From contig JAENZJ010000003.1 of NCBI GenBank assembly GCA_016841325.1, positions 1 through 64,000 of the forward strand: a stretch of DNA of 64,000 bases, in the 5' to 3' direction. The translations under genes and the position numbers were made by a program. This stretch comes from Thermincola carboxydiphila. GTDB taxonomy: Bacteria; Bacillota; Thermincolia; Thermincolales; UBA2595. Every line of letters begins with the position of its first letter. Position 1 is the stretch's first letter. A model generated the notes under the pieces. It was not told the origin of the DNA and did not search any database. It was given only the letters and a program-made list of their open reading frames with translations. Of this stretch, positions 1 through 64,000 are shown in pieces.

Positions 1-122
1 GTTTCCGTTTTCCTGTGACACTCTAATTCTTCCTCGGACAACTTATAAGTTTTTACTGGGCCGTTAAGTGGCCCATCACCACTAAACTTCCGGGAAGTCT
101 TAATTGGCCACTTATAACCCAC
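1..122 (-). CDS. Hypothetical phage protein, partial at the window edge
   Basis: A GTG at 122 opens a frame that stays open to position 1 (about 40 codons). The visible peptide begins MGYKWPIKTSRKFSG and includes YKLSEEELECHRKTE. It follows the zinc-ribbon gene at 143-559 by 20 bases on the same strand, as expected in this tightly packed early operon. No strong ribosome site was seen before the GTG, so the start is uncertain. No family was recognised. Confidence 0.4.
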   Translation of the reverse strand, partial: MGYKWPIKTSRKFSGDGPLNGPVKTYKLSEEELECHRKTE

Positions 123-142
123 ACTTTGTGTCCGCAGGCTGC

Positions 143-559
143 TCACCTGGCTTCACACCTCGCCTTATTCCGGGCCACTATTACGTGATACTCCGGTGCG
201 TTCTTTACCTGGTCAATGGCAGGTATCCCTTTGGCCGGGTGACTTGTGCCTTTGCGGCAGATACATCGCGCTGCATGGTCGTATATCTCACCGTCAACCT
301 GGGCCTGGTAGATGATGATTCCCCGGTCGTAACAGGCGTAACATTCTGTGGTCTCTCTGGGCCGCTCATACCGCTCAGATAGCGTGATAGACAGGCCACA
401 CTGAGGGCAAGGCCGCCGCCACTGCTTCCCGACAAAATTAACCAGGGTCCCGCAATTGGCACATTGCTCCGCTACCGGTGTTGATTTGGACTCTTCGACC
501 GGCTCTTCGCCCGGCCAGTCCATATTGTCAATGACTTCGCCCATACTTTGCATGCTCAT
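143..559 (-). CDS. Hypothetical phage zinc-ribbon protein
   Basis: 138 aa. The region around residues 33-55 has two CxxC knuckles (CANC and CPQC) typical of a zinc ribbon. A second set follows: CYAC near residue 73 and an isolated CIC near 98. The rest is polar. It starts four bases after the stop of the DnaD-type gene, so the two are probably translated together, which suggests a role near replication. The family was not recognised, and nucleic-acid binding is only inferred from the zinc-ribbon pattern. Confidence 0.7.
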   Translation of the reverse strand: MSMQSMGEVIDNMDWPGEEPVEESKSTPVAEQCANCGTLVNFVGKQWRRPCPQCGLSITLSERYERPRETTECYACYDRGIIIYQAQVDGEIYDHAARCICRKGTSHPAKGIPAIDQVKNAPEYHVIVARNKARCEAR

Positions 560-563
560 CTGC

Positions 564-1646
564 TCATGGCCCCCTCTCCAGGTATTGAGTTAGGTTAAGC
601 TTCTCAAAGGCCTTTACCTTCAGCTCCGGTTGGTCATAGTCGAATCGGGATGAATTCAGGAATGCTCGCAGGTCCTGGTCTGTGTGATCAGGATTCTCGG
701 CTCGGAATTCCTTGAGGGAAAACTCGATATAGGTCACTGTAGAACGGACTTCTTCCTCGGTCGGCCCCCGCGGCATACTTGCCGTGACAGCCTGTCCACT
801 ACTGCCTGCCTTTTTGCGCTCAAACTCAATGTCGGCCGCCTCCGCCTGGGCCAGTGTTTTAATGCCCTGCCGGTACCAACTTTTAAGTATGCCGTTGACA
901 TAACTCACTTTGCGCTCATTTGCCAGGGCTGCTTTTTCAATGGCGTAGATAATAGTATCAAGCTCCATGCCATCATCATGCCAGCTAAGCAGTTTCTCAA
1001 GCTCAAACTGTGAGGGCATAATAATCCCGGCTTTATTGAGCGAATTAGATATCGTTTTCATGGGATTATCATCAGCGGCGGTGGCGGCCTCTTCTTTCTT
1101 CCCCACTCTCTCTATGTTAGTACCACCACCGTTATTTCTTTCTCTTTCTCTTTCTCCTTCTTCTTCTAATTCTTCTTCTACTTCTATTTGGAAGAAAGGT
1201 GTAAGAACTTCATAAGAAGTGTCTAAGAAATTACTAAGAACTTCATAATTAACAACGTATTTACCAGCACTGGGATTGGATTTGTAGGACTTCCAGGTTA
1301 TCCATTCAGGGAGAGGAACTTCGGGTTGCTCAGGATTTTTTAGGCTCTGGTGTTTATGGAAGTTAAATATAAACAGGCACTTCTTACCATTAACCTCATA
1401 AGGTATTAATTTGTTAGCTTGAATCAGCTTGTCCCGCCATTCGGTAAGCACCTCAACCGTAATGTCAGAATCAAGCGGAGAGGGAAATAAATGTAATTTG
1501 AAGGCAAATGGGCTGTCCTCTAAACAGCCTGAATCATCTGCCAGCTGGGCCAGGCCTTCATAAAACCACCTCATATCTCTTGGTAACTGCAGTAAGTCTG
1601 GGTCATTCCAAAAAGTAGCTTTAATTCGCCGGTTATGTAGATGCAT
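564..1646 (-). CDS. DnaD/DnaB-type phage replication initiation protein
   Basis: 360 aa. The N-terminal 130 residues resemble the winged-helix part of phage replication organisers. A highly charged linker (EVEEELEEEGERERER and following, residues about 155-175) comes next. The C-terminal part has the DnaD-domain signature: helices around residues 205-265 ending in YVNGILKSWYRQGI, matching the conserved Y..xIL..W of DnaD/DnaB proteins. Such proteins bind the phage origin and help load the host replicative helicase. The start is supported by GGAGGG upstream of the ATG at 1646. No separate helicase-loader gene is visible in the window. Confidence 0.85.
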   Translation of the reverse strand: MHLHNRRIKATFWNDPDLLQLPRDMRWFYEGLAQLADDSGCLEDSPFAFKLHLFPSPLDSDITVEVLTEWRDKLIQANKLIPYEVNGKKCLFIFNFHKHQSLKNPEQPEVPLPEWITWKSYKSNPSAGKYVVNYEVLSNFLDTSYEVLTPFFQIEVEEELEEEGERERERNNGGGTNIERVGKKEEAATAADDNPMKTISNSLNKAGIIMPSQFELEKLLSWHDDGMELDTIIYAIEKAALANERKVSYVNGILKSWYRQGIKTLAQAEAADIEFERKKAGSSGQAVTASMPRGPTEEEVRSTVTYIEFSLKEFRAENPDHTDQDLRAFLNSSRFDYDQPELKVKAFEKLNLTQYLERGP

Positions 1647-1674
1647 TTATTTCCCTCCACTTAGTTAATAATCA

Positions 1675-1803
1675 CTAACAAGCTTCCTTTTGTGTCGCGG
1701 CACCGAACAAACTCCCCTGAGCCCGGTCACCTTTAATATACGCTTCACACTCAACCTGCAACTTGTCTAAATCCTTAATGCAATCACTACTCAAAAGCTG
1801 CAT
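1675..1803 (-). CDS. Small hypothetical phage protein (42 aa)
   Basis: This short frame fits between the helicase-methyltransferase stop (1814) and the DnaD gene (1646). It begins with ATG at 1803 and reads MQLLSSDCIKDLDKLQVEC, then a short acidic/basic helix and a C-terminal Cys. A GGATGAG stretch just upstream could serve as a ribosome site. Evidence is limited to position, strand and composition. It could be non-coding spacer. No function is proposed. Confidence 0.45.
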   Translation of the reverse strand: MQLLSSDCIKDLDKLQVECEAYIKGDRAQGSLFGAATQKEAC

Positions 1804-1813
1804 CTCATCCAGA

Positions 1814-4372
1814 TCACTGGTTGGGTACTTCTTCAGTTAAGAAATCAAACAGCGTAGGAATATTAATTTCAGCTGCAACTGCCTTCAGATACCCAACGCC
1901 ATCCCGGAAGTAATCGCTGTTGAGTTCGATACCATATCCTATGCGGCCCATCTTCACTGCCATATAAGGCACTGTCATCAGACCGCCAAACGGGTCAAAC
2001 ACTACTTCCCCAGGATTTGAATACCGGTTAATAATCCGCTCCACTATATCGATTTGTAGAGGGCAGACGTGCATCTGCAACCGTTTCTGTGTCTGAGATG
2101 AATTCAGTGTCCGCATCCGGTTAATGTCGTCCCAAACATGGTCATGCCACGACCCCGGGGCAACTACCATAAATGATGCTGGCAGCCGGCCGTCTTTATC
2201 TAGCCTCTTTGCAAGCTCCACGTGCTCGTTATAGTCATAAACATTTTCCCGGGAGAATTTGCGATAGACTGCCCGTAGGTTCTCTATAGGAATCTTGGTA
2301 AGCTCATCCTTTGCCAACAGCCGGTTCCCGGACGTTCTCCAGAATGCGTGAGCATCTATCTGCCATTGGGCCCTAGTATACTCTTCTTTAGTCTTGGACA
2401 CCTGAATATCAGCATAAGCCTTGCTGGTATCACTCGGCAGCTTCCGGAAGAGAAGAATATATTCCGGGCAACCCACCCCCATCTTAGTACCATCTTTGCA
2501 CTGCTCTGACCACCCCAACCGGTACGTCTGATTATTCTCCCGAACCACGTCGGTAACAACGGTGATTCTGCCCATGTACTGGAATCCGTGCTTCATAAAG
2601 TGGAACACAGTCATATCAGAGAATGGGTCAACTGTCGGCATTCCGGTACCAGTGGCATTACCAAATAGTATCCGGTCTTTAACGTGGATGGCAGCCACCC
2701 GGCCAGGCTTTAACACCCGTAAAAGTTCGGGGGTCAAGAAGTCCATCTGCTCAAAGAACTTATCATTATCTTCGTTATGGCCGAAATCGTTGTATGATGG
2801 GGTATATTCGTAATGGTTGCTAAATGGGATAGATGTATGTATCAGGTCGATGCTATTCTCATCCATACCGGAGGTTTCTAAAACACAATCATTATTCACT
2901 GCTGTATAATACTCAGTCTCAATCTTCACTCTATCAACCCCTATACTTCTGGCCAGCTTGTCCATGACCGATGTTCCGGACAGCCCATATTTCTTGATTA
3001 TGGCCGTCATCTTTTCAACGAGGTAATTATGCTGCTCCCATTTTTTCTGCAATGCCTGCAGGACCTGGCGCTCACTCTCGGTATAGATGATGTCAATTCT
3101 GACCGACTCCGTCTGGAGGAACCGGTATATCCGGTGAATTGCTTGGATAAAGTCATTAAATTGATAATCTATCCCCAGGAATATGGCCCTGTGACAGTAG
3201 CGCTGGAAGTTACAGCCGGATCCGGACAGTTCCTTTTTTGTGGCGAAGAGTTTTATGCGCCCTTCAGAGAAGTCTATAACGCGCTGCTCCCTGGTGTCCA
3301 GCTCTTGGCTCCCGTAGATTTCCACAACCCCCGGGATTGCCTGCTTAATCGCGTGACGCTCGGCCTCAAGGTCATGCCATAGTATGAAGTGGTCGTCTGG
3401 ACTCTCACTGACAATCTCAGCCATTTTGGCAACCCTTGCACTAATACTCTCCCGCTTTTCCCTAGCCGCATCAGTTAACCCGGTGGCGGCATCTCTGATG
3501 AGCTTCAACTGGCCGTCTTTTTCCGCTCCCGCAGTTTTGTGATTCACCGGTATTTCATGGTACCTGACATCGAGAGGGGGTAAGTCGTAACCTTCATCCG
3601 AATATCCCAAATCAGAAGGTTTAGTAATAAATAGTGCCCAGGTTGAAACCCACAGCCAAAATTCATCTTCCTTATGCGGGTAAAGCGTGAGATTATTAGC
3701 CTTTGTGCTGTCCCTCTGGAAGAATCTAGTTAGGGCCTGGCCAGTATCCATAACCTCCAGGTACCCAGCATAATGTATCAGCTCTTTAAATTTATTTGGA
3801 GAAGGAGTCGCGGTACAAACCAGCTTGAAAGGTACCCCTTTGAATTTGCCCAGGAAAATCTGGTAGGTTTTCGAGCCGTAACTCCTGAGAACAGATGCTT
3901 CATCAAGGCATGTTGCTGTAAAATACCGAGGGGCAATATCCCCATCCCTGACACGCTCATAATTGGTAAGTAGAATTTGGCCGGTTGCCGCTTCAACCTC
4001 TGCCACGTTGCGGACATATTCCGGCGGATCCATGCCGAGCAGCTGCACCGCATCCCTGACGAATTCTTTTTTCACCCCAAGGGGTAGGACTATAAGGGCC
4101 TTGCCGCCCATGCGCTCGGTAACCAGCCGACAGAATTCCAACTCCTGCACCGTTTTACCTAAGCCAAATGATTCAAACAGTGCCCTTCTGCCGCCCCGAA
4201 TCGCCCATACCACCCCATCCCTTTGATGCGGCTTAAGTGCCGAATTAACCTCGTCAGGGGATACGACAAAGCCAGTTTCCTTGGCTATCTCAATTTTGCT
4301 ATGAAGAAAATCAAAGTATGCTGACAAATTTATCAACTCCGGCGAAATTTCTATTGACATGCGTATGCGCAT
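1814..4372 (-). CDS. SNF2-like helicase fused to a DNA methyltransferase
   Basis: 852 aa. Residues about 45-430 form a superfamily 2 helicase: Walker A GLGKT near 70, a DEAS motif II, TATPSP motif III and QAIHRIYR motif VI. Residues about 495-852 form an N4/N6-type DNA methyltransferase in beta order, with motif IV first (TSIPFSNHYEY near 511, where SPPY/DPPY is usual) and the SAM-binding motif DPFGG at 793-797 followed by GYGIEL. The protein may remodel DNA and methylate phage or host DNA; no partner endonuclease is adjacent. No good ribosome site precedes the ATG at 4372 or the alternative ATG at 4360. The start overlaps an operator-like palindrome. Confidence 0.85.
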   Translation of the reverse strand: MRIRMSIEISPELINLSAYFDFLHSKIEIAKETGFVVSPDEVNSALKPHQRDGVVWAIRGGRRALFESFGLGKTVQELEFCRLVTERMGGKALIVLPLGVKKEFVRDAVQLLGMDPPEYVRNVAEVEAATGQILLTNYERVRDGDIAPRYFTATCLDEASVLRSYGSKTYQIFLGKFKGVPFKLVCTATPSPNKFKELIHYAGYLEVMDTGQALTRFFQRDSTKANNLTLYPHKEDEFWLWVSTWALFITKPSDLGYSDEGYDLPPLDVRYHEIPVNHKTAGAEKDGQLKLIRDAATGLTDAAREKRESISARVAKMAEIVSESPDDHFILWHDLEAERHAIKQAIPGVVEIYGSQELDTREQRVIDFSEGRIKLFATKKELSGSGCNFQRYCHRAIFLGIDYQFNDFIQAIHRIYRFLQTESVRIDIIYTESERQVLQALQKKWEQHNYLVEKMTAIIKKYGLSGTSVMDKLARSIGVDRVKIETEYYTAVNNDCVLETSGMDENSIDLIHTSIPFSNHYEYTPSYNDFGHNEDNDKFFEQMDFLTPELLRVLKPGRVAAIHVKDRILFGNATGTGMPTVDPFSDMTVFHFMKHGFQYMGRITVVTDVVRENNQTYRLGWSEQCKDGTKMGVGCPEYILLFRKLPSDTSKAYADIQVSKTKEEYTRAQWQIDAHAFWRTSGNRLLAKDELTKIPIENLRAVYRKFSRENVYDYNEHVELAKRLDKDGRLPASFMVVAPGSWHDHVWDDINRMRTLNSSQTQKRLQMHVCPLQIDIVERIINRYSNPGEVVFDPFGGLMTVPYMAVKMGRIGYGIELNSDYFRDGVGYLKAVAAEINIPTLFDFLTEEVPNQ

Positions 4373-4407
4373 ATGATATATTTATATTAAAAGATGCGTT
4401 AGCGCAT
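4354..4407 (+). promoter_or_regulatory. Rightward promoter with two ATGCG-N4-CGCAT operators
   Basis: A near-consensus promoter, TTGACA (4354-4359), 17 bases, TATATT (4377-4382), points to the small gene at 4429. Two 14-bp palindromes with the same arms, ATGCG-N4-CGCAT, lie at 4359-4372 (inside the spacer) and 4394-4407 (just past the expected start of transcription). Their centres are 35 bp apart. This is the arrangement of a repressor operator. The first palindrome also covers the start codon of the leftward helicase-methyltransferase gene, so both directions could be controlled. The binding protein is not known; the HTH protein at 4602-4772 is one candidate. Confidence 0.7.
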
Positions 4408-4428
4408 AGACCGAAAGGATGGTAAAAC

Positions 4429-4605
4429 ATGAATATTAAGGTGTACAATGATGGTAAAGAGGTTTTTAATGGCCCGGCTACTCAATTCCTGGAGGATAAC
4501 CAATACGATGAAATGACCGTTGAAATGATTGAAGAATTAAAGGAAAAAGCCATGGTCGAACGTGACCTGTTTCACTCCGGAAACTGGGTGATAGTAAGGC
4601 AATGA
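4429..4605 (+). CDS. Small hypothetical protein (58 aa) of a rightward mini-operon
   Basis: The peptide starts MNIKVYNDGKEVFNG and ends WVIVRQ. It is acidic in the middle (DEMTVEMIEELKEK). An AAAGGATGG ribosome site sits upstream of the ATG at 4429, behind the strong promoter at 4354-4382. Its stop overlaps the start of the next gene (ATGA at 4602-4605), so the two are translationally coupled. No family was recognised. The rightward orientation, against the surrounding early genes, suggests separate timing of expression. Confidence 0.7.
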   Translation: MNIKVYNDGKEVFNGPATQFLEDNQYDEMTVEMIEELKEKAMVERDLFHSGNWVIVRQ

Positions 4606-4772
4606 ATGTTCTTGAACAAATCATGGGAGTCAATGAAGCGGCTGAGTTATGGTTATTGAAGCCGGGCTATATCAAGAATCTTTGTGCCTCTGGAAAAGTC
4701 AGGGCCCGGAAAATCGATAACCGGTGGATCATTGACAAGAATCAGCCAAACCCTTCTCAGAAGACCTCTTAA
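4602..4772 (+). CDS. Small helix-turn-helix (excisionase / MerR-type) DNA-binding protein
   Basis: 56 aa. NEAAELWLLKPGYIKNLCAS followed by GKVRARKIDNRWII is the pattern of short HTH_17-type excisionase or MerR-like proteins: a helix, a turn, a recognition helix, then a wing ending in W. The gene overlaps the 58-aa gene by four bases and ends in a hairpin terminator. It could regulate its own promoter through the ATGCG-N4-CGCAT palindromes, or act in excision, but neither is shown by the sequence. Confidence 0.75.
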   Translation: MNVLEQIMGVNEAAELWLLKPGYIKNLCASGKVRARKIDNRWIIDKNQPNPSQKTS

Positions 4773-4791
4773 ATAGGGGTCTTCTGTTTTT
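4758..4791 (+). terminator. Rho-independent terminator of the mini-operon
   Basis: CAGAAGACC (4758-4766) pairs perfectly with GGTCTTCTG (4778-4786) across an 11-base loop that contains the stop codon of the HTH gene. A run of T follows (4787-4791). Confidence 0.85.
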
Positions 4792-4798
4792 GTGAGTC

Positions 4799-4972
4799 TC
4801 AGGCATTTCCACTGGCCATCGGACTAAAATACACTGTTCCGCATTTATCGCACGCGCCCCGGGCACCCTTCCATAACGGGGACAATATGACGATTATCCC
4901 TTCGGTTTTACACCGGCACACATAACTGATGCATCCGGGCGGGAGTGTTACTTTTTTCTCAGTCCTGCACAT
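4799..4972 (-). CDS. Small Cys-rich hypothetical protein (57 aa)
   Basis: A longer frame begins at 4999, but the ATG at 4972 is preceded by AAGGAG at ideal spacing, so the shorter start is preferred. The peptide has two cysteine pairs (CISYVCRC and CDKC) that could hold one zinc ion in a ribbon-like fold; small phage proteins such as Mu Com have a similar layout. It overlaps the end of the upstream 81-aa gene by 14 bases. Function unknown. Confidence 0.6.
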   Translation of the reverse strand: MCRTEKKVTLPPGCISYVCRCKTEGIIVILSPLWKGARGACDKCGTVYFSPMASGNA

Positions 4973-5204
4973 ACAAATCAACTCCTTCCGGCGAGGCACC
5001 TCGCTTAGCTGTTTTTACTAATTCACGCCATGGATTAGCCCTGTTAAAGCCTCCTATCCTGTTCAGGTGTACCCATATAGCAGCCCAATACCCGAACATC
5101 TGAAACTTATACCGGGATAGTGAGTCCCATGCTTTTCGCTCCGCTTCTGCCAGTTCATGCTCCAGGTTGTTGTGAACGGCTGTATTATCCACTACTTCCA
5201 CCAC
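4959..5204 (-). CDS. Hypothetical phage protein (81 aa)
   Basis: The frame starts with GTG at 5204 and overlaps the end of the upstream gene by 20 bases; another GTG a few codons in is a possible start. An acidic N-terminal helix (HELAEAERKAWDSLSRYKF) is followed by an aromatic stretch (FGYWAAIWVHL) and a basic tail. No family was recognised. Support comes from position in the compact leftward operon. Confidence 0.55.
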   Translation of the reverse strand: MVEVVDNTAVHNNLEHELAEAERKAWDSLSRYKFQMFGYWAAIWVHLNRIGGFNRANPWRELVKTAKRGASPEGVDLYVQD

Positions 5205-5421
5205 CCAAAGCCCGGCTCAATATCTCCGCCACCTCCCGCCATTCCTTGGCGGCATTTTCTTCCCCGGTCTGCTCCAATTCTGCTATGTACCAGGGCAGAG
5301 CTTCGCGAACCATATTAAGCAATGAATCAAGAGTAAGTAAATCTGCCTCATTATATATTTCGTCTGCTGTAACCGACTGTGCCGCGGCGCATAACGCTTT
5401 ATCTTTCTGTATGTCTCTCAT
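5185..5421 (-). CDS. Hypothetical phage protein (78 aa)
   Basis: A GTG at 5430 opens the frame, but the ATG at 5421 has AGGGGTG upstream and is the better start. The product is predicted to be largely alpha-helical and acidic (MRDIQKDKALC at the start; EENAAKEWREVAEILSRA near the end). It lies just downstream of the Spo0A-domain gene with 11 bases between. No family was recognised. Confidence 0.6.
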   Translation of the reverse strand: MRDIQKDKALCAAAQSVTADEIYNEADLLTLDSLLNMVREALPWYIAELEQTGEENAAKEWREVAEILSRALGGGSSG

Positions 5422-5432
5422 ACCCGTCACCC

Positions 5433-5792
5433 CTAACCGGCCTTTTCCATCAGCTGAAACCTTAAACTCTCCGCGACGGTCGCGATAAATTCTGCATTGG
5501 TCATTCTACGCTCGGGAATCTTCAGCGGGGCCAATACTTCCTGTAGCGGCTGCCTGTCTTTCCTGCTCCAGGCCCGTTCAATGGCGTGCCTGATTCCGCG
5601 TTCAACACGAATGGGAGTGGTTTTATAGGCATCGGCAATCATCGGATATGCAATAGTGTTCAGGCTCCTTTGTGCTATCGTGCAATCATCAAGCGTCATC
5701 AGGATGGCAGCTTTGAGATATGCGAAACCCACGGTATGACAGGAAACGCCAAGTCTCCTGATAACGTGACTGACAAGCTGTTCTTTATTCAC
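5433..5792 (-). CDS. Free-standing Spo0A C-terminal DNA-binding domain protein
   Basis: 119 aa from GTG at 5792, which has a strong GGAGGTGG site; the frame continues upstream but there it crosses the tRNA-like element. Nearly the whole protein matches the Spo0A effector domain: IRRLGVSCHTVGFAYLKAAI at the start, RVERGIRHAIERAW (compare RVERAIRHAIEVAW in Bacillus subtilis Spo0A, the recognition region) in the middle and TNAEFIATVAESLR at the end. No receiver domain is present, so it cannot be switched by phosphorelay. It could bind 0A-box-like DNA on the phage or host, linking the element to sporulation control. That role is inference. Confidence 0.85.
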   Translation of the reverse strand: MNKEQLVSHVIRRLGVSCHTVGFAYLKAAILMTLDDCTIAQRSLNTIAYPMIADAYKTTPIRVERGIRHAIERAWSRKDRQPLQEVLAPLKIPERRMTNAEFIATVAESLRFQLMEKAG

Positions 5793-5816
5793 GTTAGTCC
5801 ACCTCCGAATAAATTT

Positions 5817-5895
5817 TGGTTGGCGGGGAGCAGGAATCGAACCTGCGATATTCAGTCCCGGGCACTGAGCGTTTACCATTTCGCCACCCCCGCCA
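5817..5895 (-). tRNA. tRNA-like element with atypical anticodon loop
   Basis: Read on the minus strand, a cloverleaf can be drawn. The long acceptor helix is TGGCGGGGG with TCCCCGCCA (last pair G.U). Then U8 G9, a D-arm GCG..GGT..CGC, a 5-bp anticodon stem TCAGT/ACTGA and a perfect T-arm GCAGG-TTCGATT-CCTGC follow; an encoded ACCA trails the acceptor. The anticodon loop is GCCCGGG: it lacks the universal U33 and would read CCG. The acceptor plus T helix is about 14 bp instead of 12. It may be a degenerate tRNA, an unusual phage tRNA or a tRNA mimic. Its 3' end lies about 25 bases before the GTG of the Spo0A-domain gene. Confidence 0.55.
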
Positions 5896-5898
5896 CAA

Positions 5899-6111
5899 TT
5901 AACTATAGTTACCTGGGCCTAATATTTGGACAATCGCTGCTCTGTTTACGCCCAATGAAGCAAGTTTGTTAGCTATTTGGCAGCATTCATCATTTAAGAT
6001 GTTCCAGTATAGCGCCCCACCCATTTGGTCTCTGACTTTCACATGCTCTTTAAGCTCTTCAAGGGGTTCTTCTTTGGTCTCAATCTTTAATGCTTCGGTA
6101 ATTGTTCTCAT
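5899..6111 (-). CDS. Hypothetical phage protein (70 aa)
   Basis: The ATG at 6111 is preceded by GGAGGTGG with a short ACT spacer, so it is preferred to the upstream in-frame ATG at 6174. The N-terminal half is acidic and helical (MRTITEALKIETKEEPLEE); the C-terminal half (ECCQIANKLASLGVNRAAI) resembles a small helix-turn-helix, but this is weak. It ends four bases before the tRNA-like element. Function unknown. Confidence 0.6.
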   Translation of the reverse strand: MRTITEALKIETKEEPLEELKEHVKVRDQMGGALYWNILNDECCQIANKLASLGVNRAAIVQILGPGNYS

Positions 6112-6223
6112 AGTCCACCTCCGGCTGTATTGGCAATAGAAAATATAGGTTGAAAAGATGCCCTTGCCCATCATCGGCTGTTAGTCTCCGGGTTAGGGCT
6201 ATATTAAGGGAGAGGAAAATGGC

Positions 6224-6925
6224 TTAAGCTACATACACCGGTTTCCCGGTAATCTCCGCGACCTCACGTTTGAAACGCTCGGCATCGCTGTTATCATCAC
6301 TGAGATGTATAAGATGTATCTCTTTAACTTGGCTCAAATCGTTGGCCAACAGGAATTCTTTGACGTTTTTCAGGCTGAAATGAGAGCGTATAATCCGGTT
6401 TTTCAGGTCCAACGGCACGATGCCGGCATCAACGTTAGCACGAAGTATATCAGAGCAGTGATTACACTCAACCATGATATGGGTAAGGCCCTGGAATCTA
6501 TAGCGGATATAGTAAGTGTCTGTGGCGAAAACCAGTTTGTCTCCAGCCTGGTTGGCCAGCAGAAATCCTAACGGCTCTACAGCGTCATGCTGTGTATTAA
6601 AAGGCAGGATGGTCCACGAACCGACAATGAATTGCTCTTTGGATTTAATCACATTAAATCGGTGTCCTGTGACATCCAGAGCCTCTTTTGTACCGGCCGA
6701 TAAATAAATATCTATACCGGCTTTGGCCGCCTCATTGACTGCTTTACAGTGGTCCTTATGTTCATGGCTAACCAATGCACCTGCTATTTCAGAAGTCTTA
6801 AAATCGACGCCCCGCTGGATTTGCTTCCACTGGATCCCGCATTCCAGCAGCAAAGGTGTTTTGCCGTCTGTGACATAATAACAATTTCCTTTACTGCCGG
6901 ATGCCAGGACCTTTATATCAATCAA
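6224..6925 (-). CDS. MBL-fold metallohydrolase (YycJ/WalJ-like, probable nuclease)
   Basis: 233 aa. The metal site motif HxHxDH is present as HEHKDH at residues 54-59, with later ligands in FATDT (near 135) and the C-terminal IHLSDDN. The N-terminus VLASGSKGNCYYV is the usual first strand of the YycJ-type family. Phages often carry such a protein next to RecT, where it may act as the partner exonuclease. The start overlaps the RecT stop by four bases (ATGA), so the pair is coupled. A nuclease activity is likely but not proven by sequence alone. Confidence 0.85.
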   Translation of the reverse strand: MIDIKVLASGSKGNCYYVTDGKTPLLLECGIQWKQIQRGVDFKTSEIAGALVSHEHKDHCKAVNEAAKAGIDIYLSAGTKEALDVTGHRFNVIKSKEQFIVGSWTILPFNTQHDAVEPLGFLLANQAGDKLVFATDTYYIRYRFQGLTHIMVECNHCSDILRANVDAGIVPLDLKNRIIRSHFSLKNVKEFLLANDLSQVKEIHLIHLSDDNSDAERFKREVAEITGKPVYVA

Positions 6926-7896
6926 AAGTCGGGACCACCTTGGGCTGCTGTCTGCTGCTGTTTTTGGTAAGCCTCAAACTCATCACCGATACTCATTTGA
7001 CCCTCGGCTTCTTCGGTTTCAGCGGCAGGTTCATTCTTTTCCTCTCCAGCAGCAGCCGGCTCATCACCGTTATGTGCTTCATCTACAACGTGCTTAGAAG
7101 TTATATCAATAACCTCACTATTGGCGTTATCGACTACTTCCTGGGCAACTGTCTCCTCAGCGATTATCTCAGAGTTTCGGTTAAACACATCCTTAAGCAG
7201 ATTACAATCACTACTGGAATTAATAATCGCTTTACAGGCTCTGTTAATAACTGTTTTCTTGGCCATTTCAGCTGTAAACTTACCATGAGTAGAACCTGCC
7301 TTGATATTACCTTTATCATCGATGGGTTTCATCTGAGATTGCTGCCATGCCTGTTTTATCTCGGCAAAGGTCATAATTGTTGTTTTGACCCGCCCATCAT
7401 TATGAATAATGATGCAGTAAGCAGCCTTGATTTTTTTGCCGTCAATGTTCTCCAGGGACTGTTCGTGCTCAGTTACTTCCTTTTGGCCTCGATTAAGGCG
7501 ATACTTAAATACATCACCCTCGTAAACCACCTCGGCTATAATGTCATCTATGGTCTCATCCACTTCTTTAGCAACCGCCATGGTCCCGAAGTAAGACCGC
7601 TGACAAACCAGTTTATTGCCATAGGCGATGAAATAACACTGCTTTTTAGATGGATTCAACCCCTGGACCACCATTTCAAGCAGGGCATTCGCAATACTGT
7701 CTTTAGAGCAAACCTCCAGGACAGGTTTATCGTTTCTATCAGTGGTTCCCTGAAGAGTTAACCACGCAGCCTTCATGGCGTTCTCGGCGCTGTAATTTGC
7801 CGGTAGATGAAGCTGTCCGCTCTCTTGAAACTCCCTAACCTTTTGAGCCACCACATCAACCGTATCCTTTTTAACTAAAGCGACAACATTTGTCAT
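6922..7896 (-). CDS. recT: RecT-family single-strand annealing recombinase
   Basis: 324 aa. The RecT core is recognisable: ALLEMVVQGLNPSKKQCYFI near residues 71-90, LVCQRSYFGTMAVAKE, and the C-terminal KKTVINRACKAIINSSSD. The last 70 residues are acidic and low complexity (AHNGDEPAAAGEEKNEPAAE), likely a flexible tail that contacts single-strand binding protein or a partner. RecT anneals single strands during phage recombination and DNA repair. The gene sits between the SbcC-like ATPase (one base gap) and the MBL-fold nuclease (overlap), forming a recombination module. Confidence 0.92.
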   Translation of the reverse strand: MTNVVALVKKDTVDVVAQKVREFQESGQLHLPANYSAENAMKAAWLTLQGTTDRNDKPVLEVCSKDSIANALLEMVVQGLNPSKKQCYFIAYGNKLVCQRSYFGTMAVAKEVDETIDDIIAEVVYEGDVFKYRLNRGQKEVTEHEQSLENIDGKKIKAAYCIIIHNDGRVKTTIMTFAEIKQAWQQSQMKPIDDKGNIKAGSTHGKFTAEMAKKTVINRACKAIINSSSDCNLLKDVFNRNSEIIAEETVAQEVVDNANSEVIDITSKHVVDEAHNGDEPAAAGEEKNEPAAETEEAEGQMSIGDEFEAYQKQQQTAAQGGPDF

Positions 7897-7897
7897 T

Positions 7898-9877
7898 TTA
7901 AGCCACCTCCATAGATTTTTCCTTTGAAGCTACTTCAACCCGCAACTTCTTGTCCGGTTCTGAGACTATCAGGCTGATAACCTGTGCCTCGGTCTCTATT
8001 AACTTGGTTACGGCCTCGCGATTATCCACAAATATCGGAGCCGAAAAACCGTAATGCTGGGACAGGGTGTTAATAATGTCTAACCCGACATTTATCCTGG
8101 CCGCATTATTCAGGCCACTGGAATAAGGAACCCCCTTGTAAATCGTTTCGCAACACTCTACTACCCCGCCGTTGATCTGCACGTCAAACAACTTAAACCT
8201 GGCCATCTTAAACCGACTGTTGATTTTCTCTTCCAGCATTGACACCTTTGTCCGGATGAACTGCTCGGTCAGGTAAAGCTCCTCTTCCAATTTCGCATAT
8301 TCGGCGGCCAATTGCTTTTCCTGTGCCTTCAGCTGCTCAATGCGCTTCTGGCCTTCCTCGTATCGCCTGACGTTTGCCAGGGACCCTTCCAGTATTGCAA
8401 TGTCATTTTCAGCCTGAGCGATTTCCTCTTTTGCCTTAGCAATGACTTCGCTGTTACCTGCCTTCATGGTAGCAATAGCTTCTTCCAGCTTGGCTTTTTC
8501 CTGCAGCTTTTGAGCATAGCTAGGGTAATTGTCCAGGGTGTTTTCCGACCGGATAGACTCAATAGCTTGCTTAAGGCCATTAGCCTCCTGTTTCGTGGCC
8601 TCAAGCTGGGCCCCTAATTCTTCAATCTCAGCCTGTATATCCACATTCTGCCGTTCAAGCTCGGTAACCTCGGCCATGGTAGTCTTGCCCTCTGCGCTTA
8701 TAGATGCAAGTTTGTCCGCCTTTTCCCGGTTAAAGGCCGCTTCAGCTGTGGCCCTGGCCTCTTCCAGTTTTTCTTCCGGTACATCCTGGCCACAGGTGGG
8801 GCAAATGGATTCCTGGTTTAACTCAAGCTGCTGAGCGTTGACCTCGTTCCACTTGTTCCGCAGCTGGGCGGCCTTGGTTTTCAGGTTGTCAATCCTGCGC
8901 AGGTTGCTGGCGACATCCGATTCTTTGCCGCTTATTTCGCTTCTTAGTGAACTGAGCCTGAGCTCAATATCAGTCAGTGCCTTTCTCTTTTCAGAGACCA
9001 TGGCGTCAATTTCAGCCTGGTATTCGTTCTTCAAGGCCAACAGATCAGCATTGATTTCGCTCAGCTCATTCTTTTTCTGAGCGACCTCACCGCCCGATTC
9101 CAGCTGAAGAAGGTTGTCCTGCTTTTGCTTAAGCAGCGCTTTGGCCTTGGCAATGTCCTTCGGGAGCTGGTCAGCATCCAACATACTTATATCAGGCAGA
9201 CCCAACTGTACTTCATCAATCCTGGTCGGAATCTTTTCAAGTTCCTTGTTTAGCTCAGTACGCCTGGCGGCTATCACCTTGCGATGGTCATCCAGGCTCC
9301 GGCCTTTAAGTATCTCCGGAAGCTTCGCCAGTGACTTATCAGAGTTAATGACCTCTTCATCAGATACGTAGCCGCATACATCAAGCAGGGTCTCTCTGCG
9401 TTTAGTCCAATGTAGCTGCTCATTAAAATAGGCCGGTGATGTCAGAAGTTTAAATGTCTCCTCATCAGCAATATCGCCAACCCTGGCAGTGTACTCATTT
9501 TTCTTGACCGGAACACCGTTGATAAAATAATCAGTAGTATGCCCGGTAAACTCTTTTGACGCACTGCCGCGTTTCTTGGTCCATTTCTCAGCATAGACCT
9601 TGCGGAGAGTTACCGGCCTCCCGGAAACATCCAGTGCTGCCTCAACCTCATGTTCCAAACCGTGGAGCACGGTCCCGGCCTGGTCCAGTGTCTTGATATC
9701 AAAATCCTTCTTGTTCTGGCTGTCTTTATCAAAGAGTAACCAGAGAAAAGCGTCAAACAGTGTTGTCTTCCCGGTTGCGTTATCACCGAAAACCTTTACG
9801 TCTTTACCCTGGGTATCCAGCTTAAACGACTTGATGCCTTTGAAATTTTTAAGGCTAAGTGTTAACAGCTTCATCAT
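7898..9877 (-). CDS. SbcC/Rad50-like ATPase with zinc hook
   Basis: About 659 aa. The start is set at the ATG pair 9877/9874, which follows GAGAGGTG; the frame extends upstream into the tRNA-like element. Walker A is GDNATGKT (residues 31-38). Long coiled-coil segments flank a central zinc hook CPTCGQ near residue 356, as in Rad50 and SbcC. The C-terminal lobe has FVDNREAV and IVSEPDKKL, compatible with a shortened second ATPase half. Such proteins work with a nuclease on DNA ends; here the neighbours are RecT and an MBL-fold enzyme. No SbcD-like nuclease is adjacent, so the MBL protein could fill that role. Confidence 0.85.
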   Translation of the reverse strand: MMKLLTLSLKNFKGIKSFKLDTQGKDVKVFGDNATGKTTLFDAFLWLLFDKDSQNKKDFDIKTLDQAGTVLHGLEHEVEAALDVSGRPVTLRKVYAEKWTKKRGSASKEFTGHTTDYFINGVPVKKNEYTARVGDIADEETFKLLTSPAYFNEQLHWTKRRETLLDVCGYVSDEEVINSDKSLAKLPEILKGRSLDDHRKVIAARRTELNKELEKIPTRIDEVQLGLPDISMLDADQLPKDIAKAKALLKQKQDNLLQLESGGEVAQKKNELSEINADLLALKNEYQAEIDAMVSEKRKALTDIELRLSSLRSEISGKESDVASNLRRIDNLKTKAAQLRNKWNEVNAQQLELNQESICPTCGQDVPEEKLEEARATAEAAFNREKADKLASISAEGKTTMAEVTELERQNVDIQAEIEELGAQLEATKQEANGLKQAIESIRSENTLDNYPSYAQKLQEKAKLEEAIATMKAGNSEVIAKAKEEIAQAENDIAILEGSLANVRRYEEGQKRIEQLKAQEKQLAAEYAKLEEELYLTEQFIRTKVSMLEEKINSRFKMARFKLFDVQINGGVVECCETIYKGVPYSSGLNNAARINVGLDIINTLSQHYGFSAPIFVDNREAVTKLIETEAQVISLIVSEPDKKLRVEVASKEKSMEVA

Positions 9878-9896
9878 TTCACCTCTCGTTTTAATT

Positions 9897-10043
9897 TGGT
9901 TGGCGGGGGCAGGGATTTGCACCCTGCATGCAACCTGCTCTTTCGTCTGTTTCAACCACGGACATATAGCCCATGCCGGGGTTACGGTACGGTTGCCTGT
10001 GACTTTCCCATCGTCAGTGTCTACCTATTCCACCACCCCGCCA
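9897..10043 (-). other. Second tRNA-like element (147 nt, long variable region)
   Basis: On the minus strand the ends form the same type of acceptor helix as the element at 5817-5895: TGGCGGGG with CCCCGCCA, then an encoded ACCA. U8 G9 is followed by a D-arm GTGGAATAGGTAGACAC of the Leu/Ser type, a short stem TGAC/GTCA with loop text ATGGGAA, and a T-arm-like hairpin GCAGGG-TGCAAAT-CCCTGC. About 65 extra bases lie where the variable arm should be. This could be a tRNA with an insertion, a pseudogene, or an mRNA-leader mimic. It ends about 20 bases before the SbcC-like start codon. Confidence 0.4.
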
Positions 10044-10470
10044 TATTAGGACCGGTGCCCGACCAGGTTGGCCCGGTCAATCATTGTAAAATCATCATCA
10101 TTTATCATAAACGGGGCTGGCTCCCCCTGGCCGCTTAAGCTTCATCATCGCCCTGCCCCTCATGCCTCAACTGGCCTTTATCTTCTTCCCGGTTCTCAGT
10201 TCCCGGCCACGGCTCTGCCGCCAATTGTGCAGCCAGGCCCGGTTTTTGCCTTCAGCCCTGCTGTTCTTCTGGGTCAAATCCCTGCGATACTTCCTTCCTC
10301 CGCTCTTTTTCAACTTTATCCCTCCTGCCTTGTTTATATCGACTGGCATCCGGACAGAGACCCAGTCATGCATTCCAGGGCTCGGCTCCACTGTCCGTTG
10401 TCATTGCCTTGCCCATCTTCACATTCAAGTGGTATAATTTAATCAACCATTGTGGGCCGCTTTGTGCGGC
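10044..10470. other. Gene-poor stretch of the early region
   Basis: No confident gene was found here. On the minus strand there are only short frames, including a 20-codon one starting MINDDDFTMIDRANL near 10097 and a basic 74-codon frame at 10167-10391. No palindrome or terminator stands out. The stretch lies between the second tRNA-like element and the small Cys-rich genes, and could be the leader of the SbcC-like transcript. Confidence 0.4.
10167..10391 (-). CDS. Possible small basic protein (74 aa)
   Basis: A GTG at 10391 starts a frame rich in Lys and Arg in its second half (GGRKYRRDLTQKNSRAEGKN). There is no convincing ribosome site, and an ATG inside (MPVDINKAGG) is an alternative start. 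Small basic proteins occur in phage early regions, but the frame could be chance in GC-rich DNA. No function proposed. Confidence 0.3.
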   Translation of the reverse strand: MEPSPGMHDWVSVRMPVDINKAGGIKLKKSGGRKYRRDLTQKNSRAEGKNRAWLHNWRQSRGRELRTGKKIKAS

Positions 10471-10662
10471 TTATTTTTTATTCAGCAGCTGGCGGATATC
10501 GTCATGACAATAGCCTGTCTGTTGCTTTTCAAATGCCTGCCCACCTTTACAGGTCGCAATAATCGAGACCCCTGGGCGGTAAGCCCTTATGACATGATCC
10601 GGGGTTCCATCAGGAAATGGGACAAAGCATCTGGCATCACAAAATTTACAGTACGGTCCCAT
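10471..10662 (-). CDS. Small Cys-rich phage protein (63 aa)
   Basis: ATG at 10662 is preceded by GAGGTG. The N-terminus MGPYCKFCDARCFVPFP holds a CxxCxxxC group, and two further Cys residues lie at ATCKGG and GYCHDD, enough for one zinc ion. The C-terminus IRQLLNKK is helical. It belongs to the run of tiny metal-binding-looking proteins in this part of the early operon. Family not recognised. Confidence 0.65.
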   Translation of the reverse strand: MGPYCKFCDARCFVPFPDGTPDHVIRAYRPGVSIIATCKGGQAFEKQQTGYCHDDIRQLLNKK

Positions 10663-10698
10663 ATCATTTCACCTCACTCAGCTTCTCGGCCACTTCTT

Positions 10699-10995
10699 TC
10701 ACTGTTCGCATGTTTTGTCACCTCCCTCCGGTTCGCTCATTGTAGCAGGTATTACACTCTCATAATAAGCGGCAGTCCCCTGTTCGACAGGAGTATCTTC
10801 CGGGTAATATGTCGCTCTGTTGCTCCACTTTTCAAAGCACTCGGGGCATTGATAGTGGTTCAACACAGGCACCAGGTACCCGGTCGGTGCATGACAATTG
10901 CACTCGTCACAAACACCGCAGCCTCCAAGTAGCCGGGTCTCAAAGTCCGTAGCTTCATAGGCAATGTGCCCCTTTTTCGTGACCAGCTTTTTCAT
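10699..10995 (-). CDS. Small zinc-ribbon phage protein (98 aa)
   Basis: The frame is open from 11079, but the ATG at 10995 has GAAGGGTGG upstream and overlaps the stop of the preceding 45-aa gene, so it is taken as the start. The centre has CGVCDECNC and CPEC, a likely zinc ribbon. The tail is acidic. Coupled translation with the 45-aa gene is likely. Function unknown. Confidence 0.65.
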   Translation of the reverse strand: MKKLVTKKGHIAYEATDFETRLLGGCGVCDECNCHAPTGYLVPVLNHYQCPECFEKWSNRATYYPEDTPVEQGTAAYYESVIPATMSEPEGGDKTCEQ

Positions 10996-11129
10996 TTCTT
11001 GCCACCCTTCCGCTTCCTCAGTGCCCAGCCTTTCTTCCCATCCTGGCTGGCGCACATCATGCAGTGGTTCTTGTCCCACTTACCGGAATAATAATTAAAG
11101 TCACAATTACCGCAAGTTCTGACAAACAT
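10992..11129 (-). CDS. Tiny zinc-finger-like protein (45 aa)
   Basis: ATG at 11129 follows a GGTGGTGGGGG stretch. The peptide starts MFVRTCGNCDFNYYSGKW and continues with CMMC, giving two CxxC pairs, then a basic tail (ALRKRKGGKK). The stop overlaps the next ATG. The spacing of the pairs suggests a single zinc ion. It is short but has the marks of a real gene: ribosome site, Cys pattern and coupling to the next gene. Confidence 0.6.
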   Translation of the reverse strand: MFVRTCGNCDFNYYSGKWDKNHCMMCASQDGKKGWALRKRKGGKK

Positions 11130-11153
11130 CAACCCCCACCACCTTCTGCTGAC

Positions 11154-11369
11154 TCATTCATATTTCATCGGCAGCTGTCTTATTACCGTCGTATGCCTGC
11201 CTGTATCGCCGTCCCACCGGCCCTGGACTCTTAGCTTCTCATTCCAGTCCTCATGCCAGCGTTCTTCCTTAGTCATGGTGGGCCGCGTGAAAACATATAT
11301 CATTCTGATGAACAGGAGTCCCCACATAACCGCAACCACCAATAAATCGTAATGCATCGGGTTAGTCAT
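11154..11369 (-). CDS. Small membrane protein (71 aa)
   Basis: After MTNPMHYD a single hydrophobic helix (LLVVAVMWGLLFIRMIYVF) is followed by a charged, probably cytoplasmic tail. Its ATG overlaps the stop of the upstream gene by one base (TAATG), so expression is coupled. One-helix proteins are frequent in phage early regions, but nothing shows what this one does. Confidence 0.6.
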   Translation of the reverse strand: MTNPMHYDLLVVAVMWGLLFIRMIYVFTRPTMTKEERWHEDWNEKLRVQGRWDGDTGRHTTVIRQLPMKYE

Positions 11370-11746
11370 TATGCATGCTCCTTTCCTTCGTACTTGGCTA
11401 TGGCTTTGGTGACCAGCTTTATAACCTCATTGGCCGAGCAGTCATCACAGCTATCCCCGCAGGTTCTGCAAAAATCTTTTTGTTCCGCTAATACAGCTTT
11501 GCACGCATCAAGCAGTTCAGGTGCGGCGCACATCAATCTGACATTGGCCTCTGCTTCTCGTGCCTGTACGTTGCAAGGGGCATCTTCCGGGTAATTATCT
11601 TCATAAAAGCATAGATGATTATATTCGATTTCGCAGTGAGAAGGGATTCCGGGCCCGCCGTTATTTGAAAGCCCGCCCTCAAGCGTAATTAAGTGCCCCT
11701 CGTCAGTTTCTTCGTATGTCCATGGTCCCTTCGTGTGTTTGGCCAT
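11369..11746 (-). CDS. Conserved-type phage early protein (125 aa)
   Basis: The layout MAKHTKGPWTYEETDEGH, then REAEANVRLMCAAPELLDAC, is that of a widespread small phage protein (motif EA.ANARLIAAAPELL) whose role is unknown. Here two added pairs, CRTCGDSCDDC, near residues 92-102 could bind zinc. The gene is coupled to the following membrane protein gene. Confidence 0.75.
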   Translation of the reverse strand: MAKHTKGPWTYEETDEGHLITLEGGLSNNGGPGIPSHCEIEYNHLCFYEDNYPEDAPCNVQAREAEANVRLMCAAPELLDACKAVLAEQKDFCRTCGDSCDDCSANEVIKLVTKAIAKYEGKEHA

Positions 11747-11804
11747 TTACATTTCACTCCAATCGCGATATAATAGATAAGGATAGTCAAATATCCGGTT
11801 CACA

Positions 11805-12305
11805 CTAACGACACTTCGTTTCGCGGCGGGTGTCGTTTTTCTTTATCCAATCGATTACGTCAAGCCTGAAATGCTCGTCCAGGCCAATAATGAAATTCAG
11901 TAAACTCCTAACCTCATCGCTGACTTCCTTCACCACAGCCTTTAACACCACCACATCCTCCGGTGTTAAATCCTCCGGCTCTGTCTTTCCTATCAGCATC
12001 CTTGACAGCCCGGCCAATTGCTCGTCCACCTCGGAGTCCTCCTTCAGGCAAATCTGTATCAGCGTCTGTATATGCCTGTCCCCCTCCAGATAACCAAACA
12101 TATCCCAACCGGTATCCTCCAGTGCCACAGCCAGTCCAGCACATGGATGCAGCTCAGAGAATTTTCGCCTGGCATCGCGGCCCTGCGGCAGCTTCCTGGT
12201 GCCCTGGCTCGCTTTGTAGAAGATGTCCACGCCACAGCCGGTCTCCATGGCCACAGCCTTGGCTGGTATGTCTTTGAGCACCTGCCTAACCATTGTTTCA
12301 ACCAT
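11805..12305 (-). CDS. Hypothetical phage protein (166 aa), possible regulator
   Basis: ATG at 12305 is preceded by GGGGTG. The N-terminal part (VLKDIPAKAVAMETGCGVDIFYKAS) resembles the start of CII-like or XRE-like phage regulators, and the C-terminal 80 residues are acidic helices (EDLTPEDVVVLKAVVKEVSDEV). The match is weak and no family is claimed. It starts five bases after the stop of the 115-aa gene. Confidence 0.6.
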   Translation of the reverse strand: MVETMVRQVLKDIPAKAVAMETGCGVDIFYKASQGTRKLPQGRDARRKFSELHPCAGLAVALEDTGWDMFGYLEGDRHIQTLIQICLKEDSEVDEQLAGLSRMLIGKTEPEDLTPEDVVVLKAVVKEVSDEVRSLLNFIIGLDEHFRLDVIDWIKKNDTRRETKCR

Positions 12306-12310
12306 TTATT

Positions 12311-12658
12311 TCACCCCACTTTCTTTTCAAACTCTGTACACCGATCACAGCGTAAAGGCTTCACTCCGTAACCCATGAGCTCAACAGATTTCAAGTTGCA
12401 ATCATGCTTCCGGCATTTGTGTCCTGATTCAGTTGGCAGCCAATAATAGCAACAGCCGCAATCTGCCCGTTTTAACTGTTTCTTTTCAGCCCATTCATGG
12501 AGATTGTTGACCGCATCCGTAAAACTGTTTACTCTCGGCATGTCTTTGCTTCTTACCGTACCCCAGCTTCCACTGGGCTTAAGTTTGCAGGTCGCCCAAT
12601 TATCCATGCCTATGCCGGGCTGCACGGTGATAATAGTGTCCTGGTAATGGTATACCAT
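12311..12658 (-). CDS. Cys-rich hypothetical phage protein (115 aa)
   Basis: An earlier ATG exists at 12721, but the ATG at 12658 (MVYHYQDT) has a GGGGGTGGAG site upstream. The C-terminal half holds CGCC, KCRKHDC and CDRC, which could bind one or two zinc ions; the N-terminal half is beta-rich. Function unknown. Confidence 0.6.
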   Translation of the reverse strand: MVYHYQDTIITVQPGIGMDNWATCKLKPSGSWGTVRSKDMPRVNSFTDAVNNLHEWAEKKQLKRADCGCCYYWLPTESGHKCRKHDCNLKSVELMGYGVKPLRCDRCTEFEKKVG

Positions 12659-12756
12659 CCTGACTCCACCCCCTCTCTGTCCGATAATGCCAGTAGCTTT
12701 GGACTTACGCAACTTGTACAATAGAGCTACAAAAGAAAATCAGGAACCCAAACGGG

Positions 12757-13077
12757 TCATTGAACGTCGACTCCAAACTCGATGGCATCTCTAATGTGGT
12801 GTAAGGCGTACGCGTAACTGGTGACGCGCAAGGTTTTACTAATGTTATGATAGTAAGAATCCACAACATGAAGAGTCCCTACGTTTTCCATGTAGATTAA
12901 AAACTCTTGCGAGAACTCATCTCGTGATGTTTTTATTCCCGCCAACCTAACTGGACTGCCAGAAATGCCAAGGATATTCTTGATCTCATCTAATACCTCG
13001 AACGGTACCTGCTCACCACTTCGCAATTCTATGAGCTCCAGCTTTTCCATACCCCGGAAATATTTGTGGTCATCCAT
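12757..13077 (-). CDS. Hypothetical phage protein (106 aa)
   Basis: ATG at 13077 follows AGGGGTGAGGAAGG. The product begins MDDHKYFRGMEKLELIELRS and ends with a predicted helix (YALHHIRDAIEFGVD). It has no cysteines, unlike its neighbours. No family was recognised. Confidence 0.6.
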   Translation of the reverse strand: MDDHKYFRGMEKLELIELRSGEQVPFEVLDEIKNILGISGSPVRLAGIKTSRDEFSQEFLIYMENVGTLHVVDSYYHNISKTLRVTSYAYALHHIRDAIEFGVDVQ

Positions 13078-13122
13078 CCTTCCTCACCCCTCTCTGCCCG
13101 GCCCCGCTCCCGGGCCTCTGTC

Positions 13123-13257
13123 TCACTCGCTTTTCTGGCCGCCGACCTGCTTGTTGTGTCCTGCCAAGCCCCGCCTCATCTGTGCCAGGAACCGGCGAAA
13201 TTCCCATACATAGTCGTAATGGCCGCGCAGTATGCACCGTTCAGTCAAGTTGGTCAA
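13123..13257 (-). CDS. Possible tiny phage protein with TTG start (44 aa)
   Basis: A TTG at 13257 overlaps the stop of the upstream gene (TTGA) and has GGGAGG about ten bases before it. The peptide is basic and aromatic (TNLTERCILRGHYDYVWEF, then RRGLAGHNKQVGGQKSE). Translational coupling is the main argument. Without it this would be a spacer of 170 bases. Confidence 0.5.
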   Translation of the reverse strand: MTNLTERCILRGHYDYVWEFRRFLAQMRRGLAGHNKQVGGQKSE

Positions 13258-13553
13258 TTTGACGCGCCTCCCATCTGTCGTGCTCTATCCCATCCCGGAG
13301 TGAATACGTTGTGCACCATTTCGACCGGTTTCTGCGGTCTGGATCGCCTTGGCTTCTCGGCAGTAGGCCGGGAATGGTGAGCCCGTCGTTTTTCTATCCA
13401 GTCGGGCAGCTGTTCTACATCAATCTGCCATTTGCCACCTATAAAATAGGCGGGGAAATCAGGATCACTCTTGATGGTCCTGCGAATCTTCGTGTGCCGC
13501 ATCCGGATAATGTTTGATTCTGCCAGCTCATTGATGGTCATCATCTGTGGCAT
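13254..13553 (-). CDS. Excisionase-like HTH protein (about 99 aa)
   Basis: The preferred ATG at 13553 follows AAGGTG; a GTG at 13562 overlaps the upstream stop. MMTINELAESNIIRMRHTKI begins a helix-turn-helix, and FIGGKWQIDVEQLPDWIEKR has the wing and final helix seen in excisionase-type proteins. The basic tail (HHSRPTAEKPRRSRP) could help hold DNA. It may be the directionality factor or an early regulator. Confidence 0.6.
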   Translation of the reverse strand: MPQMMTINELAESNIIRMRHTKIRRTIKSDPDFPAYFIGGKWQIDVEQLPDWIEKRRAHHSRPTAEKPRRSRPQKPVEMVHNVFTPGWDRARQMGGASN

Positions 13554-13558
13554 TTTAT

Positions 13559-13804
13559 TCACCTTCCCAAACCTAGTCTCTTCCAGAATCCTGGGGTGGG
13601 GGCATCGTCCTGCTCCACCTGGCCATGGCTCTTGTCATGATAAAGAATTGATGCACTGTATGGTTTCTCATAGCCATCTGTTTCGTAATCGAACTGCTTT
13701 AGTTCAATGTTTGGCTGCGCCAAGAATGAATTAGTTTTGCCTTTAAGTTCCTCCGGTGTAGCTCCGACAAAAAGTTCATGCCTTAGGTTTGACACTATTT
13801 TCAC
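13559..13804 (-). CDS. Hypothetical phage protein (81 aa)
   Basis: Starts MKIVSNLRHELFVGATPEEL and ends FWKRLGLGR. It is the second gene of the leftward operon, directly behind the Cro-like gene, and its stop overlaps the next frame. The motif GKTNSFLAQPNIEL is not one I recognise. No function proposed. Confidence 0.65.
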   Translation of the reverse strand: MKIVSNLRHELFVGATPEELKGKTNSFLAQPNIELKQFDYETDGYEKPYSASILYHDKSHGQVEQDDAPTPGFWKRLGLGR

Positions 13805-13839
13805 CTCCTTGCGTAATAGTTGGGAAACTGGGGAAAATA

Positions 13840-14067
13840 TTAACTGGCTTTGTTGTCACTGGTGTCTTTTTGACACTCTTCGACCAAAAAAATATCATCT
13901 GAGTCAGTGTTCAGCACTTTTTTTATCTTAAGTGCAACAGCAAAAGATGGGTTTTTTTTGCCTAATTCAATATTTGTGTAGGTAGTTCTATCGATGTTTG
14001 CGCCATTGGCAACCTCTTCATGGGTTAGCCCTAACTGGATCCTTCTTTTACGTAATGCGGGTCTCAA
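13840..14067 (-). CDS. Cro-like XRE-family regulator
   Basis: 75 aa from TTG at 14067, with a strong GGAGGTG seven bases upstream. The XRE helix-turn-helix is clear: RRIQLGLTHEEVANGANIDR followed by TYTNIELGKKNPSFAVALKI. It is the first gene of the early operon, driven by the strong leftward promoter at 14110-14138 with operators in and around it. This is the position of cro in lambda-like switches; the protein probably competes with the repressor encoded at 14232. Confidence 0.85.
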   Translation of the reverse strand: MRPALRKRRIQLGLTHEEVANGANIDRTTYTNIELGKKNPSFAVALKIKKVLNTDSDDIFLVEECQKDTSDNKAS

Positions 14068-14085
14068 TGTTATTCACCTCCATTT

Positions 14086-14205
14086 GTGTCTTATCGGAAC
14101 TCTAACTATATAATAGTTCCTTTTGGGAACGTTGTCAAGCTATTTTGTTCATTTTGGACACGTTTTTTTAAAAATGTTTATTTTGGACACTTTGTGTAAT
14201 ACAAT
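14086..14205. promoter_or_regulatory. Divergent promoters with four phased 15-bp operators
   Basis: Four related sites fit GTTC-N6-GACAC or its palindromic form: 14086-14100 (reverse orientation), 14116-14130 (GTTCCTTTTGGGAAC), 14147-14161 and 14176-14190. Starts are spaced 30, 31 and 29 bp, about three helical turns. The leftward promoter is nearly consensus: TTGACA at 14138-14133, 17 bases, TATTAT at 14115-14110, with one operator exactly filling the spacer. The rightward promoter is weaker, with TACAAT at 14200-14205. This is the genetic switch between the Cro-like gene and the repressor. Confidence 0.85.
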
Positions 14206-14231
14206 TAACCCTAAGAGGGGGGTGTATTGTC

Positions 14232-14681
14232 GTGACTTTTGCTGATAGGCTAAAAGAATTAAGAGAAGAAAAAGGCGTTACCCAACAAGAGTTAGCAAAC
14301 TATTTGGGTGTTGGCAGACCAACGGTGGCTGGATATGAAACAAAAAATAAACAGCCAGACTTCGAAAAGCTAATCAACATAGCGAAATATTTTAATGTGC
14401 CTACAGATTATTTATTGGGCATATCAGATAGCCGAATAGTCTATCATGCAGCCGAAGAGCATCAAGCCGAAAGGCACGTAGCCGAAGGGAGCGCCACAGA
14501 CTATAATGTCAAACCATCTGCTGACAATGAGGATGACGTATGGGAAACCCAATTAGCAGCCAACATGGAAGCCGAATATGGTCAAAAGCCATCGCCTGAA
14601 ATGGTGGCCATGGCAAAAAAAATATACAAAAGCGTGCTAAAAGAGATTGCCGATGAAGAGGCAACTAAAAAAAACAAATAA
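14232..14681 (+). CDS. XRE-family prophage repressor (CI-like)
   Basis: 149 aa from GTG at 14232 after GAGGGGGGTG. The N-terminal HTH reads FADRLKELREEKGVTQQELA, then VGRPTVAGYETKNKQPDFEK, with the common PTDYLLGISD end of the domain. The rest is acidic, without the LexA-type peptidase domain. Release from repression may therefore depend on the ImmA-like protein encoded downstream, as in phi105/ICEBs1-type systems (family knowledge). It should bind the four operators just upstream. Confidence 0.88.
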   Translation: MTFADRLKELREEKGVTQQELANYLGVGRPTVAGYETKNKQPDFEKLINIAKYFNVPTDYLLGISDSRIVYHAAEEHQAERHVAEGSATDYNVKPSADNEDDVWETQLAANMEAEYGQKPSPEMVAMAKKIYKSVLKEIADEEATKKNK

Positions 14682-14760
14682 CAACGTAATTATATTATTG
14701 ATAAATATTCTCCGGGCCCCGGCAAACGCTTTTATAATATTTTTACCTTTTACCCAAGCG

Positions 14761-14787
14761 AAACTACTACCTTAGAGGCAGTAGTTT
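14761..14787 (+). terminator. Hairpin terminator after the repressor gene
   Basis: AAACTACT (14761-14768) pairs with AGTAGTTT (14780-14787), followed by TT and a short GC-then-T stretch. Extra pairing AGCG/CGCT may lengthen the stem. The T-run is modest, so termination could be partial. Confidence 0.6.
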
Positions 14788-14828
14788 TTGCGCTTTATAG
14801 ACCATTCGACAAAATACAACAATCTTTT

Positions 14829-14880
14829 CATTCCCTGAAAGCCGCATTTCATTCCCCGAGAGCCGCATTTCAATCCTTGA
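14829..14880 (+). repeat. Tandem 21-bp repeat (2.5 copies)
   Basis: Copies at 14829-14849 and 14850-14870 differ at two positions; each begins CATTCC and ends GCCGCATTT. A third, partial and more diverged copy starts at 14871. They lie in the 261-base gap between the repressor and the ImmA-like gene. A binding site or replication slippage are both possible. Confidence 0.7.
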
Positions 14881-14942
14881 AGGTAGAAAAGCATCTACAA
14901 AGAATCGTATTTTATAGTATCACTCGATAAGAAGGTGTCTTT

Positions 14943-15443
14943 ATGGATAGACTATGGACCATTGTCGAGCGGGAGAAAATTCGGATTAGATATGAGGACC
15001 TGTCGGGTATACCCGAAAAACCTCTGGGGCTATATATATACAGCAATATAATAGGGCCCGTGATAACGCTCGATATCGGCCTGGACCACTTGCGCCGGCT
15101 AAAAAAGTGTGTGCTGGCTGAAGAGATAGGGCATTTTCATACTGCGCCGCGCACAAATATGCTCAGGGCGTATACCAGCGCCAACCAGCGGATTATGCAG
15201 TCCCAGGATGAGCGAAAAGCCATGCAGTGGGCCACGGATTTTCTTATCCCTGATACCGAGCTGACAAAAGCACTTAAAGCAGGCTGCCGGAGCTGCTTTG
15301 AGCTGGCTGAATACTTCGACGTAACTGAATGGTTTATGTACCGAAAACTGGGGCTGCTTAAAATGTGTTTCAGGCGGACAGGCTTGAAGGTGCGCGGAAA
15401 AGATTTGTTTGAAACAGAGATGTTGCCGTGCGATATTGTGTAG
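14943..15443 (+). CDS. ImmA/IrrE-type metallopeptidase-like protein
   Basis: 166 aa. The active-site helix reads CVLAEEIGHFH, where the usual motif is HExxH: the first histidine is replaced by Glu, with His at the following positions kept. Many clostridial phage members show a similar EExGHH form, as far as I recall. The family cleaves or derepresses the cognate phage repressor after DNA damage. The C-terminal part (FDVTEWFMYRKLGLLKMCF) has the usual helix-turn layout. Position directly behind the repressor supports the assignment. Confidence 0.8.
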   Translation: MDRLWTIVEREKIRIRYEDLSGIPEKPLGLYIYSNIIGPVITLDIGLDHLRRLKKCVLAEEIGHFHTAPRTNMLRAYTSANQRIMQSQDERKAMQWATDFLIPDTELTKALKAGCRSCFELAEYFDVTEWFMYRKLGLLKMCFRRTGLKVRGKDLFETEMLPCDIV

Positions 15444-15479
15444 GCAAGCATCGCCAAAAAAGACGGACGGAGGTACATT

Positions 15480-15989
15480 ATGTTCCTTAAGAAATCAAAA
15501 CCAACACTCTTTATTCTAACAATTATTACTTATTTATTATTAACCGGCTGCAGCGCAAGCGATAGGGGATATTCAGAAAAATACAAATCAGCTCAACTGG
15601 AGATAGCTTTTGGAGCTGAATCGGCCACAAAAATATGTGAAGTTTATTCGCAGACATGGGAAGCAGCAATTGAAAACGGAAATGATTTTAACCAAGCCAT
15701 AAAAAGAGCTCAAGAGACTCTTCAAAGTAGTAAAGCCTTTGAAATATTGGAAGAGACCAAGGCAGAAGCAGAGAAAAAGATGAAGGATGCCGCGAACCCG
15801 CCGAAAAGCTTTGAAGAACCTTATAAAAAATTGGTCCAGTTATACGGCATATACGGCCAGCTCAATTCGTTGGCCATGAACCCATCGGGGACGCTGATGT
15901 CTTTTAACCAAAAAGTAAATGACTTGTCGAGTCAATTCATAAGCCTGTCAAATGAAATATCGGTTTTAGTTCCTGAAACAGAACAATAA
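15480..15989 (+). CDS. Prophage lipoprotein in the lysogeny module
   Basis: 169 aa. A lipoprotein signal peptide ends in the lipobox LLLTGC (Cys near residue 24), so the protein should be anchored outside the cytoplasmic membrane. The mature part is helical and charged (EEPYKKLVQLYGIYGQLNSL). It lies between the ImmA-like gene and the integrase, the place where superinfection-exclusion lipoproteins occur in streptococcal phages (for example Ltp of TP-J34). No sequence match to Ltp is claimed. An ACGGAGGTAC ribosome site precedes the ATG. Confidence 0.75.
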   Translation: MFLKKSKPTLFILTIITYLLLTGCSASDRGYSEKYKSAQLEIAFGAESATKICEVYSQTWEAAIENGNDFNQAIKRAQETLQSSKAFEILEETKAEAEKKMKDAANPPKSFEEPYKKLVQLYGIYGQLNSLAMNPSGTLMSFNQKVNDLSSQFISLSNEISVLVPETEQ

Positions 15990-16012
15990 TTTTATTGGTA
16001 TCCAAAGGAATG

Positions 16013-16045
16013 AATGGTTGCCTTAAAGGCGCCATTTTCCTTTTG
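16013..16045 (+). terminator. Hairpin behind the lipoprotein gene
   Basis: AATGG..GCCTT pairs with AAGGC..CCATT (16013-16036), followed by TTTTCCTTTT. It may end the lysogenic transcript before the integrase gene. Confidence 0.5.
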
Positions 16046-16095
16046 CAATTCTCCAGAACTTGTATTAATATTTAAAGCAAAAAGGAGTTGTTACC

Positions 16096-17292
16096 ATGGG
16101 CAGGAGATACACAACCAATATTACCAAGATTGCCAAGGACCATTATCGCATTACCATCAACCTTGGCAAAGACCCTGAAACAGGCACATACAAAAAGAAA
16201 CGCAGAGACGTCCATGGTACCCGGCCAGAGGCAGAGGCAATCCGGGATGAAATGGTAGACGAACTGGAACAACCGGAGGGACAATATTCCAGCCAGTTGC
16301 TGGGTGACTACCTATTTCATTGGGTAGACACTATTGCAAAATCAAATCTGGAGCAAAACACTTATGAGAGTTATCGCTGGGAAATAGAAAAGCACATAAT
16401 CCCTTCTCTGGGGCACATACCTTTGTGCGAACTAATACCATTGCATATTCAGACGTTCTATTCGTATAAGTCTGAGGCTGGCCGGATAGCAAACGAAGCA
16501 TCGGAGGATAAACCTAAAGACAAAAAAGAGGACAAGCCTAATGGCCTGTCTAACCGGTCGGTGGAATATAAGCACTCAATACTTAACCAGGCGCTTAAAT
16601 ATGCAGTCAAGCCTCTGAAATTAATTCCGGAAAATCCATGCGAAGGCATTAAGCCGCCAAAATCAAAAGCCACTTCAAAGGAAAAGATGGTGGTCCTGAC
16701 CAGCAAGCAACTCCGGGACTTCCTGATTAACATTACCGACCACCGGGACTATGCTGAAATATTTGTTGACTCATACACCGGAATGCGAATATCTGAGCTA
16801 CTGGCCCTGCGCTGGATAGACGTCCTTTGGGACGAAAAACGAATCCGGGTTGAAATGACCCTGCACAAACTCAATGATGGCACCTTTGAGCATCGACCCA
16901 GGCTCAAGAATAAGAAGCCCCGCATAATAGATGTTACAGACAATGTTATATCTGTCCTGAGACAGCATCAAAAGCACCTGCTGTCAGAAGGTATACTCAA
17001 TAATCAAAATGGCCTCGTTTTCCCAGACGAAAACGGCATGCCCCAGGATCGCAAGAACCTATCGAAGCGCTTCAAAAATATAGCAGCTAAAATGGGCCAC
17101 AAGGGGATGAGGTTTCACGACCTGAGGCATACCCACGCCACCATCCTGTTAGAGGCCGGCGAGATGCTTAATGCGGTCTCAGAGAGGTTAGGACATAGTG
17201 ACCCATCCACTACTTCAAGAATATATGCGCACGTCCTGCCAGGTAAATCCAGAGCTACAGCAGACAGATTTGAACAGCTGATAAGTTTATGA
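16096..17292 (+). CDS. int: Tyrosine site-specific integrase
   Basis: 398 aa with AAAGGAG before the ATG. The order is an N-terminal arm-binding domain, a SAM-like core-binding domain (about 65-190) interrupted by a Lys-rich insertion (DKPKDKKEDKPN near 140), then the catalytic domain. Catalytic residues are visible: Arg in TGMRISELL (near 231), Lys in the LKNKKPR hairpin, HDLRH (near 341-345), LGHSD, and Tyr in RIYAHV (near 377). It should recombine the phage site with the tRNA-Leu 3' end found 130 bases downstream. The downstream stretch 17293-17355 has two GGGCTAA copies that could be arm sites. Confidence 0.95.
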   Translation: MGRRYTTNITKIAKDHYRITINLGKDPETGTYKKKRRDVHGTRPEAEAIRDEMVDELEQPEGQYSSQLLGDYLFHWVDTIAKSNLEQNTYESYRWEIEKHIIPSLGHIPLCELIPLHIQTFYSYKSEAGRIANEASEDKPKDKKEDKPNGLSNRSVEYKHSILNQALKYAVKPLKLIPENPCEGIKPPKSKATSKEKMVVLTSKQLRDFLINITDHRDYAEIFVDSYTGMRISELLALRWIDVLWDEKRIRVEMTLHKLNDGTFEHRPRLKNKKPRIIDVTDNVISVLRQHQKHLLSEGILNNQNGLVFPDENGMPQDRKNLSKRFKNIAAKMGHKGMRFHDLRHTHATILLEAGEMLNAVSERLGHSDPSTTSRIYAHVLPGKSRATADRFEQLISL

Positions 17293-17358
17293 ATGGGCTA
17301 ATTTTGGGCTAAAAAGTTATAAGAAAACGTGAATCAACGTCAAGATATGCGCACCCAG

Positions 17359-17392
17359 AACCCCTTTAATCCACACATATCAAAGGGTTTTT
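17359..17392 (+). terminator. Terminator of the integrase gene
   Basis: CCCTTT (17362-17367) pairs with AAAGGG (17382-17387), with AA/TT extension across a bulged C, followed by TTTTT. Confidence 0.65.
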
Positions 17393-17420
17393 CGCGATAT
17401 GGCTGAATAAGAAAAGAGGC

Positions 17421-17485
17421 ACGCACCAGATTCAGGTTCTAGTGCCCATTGGGGTGTGGAGGTTCAAGTCCTCTCGACCGCACCA
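17421..17485 (+). other. Right attachment site: 3' part of tRNA-Leu(CAG)
   Basis: The segment contains, in order, the 3' side of a D-stem (ACGC), an anticodon arm with loop TTCAGGT (anticodon CAG), a long variable arm (GCCC/GGGG), a T-arm GGAGG-TTCAAGT-CCTCT and the acceptor 3' side CGACCGC-A-CCA. The 5' acceptor strand GCGGTCG and the rest of the D-arm are missing upstream, so this is not a complete tRNA. It is the host tRNA 3' end left at one junction when an element integrates into a tRNA gene. The intact tRNA-Leu should lie at the other junction, left of the window. Confidence 0.85.
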
Positions 17486-17500
17486 AACTTGAGAAGCAGT

Positions 17501-17531
17501 AAGCTCGTGGAGCAAGTCCATGAGCTTTTTT
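17501..17531 (+). terminator. Terminator of the original tRNA-Leu gene
   Basis: AAGCTCGTGG (17501-17510) pairs with CCATGAGCTT (17518-17527) with a single G.U pair, followed by a T-run. It sits 16 bases after the CCA end, as expected for the host tRNA transcript. Confidence 0.85.
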
Positions 17532-17611
17532 GTGCTGGCCGGGAATTAGACTCGTCAACCGGGGCAACAAAGCTGGTAAAATACAACTCAATCTTAAAAA
17601 AAGTTACTGGG

Positions 17612-20164
17612 TTAACCCGGAGTAGAATAAATATCATCATACATGTCCCCGTGGATGGTTATATAGTCTTCTTTACAGATTTTCAACCCTGTCTTGCCGA
17701 CACCATCTATATGTATTACCACTGAGTATCTCCCGTCTGTGGTACCAATATCAACATAGTGTTTCCTTTCCCAGGCCTGTGTCCCGTCGGAAAAGGTGTG
17801 TTTAGTCCCCGGCAGGGCCCAGGTAATTTTCCTGCCGCCCGGCGAGCCGGCGACAGGCTCCAGTTCCACTATTTCCACCGAGTTATTTTCAGTGTCCCAG
17901 AACTCTGCCCTGACTGACCTGGGGCCGTATAGAATGCCACCTTTGGGTATTGCGGTGTTATGCAGACCGTCAGGAACTTTGGTTTCATAATCGGTCCAAT
18001 AAGTGGTCTCAACCTGAAGCTCAAAGCCGTAACCTGCCCTGGTTACCTTGTTGGGGTCAAGTCCGTTGGCCTGTGCCCAGGGGATAATCTCCCAACTGCC
18101 CCGGCTTTCCCGGTCCTGGGGGCGAGGATTTGCCGGGTCGGTCGGGATCCCCTGTTTTGTATCCAGCTTTATATCTACCGCCAGGCTCTCCTGATAGGTT
18201 ACCGTCCTGGTGGCCCACCGGTGGGTATCGTCCTCTCTGTGCCCGGTGATCACCCGGTAGTTTTCAGTCCAGGTCCCTGAAGTTTTGCTTGACAGAGCAT
18301 CACATTCAGCGGGGGGAAGACCCCGTTCCCTGATGTAGACGGTTTTAACTGCTGTGTTATTGTTTCTGTTGATATCTTTAAGCTGGTTTTCCGGGTCGGC
18401 AATAGCCTTTAACTCTACACTCCCTGCCTGCTGTGGGGCTGTCCAGTTAAAGGACCGGTCAGCCGAACCGCCTTCTTCCAGAGTAATAGTTTCAGTATGC
18501 AGCCTGGCACCTCCCGCGTAATAGCTTACCCGGAAGGTTTCTGCCCGGCTGCCCAGGTTGCTTACGGTAACCGTAGCTACCTGGTCTGACCCGGCAGTTA
18601 CCGGGCACTGCTGCCGGATATCGCCGACAGCTATGTCTGTCCTCCGTGACTTCACAGTGACAATTTTTTTGTTATTACTCCAGTTGATATCCTTTGCTGT
18701 GGGTTCCAGGGGCAAAATCTCTGCTTCCAGCCTGCTGTCCCCGGCCTGACCGTGAATGGTAAAGGAGAATGACTTTATTTCCCCCGGGTTTAGCGATATT
18801 TCACTGCCGTCGACCGGGGATACCGGCCACCCATTATGGGTTAACCTGAGCCTGGCTTTTACCGGTTCCTCGAAGGTGTCATACAGGCCATAGGAAACTG
18901 TGCCCCTGTATTCCCGGCCTGCTTCCGTTTCGGCTGTGCCGGGGTTAAGTTCATGGACAAAAGTATCCGGGAGTTTCTTTACGGCAATCGGGACAATAGC
19001 CACATTATCAGCAAACCGGTTACCCTCCGGGCCCTCATAGTACAGCCAGAGTGCGGGAGGATAATTGATGGCTGCCGCCAGTTCTCTGGTATCAGCCATA
19101 GCTGTCCAGTTAAAGGTTACGGTAACTTCAGAATCCTGCTGGTTAAAGACTACCGCCTGTCCTTTGGATCCTGAAGGTACATAAGGCCATAAGCTGAGAG
19201 GTTCAGTAAGGCTCCCTGGCCCTGACCGGTACTTGAGGAAGGCATCCCAATTCCCCTGCTGCAGCCGGTGCTGTCCGGCCACAAACACTCTGGTACGGTC
19301 CACCGGCACGGTGGACTGCAGGGTATCAATGCCAAATGTTACAGATGCGGTATATGTCTCCCCCGGTTCTGCAGTATATATTTCTGTGGAATTATCTCCA
19401 CCGGTTACTGTCTCGGTGGGACATCCCGGGTCAAAGTCACGGACATAGAAATTTGGCATCCATAATTTGAATTTGGATGGCGCCAGGGGGATAGTCCGGT
19501 ACAGTACCTCACCGTTTTTGATGTGCCATGCCCGCCCTACTCCCCAGCCATAGTAGGTTGGTGGCTGCAGGATATGTACATAATCGGTCCAGGTTAATTC
19601 CGGATCACCCCTGAATTCGGCTGTGTGCTTTGCCTGGAGGCCTTTGACTATGTTGGGCAGAAACCTGGTGTCCCCGTCCCAGGGGCTTTTTGATATGGTG
19701 GGCTCGCCCCGGGAAATCAGTTTTCCTCTGATTTCAGTGCTGTCCCAAGGAAATCTTATCCAATTATTATCGTCTAGCTTATCACCTGGATTTATAGGAA
19801 CATCAAGAGGCCAATCTATATTGGTAATATTTTCACCTAATTTATTAATTCCCAAATAACGATATTGTCCGGAATCTTCGTCAAAATCTCCATTTTCATT
19901 CCCCCAAACTAACATATGTTCTCCACTATTATAGTAAATGGGCCTTATGTTTGATAGGTTTTGCTCAACATTAGGCAACTTGTATACAAAGTACTCCCAA
20001 CCTAAAAAATTATTGTCGTCTATTATCATTAAATTTAATTCATTAGGAGGTGTCTTTAAAGGAATGTATGAATTAACTTCATTCGCTAATGTGATTACTG
20101 GATTTAGAATAACCAAGCATATTAATGCAACATAAATAATAATACCTTGGATTTTTACTTTCAT
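17612..20164 (-). CDS. Large secreted protein with CARDB-like domains
   Basis: 850 aa from ATG at 20164, which follows GGTGAG; the frame continues 17 codons upstream without a better start. A signal peptide (IIIYVALICLVILNPVITLA) is followed by an aromatic N-terminal region with no recognised domain. Residues about 430-660 contain two to three CARDB-type Ig folds, each with the motif DIN..NN (WSNNKKIVTV, INRNNNTAVKTV). The C-terminal part is again unrecognised. The protein is probably exported and adhesive or structural. It has only a few cysteines and no anchor. It overlaps nothing and begins five bases after the stop of the stalk-domain gene. Confidence 0.8.
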   Translation of the reverse strand: MKVKIQGIIIYVALICLVILNPVITLANEVNSYIPLKTPPNELNLMIIDDNNFLGWEYFVYKLPNVEQNLSNIRPIYYNSGEHMLVWGNENGDFDEDSGQYRYLGINKLGENITNIDWPLDVPINPGDKLDDNNWIRFPWDSTEIRGKLISRGEPTISKSPWDGDTRFLPNIVKGLQAKHTAEFRGDPELTWTDYVHILQPPTYYGWGVGRAWHIKNGEVLYRTIPLAPSKFKLWMPNFYVRDFDPGCPTETVTGGDNSTEIYTAEPGETYTASVTFGIDTLQSTVPVDRTRVFVAGQHRLQQGNWDAFLKYRSGPGSLTEPLSLWPYVPSGSKGQAVVFNQQDSEVTVTFNWTAMADTRELAAAINYPPALWLYYEGPEGNRFADNVAIVPIAVKKLPDTFVHELNPGTAETEAGREYRGTVSYGLYDTFEEPVKARLRLTHNGWPVSPVDGSEISLNPGEIKSFSFTIHGQAGDSRLEAEILPLEPTAKDINWSNNKKIVTVKSRRTDIAVGDIRQQCPVTAGSDQVATVTVSNLGSRAETFRVSYYAGGARLHTETITLEEGGSADRSFNWTAPQQAGSVELKAIADPENQLKDINRNNNTAVKTVYIRERGLPPAECDALSSKTSGTWTENYRVITGHREDDTHRWATRTVTYQESLAVDIKLDTKQGIPTDPANPRPQDRESRGSWEIIPWAQANGLDPNKVTRAGYGFELQVETTYWTDYETKVPDGLHNTAIPKGGILYGPRSVRAEFWDTENNSVEIVELEPVAGSPGGRKITWALPGTKHTFSDGTQAWERKHYVDIGTTDGRYSVVIHIDGVGKTGLKICKEDYITIHGDMYDDIYSTPG

Positions 20165-20168
20165 TATC

Positions 20169-20921
20169 TCACCACGCTCCCGGCAAGTAAATTGCAATAT
20201 AAATCCAGTCTTCACCAGGTTTTGAGATTACCCTTATTTTCTGATTATTTACATCCCAGATCTTTTCTGGTAAATCATCGAAAGTATCTTCTTTGACCTT
20301 TATATAATCAGCTATTTCCTGCGCATTTTTTTCTCCAAATTTGCTTTCTAAAATTTCATATACTTGGGTGCGCTGTTCTTGTAAGTCTTTGTACATAAGA
20401 ACAAGCATACTTATATCCACTTGATTAGGATTATCATCAGGCGTATACATATCTATCTGTATATCCGTCTCCTCAGGCAGCTCATAACCATTATCCATCA
20501 CGATGATCACAGTCCTTGTCCTGCTGTCCCAATCCACCCTGCACCCCAGTGCTTCGGCCACAAACCTGACAGGCACCATGGTCCGGCCCGGCGGCAGAAT
20601 CACCGGGACTGTATCCATAGTTTTAGTTTTCCCGTTGACAGTATAGTTCTGCCTGCCTACCCAGAGGTAGACTGCATTTTCCCTCCGCTTGACACTTACT
20701 CCTTTTATATCCTGGTCCCAGCCCACTTCTGAACCAAGGGCTTCAGCCACAAAACGTATGGGGACCATTGTCCTGTTATGGGAGTCAATATATGGGGCTA
20801 CATCGCTTGCAATCCTGCTGCCATTTACGGTAATAGTAATTTCCGAATAGGCAGCCTGTGCCGGCAGGGGGGGTGTCAGCAACCATACCAGTACGGCAAA
20901 TAAAAACACAATTTTCTTCAC
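20169..20921 (-). CDS. Copper-amine-oxidase-like stalk-domain protein
   Basis: About 250 aa. The GTG at 20921 behind GTGGAG is preferred; an ATG at 20939 or 20954 is possible. A signal peptide (IVFLFAVLVWLLTPPLPAQA) leads into two stalk repeats with the family marks NGSRIASDVAPYI.., RTMVPIRFVAEALGSEVGWD and RTMVPVRFVAEALGCRVDWD. These domains occur in exported Bacillota proteins and do not bind copper. The C-terminal 100 residues are acidic and unrecognised. It forms a likely operon with the CARDB protein. Confidence 0.85.
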   Translation of the reverse strand: MKKIVFLFAVLVWLLTPPLPAQAAYSEITITVNGSRIASDVAPYIDSHNRTMVPIRFVAEALGSEVGWDQDIKGVSVKRRENAVYLWVGRQNYTVNGKTKTMDTVPVILPPGRTMVPVRFVAEALGCRVDWDSRTRTVIIVMDNGYELPEETDIQIDMYTPDDNPNQVDISMLVLMYKDLQEQRTQVYEILESKFGEKNAQEIADYIKVKEDTFDDLPEKIWDVNNQKIRVISKPGEDWIYIAIYLPGAW

Positions 20922-21030
20922 AGTTCTCCACTCTCCCATCATTTTTGTACCCAATTGCTCCCAATAGACATATTATATTATACCATTAATTACAATTTCT
21001 GCCAACATTTCTTTTTTATTAGACCTTTTC

Positions 21031-21098
21031 GGGCAAAAAACAAAAGCAGCAGCCTTGTGCAGTTATTCTGAAAAATAACCCTGCACAGGACTGCTGCT
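21031..21098 (-). terminator. Strong terminator behind the 514-aa secreted protein
   Basis: AGCAGCAGTCCTGTGCAG pairs with CTGCACAAGGCTGCTGCT on the minus strand (21098-21081 with 21062-21045), with one mismatch, followed by a T-rich tail (21044-21031). Confidence 0.8.
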
Positions 21099-21263
21099 TA
21101 TTTAGTATCAACACAGTTTTTTCCGGCTATTACCGCAGTGGTTTGGGATTACCGCCTGAGTCCGAATACCTTGAATCCTGTTTCCAGCCCCTCTGGATGC
21201 AAAGGATCCTCTGCCAAAAACCCTCCCGGTTGCCCAAGTAGTGTTTTTAAAATATGTTTCAAA

Positions 21264-22808
21264 TTAAGGGTTATTCAGAGACCGTCTCGGGCTCAAATTC
21301 TTTTTGGAACCGGTATCCCTTAAAGATCGCTTGTTGTTCTGTCCGGTATGCAGCGCTCCTTCTCCTATGGAGAAAGACAGAGTTGCAGGCTGGTTTTCAC
21401 TGAAATACAATAATTTTCCGCCGCTCATTACAGCAAGTACATAGGTTTCTCCTTCGTCCAGGAAATCCAAATTCCGCGCCTTCAGCTTGAACTTGTAATA
21501 TGCCCCCGGAAGGTTTCCAGCACAGTTCTTTGAATGGCGCCCGGAATTACCGCTTTGGGAGCCATCCTGGGTGATTTCGCCCACATAGTTATCCATGGAT
21601 ATGTTCTCGGGATCGTCAGTCTTAAAAAAATAGATTACAGGTATTTCTTCCGGTTCCTCCTGCAGCCAGAATCTTATAGATACCGCCCTGCGTTCCAACA
21701 CAAAATTGTCTGTAACAGGCGGCATCCAGAACCCGTGGTTAAGTTGGAAGCCTCCATCCCAAATAGTTCTAACCAGCGCCTCTTCTTTTAGGGGCTCAGG
21801 GTTTTGAGGATCTCCATTCCCATAGTTGCCCATTGGTGGTTCAGATGGTCCGGAATCCCGGTCTCCCTGGTCCCCCTGATTGCCCTGGTCACTCTGGTTA
21901 CCTTGATTACCCTGATCTCCCTGGTTACCTCCCTCTCCAAAGGAGAGTGCTGCAACTACAGTATCCAGAACCACTTGACCATCTCCGATAAGAGAAGCTG
22001 TAACGGTCAAGTCCCGGGCTTCCACAGAGTCATTAAAGGCAATCGCAGTTTCTTTTCGAAAGGTGTTGTCTTCCCCAAGGTCTGTCTCAGTGATACTCCA
22101 GTCGTCTTCCTGTAGTTCAACTGTTCCCAAATCAGCTAAAACATCCAGCAGGTCGGTCTGTATCACTGCCTCTGCATTTACAGTAAAGGGGGGCACGGGA
22201 ATTGAGAGTCCGTGGGTAGCTATCAAATCATTACTCCCGCCATTACTCCCTTCTGCCGGTATGATTAGCCTGACTTTTTCCGGCAGGCTCAGTCCCTCCT
22301 GGTACAGCTCCGTCAGGTCAACCGTCAGGTCCAACTCAACACTTGTTACTCCACTTTCTGTATACTGGTAGAACTCAGTTAACTGATAGGTTTTAACAGC
22401 TTCAAAGGTACCATCCTCTGACTCGTCACCCAGTACAACGGTGATTGTATCCAAAGTGGTTTCCTTGTAAATGTCCGCCTCCATAGATATCAGCAGCTCA
22501 TCGGATACTTCCCGGCGTACAGCACTTACCAGGTACAGACCAGTAAGCGGGTCGATGTTACCGGACCGATCTGCAGTCAGTTCTGCAGTAAGGTCCCACC
22601 CGTATGTGATTACCTGTTCAGCATCAACATGGGTGATGTCCAACACCCGCTCCTCAGCTCCACCGCCATTGCCGGAAGTATCTGCGGCTGTTTTTTGTGT
22701 ATTACTTCCGGTATCGGGTACAGTCTTGTCAGGTGATTCAGCCATCGCAAACACCGTGCTCGATACAAGGAGTGCGATGGTAAGCAGTACAGTCAGTATT
22801 TTTCGCAT
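21264..22808 (-). CDS. Secreted protein with a Gly-Gln/Asn/Asp repeat tract
   Basis: 514 aa. The signal peptide is MRKILTVLLTIALLVSSTVF with AMA before the mature part. Residues about 55-300 form beta-rich regions without a recognised family. A low-complexity tract of NQGDQGNQG repeats (near 300-322) is followed by a second beta-rich domain (FWMPPVTDNFVLERRAVSIR). The tract may be a flexible linker; its G-x-x period is collagen-like but lacks proline. The gene lies 29 bases behind the SLH protein and probably shares its transcript. Function unknown. Confidence 0.75.
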   Translation of the reverse strand: MRKILTVLLTIALLVSSTVFAMAESPDKTVPDTGSNTQKTAADTSGNGGGAEERVLDITHVDAEQVITYGWDLTAELTADRSGNIDPLTGLYLVSAVRREVSDELLISMEADIYKETTLDTITVVLGDESEDGTFEAVKTYQLTEFYQYTESGVTSVELDLTVDLTELYQEGLSLPEKVRLIIPAEGSNGGSNDLIATHGLSIPVPPFTVNAEAVIQTDLLDVLADLGTVELQEDDWSITETDLGEDNTFRKETAIAFNDSVEARDLTVTASLIGDGQVVLDTVVAALSFGEGGNQGDQGNQGNQSDQGNQGDQGDRDSGPSEPPMGNYGNGDPQNPEPLKEEALVRTIWDGGFQLNHGFWMPPVTDNFVLERRAVSIRFWLQEEPEEIPVIYFFKTDDPENISMDNYVGEITQDGSQSGNSGRHSKNCAGNLPGAYYKFKLKARNLDFLDEGETYVLAVMSGGKLLYFSENQPATLSFSIGEGALHTGQNNKRSLRDTGSKKNLSPRRSLNNP

Positions 22809-22837
22809 TTTATTTCACCCCCTTTCTGTTCTAAATA

Positions 22838-25800
22838 TCAATAAACAGTTGGCTGCATGCATGTCAAAAAGCGTTTTAGCATTACTGCCGCTTCCGCTCT
22901 GCTTGCCTTTGACCCCGGTGCAATTATGCTGCCGGTCCTGCCGGAAATGATTTTTCTGTCGACCGCAGCCGCTGTGCCTAGCCGTGCAAAATCCGAAATA
23001 TCATGCCTGTCTGCAAATCCTGCCAGCCTGTTGTTTATTTCATCTTCCGTTAGCAGTCGTCCTTTTCCGGCATAGTCCAATGCCCGGGAAAGCGTAACCG
23101 CTATCTCTTGTCTGGTTATTTTTTCATCGGGACAGAATCTGTCGTTTGAGACACCTTTTACAATCCCCGCTTCTACTGCTGTAGATACTGCACCGTAATA
23201 CCAAGTTTGGGGCTTGACGTCGGTAAAGCTCAAAGCACTATCCGCTTCGCCATTCAAACCCAAAGCCCGGACAACCAGCGCTGTGAACTCAGCCCTTGTA
23301 ATCTCTCCATCAGGATTGAATCTTTCCTTGCTCATGCCTTTAACAATATGCCTTGACACCAGCTTTTCTATTTCTGCCCTTGCCCAGTGATTCTGGATAT
23401 CACCAAAGGTTTTTACATATTTCATTACAGCATAATAGGAAAAATGGTCCGTGACACAAGTGATGGTGTTTGTTACAGGGTCGTATTCTCCACCAATAAA
23501 GTCCCAATTTCCCGTATCTTCATTATACCGGTACACACCCAGTGTATCCGGGTCAAAACTGCTTAACCCTATTCCTTCAAGAGATATGGATATGCTGACC
23601 TGTTCATTAAAGTTGGTAAGTTGACTATTTTCAGCAGAGGTTATGATCTGTACAGTAAATTCGAATACACTGTTACCTATTTTATACAGGCCTTCCCCGT
23701 CGCCCTCTTGAGCATCTTCCGTCTTTTCCGGGGTTTCACTTTCAGATAACTCCGCAATACTGATCATGAGCCAGGCATCCTTTCCCGGTGCTTCATAGGA
23801 CTGCAGGTCAACTACATTCGGTGGGAGTGTTATGTCAACCTTTCCGGACTGAATTGTGAGGTCTTTAGCTTTCTCACCGAGCAGTGCAAATACATCGCTG
23901 CTTATCAAAGCCGACTGTGGTTTGTCTGCATCCAATACAGCCACAACATTGGTTTTTTCAGTATTATTGACCTGTTCCACGATGGATTCCGTGGTGATAA
24001 TGGTCCCCTCAAACTCTTCCTTTGAAGGAGCCTTGGTACCACTGCCCGTACTTCCTCCTGAAGAGGGCTTTACGTATTTGACAGGACTCCCTATACAGCC
24101 TCCATCAAGAGATGATGTATGCTGGACTGAAATTCCGTCCATGGTATCAATAAGAGCAGGCATCACAATCTCGTATGTTACCACACCATTATCATCCGTA
24201 ACCGAACTCACATTTACACCTTGTATAGCAGCCCCATAATCCACGCCATCAATTTTATAAATCTCGTCACTACTGCTTCTGTTATCTATGACTGTTATAT
24301 CCATTGCAAACTGATATCCCGATACAGGATTACCATCCCCGTCCCTGGCAGTCAAAGTAACTGTGCTGGTGCCGCCAGTTGTAAGCGGTGGACTTACCTC
24401 TACAGAAGACTTGGACGTATCAATATCACCGGCAGGCGGTGCAGAGACTTCTACAACCTCTACAAATCCACCTTCCCTCATTATCCTTCGGAACATAACG
24501 TCACTTCCATCTTCCCCTGTATCATTCCAGACCGCATAAAATATGGAACCGTCCGGAACCATTCTTATCTGGCATTCCGCCTGTTCAGACTGCTTTTGGC
24601 CTGTATCCTTGGCCAGCCAGTCCCACCTGGTCACTTCCTGCCCGGCATACTCGCTGTTACCCTCAGGATTGATAGTTTTTGTAACGGTATAATATGTTTC
24701 ACCAAAATCCGTACTATGGCTATAGTAAAGGTCCAGGGGCCTGCCCTCTTCCTCACTGTTCCTGCCCGGATTGGAATGGGTTCCGTAGGTTACCCAGAAG
24801 GAACTTGTATCCTGTCTGTCTTCGGGATATAAAACAGTGCCATCAGTCATAACAGTTCCGGGAACGCCTACCAAACGGGGCTCAATTACGGTTTCTTTGT
24901 TGTTTGTGATTTGTGAAACATTTCTGGCGGGCTCAAATTCGCCGGGACCATAGAAAGTAGTTATTTCTTCTTTTTCCTTTGAACCTGAGCTTCCTGAATC
25001 TCCGTCTGTGGCATCAGTTTCAGCAGTTACGTCAGATTCCTCGGTTTCATAAGGAACAGAACCTTCATAAGTTTTAAATGTCTGGGTATGGGTTACACCT
25101 TCTCCATTGGGGTCTGTTGTCCAGGTTGCCCCTCCGTCAAAGGACCGCCGTAAATAAAGGTTATATACATCGTTTCCGTTTCTGGCTGCTGCCCAGTTTG
25201 GCGTCCAGTCATAAGCAACCGCCAGGAAATTACCCTTGATAAATCCCCTGTGAGCCCGGGCATCATCGCCGGCATATTCCCAGGAATAATCGTCCAGATT
25301 GTCTTCAGCCTGTACCCACCTGACTACTTTTTCCGGCACCCTGTTTTCTGATTGACTGTCCGGATTGATCCATTTCTCTGTAGGAGTTATGCTGCTGATA
25401 TTCTGCCAGCCCTCCGCCAGGTTTTCAGCCCTGTAGGGATTGCCTTTATTGGATGGGTGTTTATCATCTTTGACTACAACCCAGCGCCGCATGAAAATAT
25501 CTGAAGGACGTCCCTTTCCTTCCTCACCCATTTTAAACAATGTAACCATTACAGTGGCCTCTTCCCCATTACCTACTGCATCTAAAGCGTTTTTCTTCGA
25601 CTGCACCAGCAGGCGGGGACGCCTTGCATTCTCGTATGCCGGAATCTTTTCACCGTTCCAATCCAGTAAGTCATTACCCTCCTTGTCTTTTAGATATAGG
25701 AGGTTACCCTCTGCGTCCCTGGCCTGTGAATTGAGAATTGTCCCGGCACTGACTAAATCAGGTTGGGTAAAATCAAAGCTGTGGTAGATGACATTCTTAC

Positions 25801-26065
25801 CCCGGTCCGGGTAATACCTGTCTGCTCCCTTTTTATCACCGGAGCCGTCCTTATCCTTGGATTCTTCACTGTCATCTGCTGCTACTGTAACTACAGGAGG
25901 CCCTGAACCAACGCCCTTGGTTTCCTCATAGACTATCATTGCCCATGCGCTGTATGTGCCATCAGGCTTCTTATGTGGCTGCAGCATGATATTGGGCCGG
26001 GAAGCGCCGGTATCGCCATCCATTAACCGTCCATCCTCAGTAATAGCCACCCACTTTTCTTCATC
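22838..26065 (-). CDS. 3' part of an SLH-anchored surface protein, behind an in-frame TAG
   Basis: About 1075 codons continue the frame of the gene at 26066-28357 directly after a single TAG; the first possible independent start is GTG at 26050 with no good ribosome site. The product has sialidase/BNR-like beta-propeller features (LRRSFDGGATW, DLYYSHSTDFGETY), an Ig-like bacterial domain near residues 530-640, and three S-layer homology domains at the end (FGDIQNHWARAEIEKL; FTDVKPQTWYYGAV; FADRHDISDF). SLH domains bind secondary cell-wall polymer. Without readthrough it lacks a signal peptide and could not be exported. Confidence 0.8.
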   Translation of the reverse strand, partial: DEEKWVAITEDGRLMDGDTGASRPNIMLQPHKKPDGTYSAWAMIVYEETKGVGSGPPVVTVAADDSEESKDKDGSGDKKGADRYYPDRGKNVIYHSFDFTQPDLVSAGTILNSQARDAEGNLLYLKDKEGNDLLDWNGEKIPAYENARRPRLLVQSKKNALDAVGNGEEATVMVTLFKMGEEGKGRPSDIFMRRWVVVKDDKHPSNKGNPYRAENLAEGWQNISSITPTEKWINPDSQSENRVPEKVVRWVQAEDNLDDYSWEYAGDDARAHRGFIKGNFLAVAYDWTPNWAAARNGNDVYNLYLRRSFDGGATWTTDPNGEGVTHTQTFKTYEGSVPYETEESDVTAETDATDGDSGSSGSKEKEEITTFYGPGEFEPARNVSQITNNKETVIEPRLVGVPGTVMTDGTVLYPEDRQDTSSFWVTYGTHSNPGRNSEEEGRPLDLYYSHSTDFGETYYTVTKTINPEGNSEYAGQEVTRWDWLAKDTGQKQSEQAECQIRMVPDGSIFYAVWNDTGEDGSDVMFRRIMREGGFVEVVEVSAPPAGDIDTSKSSVEVSPPLTTGGTSTVTLTARDGDGNPVSGYQFAMDITVIDNRSSSDEIYKIDGVDYGAAIQGVNVSSVTDDNGVVTYEIVMPALIDTMDGISVQHTSSLDGGCIGSPVKYVKPSSGGSTGSGTKAPSKEEFEGTIITTESIVEQVNNTEKTNVVAVLDADKPQSALISSDVFALLGEKAKDLTIQSGKVDITLPPNVVDLQSYEAPGKDAWLMISIAELSESETPEKTEDAQEGDGEGLYKIGNSVFEFTVQIITSAENSQLTNFNEQVSISISLEGIGLSSFDPDTLGVYRYNEDTGNWDFIGGEYDPVTNTITCVTDHFSYYAVMKYVKTFGDIQNHWARAEIEKLVSRHIVKGMSKERFNPDGEITRAEFTALVVRALGLNGEADSALSFTDVKPQTWYYGAVSTAVEAGIVKGVSNDRFCPDEKITRQEIAVTLSRALDYAGKGRLLTEDEINNRLAGFADRHDISDFARLGTAAAVDRKIISGRTGSIIAPGSKASRAEAAVMLKRFLTCMQPTVY

Positions 26066-28357
26066 CTAGTTATTGATCTTTTTATGAAAGTCGACACATA
26101 ACCCTGGTACTGTGTATCCATAGCTATGGGAACCATCGGATTCTCCCGGCTGTGAATCTCTTTTGGATTCTCCCGGCTGTGAATCTCTTTTGGATTCTCC
26201 GGACTGTGAATCTCTTTTGGCTTTCCCGGTACCTGTGCCGGGTTTATCATCTTTTCCACTGTCCGCGCCAGGGTCTACCACCCAATTGCCATTATCATCC
26301 TTAACCGGGCCGTTTTCATCCACTACCAGTTTCATATTATCTGAGTTCAGGGTGTCATTGTCAGATATGCGCACCGGCAGTTTAAATGGAACCAGGGCCT
26401 TTGGCCGTCCCATCAGTTCCTTGTCCTCATCATGCTGGGGGTCTCCGCCGGAGACAAAGTTCTCGTCTATTTTGTCAAAGTCATCCCAACCAATATATGA
26501 ATACCAAACATCGGTCTTATGGTTAGTGGTAGCTCCACTCCAGCCATGACCCGGTCCCGCCATTTCGCCAGGCCTGACTCCTTTGGGGTCCTCCTGCCAT
26601 ACAATAGCAAAACCTGCATTGCTTGCCCCGTTAACCATTATCTGCCACGCATCCCTCCGGCCTGAAGTCAGCCTCTCGGGCTTAAACCAGGTAATGTCTC
26701 CGGTTTCCGGACTGATAACTCCACGACAGGTCCATACGCAGTAAAACGGGAGTTCACCCACTTCCGGAAAGCTCAGTTCCGTGTAGTCAAAAGATCGCTG
26801 AGGTCCACCTACACCCCAGATATCTTCCTCATAGTATTCATCATCATAAGGATAATCATCATCTGTTCTGATTGCATAAGTGGGCCTGCCGCTCTTGCCG
26901 TACCTGCTGGTCCATACAACCAGGATTTTGTTGTTCGAAACCTTGATGTTGGGTTTTAAAACATCCCCCGGATAAGTGGTGCCGTTTGCCAGGGTAAAGG
27001 AAGACTTATCCGCCGAGCGGGATAGGTTTGTTATTTTCCAGGTATTTCCTTCATCCCGGGATACAGCAGCAAAAACATCCATGGCCCCGGTCCCCGGAAC
27101 CTCATCAGCATAAACAGAAACCAGTGGCTTTGCTAAATCCCTGGTGCTAATCGTGTTTCCCTCACTATTTTTGTATACCAACTGCACCGGCTCACCATTG
27201 GCCCTTCGGGCCGGCACGTATACGGGCATCAGCTCTAACTTCGCTTTAGCAGTTTCCATATCCGGAGTTTTCGATATGTTCTTTCTAAAGATAGTAGTGA
27301 AAAGACCCTTTAAAAGATTGCCCCGTGCCTCTACCTCAGAAACCATTTTCAGGCTGACACCATCCAGACCGCTGCTTAATGACACCGTCCGGCTGATAAG
27401 GGATTCTACCAGCTCAGAATCAGCAAAATCCAGGTCTGCAATGTTCAGCTCATTCATTGCCTGCTCCAGGCAGCCAACCACCGGCTCGGCTATTTCAATT
27501 CCCCTTGTGGGGTCACCGTCAGCGTCCAGACTCTGTAAAAGCCGCGCCATGTTGATTACTCTGGAGTCATCCAAACTATGAGCGCCGACAAGGTCAAGGG
27601 GGGTAACCCTGTGTTCCGCTGGAACAGTTCCAAGACACAGCGACCCGATGCTTAACGTCACAGTCTCTCCGTCAATATAGCTGAATGCACCGCTGGCGTC
27701 AGTACGTCCTTTGTGAGAACGGGTGTCATACCATGCTCCTCCCACAGGAGCATCAACAAAATGTCCTGTCATGGGTTTATCCAGAGCATACCGCATCCAC
27801 CAGCCCCATCCGGAATCAAACCGGTTGCTGCCATATGCCCAGGCCTCCTCATGGGAAACCTGTTTACCGTGTTCTCCTTCCCCTGTCAATTTAACACAAA
27901 CAGCTACATTTTGAACCCGTTTTCCATTATCTCTTCGCCCCCATGAGAAATCCAGATCTTCCTCCAGATCAAGGGCAAATTCATAGAAGCCTACCGGGCT
28001 GCTAAAGTGTTCACCATACGGAAACAGCGCCGGTCTTGGAGCGCCACCATCTGACACCGGAACCGGATCCGTTCCCACATAGACTTGCACTTTGGATATT
28101 TTCCAGTCTTCGTCGGGCTCAATGTGAACCAGGAACTGTTCCTTTGTATTCCACATTTCCACCTTGCCCGCACTAACCAGCTCTCCGGTTGCCGTAGGTT
28201 CTGCACCGGCCTTTATGTACAGTTCAGTTTCATGCTTACCCGGTCCAACATAACTGTCTGACATCATGTTACTACTTAAGACCTGACTGGGTCCCCAAAA
28301 ACAGGAAACTGCCAACATAAAAACCATCACCAGGGCTAAACGCGGTCGTCTTGCCAT
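26066..28357 (-). CDS. 5' part of the SLH surface protein, with signal peptide
   Basis: 763 codons then TAG (26068-26066). The signal peptide is RPRLALVMVFMLAVSCFWG. The mature part has a beta-rich N-terminal region, a segment typical of surface proteins (GGAWYDTRSHKGRTDASGAF), a helical region and BNR-like repeats (DVFAAVSRDEGNTWKITNL). It ends in three ESKRDSQPG repeats. Reading through the TAG would give one 1839-residue protein ending in SLH domains, a layout I associate with NCBI's choice-of-anchor-type proteins. The sequence itself cannot tell whether the TAG is a recent nonsense mutation, readthrough, or a pyrrolysine codon. Confidence 0.85.
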   Translation of the reverse strand: MARRPRLALVMVFMLAVSCFWGPSQVLSSNMMSDSYVGPGKHETELYIKAGAEPTATGELVSAGKVEMWNTKEQFLVHIEPDEDWKISKVQVYVGTDPVPVSDGGAPRPALFPYGEHFSSPVGFYEFALDLEEDLDFSWGRRDNGKRVQNVAVCVKLTGEGEHGKQVSHEEAWAYGSNRFDSGWGWWMRYALDKPMTGHFVDAPVGGAWYDTRSHKGRTDASGAFSYIDGETVTLSIGSLCLGTVPAEHRVTPLDLVGAHSLDDSRVINMARLLQSLDADGDPTRGIEIAEPVVGCLEQAMNELNIADLDFADSELVESLISRTVSLSSGLDGVSLKMVSEVEARGNLLKGLFTTIFRKNISKTPDMETAKAKLELMPVYVPARRANGEPVQLVYKNSEGNTISTRDLAKPLVSVYADEVPGTGAMDVFAAVSRDEGNTWKITNLSRSADKSSFTLANGTTYPGDVLKPNIKVSNNKILVVWTSRYGKSGRPTYAIRTDDDYPYDDEYYEEDIWGVGGPQRSFDYTELSFPEVGELPFYCVWTCRGVISPETGDITWFKPERLTSGRRDAWQIMVNGASNAGFAIVWQEDPKGVRPGEMAGPGHGWSGATTNHKTDVWYSYIGWDDFDKIDENFVSGGDPQHDEDKELMGRPKALVPFKLPVRISDNDTLNSDNMKLVVDENGPVKDDNGNWVVDPGADSGKDDKPGTGTGKAKRDSQSGESKRDSQPGESKRDSQPGESDGSHSYGYTVPGLCVDFHKKINN
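26138..26218 (-). repeat. Three 27-bp tandem repeats inside the surface protein gene
   Basis: Copies at 26138-26164, 26165-26191 and 26192-26218 encode ESKRDSQPG or ESKRDSQSG. They lie 70 bases before the TAG. The repeats are nearly identical, so copy number may vary by slippage. Confidence 0.85.
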
Positions 28358-28627
28358 TTTACCTGCCTCCCCATCTTTCTATTTATACCATCAACCGGCG
28401 GATAATTAATTTATTTTACCATAACCCCCCCTACACAATTTGTCGCTTATTGGCATATGCCCAAAAAAATTTTTTTTACTTGATATTGAGAGATTCCCGG
28501 GTAAAAATTACCGACAAATAAGAGGTACTATCAGATACGATAACCGATTATTTGTCAACCTGTTATGTAACCTATTCATTGCACTTTACATAAGATGTAC
28601 CATGAACCGGAAAGGAGTGAATTAATA
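28358..28627. other. Divergent intergenic region with a long inverted repeat
   Basis: It separates the leftward surface-protein gene and the rightward Tyr-rich gene. GACAAATAA (28513-28521) is the exact reverse complement of TTATTTGTC (28548-28556), each beside a CCG. This looks like a paired regulator site. AT-rich runs (near 28464-28482) could hold promoter elements. No convincing gene was seen. Confidence 0.5.
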
Positions 28628-28921
28628 ATGTCAAATGCACAAAGCTGCTATCCTTATGACGGAATGTACGGTATGATGCCTTCACCTCCCGGCACTGTTT
28701 TAAAGGTACATATCCCTGCAGGTGCTGTGATAAACTTACTCAATCTTTTGGAGGTAACATCTCCGCAAGGGATAAGTCTCATTGTAAGAGTTCCTCTGTT
28801 AGCAGGATCCATGGGATTACAAAGTCTGATGACATCAATAATGAGCGCAGGTGGCACAGTACAACAGTTACCGGGCGGTAATTACGACTACCTAAACTAC
28901 TACCAGCCCTATTATTATTAG
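28628..28921 (+). CDS. Small Tyr/Met-rich protein (97 aa), unknown
   Basis: ATG at 28628 has AAAGGAGTG upstream. The N-terminus (MSNAQSCYPYDGMYGMMPSP) and C-terminus (NYDYLNYYQPYYY) are rich in tyrosine, while the middle is hydrophobic and beta-like (TVLKVHIPAGAVINLLNLLE, ISLIVRVPLLAGSMGLQSLM). The pattern recalls spore-coat or surface proteins, but no family was recognised. It is a single-gene unit with its own terminator and an inverted repeat upstream. Confidence 0.75.
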   Translation: MSNAQSCYPYDGMYGMMPSPPGTVLKVHIPAGAVINLLNLLEVTSPQGISLIVRVPLLAGSMGLQSLMTSIMSAGGTVQQLPGGNYDYLNYYQPYYY

Positions 28922-28964
28922 ACTTTAAGCAGTTGCATCAGGTATACGTCCTTCCTGGAAAATA

Positions 28965-28993
28965 AAAAAAGAGGGATAAATTCCCTCTTTTTT
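28965..28993 (+). terminator. Strong bidirectional-looking terminator
   Basis: AAAAAAGAGGGA (28965-28976) pairs with TCCCTCTTTTTT (28982-28993) across a five-base loop. Confidence 0.9.
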
Positions 28994-29137
28994 ATGTAGT
29001 CAAGCTGCTCACAGACCATTATATTATTTTAATATTTGACAATTAGGGACAATTTTCTCCAACAAGAAGGGTATTTCCATTATTTATAGAATAAATATTA
29101 TATATTGTAAATTATCAAGTTAAGTGGGGGAATCCTA

Positions 29138-29356
29138 ATGCGCCAACAATATAACTGTATTATCTGTGGCCGTGTTTCTGACCAGCCTTTCTGCCAGGGC
29201 TGTATGGACAAGGCAAAACAATATTATGATACAATTTCAGCTTTTATCAAGGCCAACCCCAATGCCACTGTTATGGAAATTTATAACAGCACCTCAGTAC
29301 CGCTCTCGGTAATAAGGGGTATTATTCAGATCGGCTGGATGGAACCAAGCAATTAA
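29138..29356 (+). CDS. Zinc-ribbon / HTH protein resembling flagellar operon protein YvyF
   Basis: 72 aa. CIICGRVSDQPFCQGC gives two CxxC pairs for a zinc ribbon. The rest (ISAFIKANPNATVMEIYNST, SVPLSVIRGIIQIG) is a small helix-turn-helix, as in the YvyF/TIGR03826 type of proteins of flagellar operons. No flagellar genes are near, so the role here may differ. Its last 35 bases overlap the end of the convergent threonine aldolase gene. Confidence 0.75.
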   Translation: MRQQYNCIICGRVSDQPFCQGCMDKAKQYYDTISAFIKANPNATVMEIYNSTSVPLSVIRGIIQIGWMEPSN

Positions 29357-30380
29357 TTACCTCCCGTGCCAACCTGGCAAAATTCATTACTTCCTCTTCC
29401 TGAGTATCAAAAGAAGTCATCAGCCTGACTTCATTTTTTTCCTCGTCCCAGACATAGAAGGAGTACATTTCCTGAAGCCGGGGAATAACTTCCCTGGGAA
29501 TAACCGCAAAAACGGCATTGGCTTCAACCTGCTGGGTCAGCTTTATGGCCGGTATTTTTTCCAGTTCTGCAGCCAGAAGCCGGGCCATTTTGTTTGCATG
29601 CCTGGCATTATTTAGCCAGAGTTCGTCTGTTAACAGTGCCTCAAACTGCACCGCAATAAACCGCATTTTTGAAGCCAGCTGCATCCCCTGTTTCCTGATA
29701 AATGCAAAATTTCGCGCCAGGGCCCTGTTAAAAAAAACAACTGCTTCCCCAAACATCAGCCCGTTTTTGGTACCTCCAAATGATAATACGTCTACCCCTG
29801 TATCCCCGGTTAACTCTTTCAGCCCGATCCTCAGGCCTGCCGCCGCATTTGCCAGCCTGGCCCCGTCCATCTGAAGCACCAAACCATTTTGGTGGGCGTA
29901 ACCGGCAATTTCTGATATTTCTTCCGGAGTATAGACAGTGCCATACTCTGTGGCCTGGGTGATGGATATGACCCGGGGCTGAGTGTGGTGTTGATTTCCA
30001 ATGCCGTGCATATATGCCTTTATCCCGTCAACTGTGATCTTCCCGTCTCTGGTGGGTACAGGCATCAGCTTGCAGCCTGTAAACTTCTCCGGGGCGCCGC
30101 ACTCATCAACATTTATGTGGGCCACTTCTGAGCAGATAACTGAATTAAAAGACTCTGTAGCTGCCTTCAGTCCCAGGACATTGGCAGCTGTGCCGTTATA
30201 TACGAAATAAACCTCTGTCTCCTCCCCGAAAATATCGGCAAACCTCTTCCGGGCCCGTACGGTGAATTCATCTTCCCCATAAGATAACACATGGCCGGTG
30301 TTGGCTGCCGTAATTGCCTCCAGGACCCGCATGTGGACCCCTGCATTATTATCACTGGCAAAACCTTTCTTATCAGCCAT
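29322..30380 (-). CDS. ltaE: Low-specificity L-threonine aldolase
   Basis: 352 aa, close to the usual length. A PLP-dependent fold-type I enzyme: the substrate-recognition start FASDNNAGVHMRVLEAI, the glycine-rich VYNGTAANVLGL, the cofactor Asp in LQMDGARLANAAAG, and the PLP lysine in SFGGTKNGLMFGEAVV (near 206). It cleaves threonine or allo-threonine to glycine and acetaldehyde in the cytoplasm. It is the last gene of the leftward group with the HAD and ABC transporter genes. Confidence 0.92.
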   Translation of the reverse strand: MADKKGFASDNNAGVHMRVLEAITAANTGHVLSYGEDEFTVRARKRFADIFGEETEVYFVYNGTAANVLGLKAATESFNSVICSEVAHINVDECGAPEKFTGCKLMPVPTRDGKITVDGIKAYMHGIGNQHHTQPRVISITQATEYGTVYTPEEISEIAGYAHQNGLVLQMDGARLANAAAGLRIGLKELTGDTGVDVLSFGGTKNGLMFGEAVVFFNRALARNFAFIRKQGMQLASKMRFIAVQFEALLTDELWLNNARHANKMARLLAAELEKIPAIKLTQQVEANAVFAVIPREVIPRLQEMYSFYVWDEEKNEVRLMTSFDTQEEEVMNFARLAREVINCLVPSSRSE

Positions 30381-30439
30381 AACCTTTACTCCTTTAAATT
30401 CTTTTTTTGATAAACTCCGGTTAAGACCGGTTCCCGGGC

Positions 30440-30910
30440 CTATTTACGCAGAGTGGCCGCCAGCCGGACAGGATTCAGGAGCAGTCCCAGTCCTTCATTG
30501 ATATCCCTGACCACCACATCTGCCCTTGCCAGGGCTTGTCCGGCACAGCCCTCGGGCCCCATGACCACAATACCCAGGGCCGCCCTGGCCAGCATCAGCA
30601 CATCATTAACACCGTTTCCAAATGCAGCCGTTTCATCAGCGCCAATCTTTTCCACAAAAGCTTCTTTATCCGGACCGCCATTGTCCCTGTCAATCGTTAT
30701 TAATTCTGCCTTTAGTCCGGCACATTCCCGCGCAGCGGAACCAAAAGTGTCTGCTGTCAAGACATACACTTTAAGTGACCCGGCTATTTCATTGACCAAT
30801 TCCCTGGTCTTGCCTGACAACCTGCCGTCCGAGGCCAGGGTACCATTAAAGTCCAGAACCAGGTTCTCCAGCATGATATCCTGGTAACCGGGTATAGACA
30901 GTGCTATCAT
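30440..30910 (-). CDS. HAD-family hydrolase, soluble P-type-ATPase-like
   Basis: 156 aa. Motif I is DFNGTLAS (near 20), motif II lies in VLTADTFG, and motif III/IV are in KEAFVEKIGA and FGNGVNDVLML. This is the short HAD subfamily similar to the P-domain of P-type ATPases. The substrate is unknown. It starts four bases after the ABC ATPase stop, so the two are probably co-translated. Confidence 0.85.
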   Translation of the reverse strand: MIALSIPGYQDIMLENLVLDFNGTLASDGRLSGKTRELVNEIAGSLKVYVLTADTFGSAARECAGLKAELITIDRDNGGPDKEAFVEKIGADETAAFGNGVNDVLMLARAALGIVVMGPEGCAGQALARADVVVRDINEGLGLLLNPVRLAATLRK

Positions 30911-30914
30911 ATTA

Positions 30915-31625
30915 TCACCCTTTCACCAACTTACAGACTTCCTTTTTCAGAGTCTCTCTCAGGCTGTTTTCAGGGAGTTGTTCCCCCTCCCTTAGTGTAA
31001 CTGCTATCTTTTTTATTATGCTCACCGGAGGCCCGCCCAAAATATAAATTTCATCACAAAGCCAGAGAGCCTCATCCACGTCATGGGTAACAAAAATAAC
31101 GGTCCTCCTGTCAGTCTTCCATAACTTCCCGAACGAATTAATCAGGGAGGTTTTTAGTTTCAGATCAAGAGCACGGAAGGGTTCATCCATAACCAGGATT
31201 TCTGAGGGATAGGCAAAAGCCCGGGCAGCAGCAACCCTTTGTTTCATCCCGCTGCTGATCTCCCGCGGGTAATGGCCGGCAAATTCCCTGAGGCCGACCA
31301 CTTCCAGTAAGCCTGAAACAATCTGGCTCCTTTCATTTTTGGGAAACAGGTCTTTTAACACAAATTCCACATTTTCGCTGACAGTTTTCCATGGCAGCAG
31401 CCTTGGTTCCTGAAAGATACAGGAGACCCTTAACCCGGCAAATCCCTCGAATTCTCCTGAGTCAGGGGTCACAATTCCTGTAATCATATTCAAGAGGGTT
31501 GTCTTGCCACATCCTGAAGGACCAAGGATGCCGGTTATCCTGTTTTCGCTAAAGTCAATGCTAAAATTCCTATAGAGCTCAATACCGGGAAAACTCTTAT
31601 CAAGATATCTGATACGCAAATTCAT
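30915..31625 (-). CDS. ABC transporter ATP-binding protein (NitT/TauT type)
   Basis: 236 aa. Walker A GPSGCGKTT (near 35-43), the Q-loop CIFQEPRLLPW, the signature EISSGMKQRVAAARAF, Walker B ILVMDEPFRALD and the H-loop FVTHDVDEAL are all present. The LLPW after the Q-loop is typical of nitrate/sulfonate/taurine-type importers. It overlaps the permease stop by four bases. Confidence 0.92.
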   Translation of the reverse strand: MNLRIRYLDKSFPGIELYRNFSIDFSENRITGILGPSGCGKTTLLNMITGIVTPDSGEFEGFAGLRVSCIFQEPRLLPWKTVSENVEFVLKDLFPKNERSQIVSGLLEVVGLREFAGHYPREISSGMKQRVAAARAFAYPSEILVMDEPFRALDLKLKTSLINSFGKLWKTDRRTVIFVTHDVDEALWLCDEIYILGGPPVSIIKKIAVTLREGEQLPENSLRETLKKEVCKLVKG

Positions 31626-32440
31626 GATATCTCCTGTCTCCAGACTATTGTCCTTTTTTCAACAAACCTTATCAATACTTCAAATATATAACTGAGAAAT
31701 ACCGCGATAACGGTCCAGGCTACCAGCTCAGCCACCATCAGGTATGACTGGGAATTATGCATCTGTGTCCCGATGGCAAACCTGGGCTGACTCAAGACCT
31801 CACTGGCAATTACGGCCTTCCACCCGATCCCGGCGGCATTGGAAATACCTCCTGTTATAAAAGGAGAAATCGCCGGTATATATAGTTCCCGGATAATCCT
31901 TAAAGTCCTGACCCGGTAAGTTTTGGCCATTTCAACCAGTTCTCTGTCCACACTCCTGACCCCTTCGGTAACATTGGTCGAAATTATGGGATACATGACC
32001 AGGAAACCGATAAAAACCGGCACCAGGTCAGTGGCTAGCCATATCAGGGCAAGGAGAATAATAGAAATAACCGGTGTTGCCCTTACGGCAACCAGAACCG
32101 GTCTTATCATCACATCAAATGTTTTGTTTAAGCCGGCTGCAATTCCGGTCATCAGCCCGGCAGCCAGTGAAAGGAGAAAACCAAGGAGCCCCCGTAGCAC
32201 AGTAAACCACACAGTGAGAAGGAATTCCTCAGAACTAACCAGTTTAACCAGAACAAAAAATGTCTTTTCAGGTGCAGGAATCAGCAACTCCGAAGCAGCT
32301 GCATGGGAAATTACTTTCCAGACAAAAATTATAACAATAAAGGAGACTGCCGCCATTGCCCTGTCTTTTGTCAGGATGCCCCCGTCTTTTATTATTTTTG
32401 CCCTTCTCTTTGCTCTATTTTGTGTAATAAAACCCTTCAT
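31622..32440 (-). CDS. ABC transporter permease (NitT/TauT type)
   Basis: About 272 aa from ATG at 32440, which has GGAGG upstream; the frame opens further upstream inside the binding-protein gene. Six hydrophobic segments are visible, beginning MAAVSFIVIIFVWKVIS. The cytoplasmic coupling loop EMAKTYRVRTLRIIRELYIP is the EAA motif of this family. It overlaps the binding-protein gene by 26 bases. Confidence 0.9.
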   Translation of the reverse strand: MKGFITQNRAKRRAKIIKDGGILTKDRAMAAVSFIVIIFVWKVISHAAASELLIPAPEKTFFVLVKLVSSEEFLLTVWFTVLRGLLGFLLSLAAGLMTGIAAGLNKTFDVMIRPVLVAVRATPVISIILLALIWLATDLVPVFIGFLVMYPIISTNVTEGVRSVDRELVEMAKTYRVRTLRIIRELYIPAISPFITGGISNAAGIGWKAVIASEVLSQPRFAIGTQMHNSQSYLMVAELVAWTVIAVFLSYIFEVLIRFVEKRTIVWRQEIS

Positions 32441-33452
32441 CAGGCAGCCTGCCTCCGACAATATTGGGATCAAACCCATGGAAAACCTCAAGGTATGCAT
32501 TAATGCCGTCTTTAGCCGCGAAGGCATCCTCATACCTCATATTACACCTGGGGATCGTCTCTGACGCCACTTCCGCTGCCGGCATGATTCCGTGTTTTAC
32601 CGCCAGTTCCCCGGCCTCACCGGTGTTTGCATTGACCCACTCTATAGAGTTCTCGTATTCCTTCAAAAACCCTGCAACAATTTCAGGGTACTTTCGGGCA
32701 AATTCTTTTCTTACAAAGACACAGGTCTGGGCAAGGGGTATTTTGTTTTCGGTAATTTCGTTCCATTCCCTGGTCAGGTCCAGGATGATTTTCAGGTCAC
32801 TGTTTTTGGCAAGCAATGTGCTTACCATAGGCTCCGACAGTACAGCAAGGTCAGCCTTGCCCGCTCCCACAGCACCGGCCAGGTCCTGAGGCATTGGATA
32901 CCTGTAGTCAAGGGTTACATCCTTTTCAGGGTCAAGACCCTTTTTTTCCAGCATGTATCTGAAGGAAATATCAGGTGTCATCCCTTTTGCCATCAGGTAT
33001 ATCCTTTTGTCCTTCAGGTCAGCCCATTCAGTAACTTCAATATCACTCTGACCAACCATATAAAGCGTACCCCACAGGCTGATGCCCGCAACCTGATACT
33101 CCACGCCCTTATTGTATAATATCGCAGCCATGTTTGTAGGAATTGCAGCTATATCCGCCTCGCCATGGAGCAACATCGGCCTTACTGTTTCCGGACTGTC
33201 TTTTATGATATACTCTGTAGTTACCTTCTCGTTCAGGACAGGCTTATGCTCTATCATATTAATCATGCTCAGGGCCGTCGGTCCCTTGATTGCAGCGATT
33301 TTTAATGTTACCCCGGCATTCCCGGACTTACCGGAATCGGTGCCGGCCTTAGTGCCCGGCCCCGGCTCATTGCTCCCCGAACACCCGGTTGTCGCTACCG
33401 GCACCATAAGCATTATAATTGAAAGAAAAGTGAGAATAAACCTCTTAAACAC
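32415..33452 (-). CDS. ABC transporter substrate-binding lipoprotein
   Basis: About 345 aa. The GTG at 33452 has AAAGGGTGG at good spacing and is preferred to the TTG at 33473. The lipobox is VATTGC. The mature domain (LKIAAIKGPTALSMINMIEH, GEADIAAIPTNMAAILYN) is of the NMT1/NitT type that binds small organic or sulfur compounds. Ligand not predicted. First gene of the transporter operon. Confidence 0.88.
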   Translation of the reverse strand: MFKRFILTFLSIIMLMVPVATTGCSGSNEPGPGTKAGTDSGKSGNAGVTLKIAAIKGPTALSMINMIEHKPVLNEKVTTEYIIKDSPETVRPMLLHGEADIAAIPTNMAAILYNKGVEYQVAGISLWGTLYMVGQSDIEVTEWADLKDKRIYLMAKGMTPDISFRYMLEKKGLDPEKDVTLDYRYPMPQDLAGAVGAGKADLAVLSEPMVSTLLAKNSDLKIILDLTREWNEITENKIPLAQTCVFVRKEFARKYPEIVAGFLKEYENSIEWVNANTGEAGELAVKHGIMPAAEVASETIPRCNMRYEDAFAAKDGINAYLEVFHGFDPNIVGGRLPDEGFYYTK

Positions 33453-33473
33453 ATATATCCACCCTTTCCTCAA

Positions 33474-34043
33474 AATTAATCAGGACCTTGACCTGACCAT
33501 GTGCTATATATATGCCGGCATCCTCAGCCAATGACTATATTTTACCATCATTCTGCAAATACTGTCCAGCCTCTGGTTTCAGACATGGCAAAGACCCAGC
33601 TAGGGGGGGGTCAGCCGGGCCTTTGTCAGGTTTATATATTTTGGAAGTGAAAGGCTGGTTTTACTAAAATATAATATATTTTGTATTCTCCGCTCATTTA
33701 ATTATTCCTGCTATACTCAGTTCCTTATTAATTATTATTTATTGCTGTATCTCCAACATTATTTTAGTATTACCTGGGCCTTCAATTTTTTGTCAACTCC
33801 CGTTCAAACGCCGGACTCCTGAATTCTCAGGGGAAGTAACACAGTGAGTTTTTATATTTTTTTGAAAATTTAAACTTCCTTAGCCCAGCAGGAATTAATA
33901 CAATTAAGAAGAATATTATGTTTATACTTATCGAATTATGTTCCATTTTGTTAAATTCTGTTTTGATTTGTCATGTTTATGTTTACCCATAAAAGTGATT
34001 GTTATGTGAATCACTTAACTATCGCATTTCTGAAAGGAGGTCG
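33474..34043. other. Divergent intergenic region, no recognised gene
   Basis: About 570 AT-rich bases between the transporter operon (leftward) and the rhodanese gene (rightward). Nothing gene-like is supported. The main structure is the palindrome at 33993-34016. A G-run lies at 33603-33610. Confidence 0.5.
33993..34016 (+). promoter_or_regulatory. Palindrome AAGTGATT-N8-AATCACTT, possible Crp/Fnr-type site
   Basis: Perfect 8-bp arms at 33993-34000 and 34009-34016. The GTGA...TCAC core is similar to Crp/Fnr-family operators, though the spacing differs from the classic one. It is about 140 bases before the rhodanese start and could serve an oxygen- or redox-sensing regulator. No regulator gene is adjacent. 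Confidence 0.55.
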
Positions 34044-34142
34044 ATGGAACCGGAAGGACAGAGGCTCTTTACCCCCGAACCTGACACACATGTATTGCAC
34101 AGTGATAGGGATTCCGGGGGCAGCAAATACAATAAAAACTAA
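34044..34142 (+). CDS. Possible leader peptide (32 aa) before the rhodanese gene
   Basis: ATG at 34044 follows a very strong AGGAGG, though only three bases separate them. The peptide is MEPEGQRLFTPEPDTHVLHS and continues hydrophilic to a stop just before the next ribosome site. The region can also form a CCCCCG/CGGGGG stem, so it may be a structured leader instead of a gene. Confidence 0.3.
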   Translation: MEPEGQRLFTPEPDTHVLHSDRDSGGSKYNKN

Positions 34143-34154
34143 GGAGGTAAAAAA

Positions 34155-35198
34155 ATGTTAAAGAGAAAAGGTCTTTATTTTGTATTGGCTCTGCTGATTG
34201 CCCTCAGCTTGATGGTAACACTGACAGGGTGCGGCGGCACTGAAGAACCGGCCCCTGAACCGGAACAGCAGGTGGAAAACAACCAGCCCGCTGAAGAACC
34301 GATTGTAGAATCAGCTGAAATTATTAAGGCAACTGCTGCCTACCTTGGCGCAAATCCAGCGCCGACAATCAGCGCTGAAGAGGTTAATGAGAAGGTTGTT
34401 AAGGGTGGAGATGACACTTACTTCCTCCTGAGCATCCAGAAGCCTGAAGATTATGCCAAAGGCCATGTTTCGGGAGCAATTAATATCCCTTATGCTCAAA
34501 TCGCCAAGGCAGAAAGCCTGGCCCAGCTTCCCAAGGATAAGAAGATTGTCGTTATCTGCTACACCGGTCATACTGCCAGCTATACCGCAATGTTCCTTAA
34601 CCAGCTTGGTTATGAAGCCTATGCGATGAAGATGGGTATGAACGGGTGGAACGAACAGTCACCGGGGATGGGCGCAGTAGCGCCATATGCCGGATCAGCC
34701 GGTTTTGAGGTGAATACCGAAGCAGTCGAAGCACAGCCGGTAAATGAAATTCCGGAAGTTAACACAGGTGCACAAACTGCAGAAGATATCATTATCGCAG
34801 CTACCGATGCCTACCTGTCCTCAGGCAGAGGACCTACTGTAAGCCCTCAGGAAATTAATGAAAAAGTGATCAAGGGTGGAGATGACAGCTACTTCCTGCT
34901 CAGTATTCAGAAGCCTGAAGATTATGCCAAAGGCCATGTTCCGGGAGCAATTAATATCCCTTATGGTGAAATCGCCAAGGAAGATAACCTGAAGAAACTG
35001 CCCAAGGATAAGAAGATTGTTGTTATCTGCTATACCGGTCATACCGCCAGCTATACTTCAATGTTCCTCAACCAGCTTGGTTATGAAGCTTATGTGCTTA
35101 AGTTCGGTACCATGGGCTGGAACGACCAAACCGCGGGAATGGGTACTGTTAAGGCATTCACCAAGTCTCCTGGTTTTGAAACAGTTGCCAGCGAATAA
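34155..35198 (+). CDS. Lipoprotein with two rhodanese domains
   Basis: 347 aa. The lipobox is VTLTGC; an acidic linker follows (EEPAPEPEQQVENN). Two rhodanese domains (about 55-165 and 220-345) are highly alike in protein and DNA. Each has the active-site loop VVICYTGHTAS with its Cys and the entry motif YAKGHV.GAINIPY. Both loops keep Cys, so both may carry persulfide. Rhodaneses move sulfane sulfur. An extracytoplasmic tandem version suggests sulfur or polysulfide handling outside the membrane. A GGAGGT ribosome site precedes the ATG. Confidence 0.9.
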   Translation: MLKRKGLYFVLALLIALSLMVTLTGCGGTEEPAPEPEQQVENNQPAEEPIVESAEIIKATAAYLGANPAPTISAEEVNEKVVKGGDDTYFLLSIQKPEDYAKGHVSGAINIPYAQIAKAESLAQLPKDKKIVVICYTGHTASYTAMFLNQLGYEAYAMKMGMNGWNEQSPGMGAVAPYAGSAGFEVNTEAVEAQPVNEIPEVNTGAQTAEDIIIAATDAYLSSGRGPTVSPQEINEKVIKGGDDSYFLLSIQKPEDYAKGHVPGAINIPYGEIAKEDNLKKLPKDKKIVVICYTGHTASYTSMFLNQLGYEAYVLKFGTMGWNDQTAGMGTVKAFTKSPGFETVASE

Positions 35199-35211
35199 AA
35201 CAATTTATCAA

Positions 35212-35253
35212 AATATCAATAGGGTGTCCCATATGGGGCACCCTATTGATATT
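35212..35253 (+). terminator. Exceptionally long hairpin behind the rhodanese gene
   Basis: A 19-bp stem (35212-35230 with 35235-35253) with one G.U pair and an ATAT loop. The 3' side is not followed by a T-run, so it may stabilise the mRNA 3' end or end transcription in both directions rather than act as a standard terminator. Confidence 0.7.
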
Positions 35254-35280
35254 ACAATTGAAAACCAATAATCCGAAGTT

Positions 35281-35667
35281 TTACTTTCCCACCAACTTAT
35301 TCACCACCGGAATGTCAGCCGGGGCAAAATCATATTCCTTCATTTCCCCCGGAGCAACCCACTTCCAGTCCTCACAGTCTATACAGGCAGGCTGGCCGCC
35401 TTCCAGGCTGCAAAGGTAGCAGAGCAGGATAACCTGCCTGTCTTCATAGATATGGGACACAACATCGAAAATATCCCCTACCTTGATTGAAATTCCCAGC
35501 TCCTCTTTAATTTCCCGCATCAGACATGCTTCCGGTCCTTCACCCTTTTCGACCTTGCCTCCGGGGAACTCCCATTTCATCTCTTGGTGGGAACCCCTTT
35601 TTCTCTGGGCGATAAGAAACCTACCCTCATTCTTTATAATTGCTGCCGTAACAACCAAAATTTCCAT
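35281..35667 (-). CDS. mutT: Nudix hydrolase, MutT-like (8-oxo-dGTP diphosphatase)
   Basis: 128 aa. The Nudix box is GGKVEKGEGPEACLMREIKE followed by ELGI. The start IKNEGRFLIAQRKRGSHQEM and the WEFPGG before the box are typical of MutT. It hydrolyses oxidised nucleotides to avoid mutation. The exact substrate is inferred from family resemblance. Confidence 0.88.
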   Translation of the reverse strand: MEILVVTAAIIKNEGRFLIAQRKRGSHQEMKWEFPGGKVEKGEGPEACLMREIKEELGISIKVGDIFDVVSHIYEDRQVILLCYLCSLEGGQPACIDCEDWKWVAPGEMKEYDFAPADIPVVNKLVGK

Positions 35668-35693
35668 CTTTCTGGCGGATTCTCCTTCTTATC

Positions 35694-36827
35694 TTAGGAA
35701 TTAACAACCTTTCTTCCCATGGCATAAACAGCCCCCAGTTTTTCGGCCAGTCCGCTTTCATCCTGCAATTCCCTGATTATTTGCATACCGGGTTCTTTGG
35801 CCAGTTCAACTTCCTGTACATTTTCCGGATTGACAGGAGATTTCCTGTTATCTGTGAGAATCCTCACCAACGGCCGGTCCTGATGATGCCGCCTGTTTGA
35901 TATGACAACTCCAATCTCACCAGAGTTCAGTTCCAGCAGCGATCCGGTACTATACATAGCAACATTTTTCAGGAAGAGTTCTGTCAGCAGGTTATCTGTT
36001 TTCATACCGGCTTCCTCTTTTATCATTTCTACTGCTTTGGAGTTACTATATGCCTTCCGGTGTTTCCGTTCACTGGTAAGGGCATCAAAGAAATCCGCAA
36101 TGGCTACAATCCTGGCGAATTCACAGATATCGGTGTTTTTCAGCGCTCTCGGGTACCCTGTCCCGTCTATGCGCTCATGATGCTGAAAGGCAACGTGGGC
36201 TGACAGCAAATTAACATCCTTCTGGTCCCTTAGGAGATTAAATCCTTTTATACTGTGCTGCTGTATCTGAGAGAATTCTTCAGGTGACAGCCTGCCGGGT
36301 TTTTCCACCACTTTGGGGTCAACATACATAGAACCAACGTCATGCATGACTGCCCCAACCCCCAGATCCCGAAGCTGAACCTCGTTATAATTCAGAGCCA
36401 TTCCGATACGCAGTGACAGTATACATACATTCAGACAGTGGGCAAACAGGTAACTGTCATAGGAGCGGACATCAGGAAATTCAAACAAAAGCTGCCTGTT
36501 TTGCAAAACCTCGTCAGCAAGCCTGTTTACCAGGTCTTTAATTAATTTGGTATCAACCTTATTATATTTCCTTGCCTCTTCAAAAGCTCTCCTTAAAGTG
36601 ACAATTCCATCAATTCTGGTCCTGTCAGATACTATATCCGGGAACTCAATGTCCCTGCAATAGCTGTCAATTACAATGACTGTCGGGAAACCCAGGGCCT
36701 GCAGCCTTTTGGCATATGATGGGTTAAGTTCACACCCGGCAGAAAGTAATATATTTCCATTGGCTGAATAAAGGCTCTTCCCCAAAATCATGCCTGACTG
36801 CAGCTTACTTACAGGAATTTTCCGCAT
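35694..36827 (-). CDS. HD-GYP domain protein, probable c-di-GMP phosphodiesterase
   Basis: About 377 aa from ATG at 36827, behind AGGAGAGGGGG. An N-terminal segment (KLQSGMILGKSLYSANGNIL) of the type seen in HD-GYP proteins precedes the catalytic part. The HD pair is in VMHDVGSM (near 161) and the GYP extension in HHERIDGTGYP (near 214-224). Such enzymes degrade c-di-GMP. The gene lies directly behind a c-di-GMP-I riboswitch with a terminator, so its expression should respond to its own substrate. Confidence 0.92.
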   Translation of the reverse strand: MRKIPVSKLQSGMILGKSLYSANGNILLSAGCELNPSYAKRLQALGFPTVIVIDSYCRDIEFPDIVSDRTRIDGIVTLRRAFEEARKYNKVDTKLIKDLVNRLADEVLQNRQLLFEFPDVRSYDSYLFAHCLNVCILSLRIGMALNYNEVQLRDLGVGAVMHDVGSMYVDPKVVEKPGRLSPEEFSQIQQHSIKGFNLLRDQKDVNLLSAHVAFQHHERIDGTGYPRALKNTDICEFARIVAIADFFDALTSERKHRKAYSNSKAVEMIKEEAGMKTDNLLTELFLKNVAMYSTGSLLELNSGEIGVVISNRRHHQDRPLVRILTDNRKSPVNPENVQEVELAKEPGMQIIRELQDESGLAEKLGAVYAMGRKVVNS

Positions 36828-36855
36828 AGTCCTGCCCCCTCTCCTGTTATTATGC

Positions 36856-36895
36856 AAAACAAAATCCGCCTTGCTTGCCGGAAAAAGCAGACGGA
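36856..36895 (-). terminator. Terminator forming the riboswitch expression platform
   Basis: On the minus strand TCCGTCTGCTT (36895-36885) pairs with AAGCAAGGCGGA (36876-36865) with one bulged A, followed by TTTTGTTTT. It lies between the aptamer and the HD-GYP start. Confidence 0.8.
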
Positions 36896-36902
36896 ATCAG
36901 TT

Positions 36903-36986
36903 TTTCGGCAGCCTGGCTATCATAGCAACAGCTTTAGACCCATGGCTTTGCGTCCCTAACTTTCGATAGGTTTGCCTTTGCGCTGA
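36903..36986 (-). promoter_or_regulatory. c-di-GMP-I (GEMM) riboswitch aptamer
   Basis: The minus strand carries the diagnostic parts in order: AGGCAAACC, a CGAAAG tetraloop, GGGACGCAAAGCC, GGGTCTA and AGGCTGCCG. These correspond to the P1b/P2 core, the GNRA loop, the tetraloop receptor stem and P3 of GEMM RNAs. A terminator follows. The direction of control (on or off with c-di-GMP) cannot be set from sequence alone. Confidence 0.92.
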
Positions 36987-37070
36987 AAAATATACAGTTA
37001 TCTATTATATTTATACGCAACAGAGTAAAAATAAAAGGGTGTCCGGTTTAGTTATTACTTCAAACATTAA

Positions 37071-37265
37071 TTAATAGTAATTATCAAACATTGTCATGCT
37101 GATAAAACAATTATACCTTTTCATATACTCTACAATCAGGCAGTCAAGTTCACAGCTCTTATGGTAAACGTCCGGGTCGTTAAGACCCTTCTCCTTTACA
37201 AGTGTGTACATTTCCCTTTGTTTCTCCCTGATCTTTTTCCGGAATTCCTGGCGGTCAGTCCACAT
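37071..37265 (-). CDS. Spo0E-family sporulation regulatory protein
   Basis: About 64 aa from ATG at 37265 behind GGGAGAG. Two helices with the family motif SCELDCLIVEYMKR (usual form SQxLDxLIxxY). Spo0E-type proteins remove phosphate from Spo0A~P and delay sporulation. It is a single small gene between the riboswitch and the FtsA-like gene. Confidence 0.85.
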   Translation of the reverse strand: MWTDRQEFRKKIREKQREMYTLVKEKGLNDPDVYHKSCELDCLIVEYMKRYNCFISMTMFDNYY

Positions 37266-37414
37266 TTTCATCTCTCCCACACTTTATTGTGGTTGGATTG
37301 TTAATCTGTCGCAAAGTGCATTTTTTTGTTTTTGTTCTAGGAATTGTTGCAAATATCCTTCAGAGAAAATGTCGAATACCGTCATATGGGAAAAATTATT
37401 TTATTAAATTATCA

Positions 37415-39607
37415 TTAAATCCATTCTAATGAAACATTGTCACCGGTTTTCAGGGGTGTGGTAAATTCAGCAGGTATTCCATTAACTTTTAATTCAAGTC
37501 TCATTCCGGTTTCCGGAGGCCTTAACTGAAAATTGGTCCTTGTCAGAACATCAGTAAGAATGGCATCTTCCCCGGGAATCTCCACCCTTTCATCATTAAC
37601 CCAGACAACTGTCGTCCCGCCCGGAGCAGTTTTATCATCTGCTTCCGGCTGAGGCACAGCGTCAAAGAGATGAGCTGCCTCTTCGGGCGCCGCAGGCTCT
37701 GACTCCCCTGTGGGCCGGGCCTCTCCGGCAGCAGTCTCCAGTTCTGTTTGGACATATATGCCGGCATCACTTCCTGGGACCGGATCGCCATCTAATGTTG
37801 GCCCAATACCCGATATCTGCTCACCATCAGTTTCTGTTTCGCCTTCTGTTACCGGTTCAGTTGCTGTTTCCAGGGTAATGTCATCCCCGTCATTGACTTC
37901 AGCCATTGAATCAACCAGTCGCTCATTGATATATATGTAGCAATCATCACCGGGATCACCGTAACCCGCTATTTCCAGGACCTCGGCAACTGTTCTGGGT
38001 AAGTAGTACACTATCCTGGCATTGTCCACAAGTTCTTCATGGTAGGCAGCCGGCTTACCGTTCATAGTAATCACGGGATTGATGACAAAGGGTTCACTGT
38101 TAATAGAAATATTCATTGGCATGATATGAGGCACCAGGTCATAAATATACCCCCGGGCGTTTTCACCATCACGGGCCTCAACAAATTCAAGAATATCATT
38201 GTGCTTCACAGGGACATCGATAGTAACATCTTCTCCGTTAAGCCTGATAACTGCAGGTTTGCCTCTTCCGCCTTTGATTATTTTCAGGTCCCCGTTTACA
38301 GTCAAAGTAAGGGCCATTCCCAGGCGCGGCTGTGTCTTGCGCATACTGATACCTGCAGCCAACAAAGCATCGGCAACCGTACCCCGGTTAACTTCAAAGA
38401 GTCTTACCTGCCGGTCATTGACCATCACCTTGGCAAACCCAAGGCCCTTATGTTCATATGCGGTCACAGCAATACCTATAGGAGTTACGGCCTCCGGCCC
38501 CATCAGTTCCTGGGTGCCGAAGACTTCCGAGATTGCTTCCCGGCCCCTGACAGCCACTCTTTGCCTGGTAAGCCCCAGGTTGTCTGCCAGCATATCCTTT
38601 AAAAGAGGAGTAAGACTTCCTCCTCCTATACAGATAACAGCCTGTGGTGTTTTTCCGTTAAGTTCAATTATTTTGTCACTTATCTGTTTAGATAAAACCT
38701 GAACTGATTCCCCGACAACATCAAGAATCTCCCGGGCAGAAACAGAGTGTTCCATTCCCAGGACATCAGTAAAACTTATTTCACTGTCATCCTGCAGGGA
38801 CCGTTTAATCCTCTCGGCAGTGTTAAAATCAAGCAGGTATACTTCAGAAATCTTCTCAGTTACTTCATCTCCGGCTACCGGAACCATTCCGTAACCGGCT
38901 ATGGAACCATCGTCTGTAATCGCAATATCTGAAGTTCCGGCACCGATATCCACAAGCGCAATGTTCAGTTGTCTCATGCTTGGCGGCACGACCACTGCAC
39001 TTGCGGCAATAGGCTCCAGGGTCAGGCTGGACATTTCCAGACCGGCCTTTTGCAGGGCAGCAAAAAGGGAATCTACAACAACCCTGGGCAGAAAAGTGGC
39101 AATAACCTCAACACCCATATTCCTGCCCTTCTGGCTGTATAGGCTTCCAATTTTATAACCATCAAGCTCATAATAGACCACACTGTAACCCACACAGTGA
39201 TAATTCAGGGAATCGACTGTCCCGCTGGCTTCCTCATTTGCCAAACGGCTTTGGGCTTCCTGAACCGCCTGAAGTTCAAGCCTGAGGATGTCGTCCCGGT
39301 GTATTTCCCGGTATTCCGGAATATCTGTATTGACTTTAAGCCTTGTTGTTTTGAGGGCCCTTCCCGCTGCAGCCACGGCTGCCTGTTTGAGGGTCTGGCC
39401 CAGTTTGTTTTCCAGTTTGTCCTTAATAACCTTAATGGATTCGGCCACCTGTTCAATATCATGTATCTGGCCGTCAATCATGGCCCTGTTTTGATGCTCC
39501 CTCTGTTCTGCTGCCAGAATTTCAAGGCCTTTGGGGGTCTCCTGTATTATGACCCCTGTTATTGACCTGGTACCGATATCCAGGGCAAAAATTGTTTCAC
39601 CAGACAT
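37415..39607 (-). CDS. FtsA-like actin-fold ATPase with extended C-terminal region
   Basis: 730 aa, much longer than FtsA (about 420). Residues 1-370 carry the actin-fold phosphate loops: FALDIGTRSITGVI, LVDIGAGTSDIAI (near 216) and CIGGGSLTPLL. The C-terminal part has beta-grasp-like repeats (VMVNDRQVRLFEVNRGTVAD, VVWVNDERVEIPGEDAIL) interrupted by an acidic, low-complexity linker near 600-670. This long version occurs in Peptococcaceae-type genomes as far as I recall; its task is unknown. A classical FtsA role is unlikely given the lack of ftsZ nearby. Confidence 0.8.
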   Translation of the reverse strand: MSGETIFALDIGTRSITGVIIQETPKGLEILAAEQREHQNRAMIDGQIHDIEQVAESIKVIKDKLENKLGQTLKQAAVAAAGRALKTTRLKVNTDIPEYREIHRDDILRLELQAVQEAQSRLANEEASGTVDSLNYHCVGYSVVYYELDGYKIGSLYSQKGRNMGVEVIATFLPRVVVDSLFAALQKAGLEMSSLTLEPIAASAVVVPPSMRQLNIALVDIGAGTSDIAITDDGSIAGYGMVPVAGDEVTEKISEVYLLDFNTAERIKRSLQDDSEISFTDVLGMEHSVSAREILDVVGESVQVLSKQISDKIIELNGKTPQAVICIGGGSLTPLLKDMLADNLGLTRQRVAVRGREAISEVFGTQELMGPEAVTPIGIAVTAYEHKGLGFAKVMVNDRQVRLFEVNRGTVADALLAAGISMRKTQPRLGMALTLTVNGDLKIIKGGRGKPAVIRLNGEDVTIDVPVKHNDILEFVEARDGENARGYIYDLVPHIMPMNISINSEPFVINPVITMNGKPAAYHEELVDNARIVYYLPRTVAEVLEIAGYGDPGDDCYIYINERLVDSMAEVNDGDDITLETATEPVTEGETETDGEQISGIGPTLDGDPVPGSDAGIYVQTELETAAGEARPTGESEPAAPEEAAHLFDAVPQPEADDKTAPGGTTVVWVNDERVEIPGEDAILTDVLTRTNFQLRPPETGMRLELKVNGIPAEFTTPLKTGDNVSLEWI

Positions 39608-39666
39608 AATTTAACCCCCTCCGCTAAGGGTGAATAAAAATAACTGTATTAATACCGTACCGCCTT

Positions 39667-40443
39667 TTAATCACCCTTTTTATAGAAAAAGGACGACACC
39701 AGTGAAAAACCGATTTCCCTGGCCTGAAATATCTGCTCAGTACTGCCGGTAAAAAGAATCCCGCCCTGTTTTAATGCAGAATAAAACTTCCGGTAAAGCT
39801 GGGCCTTACTTTCCTCTGTAAAATATATAACCACATTCCGGCACAGGACCAGGTCGAAATTTTGGTCAAAGGCATCTGTCAGCAGGTTATGTTTCATGAA
39901 TTTTACCCTTCGTTTTACTTCATCAGCAATAATAAGGTTACTGCCTTCCCTGGTAAAATACCTGCCGGTATAGGTCTGAGGCAGATTAACGACAGCTTTC
40001 TCGTTATATACTCCCATACGGGCCTTATTTAACACCTCATCATCAACATCAGTGGCCGATAGGGTAAAATTTATCTGGGGGAAACGGTTCATCATCACCA
40101 TAGTTAAGGTATAGGGCTCTTCACCGGTGGAACACCCTGCGCTCCATATTTTCAGTGACCGTGACGCCTGGATCAGGTCAGGCAGAATCTTTTCCTCCAG
40201 GACCTGCCACTGAGAAGGATTCCGGTAAAATTCAGATACATTGATAGTTAATGTATCCAGAAACTTCCTCCAATGGCTGATTTCTCTTTCCAGAACTCCA
40301 AGATATGTGCTGTAATCATTGATTTTAAGGCTCCGCATCAGGCTGTTGATGCGCCTTTCCATCTGGGGACGTTTATAACCGGTCAAATCCAGGCCTTTTT
40401 TTCTGCGCAATCCTTCAAGAAATATTTCGTATGCATCCGCCAT
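39667..40443 (-). CDS. cheR: CheR-type chemotaxis protein methyltransferase
   Basis: 258 aa. The N-terminal helical domain (TGYKRPQMERRINSLM) and the SAM-binding part with IWSAGCSTGEEPYTLTM (near 100) and LVLCRNVVIYF fit CheR. It methylates chemoreceptor glutamates with SAM. No chemoreceptor or cheB is beside it, but the HD-GYP and riboswitch nearby point to a signalling cluster. Confidence 0.9.
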   Translation of the reverse strand: MADAYEIFLEGLRRKKGLDLTGYKRPQMERRINSLMRSLKINDYSTYLGVLEREISHWRKFLDTLTINVSEFYRNPSQWQVLEEKILPDLIQASRSLKIWSAGCSTGEEPYTLTMVMMNRFPQINFTLSATDVDDEVLNKARMGVYNEKAVVNLPQTYTGRYFTREGSNLIIADEVKRRVKFMKHNLLTDAFDQNFDLVLCRNVVIYFTEESKAQLYRKFYSALKQGGILFTGSTEQIFQAREIGFSLVSSFFYKKGD

Positions 40444-40472
40444 AGTGTTCTACCTCTCTGCAAAATTGAATA

Positions 40473-40730
40473 TCACTTTACCGGTTCTACATTATTTGCT
40501 ATATGGCACTTATTACAGAAGTTTTCTTTGGTATGGCCAAACTGTTTACTGTGACAATCCAGACAGAACCTGTCAGGGTCACCACGGCGTTCTGTAATCA
40601 CTCCGTGTTCCTGCATCCATTCATCAGGGTTCCCGTGCTGAGTGCGGTTTACATAAAAATAGACTACAACAACCAACGCCACTGCAATCAAAATTGTGAT
40701 AAGGTTCTTTCTGTTTATCACCCTACCCAC
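40473..40730 (-). CDS. Membrane-anchored small dihaem cytochrome c
   Basis: 85 aa. One N-terminal transmembrane helix (LITILIAVALVVVVYFYV) and two haem motifs, CLDCH and CNKCH, 14 residues apart, with a further His nearby for axial ligation. It resembles the tail of NapC/NrfH-type or Peptococcaceae small cytochromes but is much shorter. It may pass electrons from the membrane outward. It begins 92 bases after the hemL stop. Confidence 0.85.
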   Translation of the reverse strand: MGRVINRKNLITILIAVALVVVVYFYVNRTQHGNPDEWMQEHGVITERRGDPDRFCLDCHSKQFGHTKENFCNKCHIANNVEPVK

Positions 40731-40822
40731 TCCTTACCAGATTTAAATTATTCGACAAAAAGTAACGTTTTTCCTCTGTTTAATTGAAAAATCTCCCTGT
40801 TTGGGAGTAATTTTTTGAGTTT

Positions 40823-42115
40823 TTAAAATACCTCACAAAATGCCTCATAAGCTGCGGCAATGGTCCTGTCAATGTCGGCATCGGTGTGGGCCAGGGAGAC
40901 AAACGCAGCCTCAAACTGTGACGGTGCCAGGTAAATACCTTTCTCCAGCATTAACCTAAAGAAGGCAGCAAATTTGTCAGTATCGGAACTGCAGGCAGTT
41001 GCAAAATCAATCACCTGCTCACCGGTGAAGAAGGTACACACCATTGACCCAACCCGGTTAAAGGAGACTACAGCGCCGGCTTTCTCTGCCGCATCAGCAA
41101 GTCCTGCTGCCAGTCTGGATGCTTTTTGGTCCAGTTCCTCATAGATACCGGGCTTCTCCAGCTGTTTCAGGGTAACCAGGCCTGCTGTCATGGCCAGCGG
41201 GTTTCCCGACAGGGTCCCGGCCTGGTAGATAGGGCCTATGGGAGCAATTTTCTCCATGATTTCTTTTCTGCCGCCATATGCGCCTACCGGGAGACCACCA
41301 CCGATTACCTTTCCGAGACAGGTCATGTCAGGCTCAATGCCAAAACGCACCTGAGCCCCGCCATAAGCTACCCTGAACCCCGTCATTACTTCATCAAATA
41401 TCAGCAGGGCGCCATATTTCCCGGTAACTTCCCGGAGTCCTTCCAAAAATCCGGGTTGGGGAGGGACAACACCCATATTGCCGGCCACCGGCTCCACAAT
41501 AACGGCCGCAATGTCTTCACCCTCCAGCTCAAATATCTTTTTTACCATCTCCAGGTCATTAAACCGGGCCGTAATCGTGTTCACCGCAATGTTCTCCGGC
41601 ACCCCGGGACTGGTAGGCACTCCCAGGGTCAGCGCCCCCGAACCTGCTTTGATCAGCAGGGAATCGGCATGCCCATGATAACAGCCCTCGAACTTGACTA
41701 TTTTATTCCTCCCGGTATATCCCCGGGCAACTCTTAATGCGCTCATGGTCGCCTCTGTACCGGAATTGACCATCCTGACCATATCCATTGCCGGAAAAGC
41801 ATCAACAATGGTTTTGGCCATTTCAGTCTCCAGTTCGGTTGGCGCTCCATAACTGGTCCCCTTCTCCAGGTATGATTTCAGGGCCTCAACAACTTCAGGA
41901 TGCCTGTGTCCGAGAATCATAGGACCCCATGACCCAACGTAATCTATGTACTCATTCCCGTCAGTATCATAAATTTTTGAGCCATTAGCCTTCTCAATGA
42001 ACACAGGGTTATGTCCCACAGATTTAAAAGCCCTTACCGGACTGTTGACCCCTCCCGGAATATACTTTTGGGCCTCCTCAAAAAGTTTCATGGACTGACT
42101 GTAGCCTTTATGCAT
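40823..42115 (-). CDS. hemL: Glutamate-1-semialdehyde 2,1-aminomutase
   Basis: About 430 aa from ATG at 42115 behind AAAGGTGG; the upstream part of the frame has no support. All key segments are present: [20 protein letters not shown], the PLP phosphate site [24 protein letters not shown], and the PLP lysine in [11 protein letters not shown] (near 266). It makes 5-aminolaevulinate from glutamate semialdehyde in the C5 pathway begun by HemA. Confidence 0.96.
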
Positions 42116-42197
42116 ACTTATACCACCTTTCCCAAGATTTACGCCGCCAATAGCGCACATTTTATTGTTCCCACAGGTTTGCTTTATAATTATGTAA

Positions 42198-42258
42198 AAG
42201 GTAGAGAAGTACATCAGCTGCCAACTCCTTCCGGGGCAGCCCGGTGCCTCTCTACCTT
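42198..42258 (-). other. Structured hairpin between nirJ2/ahbD and hemL
   Basis: Outer stem AAGGTAGAGA/TCTCTACCTT (42249-42258 with 42198-42207) and inner stem GGCAGC/GCTGCC. It is transcribed as part of the haem operon leader to hemL. A short T-run follows on the minus strand. It might be an attenuator or a processing site. Confidence 0.55.
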
Positions 42259-42292
42259 ATTTTACGTTATCCTGTCACTGCACCTAACAGCC

Positions 42293-43288
42293 TCAATAAC
42301 CTTTTCTTCCCTGGTACAGGCACCACGGTTCTTCAGCCATATAGTCACCTTCATTATAAAATGCAGCCCTGGCCCGGCAGCCCCCGCAGACTTTCTTGTA
42401 ACCACAGGTGCCGCAGCCGCCCTTGTAGTCCATTGTCCTCAGGGTCTGGAAAACCTCGCTGTTGGCCCATATTTCACTAAACGGTGTTTCCCTGACATTA
42501 CCGACTTCCATGTCCATATAGGCACATGGCTGAACCTTGCCCTTGGGACCGATAATACAGTATGATGTCCCTGCCAGACACCCGCGCCCAAACCTGAGGT
42601 CCATCCCCATCTGTTTGGCAATCCTCATAAACTGGGGTGCACAGGTGGGTTTTAGCTCAATATCGACCTGCTGCTGTTTTTTCATAATCCGTGTCAGGAT
42701 TTCTTCATACTGTTCCGCCCTGAGGGACTCTTCCTCAATATTTTTAGCCCTTCCGGTGGGAACCAGAAAGAAGAAGTGGTGGGCCTTGGCTCCCAAATCA
42801 ACGGCAAAATCGGTGATTGCCTCGGCCTCATTCCAGTTCCAGTCCATCAGGGTAGTATGAATCTGGAAAGGAACCCCGGCAGTATGGCAGTTCTTCATTC
42901 CCCGTACCGCGCCGTCCCAGGCCCCTTTAAGCTTCCTGAGTTCATCGTGTTTTTCCCTGTCAAGGCTGTCCAGGCTGATGCCAACCCCGTCGACACCAAT
43001 TTCTTTTAACCTTTGGGCCACCTCAGGTGTAATCAGTGTACCATTGGTACCGAACACCGTAATCAGGCCCAGTTTTTTGGAGTATTCGGCCAGTTCAAAG
43101 ATATCCGGTCTCATAAAGGGTTCTCCGCCGCTGAAAATCATGATTTTGAATCCAGCTTTTTTAATCTCATCAAGCAGGGCTTTCCCTTCCTCTGTATTCA
43201 GTTCTTCATCTGCCCTGGCGCCGGCATCCCGGTAACAGTGATCACAGTACATGTTGCATTGATTTGTTGTGTTCCAGGAAATGATCAT
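42293..43288 (-). CDS. Radical SAM haem-biosynthesis protein (NirJ2/AhbD type)
   Basis: About 331 aa. The ATG at 43288 overlaps the hemB stop (TAATG) and has AGGAGG upstream. CxxxCxxC at residues 11, 15, 18 (CNMYCDHC) binds the SAM [4Fe-4S] cluster. A second Cys group near the end (CGTCGYKKVCGGC) binds an auxiliary cluster. It fits the NirJ2/AhbD kind of enzyme, which turns Fe-coproporphyrin III into haem b in the sirohaem route; AhbC (NirJ1) is the alternative. ahbA/B are not in the window. Confidence 0.85.
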   Translation of the reverse strand: MIISWNTTNQCNMYCDHCYRDAGARADEELNTEEGKALLDEIKKAGFKIMIFSGGEPFMRPDIFELAEYSKKLGLITVFGTNGTLITPEVAQRLKEIGVDGVGISLDSLDREKHDELRKLKGAWDGAVRGMKNCHTAGVPFQIHTTLMDWNWNEAEAITDFAVDLGAKAHHFFFLVPTGRAKNIEEESLRAEQYEEILTRIMKKQQQVDIELKPTCAPQFMRIAKQMGMDLRFGRGCLAGTSYCIIGPKGKVQPCAYMDMEVGNVRETPFSEIWANSEVFQTLRTMDYKGGCGTCGYKKVCGGCRARAAFYNEGDYMAEEPWCLYQGRKGY

Positions 43289-44271
43289 TACTGTTCCTCC
43301 TTTAGCCATTTGGCAACATCTTTTGCATGATAAGTTATGACAATATCTGCACCGGCCCTTTTCATCCCTGTCAGGGCTTCCATGACCACCCTTTTTTCAT
43401 CGAGCCAGCCATTTTGGGCAGCTGCCTTGACCATGGCAAACTCACCGCTGACATTATAAGCTGCTACAGGCATATTGAATTCATCTTTGATTCTCCTGAT
43501 AATATCAAGATAAGGCAGGGCCGGTTTAACCATCACAATGTCCGCCCCTTCCTCCACATCAAGCCAAACTTCCTTCAGAGCCTCATCACTGTTTGCCGGG
43601 TCCATCTGATAGCCCCTGCGGTCACCAAACTGCGGGGTTGATTCGGCAACATCCCGGAACGGTCCGTAAAACCCTGAAGCATATTTGGCTGAATATGACA
43701 TAATCGGAATGTTACTGTAACCATTAGCATCAAGGGCCTTCCTGATAGCGGCAACACGCCCGTCCATCATATCAGAAGGGGCTACCATATCAGCTCCGGC
43801 CACCGCATATGACAGGGCAATCTTCGCCAGGACCTCAATTGTCTGGTCATTGAGTACATTACCCTTTTCATCCAGGATGCCGCAGTGTCCGTGACTGGTG
43901 TATTCACACATACAGAGGTCCGGAATCACCAGGAGGTCAGGGTATTTCTGCTTAATTTCCCTGATGGCACGCTGGACTGCTTCATTCTCGTCATACGCTG
44001 AAGAACCCTGGGGATCTTTATAGGCAGGGATGCCAAATAACAGCACCCCGGGAATACCCAGTTTAACGACCTCATCAACTTCCTTTAATACATTGTCAAC
44101 CGACTGCTGGGAAACCCCCGGCATTGAAGCCACGGGATTATTAACACCTTCACCGTTGGTCACAAACAAAGGATATATCAGGTCATCAGTTGTCAGGCGG
44201 TTTTCCCTGACCAGACGGCGCATATTCTCAGAACTCCTCAGCCTCCTCGCCCTTACAACCGGAAAACCCAT
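43288..44271 (-). CDS. hemB: Porphobilinogen synthase (5-aminolaevulinate dehydratase)
   Basis: 327 aa. The zinc cysteines are in [14 protein letters not shown] (near 117-129). The Schiff-base lysines lie in SYSAKYAS (near 195) and [11 protein letters not shown] (near 247). It condenses two aminolaevulinate molecules. It starts directly at the hemD stop and overlaps the radical SAM start by one base. Confidence 0.97.
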
Positions 44272-45804
44272 TTAATCCGCCTCCTGTCTTTGTATATAAT
44301 TAAGCACAGCCTGAACCAGGCCGTCTATTGTGTATGACTCTGCCTCAACATTAACCTCAAGGCCCAGTTCCCGGGCTGCTGCTGAAGTAATCGGGCCAAT
44401 GCTGGCAACCACAACGCCTTCTGTAAGCCTGGGGACATTATCAGCCCCGATTTTACTGACAAAATTCTTCACTGTTGATGAACTTGTGAAGGTAAGGACG
44501 TGGATGCGCTTGTCCTCCAGCATCTTAATAACCTCTGCGGCATCCCCGGAGCCCATCACCGTCCGGTAGGCAGTTACCTCATCAACAAGCGCACCCATTG
44601 ATTTAAGGGTGTCAGGCAGCACCTTCCTGGCGATATCCGCACGCGGCAGCAGGAATCGTTTACCACTGATATCCTGTCCCCGAAAGAGGTCGATAATGGC
44701 TTCAGCAACAAATTCATCAGGCATGAATTCGCAAAAGACCCCGTATTTTTCAATCTCTTCCCTGGTTTTGGGACCAATGGCAACTATCTTTGTATCCTTA
44801 AGGTGCCTGATATCTTTTTTGAGGTTCCGCATACGTTCCATGAAATATTGGACACCATTGACACTGGTCAAAACCAGCCAGTCATATGAATCAATTTCCG
44901 TTATAGCCCTGTCCAGTGGTCCGTAATCCCCGGGGGCTGTAATCTCTATTGTGGGAAACTCCCAGGGCTCCCCGCCCAGGAGCTCTATCTCCCTGGCCAG
45001 TACACTGGCCTGGCTGCGGGAACGTGTAATCAGGACCCTTTTGCCAAATAACGGCCTCTGTTCAAACCACATCAGTTTCTCCCTCAGGGAAACCACTTCA
45101 CCGACTACAATTATGGCCGGGTGCCCCATCCGGGCATCCCTGGCTTTTTCCACAATATTGCCAAGAACTCCGGTCACGGTTTTCTGTTCAGGTCTGGTAC
45201 CCCACCTGATAACGGCTGCCGGGGTTTCCGGCGGTCTTCCGTTGGCCGTAAGCTTTTCCACAATATATGGAAGATTGCTCATTCCCATATAAAAAACGAT
45301 GGTCCCACATCCGGTGGCAACCTTATCCCATTCGACTGATGTATCTTCTTTGGTTGGGTCTTCGTTTCCGGTGATAATTGCCAGAGTGGAATTGTAATCA
45401 CGGTGGGTTACAGGGATTCCGGCATAAGCGGGGACTGCAATGCCGGAAGTAATTCCGGGAACTACCTCAAAGGGAATGTCATGTTCCAGGAGGAATTCTG
45501 CCTCCTCACCACCCCTGCCAAACACAAAGGGGTCACCGCCTTTGAGCCTGGTAACCGTTTTTCCTTCCCGGGCCTTTTCAACAAGGACTCGGTTAATCTC
45601 ATCCTGTTTCAGGGTATGCCTGACAGGAGACTTCCCCGCATAAATCAGTTCCGCTCCCGGTTTTGCGTGGGATAACAGCCTTGGGCTGGACAGCCTGTCA
45701 TATACGATAACATCTGCGGTCTGAATACATTCCAGGCCTTTCACTGTAATAAGTTTGGGGTCTCCGGGCCCCGCACCTACCAGATATACTCTGCCGTTTT
45801 TCAT
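44272..45804 (-). CDS. cobA-hemD: Uroporphyrinogen-III methyltransferase / synthase fusion
   Basis: 510 aa. The N-terminal 250 residues are CobA/SUMT: YLVGAGPGDPKLITVKG at the start and GGDPFVFGRGGEEAEFL in the middle. The C-terminal 250 residues are HemD: VLITRSRSQASVL, and TFTSSSTVKNF near 430. The fusion turns hydroxymethylbilane into uroporphyrinogen III and then precorrin-2, leading to sirohaem. Confidence 0.95.
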   Translation of the reverse strand: MKNGRVYLVGAGPGDPKLITVKGLECIQTADVIVYDRLSSPRLLSHAKPGAELIYAGKSPVRHTLKQDEINRVLVEKAREGKTVTRLKGGDPFVFGRGGEEAEFLLEHDIPFEVVPGITSGIAVPAYAGIPVTHRDYNSTLAIITGNEDPTKEDTSVEWDKVATGCGTIVFYMGMSNLPYIVEKLTANGRPPETPAAVIRWGTRPEQKTVTGVLGNIVEKARDARMGHPAIIVVGEVVSLREKLMWFEQRPLFGKRVLITRSRSQASVLAREIELLGGEPWEFPTIEITAPGDYGPLDRAITEIDSYDWLVLTSVNGVQYFMERMRNLKKDIRHLKDTKIVAIGPKTREEIEKYGVFCEFMPDEFVAEAIIDLFRGQDISGKRFLLPRADIARKVLPDTLKSMGALVDEVTAYRTVMGSGDAAEVIKMLEDKRIHVLTFTSSSTVKNFVSKIGADNVPRLTEGVVVASIGPITSAAARELGLEVNVEAESYTIDGLVQAVLNYIQRQEAD

Positions 45805-45806
45805 AA

Positions 45807-46739
45807 TTATAATAACTCCTGCCTTACAGATTTTAGTATTTGGTCCGCACCCATCTCAATGAGCTTTTCAGCTAACTGCTGTCCCAGTACAGCAGCATCA
45901 TCAACAGGGCCGGAAACACTGTTCCTGATCAGTTCCTTACCGTCAAGACCGGCCACGACACCCTCAAGGGTCAACCTGTCACCGGCAACGGTTCCAAGAG
46001 CCCCGATAGGAATCTGGCAGCCGCCTTCAAGTCTCCTGAGCATAGCTCTTTCGGCCGTGATAGCAGCCTGTGAGGGAAAATGATTGAGTTTGCTGACAAT
46101 TTCATGGACCTCCCGGTCATTTTCCCTGATTTCTATACCAATGGAACCCTGTCCAACAGCAGGTAAGCTGATATCAGTTGAGAGGTATTCAGTTATCCTG
46201 TCCCCCCATCCCATACGTTCTACCCCGGCTGCTGCCAGGACAATGGCATCAAGATTATTACGCTCCAGTTTGGCCATCCTTGTGTTCAGGTTCCCTCTTA
46301 AGGACTCCAGCTGAAGGTCAGGCCTGAACCTTAAAAGCTGGGCACACCTCCTGAGGCTACTTGTCCCCACCCTGGCGCCCTCTGGCAGCTCCCTGAGAGT
46401 CTTGCCATGCCTTGAGATCACTACATCCCGCGGGTCCACCCGCTCACATATACAGCCAATCATCAGGCCCTCGGGCAGCATGGTCGGCAAGTCTTTCATA
46501 CTGTGTACAGCCAGGTCAATATTCCCTTCGAGCATTCCTACTTCAAGTTCCTTGGTGAACAGGCCCTTATCACCGATTTTTGCCAGAGCCACATCGAGAA
46601 TCTTGTCCCCCTGGGTTTTCAGGCTTACAATCCGGAAGGAGTACTCGGGATTAAGCTTTCTGAGGTTGTCCACCACCCAGTTTGTCTGCCACATTGCCAG
46701 GGCACTGTCTCTGGTGCCGACTATAATTTCCCTTGCCAT
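45807..46739 (-). CDS. hemC: Porphobilinogen deaminase (hydroxymethylbilane synthase)
   Basis: 310 aa. Typical start IIVGTRDSALAMWQTNWV, the substrate region SSLRRCAQLLRFRPDL, and the cofactor cysteine in LEGGCQIPIGA. It builds the linear tetrapyrrole. Only two bases separate it from the cobA-hemD gene. Confidence 0.97.
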   Translation of the reverse strand: MAREIIVGTRDSALAMWQTNWVVDNLRKLNPEYSFRIVSLKTQGDKILDVALAKIGDKGLFTKELEVGMLEGNIDLAVHSMKDLPTMLPEGLMIGCICERVDPRDVVISRHGKTLRELPEGARVGTSSLRRCAQLLRFRPDLQLESLRGNLNTRMAKLERNNLDAIVLAAAGVERMGWGDRITEYLSTDISLPAVGQGSIGIEIRENDREVHEIVSKLNHFPSQAAITAERAMLRRLEGGCQIPIGALGTVAGDRLTLEGVVAGLDGKELIRNSVSGPVDDAAVLGQQLAEKLIEMGADQILKSVRQELL

Positions 46740-46814
46740 GATTCTACCTCCAAATCAACTGCCATATATTTTAAAGCAACTCATACCAAACTTTTCAGGT
46801 ATTATTTTCCGGTA

Positions 46815-48275
46815 TTATTTGTTCCCTACCGCCTGGTTCTGTACCGGGTGTTCTACCGCATGACCACCGGAGTGACCCGGGTGTCCACCCGTGTTTTCCG
46901 GATGTCCGCCCGGATGTCCGCCCGGATGTCCGGCGGGATGCCCTCCGGGGTGTCCCTGGGCATCAACAGGACATTCCTCCGGCCGGGCTGCGGCAAACTG
47001 CTTTTCTTTGGGGACATCAAGGTTAAACAGGTTTTGCAGGATTTCCGTATAAAGGTGACCCTGTTTGGTCACGGCATACTTTTTCAGCTCCATTACCGGG
47101 TCATGCAGTAATTGGTTGACAATGGAATTTGTCATGGAACTGATAATCTTTTTCTCCCGCTCTGTAATATTACCCAGGCGGTTATAGGCTTTTTGCATTT
47201 CTTTCTGCCTGATTTCTTCGCCGCGCTTCTTTAATGCGGCAATGGTCGGGGTGACAAACTGCATACTTAACCATTTCCAGAACTGGTCAATTTCCTCATT
47301 GATAATTTTTTCTGCCTTCTGGGCTTCTTTCTTCCTCTGGTCGAGGTTTTTGTCAACAACATGCTGCAGTTCATCAATATCAAAAAGGTTTACCCCGGGG
47401 ACTTCTGCCGCAGCAGGGTCAACATCCCTGGGAACCGCAATATCTATAATAAAAATCTTCTTTCCTTTTCTCATTTCCATGACCTTTTCCAGGTCAGTTT
47501 TATCTATAATGCAATGAGTTGCTGCAGTTGCTGTGATCACAATATCTGCAGCAGCCATATGATCCAGGAGTTTATCAAACCGTACCGCCCTGCCGCCAAA
47601 CTGTTTCGCCAGCGCCTCAGCCTTAGTAGCGGAACGGTTGGATACAATAACACTCTCCACCCCATTGGCCACCAGGTGTTTGGCAGTCAGTTCACTCATT
47701 TTACCTGCCCCTACTACCAGTACTGTTCTTCCGTCAAGCCCTTCAAAAATCTGCCGGGCCAGCTCGACAGCAGCATAACTGATAGATACGGCATTCCGGT
47801 CAATCATTGTCTCAGTCCTGACCCTCTTACCAACAGTGATAGCCTGCTGGAAAAGGGTGTTCAGGACCCTGTTGGTGGCCCCATGTTCACAGGCTACATG
47901 GTACGCGGTTTTAACCTGCCCCAGGATCTGGGTCTCTCCGAGAATCATGGAATCAAGTCCGGAGACAACTCTAAACAGGTGGGGGATAACATCAAACAAT
48001 GTATAGGTGTAAAGATAGTTCTTAAGTTCACTATGTTCACTGCGGCAGCATCTGGAAAGGTATTCCCGTATTTTGGTCAGTCCCTTGTCAACATCCAGGA
48101 CAGCAGCGTAAATTTCGGTGCGGTTACAGGTAGACAGAATAACACAACCGCGGACTATACCGTTAGATGTCAGCTTATCCAGGTGCTTTGGCAGCGAATC
48201 CTCAGTGAAGCTCAGCTTCTCACGGATTCCCACGGGTGCAGTCCTATGATTGAGTCCAATCGTTACCAAGTACAT
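46815..48275 (-). CDS. hemA: Glutamyl-tRNA reductase with His/Gly/Pro-rich tail
   Basis: 486 aa; usual length is about 420-450. Catalytic Cys50 lies in STCNRTEIYA. The NADPH domain VLVVGAGKMSELTAKHL and the dimer helix region (ERISS-type end) are complete. The last 50 residues, beyond the family's normal end, repeat GGHPGGHP and contain nine histidines. Such tracts bind Ni, Zn or other metals; its use here is unknown. The gene overlaps the precorrin-2 dehydrogenase gene by 32 bases. Confidence 0.96.
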   Translation of the reverse strand: MYLVTIGLNHRTAPVGIREKLSFTEDSLPKHLDKLTSNGIVRGCVILSTCNRTEIYAAVLDVDKGLTKIREYLSRCCRSEHSELKNYLYTYTLFDVIPHLFRVVSGLDSMILGETQILGQVKTAYHVACEHGATNRVLNTLFQQAITVGKRVRTETMIDRNAVSISYAAVELARQIFEGLDGRTVLVVGAGKMSELTAKHLVANGVESVIVSNRSATKAEALAKQFGGRAVRFDKLLDHMAAADIVITATAATHCIIDKTDLEKVMEMRKGKKIFIIDIAVPRDVDPAAAEVPGVNLFDIDELQHVVDKNLDQRKKEAQKAEKIINEEIDQFWKWLSMQFVTPTIAALKKRGEEIRQKEMQKAYNRLGNITEREKKIISSMTNSIVNQLLHDPVMELKKYAVTKQGHLYTEILQNLFNLDVPKEKQFAAARPEECPVDAQGHPGGHPAGHPGGHPGGHPENTGGHPGHSGGHAVEHPVQNQAVGNK

Positions 48276-48900
48276 AACTTATCCGCTCCTTCACTTTTTC
48301 ACGCTGACCGTCTTTCAATAATTGGAGAATATCGGAATAGACCAGCTTCTTAAATATATCCCTGCGCTTTTCCTCATCAGGAATTTTATTTATAATGTGT
48401 TCCCTGACCTCACTCATCAGTTCAAGAAACTCGTGATATTCAGGCCCGAATTCGGTCTCCAGCTTTTCCCTGATACGTCGGGCCAGCATAGGGCTTTTAC
48501 CGTCAGTGGAGATACTGATACTTAAAGATCCCTGCCTGAAAACAGCCGGGACTATAAAATTGCAGTCTGCAGGACTGTCAACAATATTCACCAGGATATT
48601 CCGGTCATGACAGTCCCGGGCCACCCTGCGGTTAATAACAGGGACATCGGTAGCACCAATAACCAGAAAGGCATTCTCCAGGTCAGTTGTGGTATAATTT
48701 CTCCTTATTACGGTAATAGTGCCCTTTAAAGCGGCCTCCTCAAGCCAATCGGTAAGTTCGGGACTGACAACAAATACCCTGGCCCCTGATTCCAGAAGAC
48801 TCCTGACTTTTCGTTCCGCTACCTTGCCGCCGCCCACCACAAGACACTTTTTCCCGTCAAGCTTCAAATATACAGGATAATAGTTAACCAAACCAACCAC
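48244..48900 (-). CDS. Precorrin-2 dehydrogenase / sirohydrochlorin ferrochelatase-like
   Basis: 218 aa. NAD-binding CLVVGGGKVAERKVRSLLES, NIVDSPADCNFIVPAVFRQG and the ISTDGKSPMLARRIRE segment define the CysG-N/Met8 family. It oxidises precorrin-2 to sirohydrochlorin and may insert iron. Together with the fused CobA-HemD this completes sirohaem synthesis. The gene is first in the haem block, after the ccsA gene. Confidence 0.95.
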   Translation of the reverse strand: MVGLVNYYPVYLKLDGKKCLVVGGGKVAERKVRSLLESGARVFVVSPELTDWLEEAALKGTITVIRRNYTTTDLENAFLVIGATDVPVINRRVARDCHDRNILVNIVDSPADCNFIVPAVFRQGSLSISISTDGKSPMLARRIREKLETEFGPEYHEFLELMSEVREHIINKIPDEEKRRDIFKKLVYSDILQLLKDGQREKVKERISYVLGNDWTQS

Positions 48901-49060
48901 TTCCTAATCAGCCTTTTCCCGAAAGTATTGTGTATATATTCTCTGCCATATCCAATATTCCTGCAACCGGGAACCACAGTTCTTATTATAACGCAAAGGC
49001 CTGCCCTAACCAAGGGAAAATCTTTTCCAAGTTATCCCCGGCACAAACCTAAAATGTCAG

Positions 49061-49085
49061 CAAGCCATGGGTTTGCCATGGCTTG
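49061..49085 (-). other. Perfect 10-bp hairpin between ccsA and the haem genes
   Basis: CAAGCCATGG (49061-49070) pairs with CCATGGCTTG (49076-49085) across a five-base loop. On the minus strand the following tail is CTGACATTTT, weak as a terminator; on the plus strand it is TTAATTTTA. It could attenuate read-through from ccsA into the haem operon. Confidence 0.6.
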
Positions 49086-49106
49086 TTAATTTTATGATAC
49101 TATAGC

Positions 49107-49955
49107 TTAGAGCCCTCCATAAGCATGAAGCCCTGACAGGAAATAGTTTACTCCGAAGAAGGTAAACAGGACAAAGGCAAATCCAAGCACAGACATCCAG
49201 GCTGCCTTATTGCCCCGCCACCCGTAAGTAAAGCGGGCATGCAGGTAAGCAGCATAAACAAGCCAGGTAATCAGGGACCAGGTCTCCTTGGGGTCCCAGC
49301 TCCAGTAACGGCCCCAGGCAAACTCGGCCCATATGGCCCCGGTAATAATTACGGCTGATAAGAGGGGAAACCCGATGGCAATAGACTTGTAACTCATATC
49401 ATCCAGAACGTCAAGTGAAGGCATGCGCTTATTGAAGCTGCTCCGGGAATTATTGTTTTCCATTACCTTCTTAATGAGGTACATGATACTGGTCCCGCAG
49501 GACAGGGCAAAGGCTCCGTATGATACCATTGCTGTAGCCACATGGATAGTCAGCCAATTACTCTGGAGTGCCGGCATCAGGTTGCCTGCATTCCTTGCCG
49601 ATTCCGGCATCTTCATGGCAATCCAGGCCAGGAGAAACCAGGCAATGGGCATTACAAAGGCACCAATGATTTTCGTCCGGTAGCGCCATTCGGCAAACAG
49701 GTATATGGCAGCGATTCCCCAGGTAAATGAGAGCAGGAACTCATACCCGTTTACAAAAGGTGCGTGCCCGCTTATCCGCCACCTTAAAATCAGGAATGCG
49801 GTATTGGTAATAAAACCAATAACTGTGGCAATTGTCCCCAGGCGGACAAAACTCTCGTTCTTGTATCCCAGGTATATTACATAAATAAGTGATGCCACTC
49901 CGTAAGCAATGAACGTTGCCGTAAACGAATGCTGTTCAAGTGTAACCAGGTCCAT
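49107..49955 (-). CDS. ccsA: Cytochrome c biogenesis protein CcsA/CcsB-type (first copy)
   Basis: About 282 aa from ATG at 49955 behind AAGGGGTG. About eight transmembrane segments. The haem-handling WWD motif is WGRYWSWDPKETWSLITWL, with flanking histidines (IHVATAMVSYG, YAAYLHARF). It moves haem across the membrane for System II c-type cytochrome assembly. It follows resB by 55 bases. Confidence 0.95.
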   Translation of the reverse strand: MDLVTLEQHSFTATFIAYGVASLIYVIYLGYKNESFVRLGTIATVIGFITNTAFLILRWRISGHAPFVNGYEFLLSFTWGIAAIYLFAEWRYRTKIIGAFVMPIAWFLLAWIAMKMPESARNAGNLMPALQSNWLTIHVATAMVSYGAFALSCGTSIMYLIKKVMENNNSRSSFNKRMPSLDVLDDMSYKSIAIGFPLLSAVIITGAIWAEFAWGRYWSWDPKETWSLITWLVYAAYLHARFTYGWRGNKAAWMSVLGFAFVLFTFFGVNYFLSGLHAYGGL

Positions 49956-50019
49956 TAATTTCACCCCTTATATTAATTGGCTCCGTAAGTTGTACCTTCA
50001 GAGCTGCAGTTATCCACAG

Positions 50020-51354
50020 TTAATTCTTCAAAGCTGAAGTTATTTCTTCAATGTCACTGTCCAGACCACGTTTATCCTTTGCTGAGATACCGCCAATCTC
50101 TACCACGGCCCCTTTGGCATCAGGCCTGATAATGGACCAAATTTTTCTCTGCCTGAGGATAAAAGAAATAACCACTCCCACAATCAGCAGGATAGAGCCG
50201 GCGCCTATAATGGGAACACCTGGGTCCTTTTTGGTTGAAAGCACTGTGTAACTCCTGACCCCTTCAAAAACCACTTCCACATTTTCATATTTAACCGGCT
50301 GGTTTAACACCGCATCAACTTCATCAACAATTTGCTGTCCCTTATATATCTGCAGTTTTACCTTTTTTGTCGCATCCTCGAAACCTGTTGGCACAAATGC
50401 CAGATTGGTTCCTTCATCCCAGAGGTACTCCTGCCCCCCCTGGCCAAGGATAAACTCCTGGTCTTCACCTGCAGAACCGGAATATTTCCCGACATATTGA
50501 TGCCCATAAGAAGACTGGTAAAATTTAATCCCATTGTAAACCAGCGGTTTATTTACATAGATAGTGAAATCGGTTTGCTTGTCCCCGTCAATAACGGTAA
50601 CATCACTGTACCACTGCTTAATCTCACGTCCGTCCGGCCTGTACTCTGTCCGGAAACTGTTTACCCTGATATCAAAATAATCATTATAATCCACATTCTG
50701 TATGCCGTGGACATCACCCAGGCTGTAAGTCTCACCTTCCCATCCGGCAAATGTGCCGTCAAAACCCACCAGCCCGCTGAATTTAATGATGATGGCAACT
50801 ATCATTATAAAAAAGCTCAGGTGGGTCAGGTAAGGCCCCAGGATACCCAGGTGCCCTTTATCTGATGCTATCTTAATAACGTCTCCGTCCTGACTGGAAA
50901 AAATCCGGTATCCTTTTCCTTTAAGTAATCCCCTGACTTTTTCCGCGGCCTGGGCAGGTTCCGCCTTAATCTTAACGGTTTCCCCGGACCTTTTGACAAT
51001 ATTTTCGGCAGCTGCGACACTGGGCCCTTTAAGAGTACTTCTGACAGACTTCAGCCTGTTGATGCTGCAGATCAGGATGTTGAGTGCCAGCAGGGCCAGG
51101 ATAATATTGAATACCGGGTGGTTATAAAACTTGAGATAATCAGGCTGGCCGTACATATCCCGGGGTACCCAGATAGTACCGATTATCGAAGCTGCTGCCA
51201 GTACCAGCAGGAGAATGATTCCCAGCTTCATGGAACTAAGAAAGTTCCAGGCTATGTCAATTATGTTCTTTTCGGTTTCTGAACCACCCTCTTTGCCTGT
51301 CAGGAGATTTCTTTCTTCAGTTCCGGTTACATCTTTTTTCCTGTTTTCGGGCAT
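50020..51354 (-). CDS. resB: Cytochrome c biogenesis protein ResB/Ccs1-type (first copy)
   Basis: 444 aa. Four membrane segments (LGIILLLVLAAASIIGTIWV near the start) and a large outer beta-rich domain (about 180-370) with HLSFFIMIVAIIIKFSGLVG before it. The ResB partner of CcsA in System II; together they form the synthase that attaches haem to CxxCH motifs outside the membrane. Driven by the promoter at 51454-51482. Confidence 0.95.
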   Translation of the reverse strand: MPENRKKDVTGTEERNLLTGKEGGSETEKNIIDIAWNFLSSMKLGIILLLVLAAASIIGTIWVPRDMYGQPDYLKFYNHPVFNIILALLALNILICSINRLKSVRSTLKGPSVAAAENIVKRSGETVKIKAEPAQAAEKVRGLLKGKGYRIFSSQDGDVIKIASDKGHLGILGPYLTHLSFFIMIVAIIIKFSGLVGFDGTFAGWEGETYSLGDVHGIQNVDYNDYFDIRVNSFRTEYRPDGREIKQWYSDVTVIDGDKQTDFTIYVNKPLVYNGIKFYQSSYGHQYVGKYSGSAGEDQEFILGQGGQEYLWDEGTNLAFVPTGFEDATKKVKLQIYKGQQIVDEVDAVLNQPVKYENVEVVFEGVRSYTVLSTKKDPGVPIIGAGSILLIVGVVISFILRQRKIWSIIRPDAKGAVVEIGGISAKDKRGLDSDIEEITSALKN

Positions 51355-51453
51355 TAATGATAATCCTCCTTCATGGTTGGTACTTCAGGCGTGTTTAAAG
51401 CATAATGACCTCTCTTTCTTTAAATTCGCCTGAAACCTTATTTTCCCTTCAAA

Positions 51454-51482
51454 ATTATACTATTACCTGACGTAGTTTACAA
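51454..51482 (-). promoter_or_regulatory. Promoter of the resB-ccsA-haem block
   Basis: On the minus strand TTGTAA (51482-51477), 17 bases, TATAAT (51459-51454), about 100 bases before the resB start. A CCAC-N6-GTGG palindrome lies upstream near 51509. Confidence 0.6.
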
Positions 51483-51585
51483 TCCTTCATGTCAATATTA
51501 CCACTATAATGTGGCAAAAGTATGGCAAAAACGGTACAAACTTTTTCATATTTTATTATGCCCGGCTAAAATACAATTATTGAAG

Positions 51586-51623
51586 GGAAAAACAAAAAGT
51601 CCAGGGCACAAGGCCCTGAACTT
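51586..51623 (-). terminator. Terminator of the 11-haem cytochrome gene
   Basis: AAGTTCAGGGC pairs with GCCCTGGACTT on the minus strand (51623-51613 with 51607-51597) with one mismatch, followed by TTTGTTTTT. Confidence 0.85.
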
Positions 51624-51649
51624 AAAAGAAGAATATATTTCAGGGGGAT

Positions 51650-54600
51650 TTAATTCAGATTATGGGGACTGCCATGGCATTGGAGGCATGCTGTCGGGCT
51701 GCTCTGGCCATGTCCCGGCTCACCCTGGGGCGGAGGTGACATAGCGATCCCGGCCACTGTTTTACCACTTTGGTGGCATGCCAGGCATTCATTCCTGCCG
51801 TCTCCCAGGTTGACACCAAGGTCATCCCTGAGTGAATACTTATTACCGACAGAACCGTGCAGGGAATGGCAGGTCTCACAAGGCAAAACTGAGCCCACCT
51901 CAAGAATGCCTCCTGCCGTCTTCACCCTGTGTCCTCCTTCAGGAGCGTTATACTGGCTCTGGATATCATAAACAGGGTTCAGGCTGCTTCCGTTATGACA
52001 CTGGAAACACATCCCGAAATCCCCGGCGGAATAACTGGTTTTCCCGTCATTGTATACCCCTCTCAGGGTTTTTACCGTGACCGCAGAGGTACCATTGGCC
52101 GTCCCGTGGACATCATGGCAGTTGGCACACTGGCCTGCCTGACCTGCCACACCGGGGAACATTGTATTTGTATTCAGACTGCTTACCTGGCCGTGTTTGG
52201 AATTGTCAAACACAGCCTGTCCGGGATACCTGCCGTCAGAACTGGCCGTGTTATGGCATTCATAACAGAAATTCCGGTCATTGGTCTTTATGCTGACAGC
52301 ATCACCGTTAGGATTTTCTTTTAATATGGGGGATAATCCCGAGCCATGGTTATCGTGACAACCCAGGCAGGTGATATCAGTACCGGAACTGCTGTTAAAG
52401 GGCTGGATCCCGTTGATTGTAAAATCAGGGTCATTATGGCCTTCACCATATGCAGGATAGGTATCAGGTGAAATGGCCCTTAAGCCATCCGGAGCTGTCT
52501 GATGGCAGCTGAAACAGAACCGGTTGCCCCCATTGGCATTAGGGTCGGCTGAACTCTGCAGGAGCCTGGGCCAGTGTATAAAGTTGCCATCAGCATCCTG
52601 GCCTCCGTCATGGGGATTGTGGCAATCCGTACATCTCTGTGTTTCCCCGGGAATATTATGATAACTGGTGCTGTTTATCTCAAACTGGCCTGCAATATCA
52701 TACCTGCTCTGTCCCCCGGCATCATGGCAGAGGTAACACAGGGAGTTAACCGATTCTACAGATATCAGGCCCGGACCCTGCCCGTCATGGGTAATGTGGC
52801 ACTTGGAACACTCATTGGTATCATCCAGATAGCTGCCGTGAGGAGTCCGGACGGTTGCCGCTGATCCATTGAAGCCTGCGGTATTTTGGGCCTGGTCAAC
52901 AACATTGCCCACGAGGTCTCTTACGTTTTGCACTGTTACTGTATATGCCTGCCCCTGGGTGTGGGTTCCCGTGGTGAGGCTAACTGTTACACCGTCAGTC
53001 TGCAGATATGCTTCAGTGACACCCAGTTGCGGGGATATGGAGTAATTAGCGGCATTCTGCGCCGTATACGGGTCAACAGCCTCGCTGAAAACCACATCAA
53101 CCCGGGAAGTGTTGGGTGCTGAAGCAGATAATACATTAAGCGGGACACTGTCAGTCACAGATCCGGTAAAGGTACCGGAATTTCTGCTGCTGATGGCATT
53201 CCCCGCAAGGTCTGTTATATTGGAAGCCTTTACCGTGTAAATGATATCCGGGGTCTGTGGCGCGGTGGTCAGGACGACAGTGCTGCCGTCCTCCTGCAGG
53301 GCGGCACCGGTCACATCCAGGCCCGGAGTAATGGTATAATTGGTGATATCCTCAGCTGTCAGAGCATCTATTTTCTCACCGAATTCCAACCTTAAGCTGC
53401 TGTTATTGGTTACAGTCAGATATTTAAGTTCAGGTGGGATGTTGTCCACTGCCGCGAATTCCGCTGTGTTCCCTGCAGTGCCTGATATGATATTACCCGA
53501 AACATCACTTACACCGGTCACCGTAAGGGTATACTGGGTTCCCCACATCTGCGGAGCTGTGGTCAGCCTCACTGTTTTCCCGTCTGGCAGAAGGACTGCC
53601 CCGTTTACTGCCAGTTCAGGGGTAATTGCATAATTTACCGGGCTTTCTGCAGCCATCCTCTCTATCTGTTCACTAAAGGCAATGTCAACTGTTGTGCTGT
53701 CAAGTGAAACCGCTGAGACTACCACCGGCGGTGTTGTATCAATACCCGTGAAGCTGACATTCTCAGCCACAGACATAGCATTTCCGGATATATCCTTGAC
53801 CCCGTTAACAGCAACTGTATATCCGGTATCTTTCACCTGGGTACCTGTCTGCAGCCTCACCGTAACCCCGTCAGCCTGTAATACGGCTGAATTGACAGCC
53901 AGTTCAGGGCTGACCGTGTAGTTTGCGGTATTCTCAGCAGTTGTCCTGTCGACCTTCTCATTAAACATAATATCTGCCGAACCGTCGGTAACAGCTATGG
54001 CAGATACCGGAGAGGGTGGTGTGGTATCATATGTTGCATTCATCTTTACTTCATCAAACCAGACCGTCATCCCGGCTGCAGGGTCACTGCCGGTAACCCC
54101 CTTCTGAATCAGTCTGAGTTCATATTGAGTATTTGCTTCATTAATAACATTTATTTCCTCTGGCGGCAAGGCAATGAAGTCAGTATTGGAATTACCCGTA
54201 TCGATGGTAATTGTCTTTAGCGGTCCGGTCCCGCCAACCTTCCAGACCTCTGCCAGGACTTCCCAGTTCCCGGCCAAAGGCTGCACCGCAGTGAAGCTTT
54301 TGCGGTAGGCCAGGTCCAGGGTAACTGACACCGGAGCCTTGTCAGGTGTGGTAAACCGGTAGTAAACATAGTTGTCAAAAACGACATCTGCCCCTACAGG
54401 TGAACTGAGCCTGCCGGAAGCGGTGCCGGCAAACATCGTGGTTTCATCCAGATCCCAGGCGCCGGTCCCGGCAGCATTTGCCAGAGTCCAGGCATCTGCC
54501 TGTGCCGCATTGTCCATGGCACCGTCACCATTAAGCACCTCCTCAACCGCTCCTGAAGCCGGCATCAGGAAATAGCCTGCAGCCATCCCGGCGGCAATTG

Positions 54601-54679
54601 CTGTTGAAACCGCGGCAATTAGTGTTTTATTTCTTATAAAACGGCCGAAAGCCATGATACCCCGCCCTGGTTTTTTCAT
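51650..54679 (-). CDS. Exported multihaem cytochrome with 11 CxxCH and Ig-like repeats
   Basis: 1009 aa. An N-terminal membrane/signal segment (TLIAAVSTAIAAGMAAGYFL) is followed by a carbohydrate-binding-like domain. Four Ig-like repeats of the SbsA/Big_5 type come next (each ending in a DISGN or DLAGN turn; about residues 210-620), then a haem domain with 11 CxxCH motifs, counted by eye, from CSKCH to CLQCH. Several are the doubled CxxCH type (CTDCHNPHDGG, CLGCHDNHG). The Ig part may reach through the cell wall, with the haems as an electron path. AGGAG precedes the ATG. Confidence 0.93.
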   Translation of the reverse strand: MKKPGRGIMAFGRFIRNKTLIAAVSTAIAAGMAAGYFLMPASGAVEEVLNGDGAMDNAAQADAWTLANAAGTGAWDLDETTMFAGTASGRLSSPVGADVVFDNYVYYRFTTPDKAPVSVTLDLAYRKSFTAVQPLAGNWEVLAEVWKVGGTGPLKTITIDTGNSNTDFIALPPEEINVINEANTQYELRLIQKGVTGSDPAAGMTVWFDEVKMNATYDTTPPSPVSAIAVTDGSADIMFNEKVDRTTAENTANYTVSPELAVNSAVLQADGVTVRLQTGTQVKDTGYTVAVNGVKDISGNAMSVAENVSFTGIDTTPPVVVSAVSLDSTTVDIAFSEQIERMAAESPVNYAITPELAVNGAVLLPDGKTVRLTTAPQMWGTQYTLTVTGVSDVSGNIISGTAGNTAEFAAVDNIPPELKYLTVTNNSSLRLEFGEKIDALTAEDITNYTITPGLDVTGAALQEDGSTVVLTTAPQTPDIIYTVKASNITDLAGNAISSRNSGTFTGSVTDSVPLNVLSASAPNTSRVDVVFSEAVDPYTAQNAANYSISPQLGVTEAYLQTDGVTVSLTTGTHTQGQAYTVTVQNVRDLVGNVVDQAQNTAGFNGSAATVRTPHGSYLDDTNECSKCHITHDGQGPGLISVESVNSLCYLCHDAGGQSRYDIAGQFEINSTSYHNIPGETQRCTDCHNPHDGGQDADGNFIHWPRLLQSSADPNANGGNRFCFSCHQTAPDGLRAISPDTYPAYGEGHNDPDFTINGIQPFNSSSGTDITCLGCHDNHGSGLSPILKENPNGDAVSIKTNDRNFCYECHNTASSDGRYPGQAVFDNSKHGQVSSLNTNTMFPGVAGQAGQCANCHDVHGTANGTSAVTVKTLRGVYNDGKTSYSAGDFGMCFQCHNGSSLNPVYDIQSQYNAPEGGHRVKTAGGILEVGSVLPCETCHSLHGSVGNKYSLRDDLGVNLGDGRNECLACHQSGKTVAGIAMSPPPQGEPGHGQSSPTACLQCHGSPHNLN

Positions 54680-54754
54680 ATATCATCAACTCCTGAATCA
54701 ATTAATATAACATTGGAACATTGATGAATGCTTAGAACAATTACAGGAAGGATT

Positions 54755-55726
54755 CTAATTTGCGGAAAAGACCTTGACATCACCGGCGCCACGGTCAACT
54801 ACATACAGCCTGCCATCACTGTGGATAAAGATCCCCGTAGGGAAGACCAGACTGGCTTCACCATCCTCGGCCCCGGGAAATACGGAAATTTGCCTTCCTG
54901 TGGAATCAAACACCCTGATATGGTGGGAAATGGTGTCAGAAATATAAACCTTCCCCGCTTTATCAACAGCGATACCGCGGACCATGGAAAAAGGAGTTTC
55001 CGGGTCTCCTCCTCCGGTTATTTTTTTGATAAAAATACCCTGGTGGTCAAAAATACTGACAGAAAAATTGCCACTGTCGGCAACCCACAGCCGCCCCTTC
55101 CCGTCGACTGCCGTACCCTGGGGATAACTTAGTGCTTCTCTGGCATTAGGGACTTCCCGAAGAACTTTGCCCTTTTCGTCTACAGCCAGCACCCGGCTGT
55201 TCATCAGGTCGGAAACATAAATAATACCATCATCACTCCTGGTAAGAGATCCTGGTTTGACGCCTGCCGTGCTTTTCATTATTGTCCTGATATATTTGCC
55301 TTCCGGACTGAAAACCCTGATATTTTTTTTTACGGAATCAGCAATTATCAGGCTCCCGTCACCTGCAACAACCAGACCGTTGGGAAACCCAAACTCCTCT
55401 TTGCCGTTTCCCCGACCCCCAAACTCAGATATCTTCCTGCCCTTTGAGGAGTAAATAAAAATCCTGGCTGTCCCGGCATCAGTAATATAAACCCGGTCCT
55501 TCCCGTCAACCGCGACCGCATTTGGCCTCACCGGACCGTCTCCTTCACTGCCGATTGCATATAGGTATTCAGGAACAGATTTGTCATCATCCCCGGCAAT
55601 CCCCAGTCCGGTTAACACCGGATTGGAGCCGGCCAGGCCGGGCCATAAAAAAACTCCGCCATAGACGATTAACCCGGTCACCAGGCACAATGCCGCAACA
55701 GATGCTGCCACTCTTGCCACCCGCAT
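54755..55726 (-). CDS. Membrane-anchored NHL-repeat beta-propeller protein
   Basis: About 323 aa from ATG at 55726 behind GGGAG. One N-terminal transmembrane helix (VAASVAALCLVTGLIVYGGV). Five to six NHL repeats follow with marks such as PNAVAVDGKDRVYITDAGTA, FPNGLVVAGDGSLIIADS and YPQGTAVDGKGRLWVADSGN. Such propellers bind partners. The gene lies just upstream of the cytochrome gene on the same strand and could help its assembly or attachment. Confidence 0.88.
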   Translation of the reverse strand: MRVARVAASVAALCLVTGLIVYGGVFLWPGLAGSNPVLTGLGIAGDDDKSVPEYLYAIGSEGDGPVRPNAVAVDGKDRVYITDAGTARIFIYSSKGRKISEFGGRGNGKEEFGFPNGLVVAGDGSLIIADSVKKNIRVFSPEGKYIRTIMKSTAGVKPGSLTRSDDGIIYVSDLMNSRVLAVDEKGKVLREVPNAREALSYPQGTAVDGKGRLWVADSGNFSVSIFDHQGIFIKKITGGGDPETPFSMVRGIAVDKAGKVYISDTISHHIRVFDSTGRQISVFPGAEDGEASLVFPTGIFIHSDGRLYVVDRGAGDVKVFSAN

Positions 55727-56162
55727 TTTCACATCATCTCCCGAGGTTATATTGAAGGCTAAAATCATTAGTTTAGTTTGAGAAATTTTTCTTAATCTCA
55801 CTTAATCCAAAAACCGATAATAAGGGCTGTGTTCTACTTTCTAGAATCTATACGCGATTCCTGCCAGCTCCCCGGAAAAGTTTTCTGAAAATTTCGGGAA
55901 TTGCAGTAAAACTCCCCCTGCCATACCAACAAATTGTCCATAGACCTGATTTATCCAGTATTCAGCCACTTGCACCCGGGACTCCACCCGATGGAATGCG
56001 CCCATGCCGGGTGCACACTAAAAAACACCGCTCAGCTCGGTAAGCGGTGTAGATTATCGCACTATTATCGATAAATATATTGATAAATTTATAAATATAA
56101 CATATAATATTATCAAACGAATGCTTTACACAAGTAGTTCATGAGAGAAGGGTACGATAATT
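55727..56162. other. Intergenic region with two inverted repeats
   Basis: No gene is supported in these 436 bases between the NHL gene and the antitoxin. TGCACCCGG (55971-55979) and CCGGGTGCA (56007-56015) form a long-spaced inverted repeat. ACACCGCT (56025-56032) and AGCGGTGT (56043-56050) form a hairpin. AT-rich sequence before 56163 is a likely place for the toxin-antitoxin promoter. Confidence 0.55.
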
Positions 56163-56492
56163 ATGCCGGAAAACATCTCTTTTACCAAAGTCATAAATTC
56201 CCTGGTACCTATATCCCGGTTTAACAAAGGTGAGGCTAATATAATTTTCAATGAGGTTAAGGAAACCGGTTTTAAAATTGTATTGAAAAACAACACTCCG
56301 ATGTGTGTGCTCTTAACCCCAGAAGTTTATGAACAAATGCTTGACACCGTTGAGGAATATCGTTTATTTTTGGAAGCAGAAAAACGTATGGAAAATGCAA
56401 AACCTGAGGATTTCATTCCTCAGGATAAAGTGTTATCGGAACTTGGCATTAAAAAAACAGATTTAGAGAATGTAGATGTGGAGCTTGAGTAG
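56163..56492 (+). CDS. Type II antitoxin, Phd/YefM family
   Basis: 109 aa. FNEVKETGFKIVLKNNTPMC and VLLTPEVYEQMLDTVEEYRL are the Phd/YefM fold with the usual beta strand and helix. The acidic C-terminal part wraps the toxin. Its stop is directly followed by the toxin ATG. Together they regulate their own promoter in this family. Confidence 0.88.
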   Translation: MPENISFTKVINSLVPISRFNKGEANIIFNEVKETGFKIVLKNNTPMCVLLTPEVYEQMLDTVEEYRLFLEAEKRMENAKPEDFIPQDKVLSELGIKKTDLENVDVELE

Positions 56493-56810
56493 ATGTGGCA
56501 GGTAGAGTATCTAAAAGAAGCTGTGGAAGATTTAAAACGGCTTGATTTCAGTCAGCGTTTGCAGGTCATTAAAGCAATTGATAAGGTATCAGTCAACCCC
56601 CTGCCACGAACAGAAGGCGGATACGGCAAACCTCTCGGAAACAGGAATAGCACAAAACTGGCCGGGTATCTTAAAATCAAGCTGAAAAAACTTGGTTTGC
56701 GTGTGGTATACAAGCTTGTAAAAGAAAATGATATAATGAGGGTAATTGTAATATCTGCCAGAGCTGATAATGAGGTCTACCTTATAGCACAAAAAAGAAC
56801 GGATAAGTAG
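56493..56810 (+). CDS. Type II toxin, RelE/ParE family
   Basis: 105 aa. The start WQVEYLKEAVEDLKRLD and the LKKLGLRVVYKLVKENDIMR strand with Arg are of the RelE fold, with a C-terminal YLIAQKR. Toxins of this kind either cut mRNA on ribosomes or poison gyrase; which one is not clear. It follows the antitoxin without a gap. Confidence 0.88.
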   Translation: MWQVEYLKEAVEDLKRLDFSQRLQVIKAIDKVSVNPLPRTEGGYGKPLGNRNSTKLAGYLKIKLKKLGLRVVYKLVKENDIMRVIVISARADNEVYLIAQKRTDK

Positions 56811-56820
56811 CGACAGTTGA

Positions 56821-56855
56821 TGAAACGGCCAGTTTTTCGGCCGTTTCATTTTTTT
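56821..56855 (+). terminator. Terminator of the toxin-antitoxin operon
   Basis: TGAAACGGCC (56821-56830) pairs with GGCCGTTTCA (56839-56848), followed by seven T. On the other strand the ccsA-type gene ends 18 bases away, and A/T content there could make it work in both directions. Confidence 0.9.
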
Positions 56856-56872
56856 CTTGGGGAATATCCTGC

Positions 56873-57727
56873 TTATATAAAATACGGAGCATGCACTGAC
56901 TGGTATACCCATCCTATTCCGGCCAGTATGAATACCAGCACCAGAAAGGCGGCAAAAGAAAACCAGGCAGCCCTTTTCCCGGCCCACCCGTGTATTCTTC
57001 TTAAATGAAGGTAAACACCATACAAAAGCCATGATATCAGGGACCAGTTTTCCACCGGGTCCCAGCCCCAGTACCTTCCCCAGGCGTAATTAGCCCAGAC
57101 TGCTCCGGATGCAGTCATTACCCCGACCGCCAGGAATGCGAAGCCATGAAACCTGTAGCTCAGCCTGTCCATGTTTTCCAGTGAAGGCATGTTCAGGTAC
57201 AACCCTGTGGCAAGACCCCTGCGCTCAGCTCTTTCCTTCATCAGGTACAACAAGGCCAGTCCGGCCCCAATCAGGCCGGAGCCGTAAGATGCCTGGGCAA
57301 AAAGGACATGCAGCACTATCCAGACATAATTAAAGCTTGCCGGCATTTCCACAACCGCTGCTGATGAAGTCAGGGCCATCCCCATAACTGTCAGGGACAC
57401 AGGCATGACAAAAATTCCCACTGTCCGTAAGCCGGGACGCTTCCTGATAACTCCCAGGTACATATACATGGCAATGAGGACATATGATGACAGAAGCTCA
57501 TATTTTTTCATAAAGGGACCATGTCCGGCGGCAGCCCACCTGATTCCCAGGGCAGCTGTATGAAGTACGGCCCCGCAGATTGTCAAAATGACCCCTGCAT
57601 TTGTCCACCTGTCCCTTTTAAAGGTAAATCCCAGGAAAAACAGTACTGTGGCTGCAGCATAAAACACCACTGCCACCCAGTGAAACCCTGCGGCTGTCAG
57701 GAGCAAAATGTCGGACCCATTACTCAT
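56873..57727 (-). CDS. Cytochrome c biogenesis protein CcsA-type (second copy)
   Basis: About 284 aa from ATG at 57727 behind GGAGG. Membrane protein with the WWD motif WGRYWGWDPVENWSLISWL and His in IVLHVLFAQASYGSG and LYGVYLHLRR. It is clearly related to, but different from, the copy at 49107. With the ResB-like gene at 58347 it forms a second System II pair beside the large cytochrome. Confidence 0.93.
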   Translation of the reverse strand: MSNGSDILLLTAAGFHWVAVVFYAAATVLFFLGFTFKRDRWTNAGVILTICGAVLHTAALGIRWAAAGHGPFMKKYELLSSYVLIAMYMYLGVIRKRPGLRTVGIFVMPVSLTVMGMALTSSAAVVEMPASFNYVWIVLHVLFAQASYGSGLIGAGLALLYLMKERAERRGLATGLYLNMPSLENMDRLSYRFHGFAFLAVGVMTASGAVWANYAWGRYWGWDPVENWSLISWLLYGVYLHLRRIHGWAGKRAAWFSFAAFLVLVFILAGIGWVYQSVHAPYFI

Positions 57728-57831
57728 GAAAAAACCTCCATTCCGCCGCTGCCGCCGGCGGCGCAAAACCTCTTATTAACCCTGTTCGCTCTTCAGGATT
57801 AGTCCCTGAAGAGCAATCTGATATATCACAA

Positions 57832-58350
57832 TCAATTCAGCAGTTTTTCCTCAAAATCAATGCCGTCAACCAGCCATCCCTGATCACTTTTTGTAAGGTG
57901 GTAGACAGCCTGGTACCTGATTCTCTTCCATTCATCCAGAGGTTTGAGGGTATTACTTTCCAGGTGACGGAACTCCCAAATTTCCACAGTATATACAGAT
58001 ATACTCCCGGAAGGACCACGCCGGATTTCCTTAACCTCCAGAGAGACGGGATTTGCCCTGATGGTCATATCTTCCTCAGCCAGCTGGGCCTTAAACAGTT
58101 CCACTCTCCGGACCTCCCGTTCGGTAGCCACACTGCTCAGTATTTCTGTCTCCCCCGCATAAGCCAGGGGCAGGGTTTCATTGTATTTGGAAACAATGAC
58201 TTTTATTTGGCTGTCACTCAACTGGGCCTGGCTGTCATTGTTTTTAACTTCATTATCACCGGTCCGGCCGCAGCCACCGAGAGTCCCCCAAACCAGGACT
58301 GCCAAAACTATAACGGCTGCCGGCAAAGCCGGAAATCTTTTGTTTCTCAC
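57832..58350 (-). CDS. Lipoprotein between the second ccsA and resB genes
   Basis: 172 aa. Lipobox near LGGC (VWGTLGGC). The mature part starts with a polar stretch and then an alpha/beta domain (SVYTVEIWEFRHLESNTLKP, YQAVYHLTKSDQGWLVDGID) of the kind seen in NTF2-like or ARC6-like lipoproteins. It overlaps the ResB-like gene by four bases (ATGA), so it is probably a partner in haem attachment or in cytochrome export. Function not shown. Confidence 0.75.
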   Translation of the reverse strand: MRNKRFPALPAAVIVLAVLVWGTLGGCGRTGDNEVKNNDSQAQLSDSQIKVIVSKYNETLPLAYAGETEILSSVATEREVRRVELFKAQLAEEDMTIRANPVSLEVKEIRRGPSGSISVYTVEIWEFRHLESNTLKPLDEWKRIRYQAVYHLTKSDQGWLVDGIDFEEKLLN

Positions 58351-59363
58351 ATATCCCGCCTCCCGTAGAGGATAAACATCCCGGCTGCAGCTATTATCAT
58401 ACCGGCATAAATAACATAAAACCCGTATTCATACCTGATGCGAAATATCATCCAGGGAACCGGGTGACTTAAAGTGATTTTATGCCGGTCAAGTGTTATG
58501 GTATCCCCCACTGCAGCCCGGCCGCTGTATCCACTTCCCGCCTGGCCGCTGTATCCTGTTCCCGCCTGGTCACTGTATCCACCTCCCGCCTGCTCCCCGG
58601 GACCGGTTTGATCCACTTTAATTTCAAATTCCTTAAGTTCCCGGGACCTTACCGATATTACGTAACCTGTTCCGGGAATTTTCAGGCTGCCGCTGTAGGC
58701 GCTGCCACCGGGTGTTTCCGTACTCTGCAGGAGCAGGGGATAAACATATGTTTTACCGAGGCTGTCGGAACAATCAAGCATTAGATAATATCCTGTTCGA
58801 TTTAAGGCAATGTCCATCTGTTCGTACCTCAGGGATTTTCCCCGGCCAACCCACTGTTTGGCGACAACCTCCCCATCCCTGACCAGTGCCAGCAAGCCCC
58901 TGGATTCTTGCTGGGCCCTATCACCGGGGATGTCTGTCTGTTGCAAAAACATTGCAGATTCTCCTGTTTCCTGCCGGTGCCAGACTCCTTTCCGGGAAAT
59001 ATAGTAACGGTCCGGGCGGTTTTCAACGACAGCCCCCTCCCGGACCCGGACATATCCTGTAAATCCAAAGGCTAGCTGTATCAGTGCACCCAGGACTATA
59101 ATAATCAAACCTGTGTGAAAAAGGACAGAGCCTTTGCGGCGCCCGTCAGCCGACTTCTTAAACTGCCTGGCGGTACAGCAGATGAGGTTAAATTCAAACA
59201 AAAGGACAACCGCCAGGAACAGCGGGGAATAAAATATCATGGAACTAAAGCCACCGGTTTCCAGAGCATTTTTAAACATCCCGGTTGTCCCCAGACAGAG
59301 GAAAACAACCAGGGCCGCCAATAGTACAAGGGTCAGCACCGGACTTGCCAAAAATTTTGTCAT
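58347..59363 (-). CDS. ResB-like cytochrome c biogenesis protein (second copy)
   Basis: 338 aa, shorter than the first copy. Membrane segments are FLASPVLTLVLLAALVVFLC, FYSPLFLAVVLLFEFNLICC, VLFHTGLIIIVLGALIQLAF and a final VIYAGMIIAAAGMFILYG. The outer domain holds a low-complexity insert with AGGGYSDQAGTGYSGQAGSG and similar repeats (near 265-290). ResB-type domains with His near VPWMIF.. support haem handling. It follows the giant cytochrome gene by 56 bases. Confidence 0.88.
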   Translation of the reverse strand: MTKFLASPVLTLVLLAALVVFLCLGTTGMFKNALETGGFSSMIFYSPLFLAVVLLFEFNLICCTARQFKKSADGRRKGSVLFHTGLIIIVLGALIQLAFGFTGYVRVREGAVVENRPDRYYISRKGVWHRQETGESAMFLQQTDIPGDRAQQESRGLLALVRDGEVVAKQWVGRGKSLRYEQMDIALNRTGYYLMLDCSDSLGKTYVYPLLLQSTETPGGSAYSGSLKIPGTGYVISVRSRELKEFEIKVDQTGPGEQAGGGYSDQAGTGYSGQAGSGYSGRAAVGDTITLDRHKITLSHPVPWMIFRIRYEYGFYVIYAGMIIAAAGMFILYGRRDM

Positions 59364-59419
59364 CTCTGCAGCCCTCCGAAGTTGCCCTGCATCCCGGCAA
59401 TTTCAAACCTTAAACAGCA

Positions 59420-62400
59420 TCAGTGATAACCCTCACAGGCTGGATCTGATGAAGAGCAGCTTGACCTTACAGTTTCATCCGGATGTGGAGCAGTATTACT
59501 GTCAAGCACCGATGTCGGGTCATAACTCTCATCAGCCGGGTTATTGGTCCTGATAAGGTGTGCCCTGTTGGCCCCGTGGACTTTGACCCCATGGCATTTT
59601 TTGCAGGAGGCGACCACATGGGCCGGATTGCGGGACACATGGTCATTTTTATACCATGATTCATCATGGCACCTGAAACAGATAAAATCTGAAGGCAGTT
59701 CTGCCCTTGTTTCAATCGTGGTATCATAGCTCCCCTTAAGAAGAGCAGGGTACGGTGAACCGTGGGGCCCCCTGGCGCCCGATGGTGTCCCGTGGCAGTC
59801 GGTGCAGTACATTTTGCTGGTATTTGTCCACGGATTGCCCTCATGGTCAACAGCGCCTGCAGCCAGGTGCAGGGATACCTGGTCGCTGGTATTGGGGTTT
59901 GAATTTAATTCCACAAAATGGAATGAGTATACCCCACTGGTACTCCCGGTGGCAGCAGTCCGGTAAAATTCAGCAGCAATGTCCCGGCTCCCGTCAAGAT
60001 TACCCCAGTAATCTGAATGGCACTTGTAACATACTTCCCAGTCCTCTGAGGCCGGGTTTACCTCTGTAAGACTGCTGCCTGAGCGGGTGACCCCGGAGAC
60101 GTTCAACAGCGGGCCTGACAGGTTCCCCACCGAGTCTTCCCTGGCGGCATGGGGGTCATGGCAGTCGACACACTCAACATGACGTGATGTTGTCCCAAGG
60201 TTTTCAGTATCACTGTGGACTCCGGTGGCTGAGAAAATTGGATGCTTACTCGAACGTTCAAACCCATTGGTCCATACATCCAGCCTGCTGACAGTATCCC
60301 CCGGGCTTCCTGCGATATCGCCGTGACAGCGCAGGCACATCCCGTCAGGGGACGGTCCCCCGGAAGTGTCTTCACCATAACGGGACAATCTTCCATATTC
60401 CGACCCGTGAGGGTCATGACAGTTGTCACACATAACCGGGTCCAGCCCGGAGCTCCTGGTAGGACTGTAATGTCCGGCTTTGGTACTGCTGGTAATATCA
60501 AAGTATTCCTTTTTGTTCCAACTAAAACCAAAGTTGCTCAGGTTCAGAGGACCGTAATTAATGGTAAACGGCCGTATCTTATCTGCTGCAATTACCGCTG
60601 TCAGTGGTTCACTGTACAGAGGAATCCCCCCGGAATCGGGGACATTATGGCATTTGTTGCAAAAGCCTGCCATGTCCTGAGTATCTGATTTATACCAGTT
60701 CTGTTTGGTGTTTTCCGGATCTGAAACAGCCGAAGGTGCTATACTCCCCGATTCTGCGAACCGCCTTCCGGCGACACTGTGAGGGCCGTGACAACTGCTG
60801 CAGGTCAGACCCGTGTTCAGGGGGTCATAGATGTTATGGGTATTGGCCATGCCGAACCTGGCCTGAATATCCTCACCACTCATGGTATTTGGGGTAAAAC
60901 TGTTATGGCACTTGAAGCACAGGTCTTCCCTGTCATTCCCGGCCAGGGAATTATCAATCAGGCTGCGGTACTGGGAACCGTGGCGCTCATGACAGCGGAC
61001 ACAGGTGACATCTGTACGTGAATCCGGACTCATAGCCGGAAAAGCCTCAGAATAGTGCGGAATCGGCTGGAATCCCGGCAGAGGGTTGCCATCAACACCC
61101 ATGCCCCAGGCATGGCTCCCTCCGATCTCATTCCAGTAGGCCGCCATACTTACAGAAGTCCCGAATACCTTACCGTCAGCACCCTCACCGTGGCATCCCA
61201 GGCAGAACCCATTACCCTGTGTATACACTGTCCCGGAAACGTCAGCAACCCGCAGCAGTTTAGGGTAAATATTGTTGGTTTCCGGGCGTTTGTCCCCGTG
61301 AGGGTTGTGACAGTCGGTACAGTAGAGGAGATTACTGCCAGCTTCATCCAGTGACTTGTGCAGGGTATATGATACCGTAGAACCATTGGCCGTACGGTCG
61401 GTAAATTCCTCACTGACCTTGTAAACACTGATGCCCCCTGTCCCATGGCAAATGAAGCAGACCTGCTGAACAGTAGCCCTGTTGACCAGCCTGGCCCCGG
61501 CAGCGCTGTGGGCGCTGTGGCACTGTCCGCACAGCATGGTATTGTTCAGGTCGGTAACATTGACCTTGGAATACTTGCCATGAGGGGTATAGCTGTCCCA
61601 GTAAGCATAATTGTACACTGTGTCAATTACATTACCCCTAAGATCGTAGACCCCGTTGACAATAACTTTGTACCGCTCCGGGTTAGGGTATTGGTTTCCC
61701 GGGTCCTGATATACCCCTTCGGCAAGGGCAACCCTGGCTATCCTGCGGTCTGTGTCAATAAGCTCAGGTGCCTGATAAGATACGGTCAATTCATCCCCGG
61801 AATCATATTTATAAATTGCCCAGTTGACGGGAGGGTCTGGGTCAAAATTGACCGGCTCACTGAAAGTCAGGTAAATCATCTGCTTACTGGTGGCCTCTGC
61901 CTTAATCAGGGCCGGCGGAATCTTATCCGGTACCTGCAGGGTTACTTCCACAAATGCATTAACTCCATTGGGGCTGTAGACAGCCCTGACCCTGGCTTTA
62001 CCTGCCGATACCGATGTCAGGGTCACCGAAGCTTCACCTGCCAGGTTGGTAATTGCGCCAGATGAAGAAAGGTCCCCGAGGGTTGTGGTGAAATTAACAG
62101 TTAATGGACTTTGCATCGGCACACCGTATTGGTCAAAAAGGGTAGCCGTAATCACCGCCTCATCAGCTCCATCGGCATCAATTACCGCCGGTGCAGCCGA
62201 AATTATGGCCGAACTTACCTGCTGAGCTACAAAATGCACATCTGCGGTATTATTGGAACCATCCAGCGATGCCCGTACCGTAACTGTTCCCACTGTGCCT
62301 GATTTCACCCGGACCAAGGCTCGCCCCAGCCCTCCGGATACAGGGGCTTGGGTTACTACCGTACCATCATCAAAAGTTCCTGTCCCTGCTGTAATCTCAA

Positions 62401-64000
62401 AGGTAATCATTGTCCCGTCAGGCAGAGGGACTCCATCGGCATCACTGACTTCTGCAATAACAGTGGATGTTGTGGTATTGTTGGCCGGAAGGTTATCCGG
62501 CACGACTTCCATGTCAATAGTCTGGGCCGGCGGATAAAAGGTTACCTGTGCCGACCCCGATACAGTTGTCCCGTTAACTGTTCCGGTAACTGTGGCAATC
62601 CCTGAAGCCCCGGATTTCAGCTCCACTACGGCAGTCCCGGCAGCATCTGTGGCCACAGAAACGGCAGAAGTCCCGCTGGAGACAAAAGTACCCAGGCTGG
62701 TTGAAATATCAACTGTCTTTCCGGCCATAACATTACCGTACTGGTCAGTAAGCAGTGCCGTAACCGCAGCTGTGGAAACATTGTCATAGGGGACCGAAGT
62801 GGGAGAAGCTGTCACCTGCAGGTTTTGCGGCGCCGGGACAGTCCTTAAGGTTACTGTTCCCCCTGAGGAAGGTACCCCTGAATAAGTGTTCCCGGCCACG
62901 TCCTGTCCTGAGACTGAAATTGCCGCTGTATCCCCGTCATCTGCAATACTGACCTGCCATTCATATTTCCAGGCGCCGGTGGCGGCATCCCAGGCAAATG
63001 CCTCATTGGTAATATCATTTGCTGTTCCCGGGGCATCAATGGTGACTGTATGCAGCCCGGACTCAGTGCCCAGAGATTCATCAGTAACCAGCCGGATATA
63101 TGTTGATCCTGCCTTAACAACCGTTTTCCCATCCGAAACCGGCAGAGGGGTCGTCAAACCTGCATCGGAATAATACTCGAGGCCCAGCACCGGAGACGTT
63201 GTATCAATCCTGACAACACCCCCGCTTTCGGGAACACCGGTTGTCACATTACCGACCAGGTCTGTTCCTTTCACAGTAATAGAGATAGTCTCCCCGTCAC
63301 TGCCGGCAGACACCGTCCAAGGATAAACCCAGGTACCTGCTGTCTCATCCCAGGTAAAATTGGCATTTAAAATGTCGTTATCCATTCCCACCGCATCAAT
63401 GCTTATCTGGTTAGTCCCGGCTGTCGAACTCAGGACTTCATCGGCATTAAGCCTGACATACACCGTCCCGGTCTTGGCTACAGGGACCCCCCCGGAAACC
63501 GGCAGCGGCTGGGTCAGGGCGCTGTCGGAGTAATACTCCAGGGCCAGGATTGGCGCCGTATTATCAACTGTAACGGTAATAGGGCTGCCGGTCAGCCGGG
63601 TACCTGCAGCATCAGTAACCACTGCCCTGATATAGCGCGTCCCGTCACCCATTGCAGACGTATCAAAGGAAGCAGCAGTCCATGTACCGTCTGTAACGGT
63701 CCCCTGGGTCAGTTCCGCCCCGGTGACGGTCTCCGCTCCGGTGAATGCGGTATTATCCGCCCATTCAAATTCAACTGAGCTGACCTCCATATTGTCTCTT
63801 GCCGTAGCTTTAAGGTCAATCAGGCCCCTGACCCGGCCCGTATCAACAGGAGAGATCACTGCAGCCGTATCCGGCGGAGTATTATCGATAAAATAAGTGA
63901 AGTAACTGCCGGTAATTACCGGTGAATTCACCCCATCATCAACCCTGGCCCTGACATAATATGTTCCGTTAAGGCCTGTAGTGTCCCATTCAACCCCCCA
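59420..64000 (-). CDS. Giant Ig-repeat multihaem cytochrome, 5' end outside the window
   Basis: The frame is open at position 64000, so more than 1520 residues are visible without a start. The N-terminal visible part has Ig-like repeats (LALEYYSD and LGLEYYSD units, each closing in VAGNTYSG or LVGNVTTG), then Big_1-type invasin domains (TAVVELKSGASGIATVTGTV) and a Big_5 domain. The rest is a haem domain with 15 CxxCH motifs, counted by eye, from CGQCH to CKKCH. The protein ends in a Ser/Cys tail (CSSSDPACEGYH) with two Cys not in CxxCH form. It is probably exported, with Ig repeats spanning the wall and the haems forming an electron path. Confidence 0.93.
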   Translation of the reverse strand, partial: WGVEWDTTGLNGTYYVRARVDDGVNSPVITGSYFTYFIDNTPPDTAAVISPVDTGRVRGLIDLKATARDNMEVSSVEFEWADNTAFTGAETVTGAELTQGTVTDGTWTAASFDTSAMGDGTRYIRAVVTDAAGTRLTGSPITVTVDNTAPILALEYYSDSALTQPLPVSGGVPVAKTGTVYVRLNADEVLSSTAGTNQISIDAVGMDNDILNANFTWDETAGTWVYPWTVSAGSDGETISITVKGTDLVGNVTTGVPESGGVVRIDTTSPVLGLEYYSDAGLTTPLPVSDGKTVVKAGSTYIRLVTDESLGTESGLHTVTIDAPGTANDITNEAFAWDAATGAWKYEWQVSIADDGDTAAISVSGQDVAGNTYSGVPSSGGTVTLRTVPAPQNLQVTASPTSVPYDNVSTAAVTALLTDQYGNVMAGKTVDISTSLGTFVSSGTSAVSVATDAAGTAVVELKSGASGIATVTGTVNGTTVSGSAQVTFYPPAQTIDMEVVPDNLPANNTTTSTVIAEVSDADGVPLPDGTMITFEITAGTGTFDDGTVVTQAPVSGGLGRALVRVKSGTVGTVTVRASLDGSNNTADVHFVAQQVSSAIISAAPAVIDADGADEAVITATLFDQYGVPMQSPLTVNFTTTLGDLSSSGAITNLAGEASVTLTSVSAGKARVRAVYSPNGVNAFVEVTLQVPDKIPPALIKAEATSKQMIYLTFSEPVNFDPDPPVNWAIYKYDSGDELTVSYQAPELIDTDRRIARVALAEGVYQDPGNQYPNPERYKVIVNGVYDLRGNVIDTVYNYAYWDSYTPHGKYSKVNVTDLNNTMLCGQCHSAHSAAGARLVNRATVQQVCFICHGTGGISVYKVSEEFTDRTANGSTVSYTLHKSLDEAGSNLLYCTDCHNPHGDKRPETNNIYPKLLRVADVSGTVYTQGNGFCLGCHGEGADGKVFGTSVSMAAYWNEIGGSHAWGMGVDGNPLPGFQPIPHYSEAFPAMSPDSRTDVTCVRCHERHGSQYRSLIDNSLAGNDREDLCFKCHNSFTPNTMSGEDIQARFGMANTHNIYDPLNTGLTCSSCHGPHSVAGRRFAESGSIAPSAVSDPENTKQNWYKSDTQDMAGFCNKCHNVPDSGGIPLYSEPLTAVIAADKIRPFTINYGPLNLSNFGFSWNKKEYFDITSSTKAGHYSPTRSSGLDPVMCDNCHDPHGSEYGRLSRYGEDTSGGPSPDGMCLRCHGDIAGSPGDTVSRLDVWTNGFERSSKHPIFSATGVHSDTENLGTTSRHVECVDCHDPHAAREDSVGNLSGPLLNVSGVTRSGSSLTEVNPASEDWEVCYKCHSDYWGNLDGSRDIAAEFYRTAATGSTSGVYSFHFVELNSNPNTSDQVSLHLAAGAVDHEGNPWTNTSKMYCTDCHGTPSGARGPHGSPYPALLKGSYDTTIETRAELPSDFICFRCHDESWYKNDHVSRNPAHVVASCKKCHGVKVHGANRAHLIRTNNPADESYDPTSVLDSNTAPHPDETVRSSCSSSDPACEGYH

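Follow-up and report, generated by a model that had tools for sequence, protein, structure and literature searches.

Anticodon-less tRNA-like RNAs of phages with an exchangeable payload domain, represented in a 64,000-nt stretch of Thermincola carboxydiphila DNA

Results

Two tRNA-like elements on the minus strand

The window, a stretch of 64,000 nucleotides at the start of contig JAENZJ010000003.1, contains two tRNA-like elements, denoted e1 and e2, which lie in the same direction at the positions given by the first-pass annotation (Table 1). The 5′ end TGGCGGGG and the 3′ end CCCCGCCAACCAAA are common to both. The helix of acceptor and T-arm comprises 13 bp in each (8 + 5 in e1, 7 + 6 in e2), or 14 bp counting the outer U-A pair, in agreement with the approximately 14 bp proposed earlier. 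The 3′ CCA of e1 is found 24 nt ahead of the GTG start codon of a Spo0A C-terminal domain gene (at 5792), that of e2 19 nt ahead of the ATG of an SbcC-like ATPase gene (at 9877). This proximity, noted before, would be shared by any RNA that is encoded on the same strand within a compact operon of a phage. The best phage homologues of the ATPase are 38–49% identical and several of them are annotated as SbcC-like, and a search for relatives of the Spo0A-C protein in viral contigs found none. A promoter and terminator scan near e2 gave nothing above chance.

Table 1. Coordinates of the two elements, their parts and the genes behind them. R1 is the covariance model described in the text.
Feature	Position	Strand	Remarks
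Spo0A C-terminal domain protein, gene behind e1	5433..5792	-	PF08769, Pfam E 1.3e-26
e1, tRNA-like gene, near-complete cloverleaf	5817..5895	-	ARAGORN and RF00005; weak R1 match
e1 encoded CCA	5819..5817	-	
e1 core	5893..5823	-	
e1 acceptor GCGGGGG/UCCCCGC		-	lengthened by G-C and U-A
e1 anticodon-like arm TCAGT-GCCCGGG-ACTGA		-	C at position 33
SbcC-like ATPase, gene behind e2	7898..9877	-	Pfam SMC_N / AAA_29, weak
e2, anticodon-less tRNA-like RNA	9897..10043	-	R1 built without e2: 71.4 bits, E 6e-18
e2 core	10042..9902	-	141 nt, plus outer U-A pair and encoded ACCA
e2 acceptor 5′ strand GGCGGGG	10036..10042	-	pairs with 9908..9902
e2 D-arm GTGGAATAGGTAGACAC	10017..10033	-	tRNA-Leu-like; family consensus GCGGAATAGGTAGACGC
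e2 spacer TGACGATGGGAAAGTCACAG	9997..10016	-	at the anticodon-arm place of a tRNA
e2 payload domain	9930..9996	-	closing helix GCAACC/GGTTGC, 9996..9991 with 9935..9930
e2 T-arm, 6-bp stem GCAGGG/CCCTGC	9909..9927	-	loop TGCAAAT
e2 acceptor 3′ strand CCCCGCC	9902..9908	-	followed by AACCA, 9901..9897

The tRNA-like nature suggested for both elements is borne out, for e1 by the tRNA models and for e2 by its fold into an acceptor/D/T frame. The cloverleaf of e1 is called tRNA-Arg(CCG) by ARAGORN and matches RF00005 of Rfam with 43.6 bits (E 5.7e-6). It departs from a canonical tRNA in two respects, namely C33 instead of U33 in the loop GCCCGGG, and an acceptor longer by one G-C and possibly also by one U-A pair, so that the acceptor/T helix exceeds the canonical 12 bp. 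Decoding by e1 is doubtful for these reasons. A role as tRNA gap-filler was rejected, as the host already encodes tRNA-Arg(CCG) and tRNA-Pro(GGG).

In e2 a 7-bp acceptor, a D-arm and a T-arm are present as in canonical tRNA, while the complete cloverleaf is not: the anticodon arm is missing, ARAGORN and RF00005 are negative, and Rfam gives no match even at E values up to 5. The spacer at this place allows a weak 4-bp hairpin with the loop GATGGGAAA. The two elements, proposed earlier to be related, are not clearly alike, e1 being an almost complete cloverleaf and e2 being devoid of the anticodon arm. With R1, e1 scores a weak 22.7 bits, less than the host tRNA-Leu genes (31–35 bits), for which reason e1 and e2 are not established as one kind; the D-arm of e1 is common to true tRNA-Leu genes and to payload-bearing elements. 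e1 is probably a separate, more tRNA-like element, a relative of phage tRNAs with impaired decoding.

A family of phage RNAs with a covarying frame

Searches by blastn with e2 against phages and against 101 genomes recovered e2 itself only, because the conserved parts are short. A family-specific finder, in contrast, retrieved 104 distinct elements from 4.7 Mb of fetched loci and none from 4.7 Mb of dinucleotide-shuffled sequence. Scanning for the combination of acceptor, D-arm and T-arm likewise gave no match in 0.85 Mb of dinucleotide-shuffled sequence, and a laxer scanner gave a few chance matches on shuffled sequence. The frame consists, in this order, of a 7-bp acceptor, TG, a tRNA-Leu-type D-arm, a spacer, a hypervariable and often helix-closed payload of about 36–200 nt, AT and a 6-bp T-arm. 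Its T-loop TGCAAAT belonged to the search pattern and the invariance of this loop in the retrieved set is hence no evidence. An encoded CCA is rare, and an anticodon-arm-like hairpin at the spacer position is not enriched across the family. Structure prediction reproduces the acceptor/T frame in 90 of the 104 elements.

Compensatory pairing was examined in 75 elements picked by their D- and T-arm motifs alone, out of 114 T-motif sites, in 39 of which the regular expression for the D-arm motif did not match. In all 75, which represent 46 different acceptors, the acceptor strands pair at six or more of seven positions, as compared to a mean of 11 and a maximum of 19 in 1000 permutations of the partners, and to 0–2 when the partners are slid by 1–3 nt. 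Covariation is found at all seven positions of this helix across the family; in 30 divergent members 100% of the cells pair, with 99 two-sided changes versus 22.8 after shuffling. The frame is thus conserved with compensatory pairing.

The covariance model R1, trained on 30 other elements from phages to the exclusion of e2, nevertheless recovers e2 (Table 1), which displays every family feature, i.e. the covarying acceptor, TG, the D-arm consensus, the T-arm and the payload helix. Conservation in other phages and compensatory pairs, for which the first-pass annotation had recommended a search, were both found. The family is associated with phages: at least about 100 pattern matches lie in viral contigs, as compared to two, e2 itself among them, in 398 genomes of the phylum, and E. 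coli genomes searched with one member gave no match. No Rfam 15 family scores above gathering on e2 or on the frame in those members that were tested, and nothing was matched on family elements at a lax threshold. In the literature covered, which included few subscription papers and preprints, no account of hypervariable or anticodon-less tRNA-like RNAs from phages was found. Together, these data strongly support e2 as a member of a widespread, apparently undescribed family of tRNA-like, anticodon-less phage RNAs.

Payload and genomic setting

The closing helix of the payload ends 2 nt ahead of the T stem, which is a feature of the family. An exact 6-bp closing helix is found in 22 of 77 distinct payloads versus 1.2 with permuted partners, and the payload folding energy is modestly below that of shuffled sequences (mean z -0.64). 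All but one of the 104 elements keep a payload of at least 36 nt. Between related phages the payload is exchanged wholesale: in Listeria phages it is replaced while the frame and both flanks are retained. LP-101 (L377) and L329 have near-identical flanks around unrelated payloads of 78 and 37 nt. In a further comparison, L266 is 98–99% identical upstream to L294 or L269 with unrelated payloads.

Members are located in tRNA clusters, beside ROOL RNA and ahead of terminase genes. Phage tRNA genes are found 1–16 nt from members in L364, L382, L264 and EFP01, and in L278 a ROOL RNA lies 13 nt upstream of the member. The next genes encode terminase, endolysin and many proteins of no known function. 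On the same strand the next gene is 21 to 996 nt away, with 22 members 21–39 nt ahead of a start codon; in 29 of 98 members it lies on the opposite strand. Late regulators are found upstream (phrog_36 in 15 and phrog_248 in 13 of 74) and terminase or endolysin genes are common downstream, none of them generally, and a link to one conserved neighbouring protein was rejected. The L299 member was also considered as Listeria rliG; the convincing part of the rliG match stops just ahead of the element, and the two are different RNAs.

Discussion

Comparison with known RNAs

Members of the family share with class II tRNAs, i.e. tRNA-Leu, U8-G9, a D-arm of the type GGCGGAAT.GGTAGACGC, the acceptor, the T-arm and a V-arm-like helix directly ahead of the T stem. 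They differ from them in the missing anticodon arm, the 6-bp T stem, G55 in the T-loop and the payload, which replaces the V-arm. tmRNA also combines tRNA-like ends with a large domain replacing the anticodon arm, whereas the family retains a tRNA-type D-arm; an ARAGORN tmRNA search of the window was negative and e2 is not assigned to this class. In engineered tRNA scaffolds, a tRNA frame lends stability and processing to an inserted foreign RNA; these are man-made with the insert in the anticodon arm, in contrast to the natural family with its insert at the V-arm place. The 139-nt stable species 1 RNA of phage T4 (rnaC) resembles the family in adjoining phage tRNA genes and in a perfect T-arm (CCGGG-TTCGAAT-CCCGG) immediately preceded by a long hairpin, but has no recognisable D-arm, an acceptor paired at 5/7 positions by our reading, a 5-bp T stem and a TTC loop. 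As e2 has a D-arm and R1 finds no match in the T4 tRNA cluster, e2 was not classed as an rnaC-type RNA. ROOL and GOLLD, phage and prophage RNAs often found near tRNA genes (PMC12286853), resemble the family in this setting but are far larger and structurally unrelated, the family RNA itself being tRNA-like.

Possible functions

We give an even chance to the interpretation that e2 represents a family of anticodon-less phage tRNA-like scaffolds with exchangeable payload, which are processed and act in trans. The frame would be derived from, or mimic, a class II tRNA of the tRNA-Leu type in its acceptor, D-arm, T-arm and V-arm-like helix, with the anticodon arm lost and the variable arm turned into the payload domain, which is hypervariable and exchangeable. 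The host may mature the frame from phage transcripts with RNase P and RNase Z (alternatively, through exonucleases and the addition of CCA), a route which the architecture would fit and to which the adjacency to tRNA genes points, although substrates of RNase P, RNase Z or EF-Tu do not typically have G55 in the T-loop or an acceptor/T helix of 13 bp. The product would be a small and stable RNA, the naturally occurring equivalent of a tRNA scaffold, with its position ahead of a gene being incidental. The payload might work as antisense RNA, as a sponge or as a decoy for proteins, and its specificity would vary from phage to phage and be under pressure to change; this function is predicted from the payload exchange, for which drift of a tolerated insert would be an alternative. 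More tentatively, the RNA may be a natural phage tRNA scaffold whose variable arm is an exchangeable module of specificity; related phages would swap this module at one fixed locus, and it would act in trans in conflicts between phages or between phage and host.

It is rather improbable that the RNA is instead a decoy or inhibitor which imitates the elbow, acceptor and V-arm of a tRNA so as to occupy host tRNA-binding proteins, notably tRNA-cleaving defence nucleases, payload turnover then reflecting an arms race. Elbow and acceptor are indeed the constant parts and the payload is positioned at the V-arm place; however, the payloads, up to about 200 nt in length, resemble no tRNA V-arm, and the anticodon loop, which nucleases commonly target, does not exist in e2-type RNAs. 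A precedent is provided by defence nucleases that cut the variable loop of tRNA-Tyr, to which phages respond with their own tRNA (PMC11555353, PMC13096335).

With a similarly low and, if anything, lower probability, the frame could serve as cis-acting punctuation which marks RNase P / RNase Z cleavage between phage transcripts, the payload being filler. Transcripts are punctuated by tRNAs in mitochondria, and RNase P and Z require the acceptor and T-arm, the very parts that are found in the predicted fold of most members; the 22 members close to a start codon would also be in keeping with this role. Filler, however, should vanish from compact genomes, yet it is kept almost without exception, retains its closing helix and is exchanged as a block, and the location of the next gene on the other strand in 29 of 98 members also speaks against this role.

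That the elements are ordinary, decayed or intron-bearing phage tRNA genes is unlikely. e1 is called a tRNA, its D-arm occurs in true tRNA-Leu genes, and the frame is recognisably tRNA-Leu-like, as seen from the R1 scores of the host genes. Decay, however, would have erased the complete pairing and covariation of the acceptors and the conservation of the 6-bp T stem; for e2 the tRNA-gene reading is contradicted by the acceptor pairing in 75 of 75 elements, and the one pattern-found site that ARAGORN calls, L275, is a genuine tRNA-Leu. Introns were rejected on account of L271, where only about 8 nt separate D- and T-arm and nothing is left to splice into an anticodon. Least probable of all is the dedicated regulatory leader of the SbcC- or Spo0A-like gene considered earlier: the distance to Shine-Dalgarno sequence and start codon is short in the window and in 22 members, but the gene behind is not conserved or even on the same strand throughout, and in SbcC-like loci fetched from other phages the gene is conserved with no element found directly ahead of it (two genes upstream in L207, one in L243).

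If the scaffold interpretation is correct, an entire class of small RNAs in phages would have been overlooked, because they lack the anticodon on which tRNA finders depend and offer blast no more than two short stretches of conservation; members lie unannotated in the well-studied phages phi3T, Enterococcus EFP01, Listeria LP-101 and Leuconostoc lytic phages. The frame provides a simple diagnostic pattern for annotating such RNAs, and the exchange of payloads at a fixed locus would imply selection on RNA specificity, comparable to that on immunity or anti-defence modules.

The e2 family and its tRNA-like frame

The window covers the first 64 kb of a contig of 180,762 bases and carries at its left end a prophage that is cut off by the contig start. 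Both tRNA-like elements, the smaller e1 and the larger, anticodon-less e2, lie within the prophage early operon. At the integrase gene, the 3′ half of a tRNA probably represents an att site. The common TGGCGGGG and CCCCGCCAACCAAA ends of e1 and e2 and their acceptor plus T-arm helices of about 14 bp, as described in the first-pass annotation, are present.

Coordinates of the tRNA-like elements and accompanying features (L-numbers denote fetched phage or viral loci)
Feature	Location	Strand	Context
Replication and recombination genes	left end of window	minus	window prophage
e1	window 5817-5895	minus	before Spo0A-C domain gene
e2	window 9897-10043	minus	before SbcC-like gene
Integrase	window 16096-17292		window prophage
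tRNA 3′ half with CCA	window, about 17437-17487		adjoins integrase gene
c-di-GMP-I riboswitch	window 36904-36986	minus	81.8 bits
tRNA-like with insert, C8-G9, 5-bp T stem	L002:9613-9796		phage related to the window's
tRNA-like with insert, C8-G9, 5-bp T stem	L003:5469-5590		phage related to the window's
tRNA-like with insert, C8-G9, 5-bp T stem	L099:2018-2121		phage related to the window's
Apparent tRNA-Leu gene, intron-like insert of ~235 nt between D-arm and T-arm	L410, around 1852-1869	minus	
ROOL RNA	L278:667-1248		family member 13 nt downstream
Three matches to model R1	L326:10034-11881		single contig

ARAGORN and Rfam gave no match to e2. Scanners combining D-arm, T-arm and complementary acceptor turned up more atypical elements in contigs of related phages; L207 and L243 match e2 in the D-arm and in its unusual T-arm, GCNNGG-TGCAAAT-CCNNGC. 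Querying viral contigs with TGCNNGGTGCAAATCCNNGC returned at least 120 stretches, most with the full frame of acceptor, D-arm and T-arm; among the matches listed, the single one with an ARAGORN call is a real tRNA-Leu. With a stricter finder the count is at least 104 distinct elements, between 60 and 254 nt long (median 129); shuffled sequence totaling 4.7 Mb gave no element. The family pattern occurs twice in 398 genomes of the phylum, once as e2, and unannotated in the known phages phi3T, EFP01, LP-101, Ln-9, SPG24, BtpYZU01, Pd_22F and 8014-B2.

To keep the pairing test non-circular, elements were selected solely on their T-arm and D-arm motifs, after which the two flanking 7-nt strands were checked for complementarity. 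At least six of the seven acceptor pairs form in 75 of 75 elements, and all seven in 65, as against a mean of 11 and a maximum of 19 elements with permuted partners (1000 trials) and 0-2 with partners slid by 1-3 nt. Different acceptors number 46 in this set and 64 in the full set, among the matches listed. When 30 members other than e2 are aligned, every cell pairs, and two-sided changes occupy 99 cells versus 22.8 after shuffling; these members were selected partly by pairing, the motif-only test being the cleaner one. The covariance model R1 built from them recovers e2 with 71.4 bits (E 6e-18). The next matches in the whole-genome scan are host tRNA-Leu genes at 31-35 bits, and the frame is therefore akin to tRNA-Leu.

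Loss of the anticodon arm and exchange of the payload

The D-arm is followed by a spacer and a variable domain, the hypervariable payload before the T stem. An anticodon-like hairpin (5-bp/7-nt) after the D-arm is not enriched in the family, and in L271 just about 8 nt separate D-arm and T-arm. The variable domain is frequently closed by a helix ending 2 nt 5′ of the T stem, the place occupied by the V-arm in class II tRNAs. Of 77 distinct payloads, 22 have an exact 6-bp closing match, where permuting the partners predicts 1.2 (at most 8 in 2000 trials); in e2 the helix GCAACC/GGTTGC follows a 20-nt spacer. A T-arm-like hairpin lies inside seven payloads (L263, L279, L306, L322, L333, L357, L369; 0.03 expected), and its offset is nearly fixed in most of them. 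In L285, L300, L310, L338 and L353 the D-loop holds a second insert, flanked by AATAG and TAGACGC. In L313:5591-5720 the loop of the payload hairpin is the reverse complement of that in L289, with the stem retained.

Payloads are swapped as a block within a constant frame, which is the most informative observation with regard to function. Listeria phages with the acceptor ATACTCG carry several unrelated payloads in one frame; Listeria phage LP-101 and L329 have near-identical flanks on both sides and the same frame around unrelated payloads of 78 and 37 nt. Payloads are likewise unrelated between L266 and L294 or L269 (98-99% identity upstream) and between L320 and L276 (98% identity downstream).

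Genomic neighbors

No conserved gene was seen behind family members. The upstream gene is frequently a late regulator (phrog_36 in 15 and phrog_248 in 13 of 74); terminase subunits and endolysins are among the products encoded downstream. Among the matches listed, 14 of 104 elements have a same-strand ARAGORN tRNA within 400 nt, sometimes at a gap of 1-16 nt; some members are located in phage tRNA clusters, and in Enterococcus phage EFP01 a tRNA lies a few nt upstream. In Listeria phages rli62 and mcrA RNA adjoin members. Conservation with compensatory pairs, proposed as a check in the first-pass annotation, was borne out in other phages; a constant leader position was not.

Element e1 and other insert-bearing elements

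ARAGORN identifies e1 as tRNA-Arg(CCG) and Rfam concurs (43.6 bits). Its loop GCCCGGG places C at position 33, which is U in elongator tRNAs, and its acceptor is longer by one G-C pair and perhaps by a U-A pair as well. A tRNA-Arg(CCG) is also encoded by the host itself; the top identity of e1 to host tRNAs, 0.72, is at the low end of the range between host tRNAs. The match to R1 is weak (22.7 bits). The e1 D-arm TGGCGAAATGGTAAACGC was found in 82 viral stretches, many being true tRNA-Leu genes; 37 have no ARAGORN call, and many of these have an unrelated insert of ~40-170 nt in the place of the anticodon arm and a T-arm of the usual kind (5-bp stem, TTC loop). Because this D-arm is common to tRNA-Leu genes and insert-bearing elements, e1 may be either a tRNA with impaired function or a relative with a short insert.

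The elements of L002 and L003, with a start codon ~30 nt downstream, gave no match in the R1 search. A second insert-bearing element on the L312 contig has a different D-arm, TAGCTCAATAGGGAGAGC, and therefore tRNA backbones besides the family's own may also be in use.

Interpretation of the family

The analysis establishes the tRNA-like frame with its covariation, the absence of an anticodon arm, the helix closing the payload and the exchange of payloads. The first-ranked reading, to which we give about even credence, is a scaffold carrying a payload: the frame would be matured in tRNA fashion and the payload would act in trans. A decoy for tRNA-binding proteins is unlikely, and punctuation of transcripts ranks behind it as another improbable reading. 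Ranked last are ordinary tRNA genes, tRNA decay and dedicated leaders; the leader role had been proposed for the genes behind e1 and e2, and the gene behind is not conserved in the family.

Assignment of the e2 family to tmRNA, canonical tRNA or any Rfam 15 family fails a defining test in each case. T4 rnaC, the nearest known RNA, is stable, adjoins tRNA genes and carries a hairpin immediately 5′ of an intact T-arm, but lacks a D-arm and has an imperfect acceptor; R1 does not match it. Because of these failed assignments and the differences from T4 rnaC, the class is rated as categorically new relative to the literature compared, which comprised few subscription papers and no preprints.

Follow-up and report, generated by a model that had tools for sequence, protein, structure and literature searches.

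An In-frame Amber Codon in the Gene for a Choice-of-anchor O Surface Protein of Thermincola carboxydiphila, a Bacterium That Carries the Genes for Pyrrolysine Decoding

Introduction

Pyrrolysine (Pyl) is a derivative of lysine. The methylamine methyltransferases have a UAG site that different species share, with Pyl in the active site (PMC8318568). Neutral UAG codons have also been proposed in Thermincola potens and in Methanosarcina (PMC3639795), and a review (PMC8211752) cites a neutral UAG in the tRNAHis guanylyltransferase of Methanosarcina. According to the same review, Pyl insertion in Escherichia coli does not require a cis element, and it has been proposed that insertion is governed by competition between release factor and tRNA-Pyl. 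In Acetohalobium arabaticum, UAG is read as Pyl only during growth on trimethylamine (PMC8211752).

Here, a stretch of 64,000 nucleotides from Thermincola carboxydiphila (GCA_016841325.1, contig JAENZJ010000003.1, positions 1-64,000; referred to below as the window) was analyzed. It contains a surface protein gene that is interrupted by a TAG codon. As in the proposed neutral cases, the host has tRNA-Pyl and the lone amber lies in a gene that does not serve methylamine metabolism, and it may be a chance mutation that Pyl makes tolerable; it is therefore a new instance of an already known kind of event. By contrast with those precedents, the present case concerns a surface protein, in one copy and one genome. 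The methyltransferase genes mtmB, mtbB, and mttB lie in the same genome and contain the same codon, and their TAGs are likely the genuine Pyl sites of this organism, whereas the site in the surface protein aligns to Gln or a variable residue and falls in a predicted turn. The window protein shares its family (NF040591, choice-of-anchor O) and propeller region with proteins found in Clostridia, Desulfobacterota, and other groups; the window gene has a stop codon at this site, whereas the 22 relatives aligned across it have none there. No publications on “choice-of-anchor O” turned up in a search of the literature.

Results

Reading of the minus strand revealed a frame, 28357..22838, that is open but for one internal TAG at 26068-26066. 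The original prediction of a single in-frame TAG within 1839 codons, with both halves in one frame, was thus confirmed, and a frameshift between the halves, which was considered, is not required. The read-through frame comprises 763 residues, the TAG, and 1075 residues, and the codons around the stop are ATC AAT AAC TAG GAT GAA GAA AAG TGG. The 5′ part (26066..28357, minus strand) encodes a putative signal peptide, an N-terminal region, and the start of the propeller, and ends at the TAG; the motif GGGGAGG precedes its start codon, and the signal peptide (MARRPRLALVMVFMLAVSCFW) was called by reading the sequence alone. The 3′ part (22838..26065, minus strand) encodes the remainder of the propeller, a weak Ig-like match, and SLH domains, and is terminated by TGA. 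Past the TAG, the 1075 codons had a coding score of 148, which no other split frame in the first set of scored frames exceeded, and third-position GC content was 0.49 and 0.44 in the two parts, compared with 0.50 ± 0.08 for the genes of the genome. By inspection of the sequence, none of the start codons downstream of the TAG is preceded by a convincing ribosome-binding site. Restart at the GTG at 26050 was rejected as a functional explanation, given that the product would have no signal peptide.

A low-complexity linker just upstream of the TAG includes a 27-bp tandem repeat (26138..26229, minus strand; 3.4 copies by Tandem Repeats Finder), which encodes repeats of PGESKRDSQ. Phase variation linked to these repeats had been suggested as a cause of the interruption. 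This was rejected because the unit is a multiple of 3 (9 codons, in frame) and is located upstream of a frame that is not shifted, such that a change in copy number cannot alter the reading frame. A 514-residue frame (21264-22808) on the same strand, 29 bases downstream of the surface protein gene, has its own ribosome-binding site and repeats of 27-bp period at 21862-21930; a Pfam search matched it to no family.

To the read-through frame, the family profile NF040591 (choice_anch_O, a predicted β-propeller; curated cut-off of 125 bits) gave one match of 580.6 bits that spans profile positions 2-669 and crosses the stop (24524..27082, minus strand, with one TAG inside). Each half alone also scored above the cut-off, the 5′ half over profile positions 2-246 (295.7 bits) and the 3′ half over positions 270-669 (280.4 bits). 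The SLH family (PF00395) matched the C terminus with 105.6 bits, and two stretches pass individually. An AlphaFold model of the choice_anch_O region (mean pLDDT of 71) returned structural matches to sialidase-type and other β-propellers. The domain assignments first proposed are therefore borne out for SLH and, by fold, for a BNR/sialidase-like propeller; the Ig-like match (Invasin_D3) falls under the cut-off of Pfam. In the model, the TAG corresponds to residue 364, in a turn between strands 356-361 and 367-372. Given that many of the propeller matches span the model end to end, the TAG most likely cuts the predicted β-propeller in mid-domain. An arrangement of two adjacent genes is ruled out by the family profile and by single-frame homologues, both of which cross the stop. 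The predicted product is a single choice-of-anchor O surface protein that is exported and anchored through its SLH domains.

A genome scan identified 33 loci that encode relatives of the surface protein, 22 of which could be aligned across the TAG site. One of these, L067, is an uninterrupted frame of 1894 residues with the architecture of the window protein and a signal-like N terminus; it is 53% identical over query residues 38-1319, matches again in the SLH region, and reads INN-Q-D where the window protein has INN-*-D (asterisk, stop). Loci L065-L067 are all single frames of ∼1900 residues, with matches to the SLH region as well. The alignment on either side of the TAG is well anchored (KINN-x-DEEKWVAITEDGRLMDGDTGASRPNI). 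A stop codon was observed at the aligned site in 0 of the 22 homologues, all of which have a sense codon there. The residue is Gln in 11 (CAG in nine and CAA in two), Lys in four, Asn in three, and Met, Ser, Ala, and Glu in one each, so that the position is variable and mostly polar. Within the surface protein gene itself, CAG and CAA occur in a ratio of 34:11. Given that half of the relatives have Gln, a single CAG-to-TAG (C-to-T) transition suffices to explain the stop. In two of the homologues (L071 and L074), CxxCH heme-type motifs were noted in the linker just before the TAG column, at the place occupied by the 27-bp repeats in the window protein, hinting that some members of the family may be tied to extracellular electron transfer.

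Damage elsewhere in the gene was assessed by counting departures of the window protein from conserved columns of the aligned homologues. At invariant columns there were none, either before (0 of 49) or after (0 of 51) the TAG. At columns conserved to 90%, there were 0 of 81 before and 3 of 110 after, which is within the range of the intact homologues. By this sequence comparison the gene shows no measurable decay, but a recent loss of constraint would be invisible, because the nearest homologue that crosses the site is ∼62% identical. Taken with the Gln in half of the relatives and the single C-to-T step, the intact flanks make a recent nonsense mutation the best supported of the four causes put forward in the original prediction. 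A single substituted base could equally stem from an error in sequencing or in the draft assembly (49 contigs), or from a base present in a minority of the sampled DNA; given that neither an indel nor a second stop occurs in 1839 codons, this explanation is considered improbable.

Searches with NF040591 detected the gene in none of 199 relatives, two of which are of the same genus, and in none of a 398-genome draw of the phylum that overlaps this set; searches of IMG/VR and PLSDB likewise returned no homologue of the surface protein. Because the gene is missing from these genomes, yet homologues are scattered among Clostridia, Desulfobacterota, and others, acquisition by horizontal transfer (24524-27082) is probable.

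Programmed readthrough had also been proposed. In its most explicit form, Pyl decoding induced by methylamines would turn a secreted fragment into a wall-anchored form, an arrangement with which the order of the putative export signal (before the TAG) and the SLH anchor (after it) is consistent, as is the carbon source-dependent Pyl decoding of another clostridium (PMC8211752). However, the stop is positioned in the middle of the propeller rather than ahead of the anchor. No PYLIS-like stem-loop was detected, the 141 nucleotides around and after the TAG folding less well than shuffled sequences (z = +1.73). A conserved UAG would mark a selected Pyl protein, but each of the 22 homologues has a sense codon at the site, and the 199 relatives and 398 genomes searched included no sister species that carries the gene. 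Selected or programmed recoding is therefore regarded as very improbable.

The capacity of the host to decode UAG was assessed from its gene content. A tRNA-Pyl with anticodon CUA is encoded on contig C11, together with pylSn (113.5 bits), pylSc (313 bits), pylB (452.8 bits), pylC (377.6 bits), and pylD (208.2 bits), all above cut-off. The complement of pyl genes that the original prediction had proposed to look for is thus in place, and T. carboxydiphila is, by gene set (tRNA-Pyl(CUA), PylS, PylB, PylC, and PylD), a Pyl-decoding organism; PylS is also present in two genomes of the same genus. One in-frame TAG is found in each of two mtmB frames, in mtbB, and in two of three mttB-family frames. 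On contig C11, mtmB and the adjoining corrinoid protein gene are duplicated in tandem ∼5.5 kb apart (L034:6210-8294 and L034:11732-13816, with mtmB matches of identical score), and the mtmB copy closest to tRNA-Pyl runs directly into pylT-pylSn-pylSc-pylB-pylC-pylD. The genome also encodes release factor RF1 (557.8 bits). TAG terminates 158 of 669 genes of at least 150 codons (∼24%), and back-up stops are no more frequent near TAG-ended than near TAA-ended genes. Together, these three observations indicate that UAG in this host is still mainly an ordinary stop. The suggestion that the TAG encodes pyrrolysine is thus supported as far as the machinery of the host is concerned, and some readthrough of the codon is to be expected given that machinery, but nothing indicates selection for Pyl at this site.

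Split frames were sought by an in-frame scan that covered 38% of the genome (1.31 Mb), with pairs judged by eye. Mid-gene TAG codons were observed in the two mtmB genes, mtbB, the two mttB-family genes, and the surface protein gene, the latter being the sole amber-split gene outside methylamine metabolism in this sample. The remaining TAG, TAA, and TGA pairs were assigned by eye to neighboring genes, with a PheT/ZapA pair assigned via Pfam, and an SLH paralogue on contig C14 that had been flagged with a TAA proved to end naturally at that codon. Two frames with a mid-gene TGA were found, both on the minus strand of contig C12 (L139:3464 and L139:4868). In a DUF5714-CMD gene, the TGA occurs in AAGCEP*TQYCF and is likely a selenocysteine position; in a gene of the enoyl-CoA hydratase (crotonase) family, the single TGA, at YLGIL*PYGIIRLP, represents either selenocysteine or nonsense. 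Given that selB was found in the genome, the organism probably uses selenocysteine besides Pyl. Counts of split genes are too few to reveal an amber bias among nonsense codons. A wider tolerance of amber codons was considered and rejected, as the 1.31 Mb contained no amber-split genes besides those of the methyltransferases and the surface protein.

Discussion

The most probable origin of the TAG is a recent amber substitution of a Gln codon, which would be leaky where Pyl-tRNA is present and would otherwise amount to a null allele. We infer the direction and the recency of this change from the residues of the relatives and the state of the flanking sequence. A Gln codon in the turn of a β-hairpin of the propeller would have become amber, most simply by CAG to TAG. 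Where UAG acts only as a stop, the product would be an exported fragment of 763 residues that ends halfway through the propeller and lacks the wall anchor, which would make the allele effectively null. Where the pyl genes are switched on, some ribosomes would insert Pyl by means of tRNA-Pyl (CUA) and full-length protein would result. Two fates of the allele can thus be envisaged, and the likelihoods given to them below divide that of the amber substitution between them and do not add to it.

In the first, the amber would have ended production of the protein, too recently for the 3′ half to have decayed. The DNA evidence for such a plain pseudogene is identical to that for the amber substitution as a whole, and the TGA of the crotonase gene implies that this assembly may contain lone in-frame stops for which Pyl is not needed. 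Against it, total loss is unlikely with Pyl-tRNA around, as a cis element is reportedly unnecessary (PMC8211752), and no second lesion is present across 1839 codons. Complete loss of function is the likelier of the two fates, with a chance of being correct that falls a little short of even.

In the second fate, UAG would be decoded efficiently as Pyl, and the amber allele, drifting neutrally in a functional protein, would not be selected against, at least on methylamines. Such an outcome is consistent with the full pyl set and the TAG-containing methylamine methyltransferase genes of the host, with a site in a predicted turn that tolerates many residues including Lys, with the intact 3′ half, and with the proposed neutral UAG codons of other organisms (PMC3639795, and as cited in PMC8211752). 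However, given that TAG terminates about a quarter of genes (∼24%) and that these show no enrichment of back-up stops, strong general readthrough is unlikely. Similarly, the failure to find an amber-split gene beyond the five methyltransferase genes in the 1.31 Mb implies that there is no visible general tolerance of amber nonsense alleles. A functional Pyl protein maintained by drift is accordingly held to be a somewhat unlikely outcome.

The amber substitution, whichever fate follows it, bears on the question of how bacteria with tRNA-Pyl distinguish UAG as a stop from UAG as Pyl. With UAG still a common stop in the genome, a lone and apparently fresh amber located in a tolerant loop would serve as a natural reporter: the proportions of full-length and truncated protein, in the presence and absence of methylamines, would give the level of readthrough at a site that is not selected for Pyl. 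That Pyl decoding triggered by methylamines decides whether the intact, wall-anchored propeller protein is displayed is highly doubtful; were it so, dependence on Pyl would extend to a protein with no part in methylamine metabolism, and the surface of the cell would be tied to the genetic code in use.
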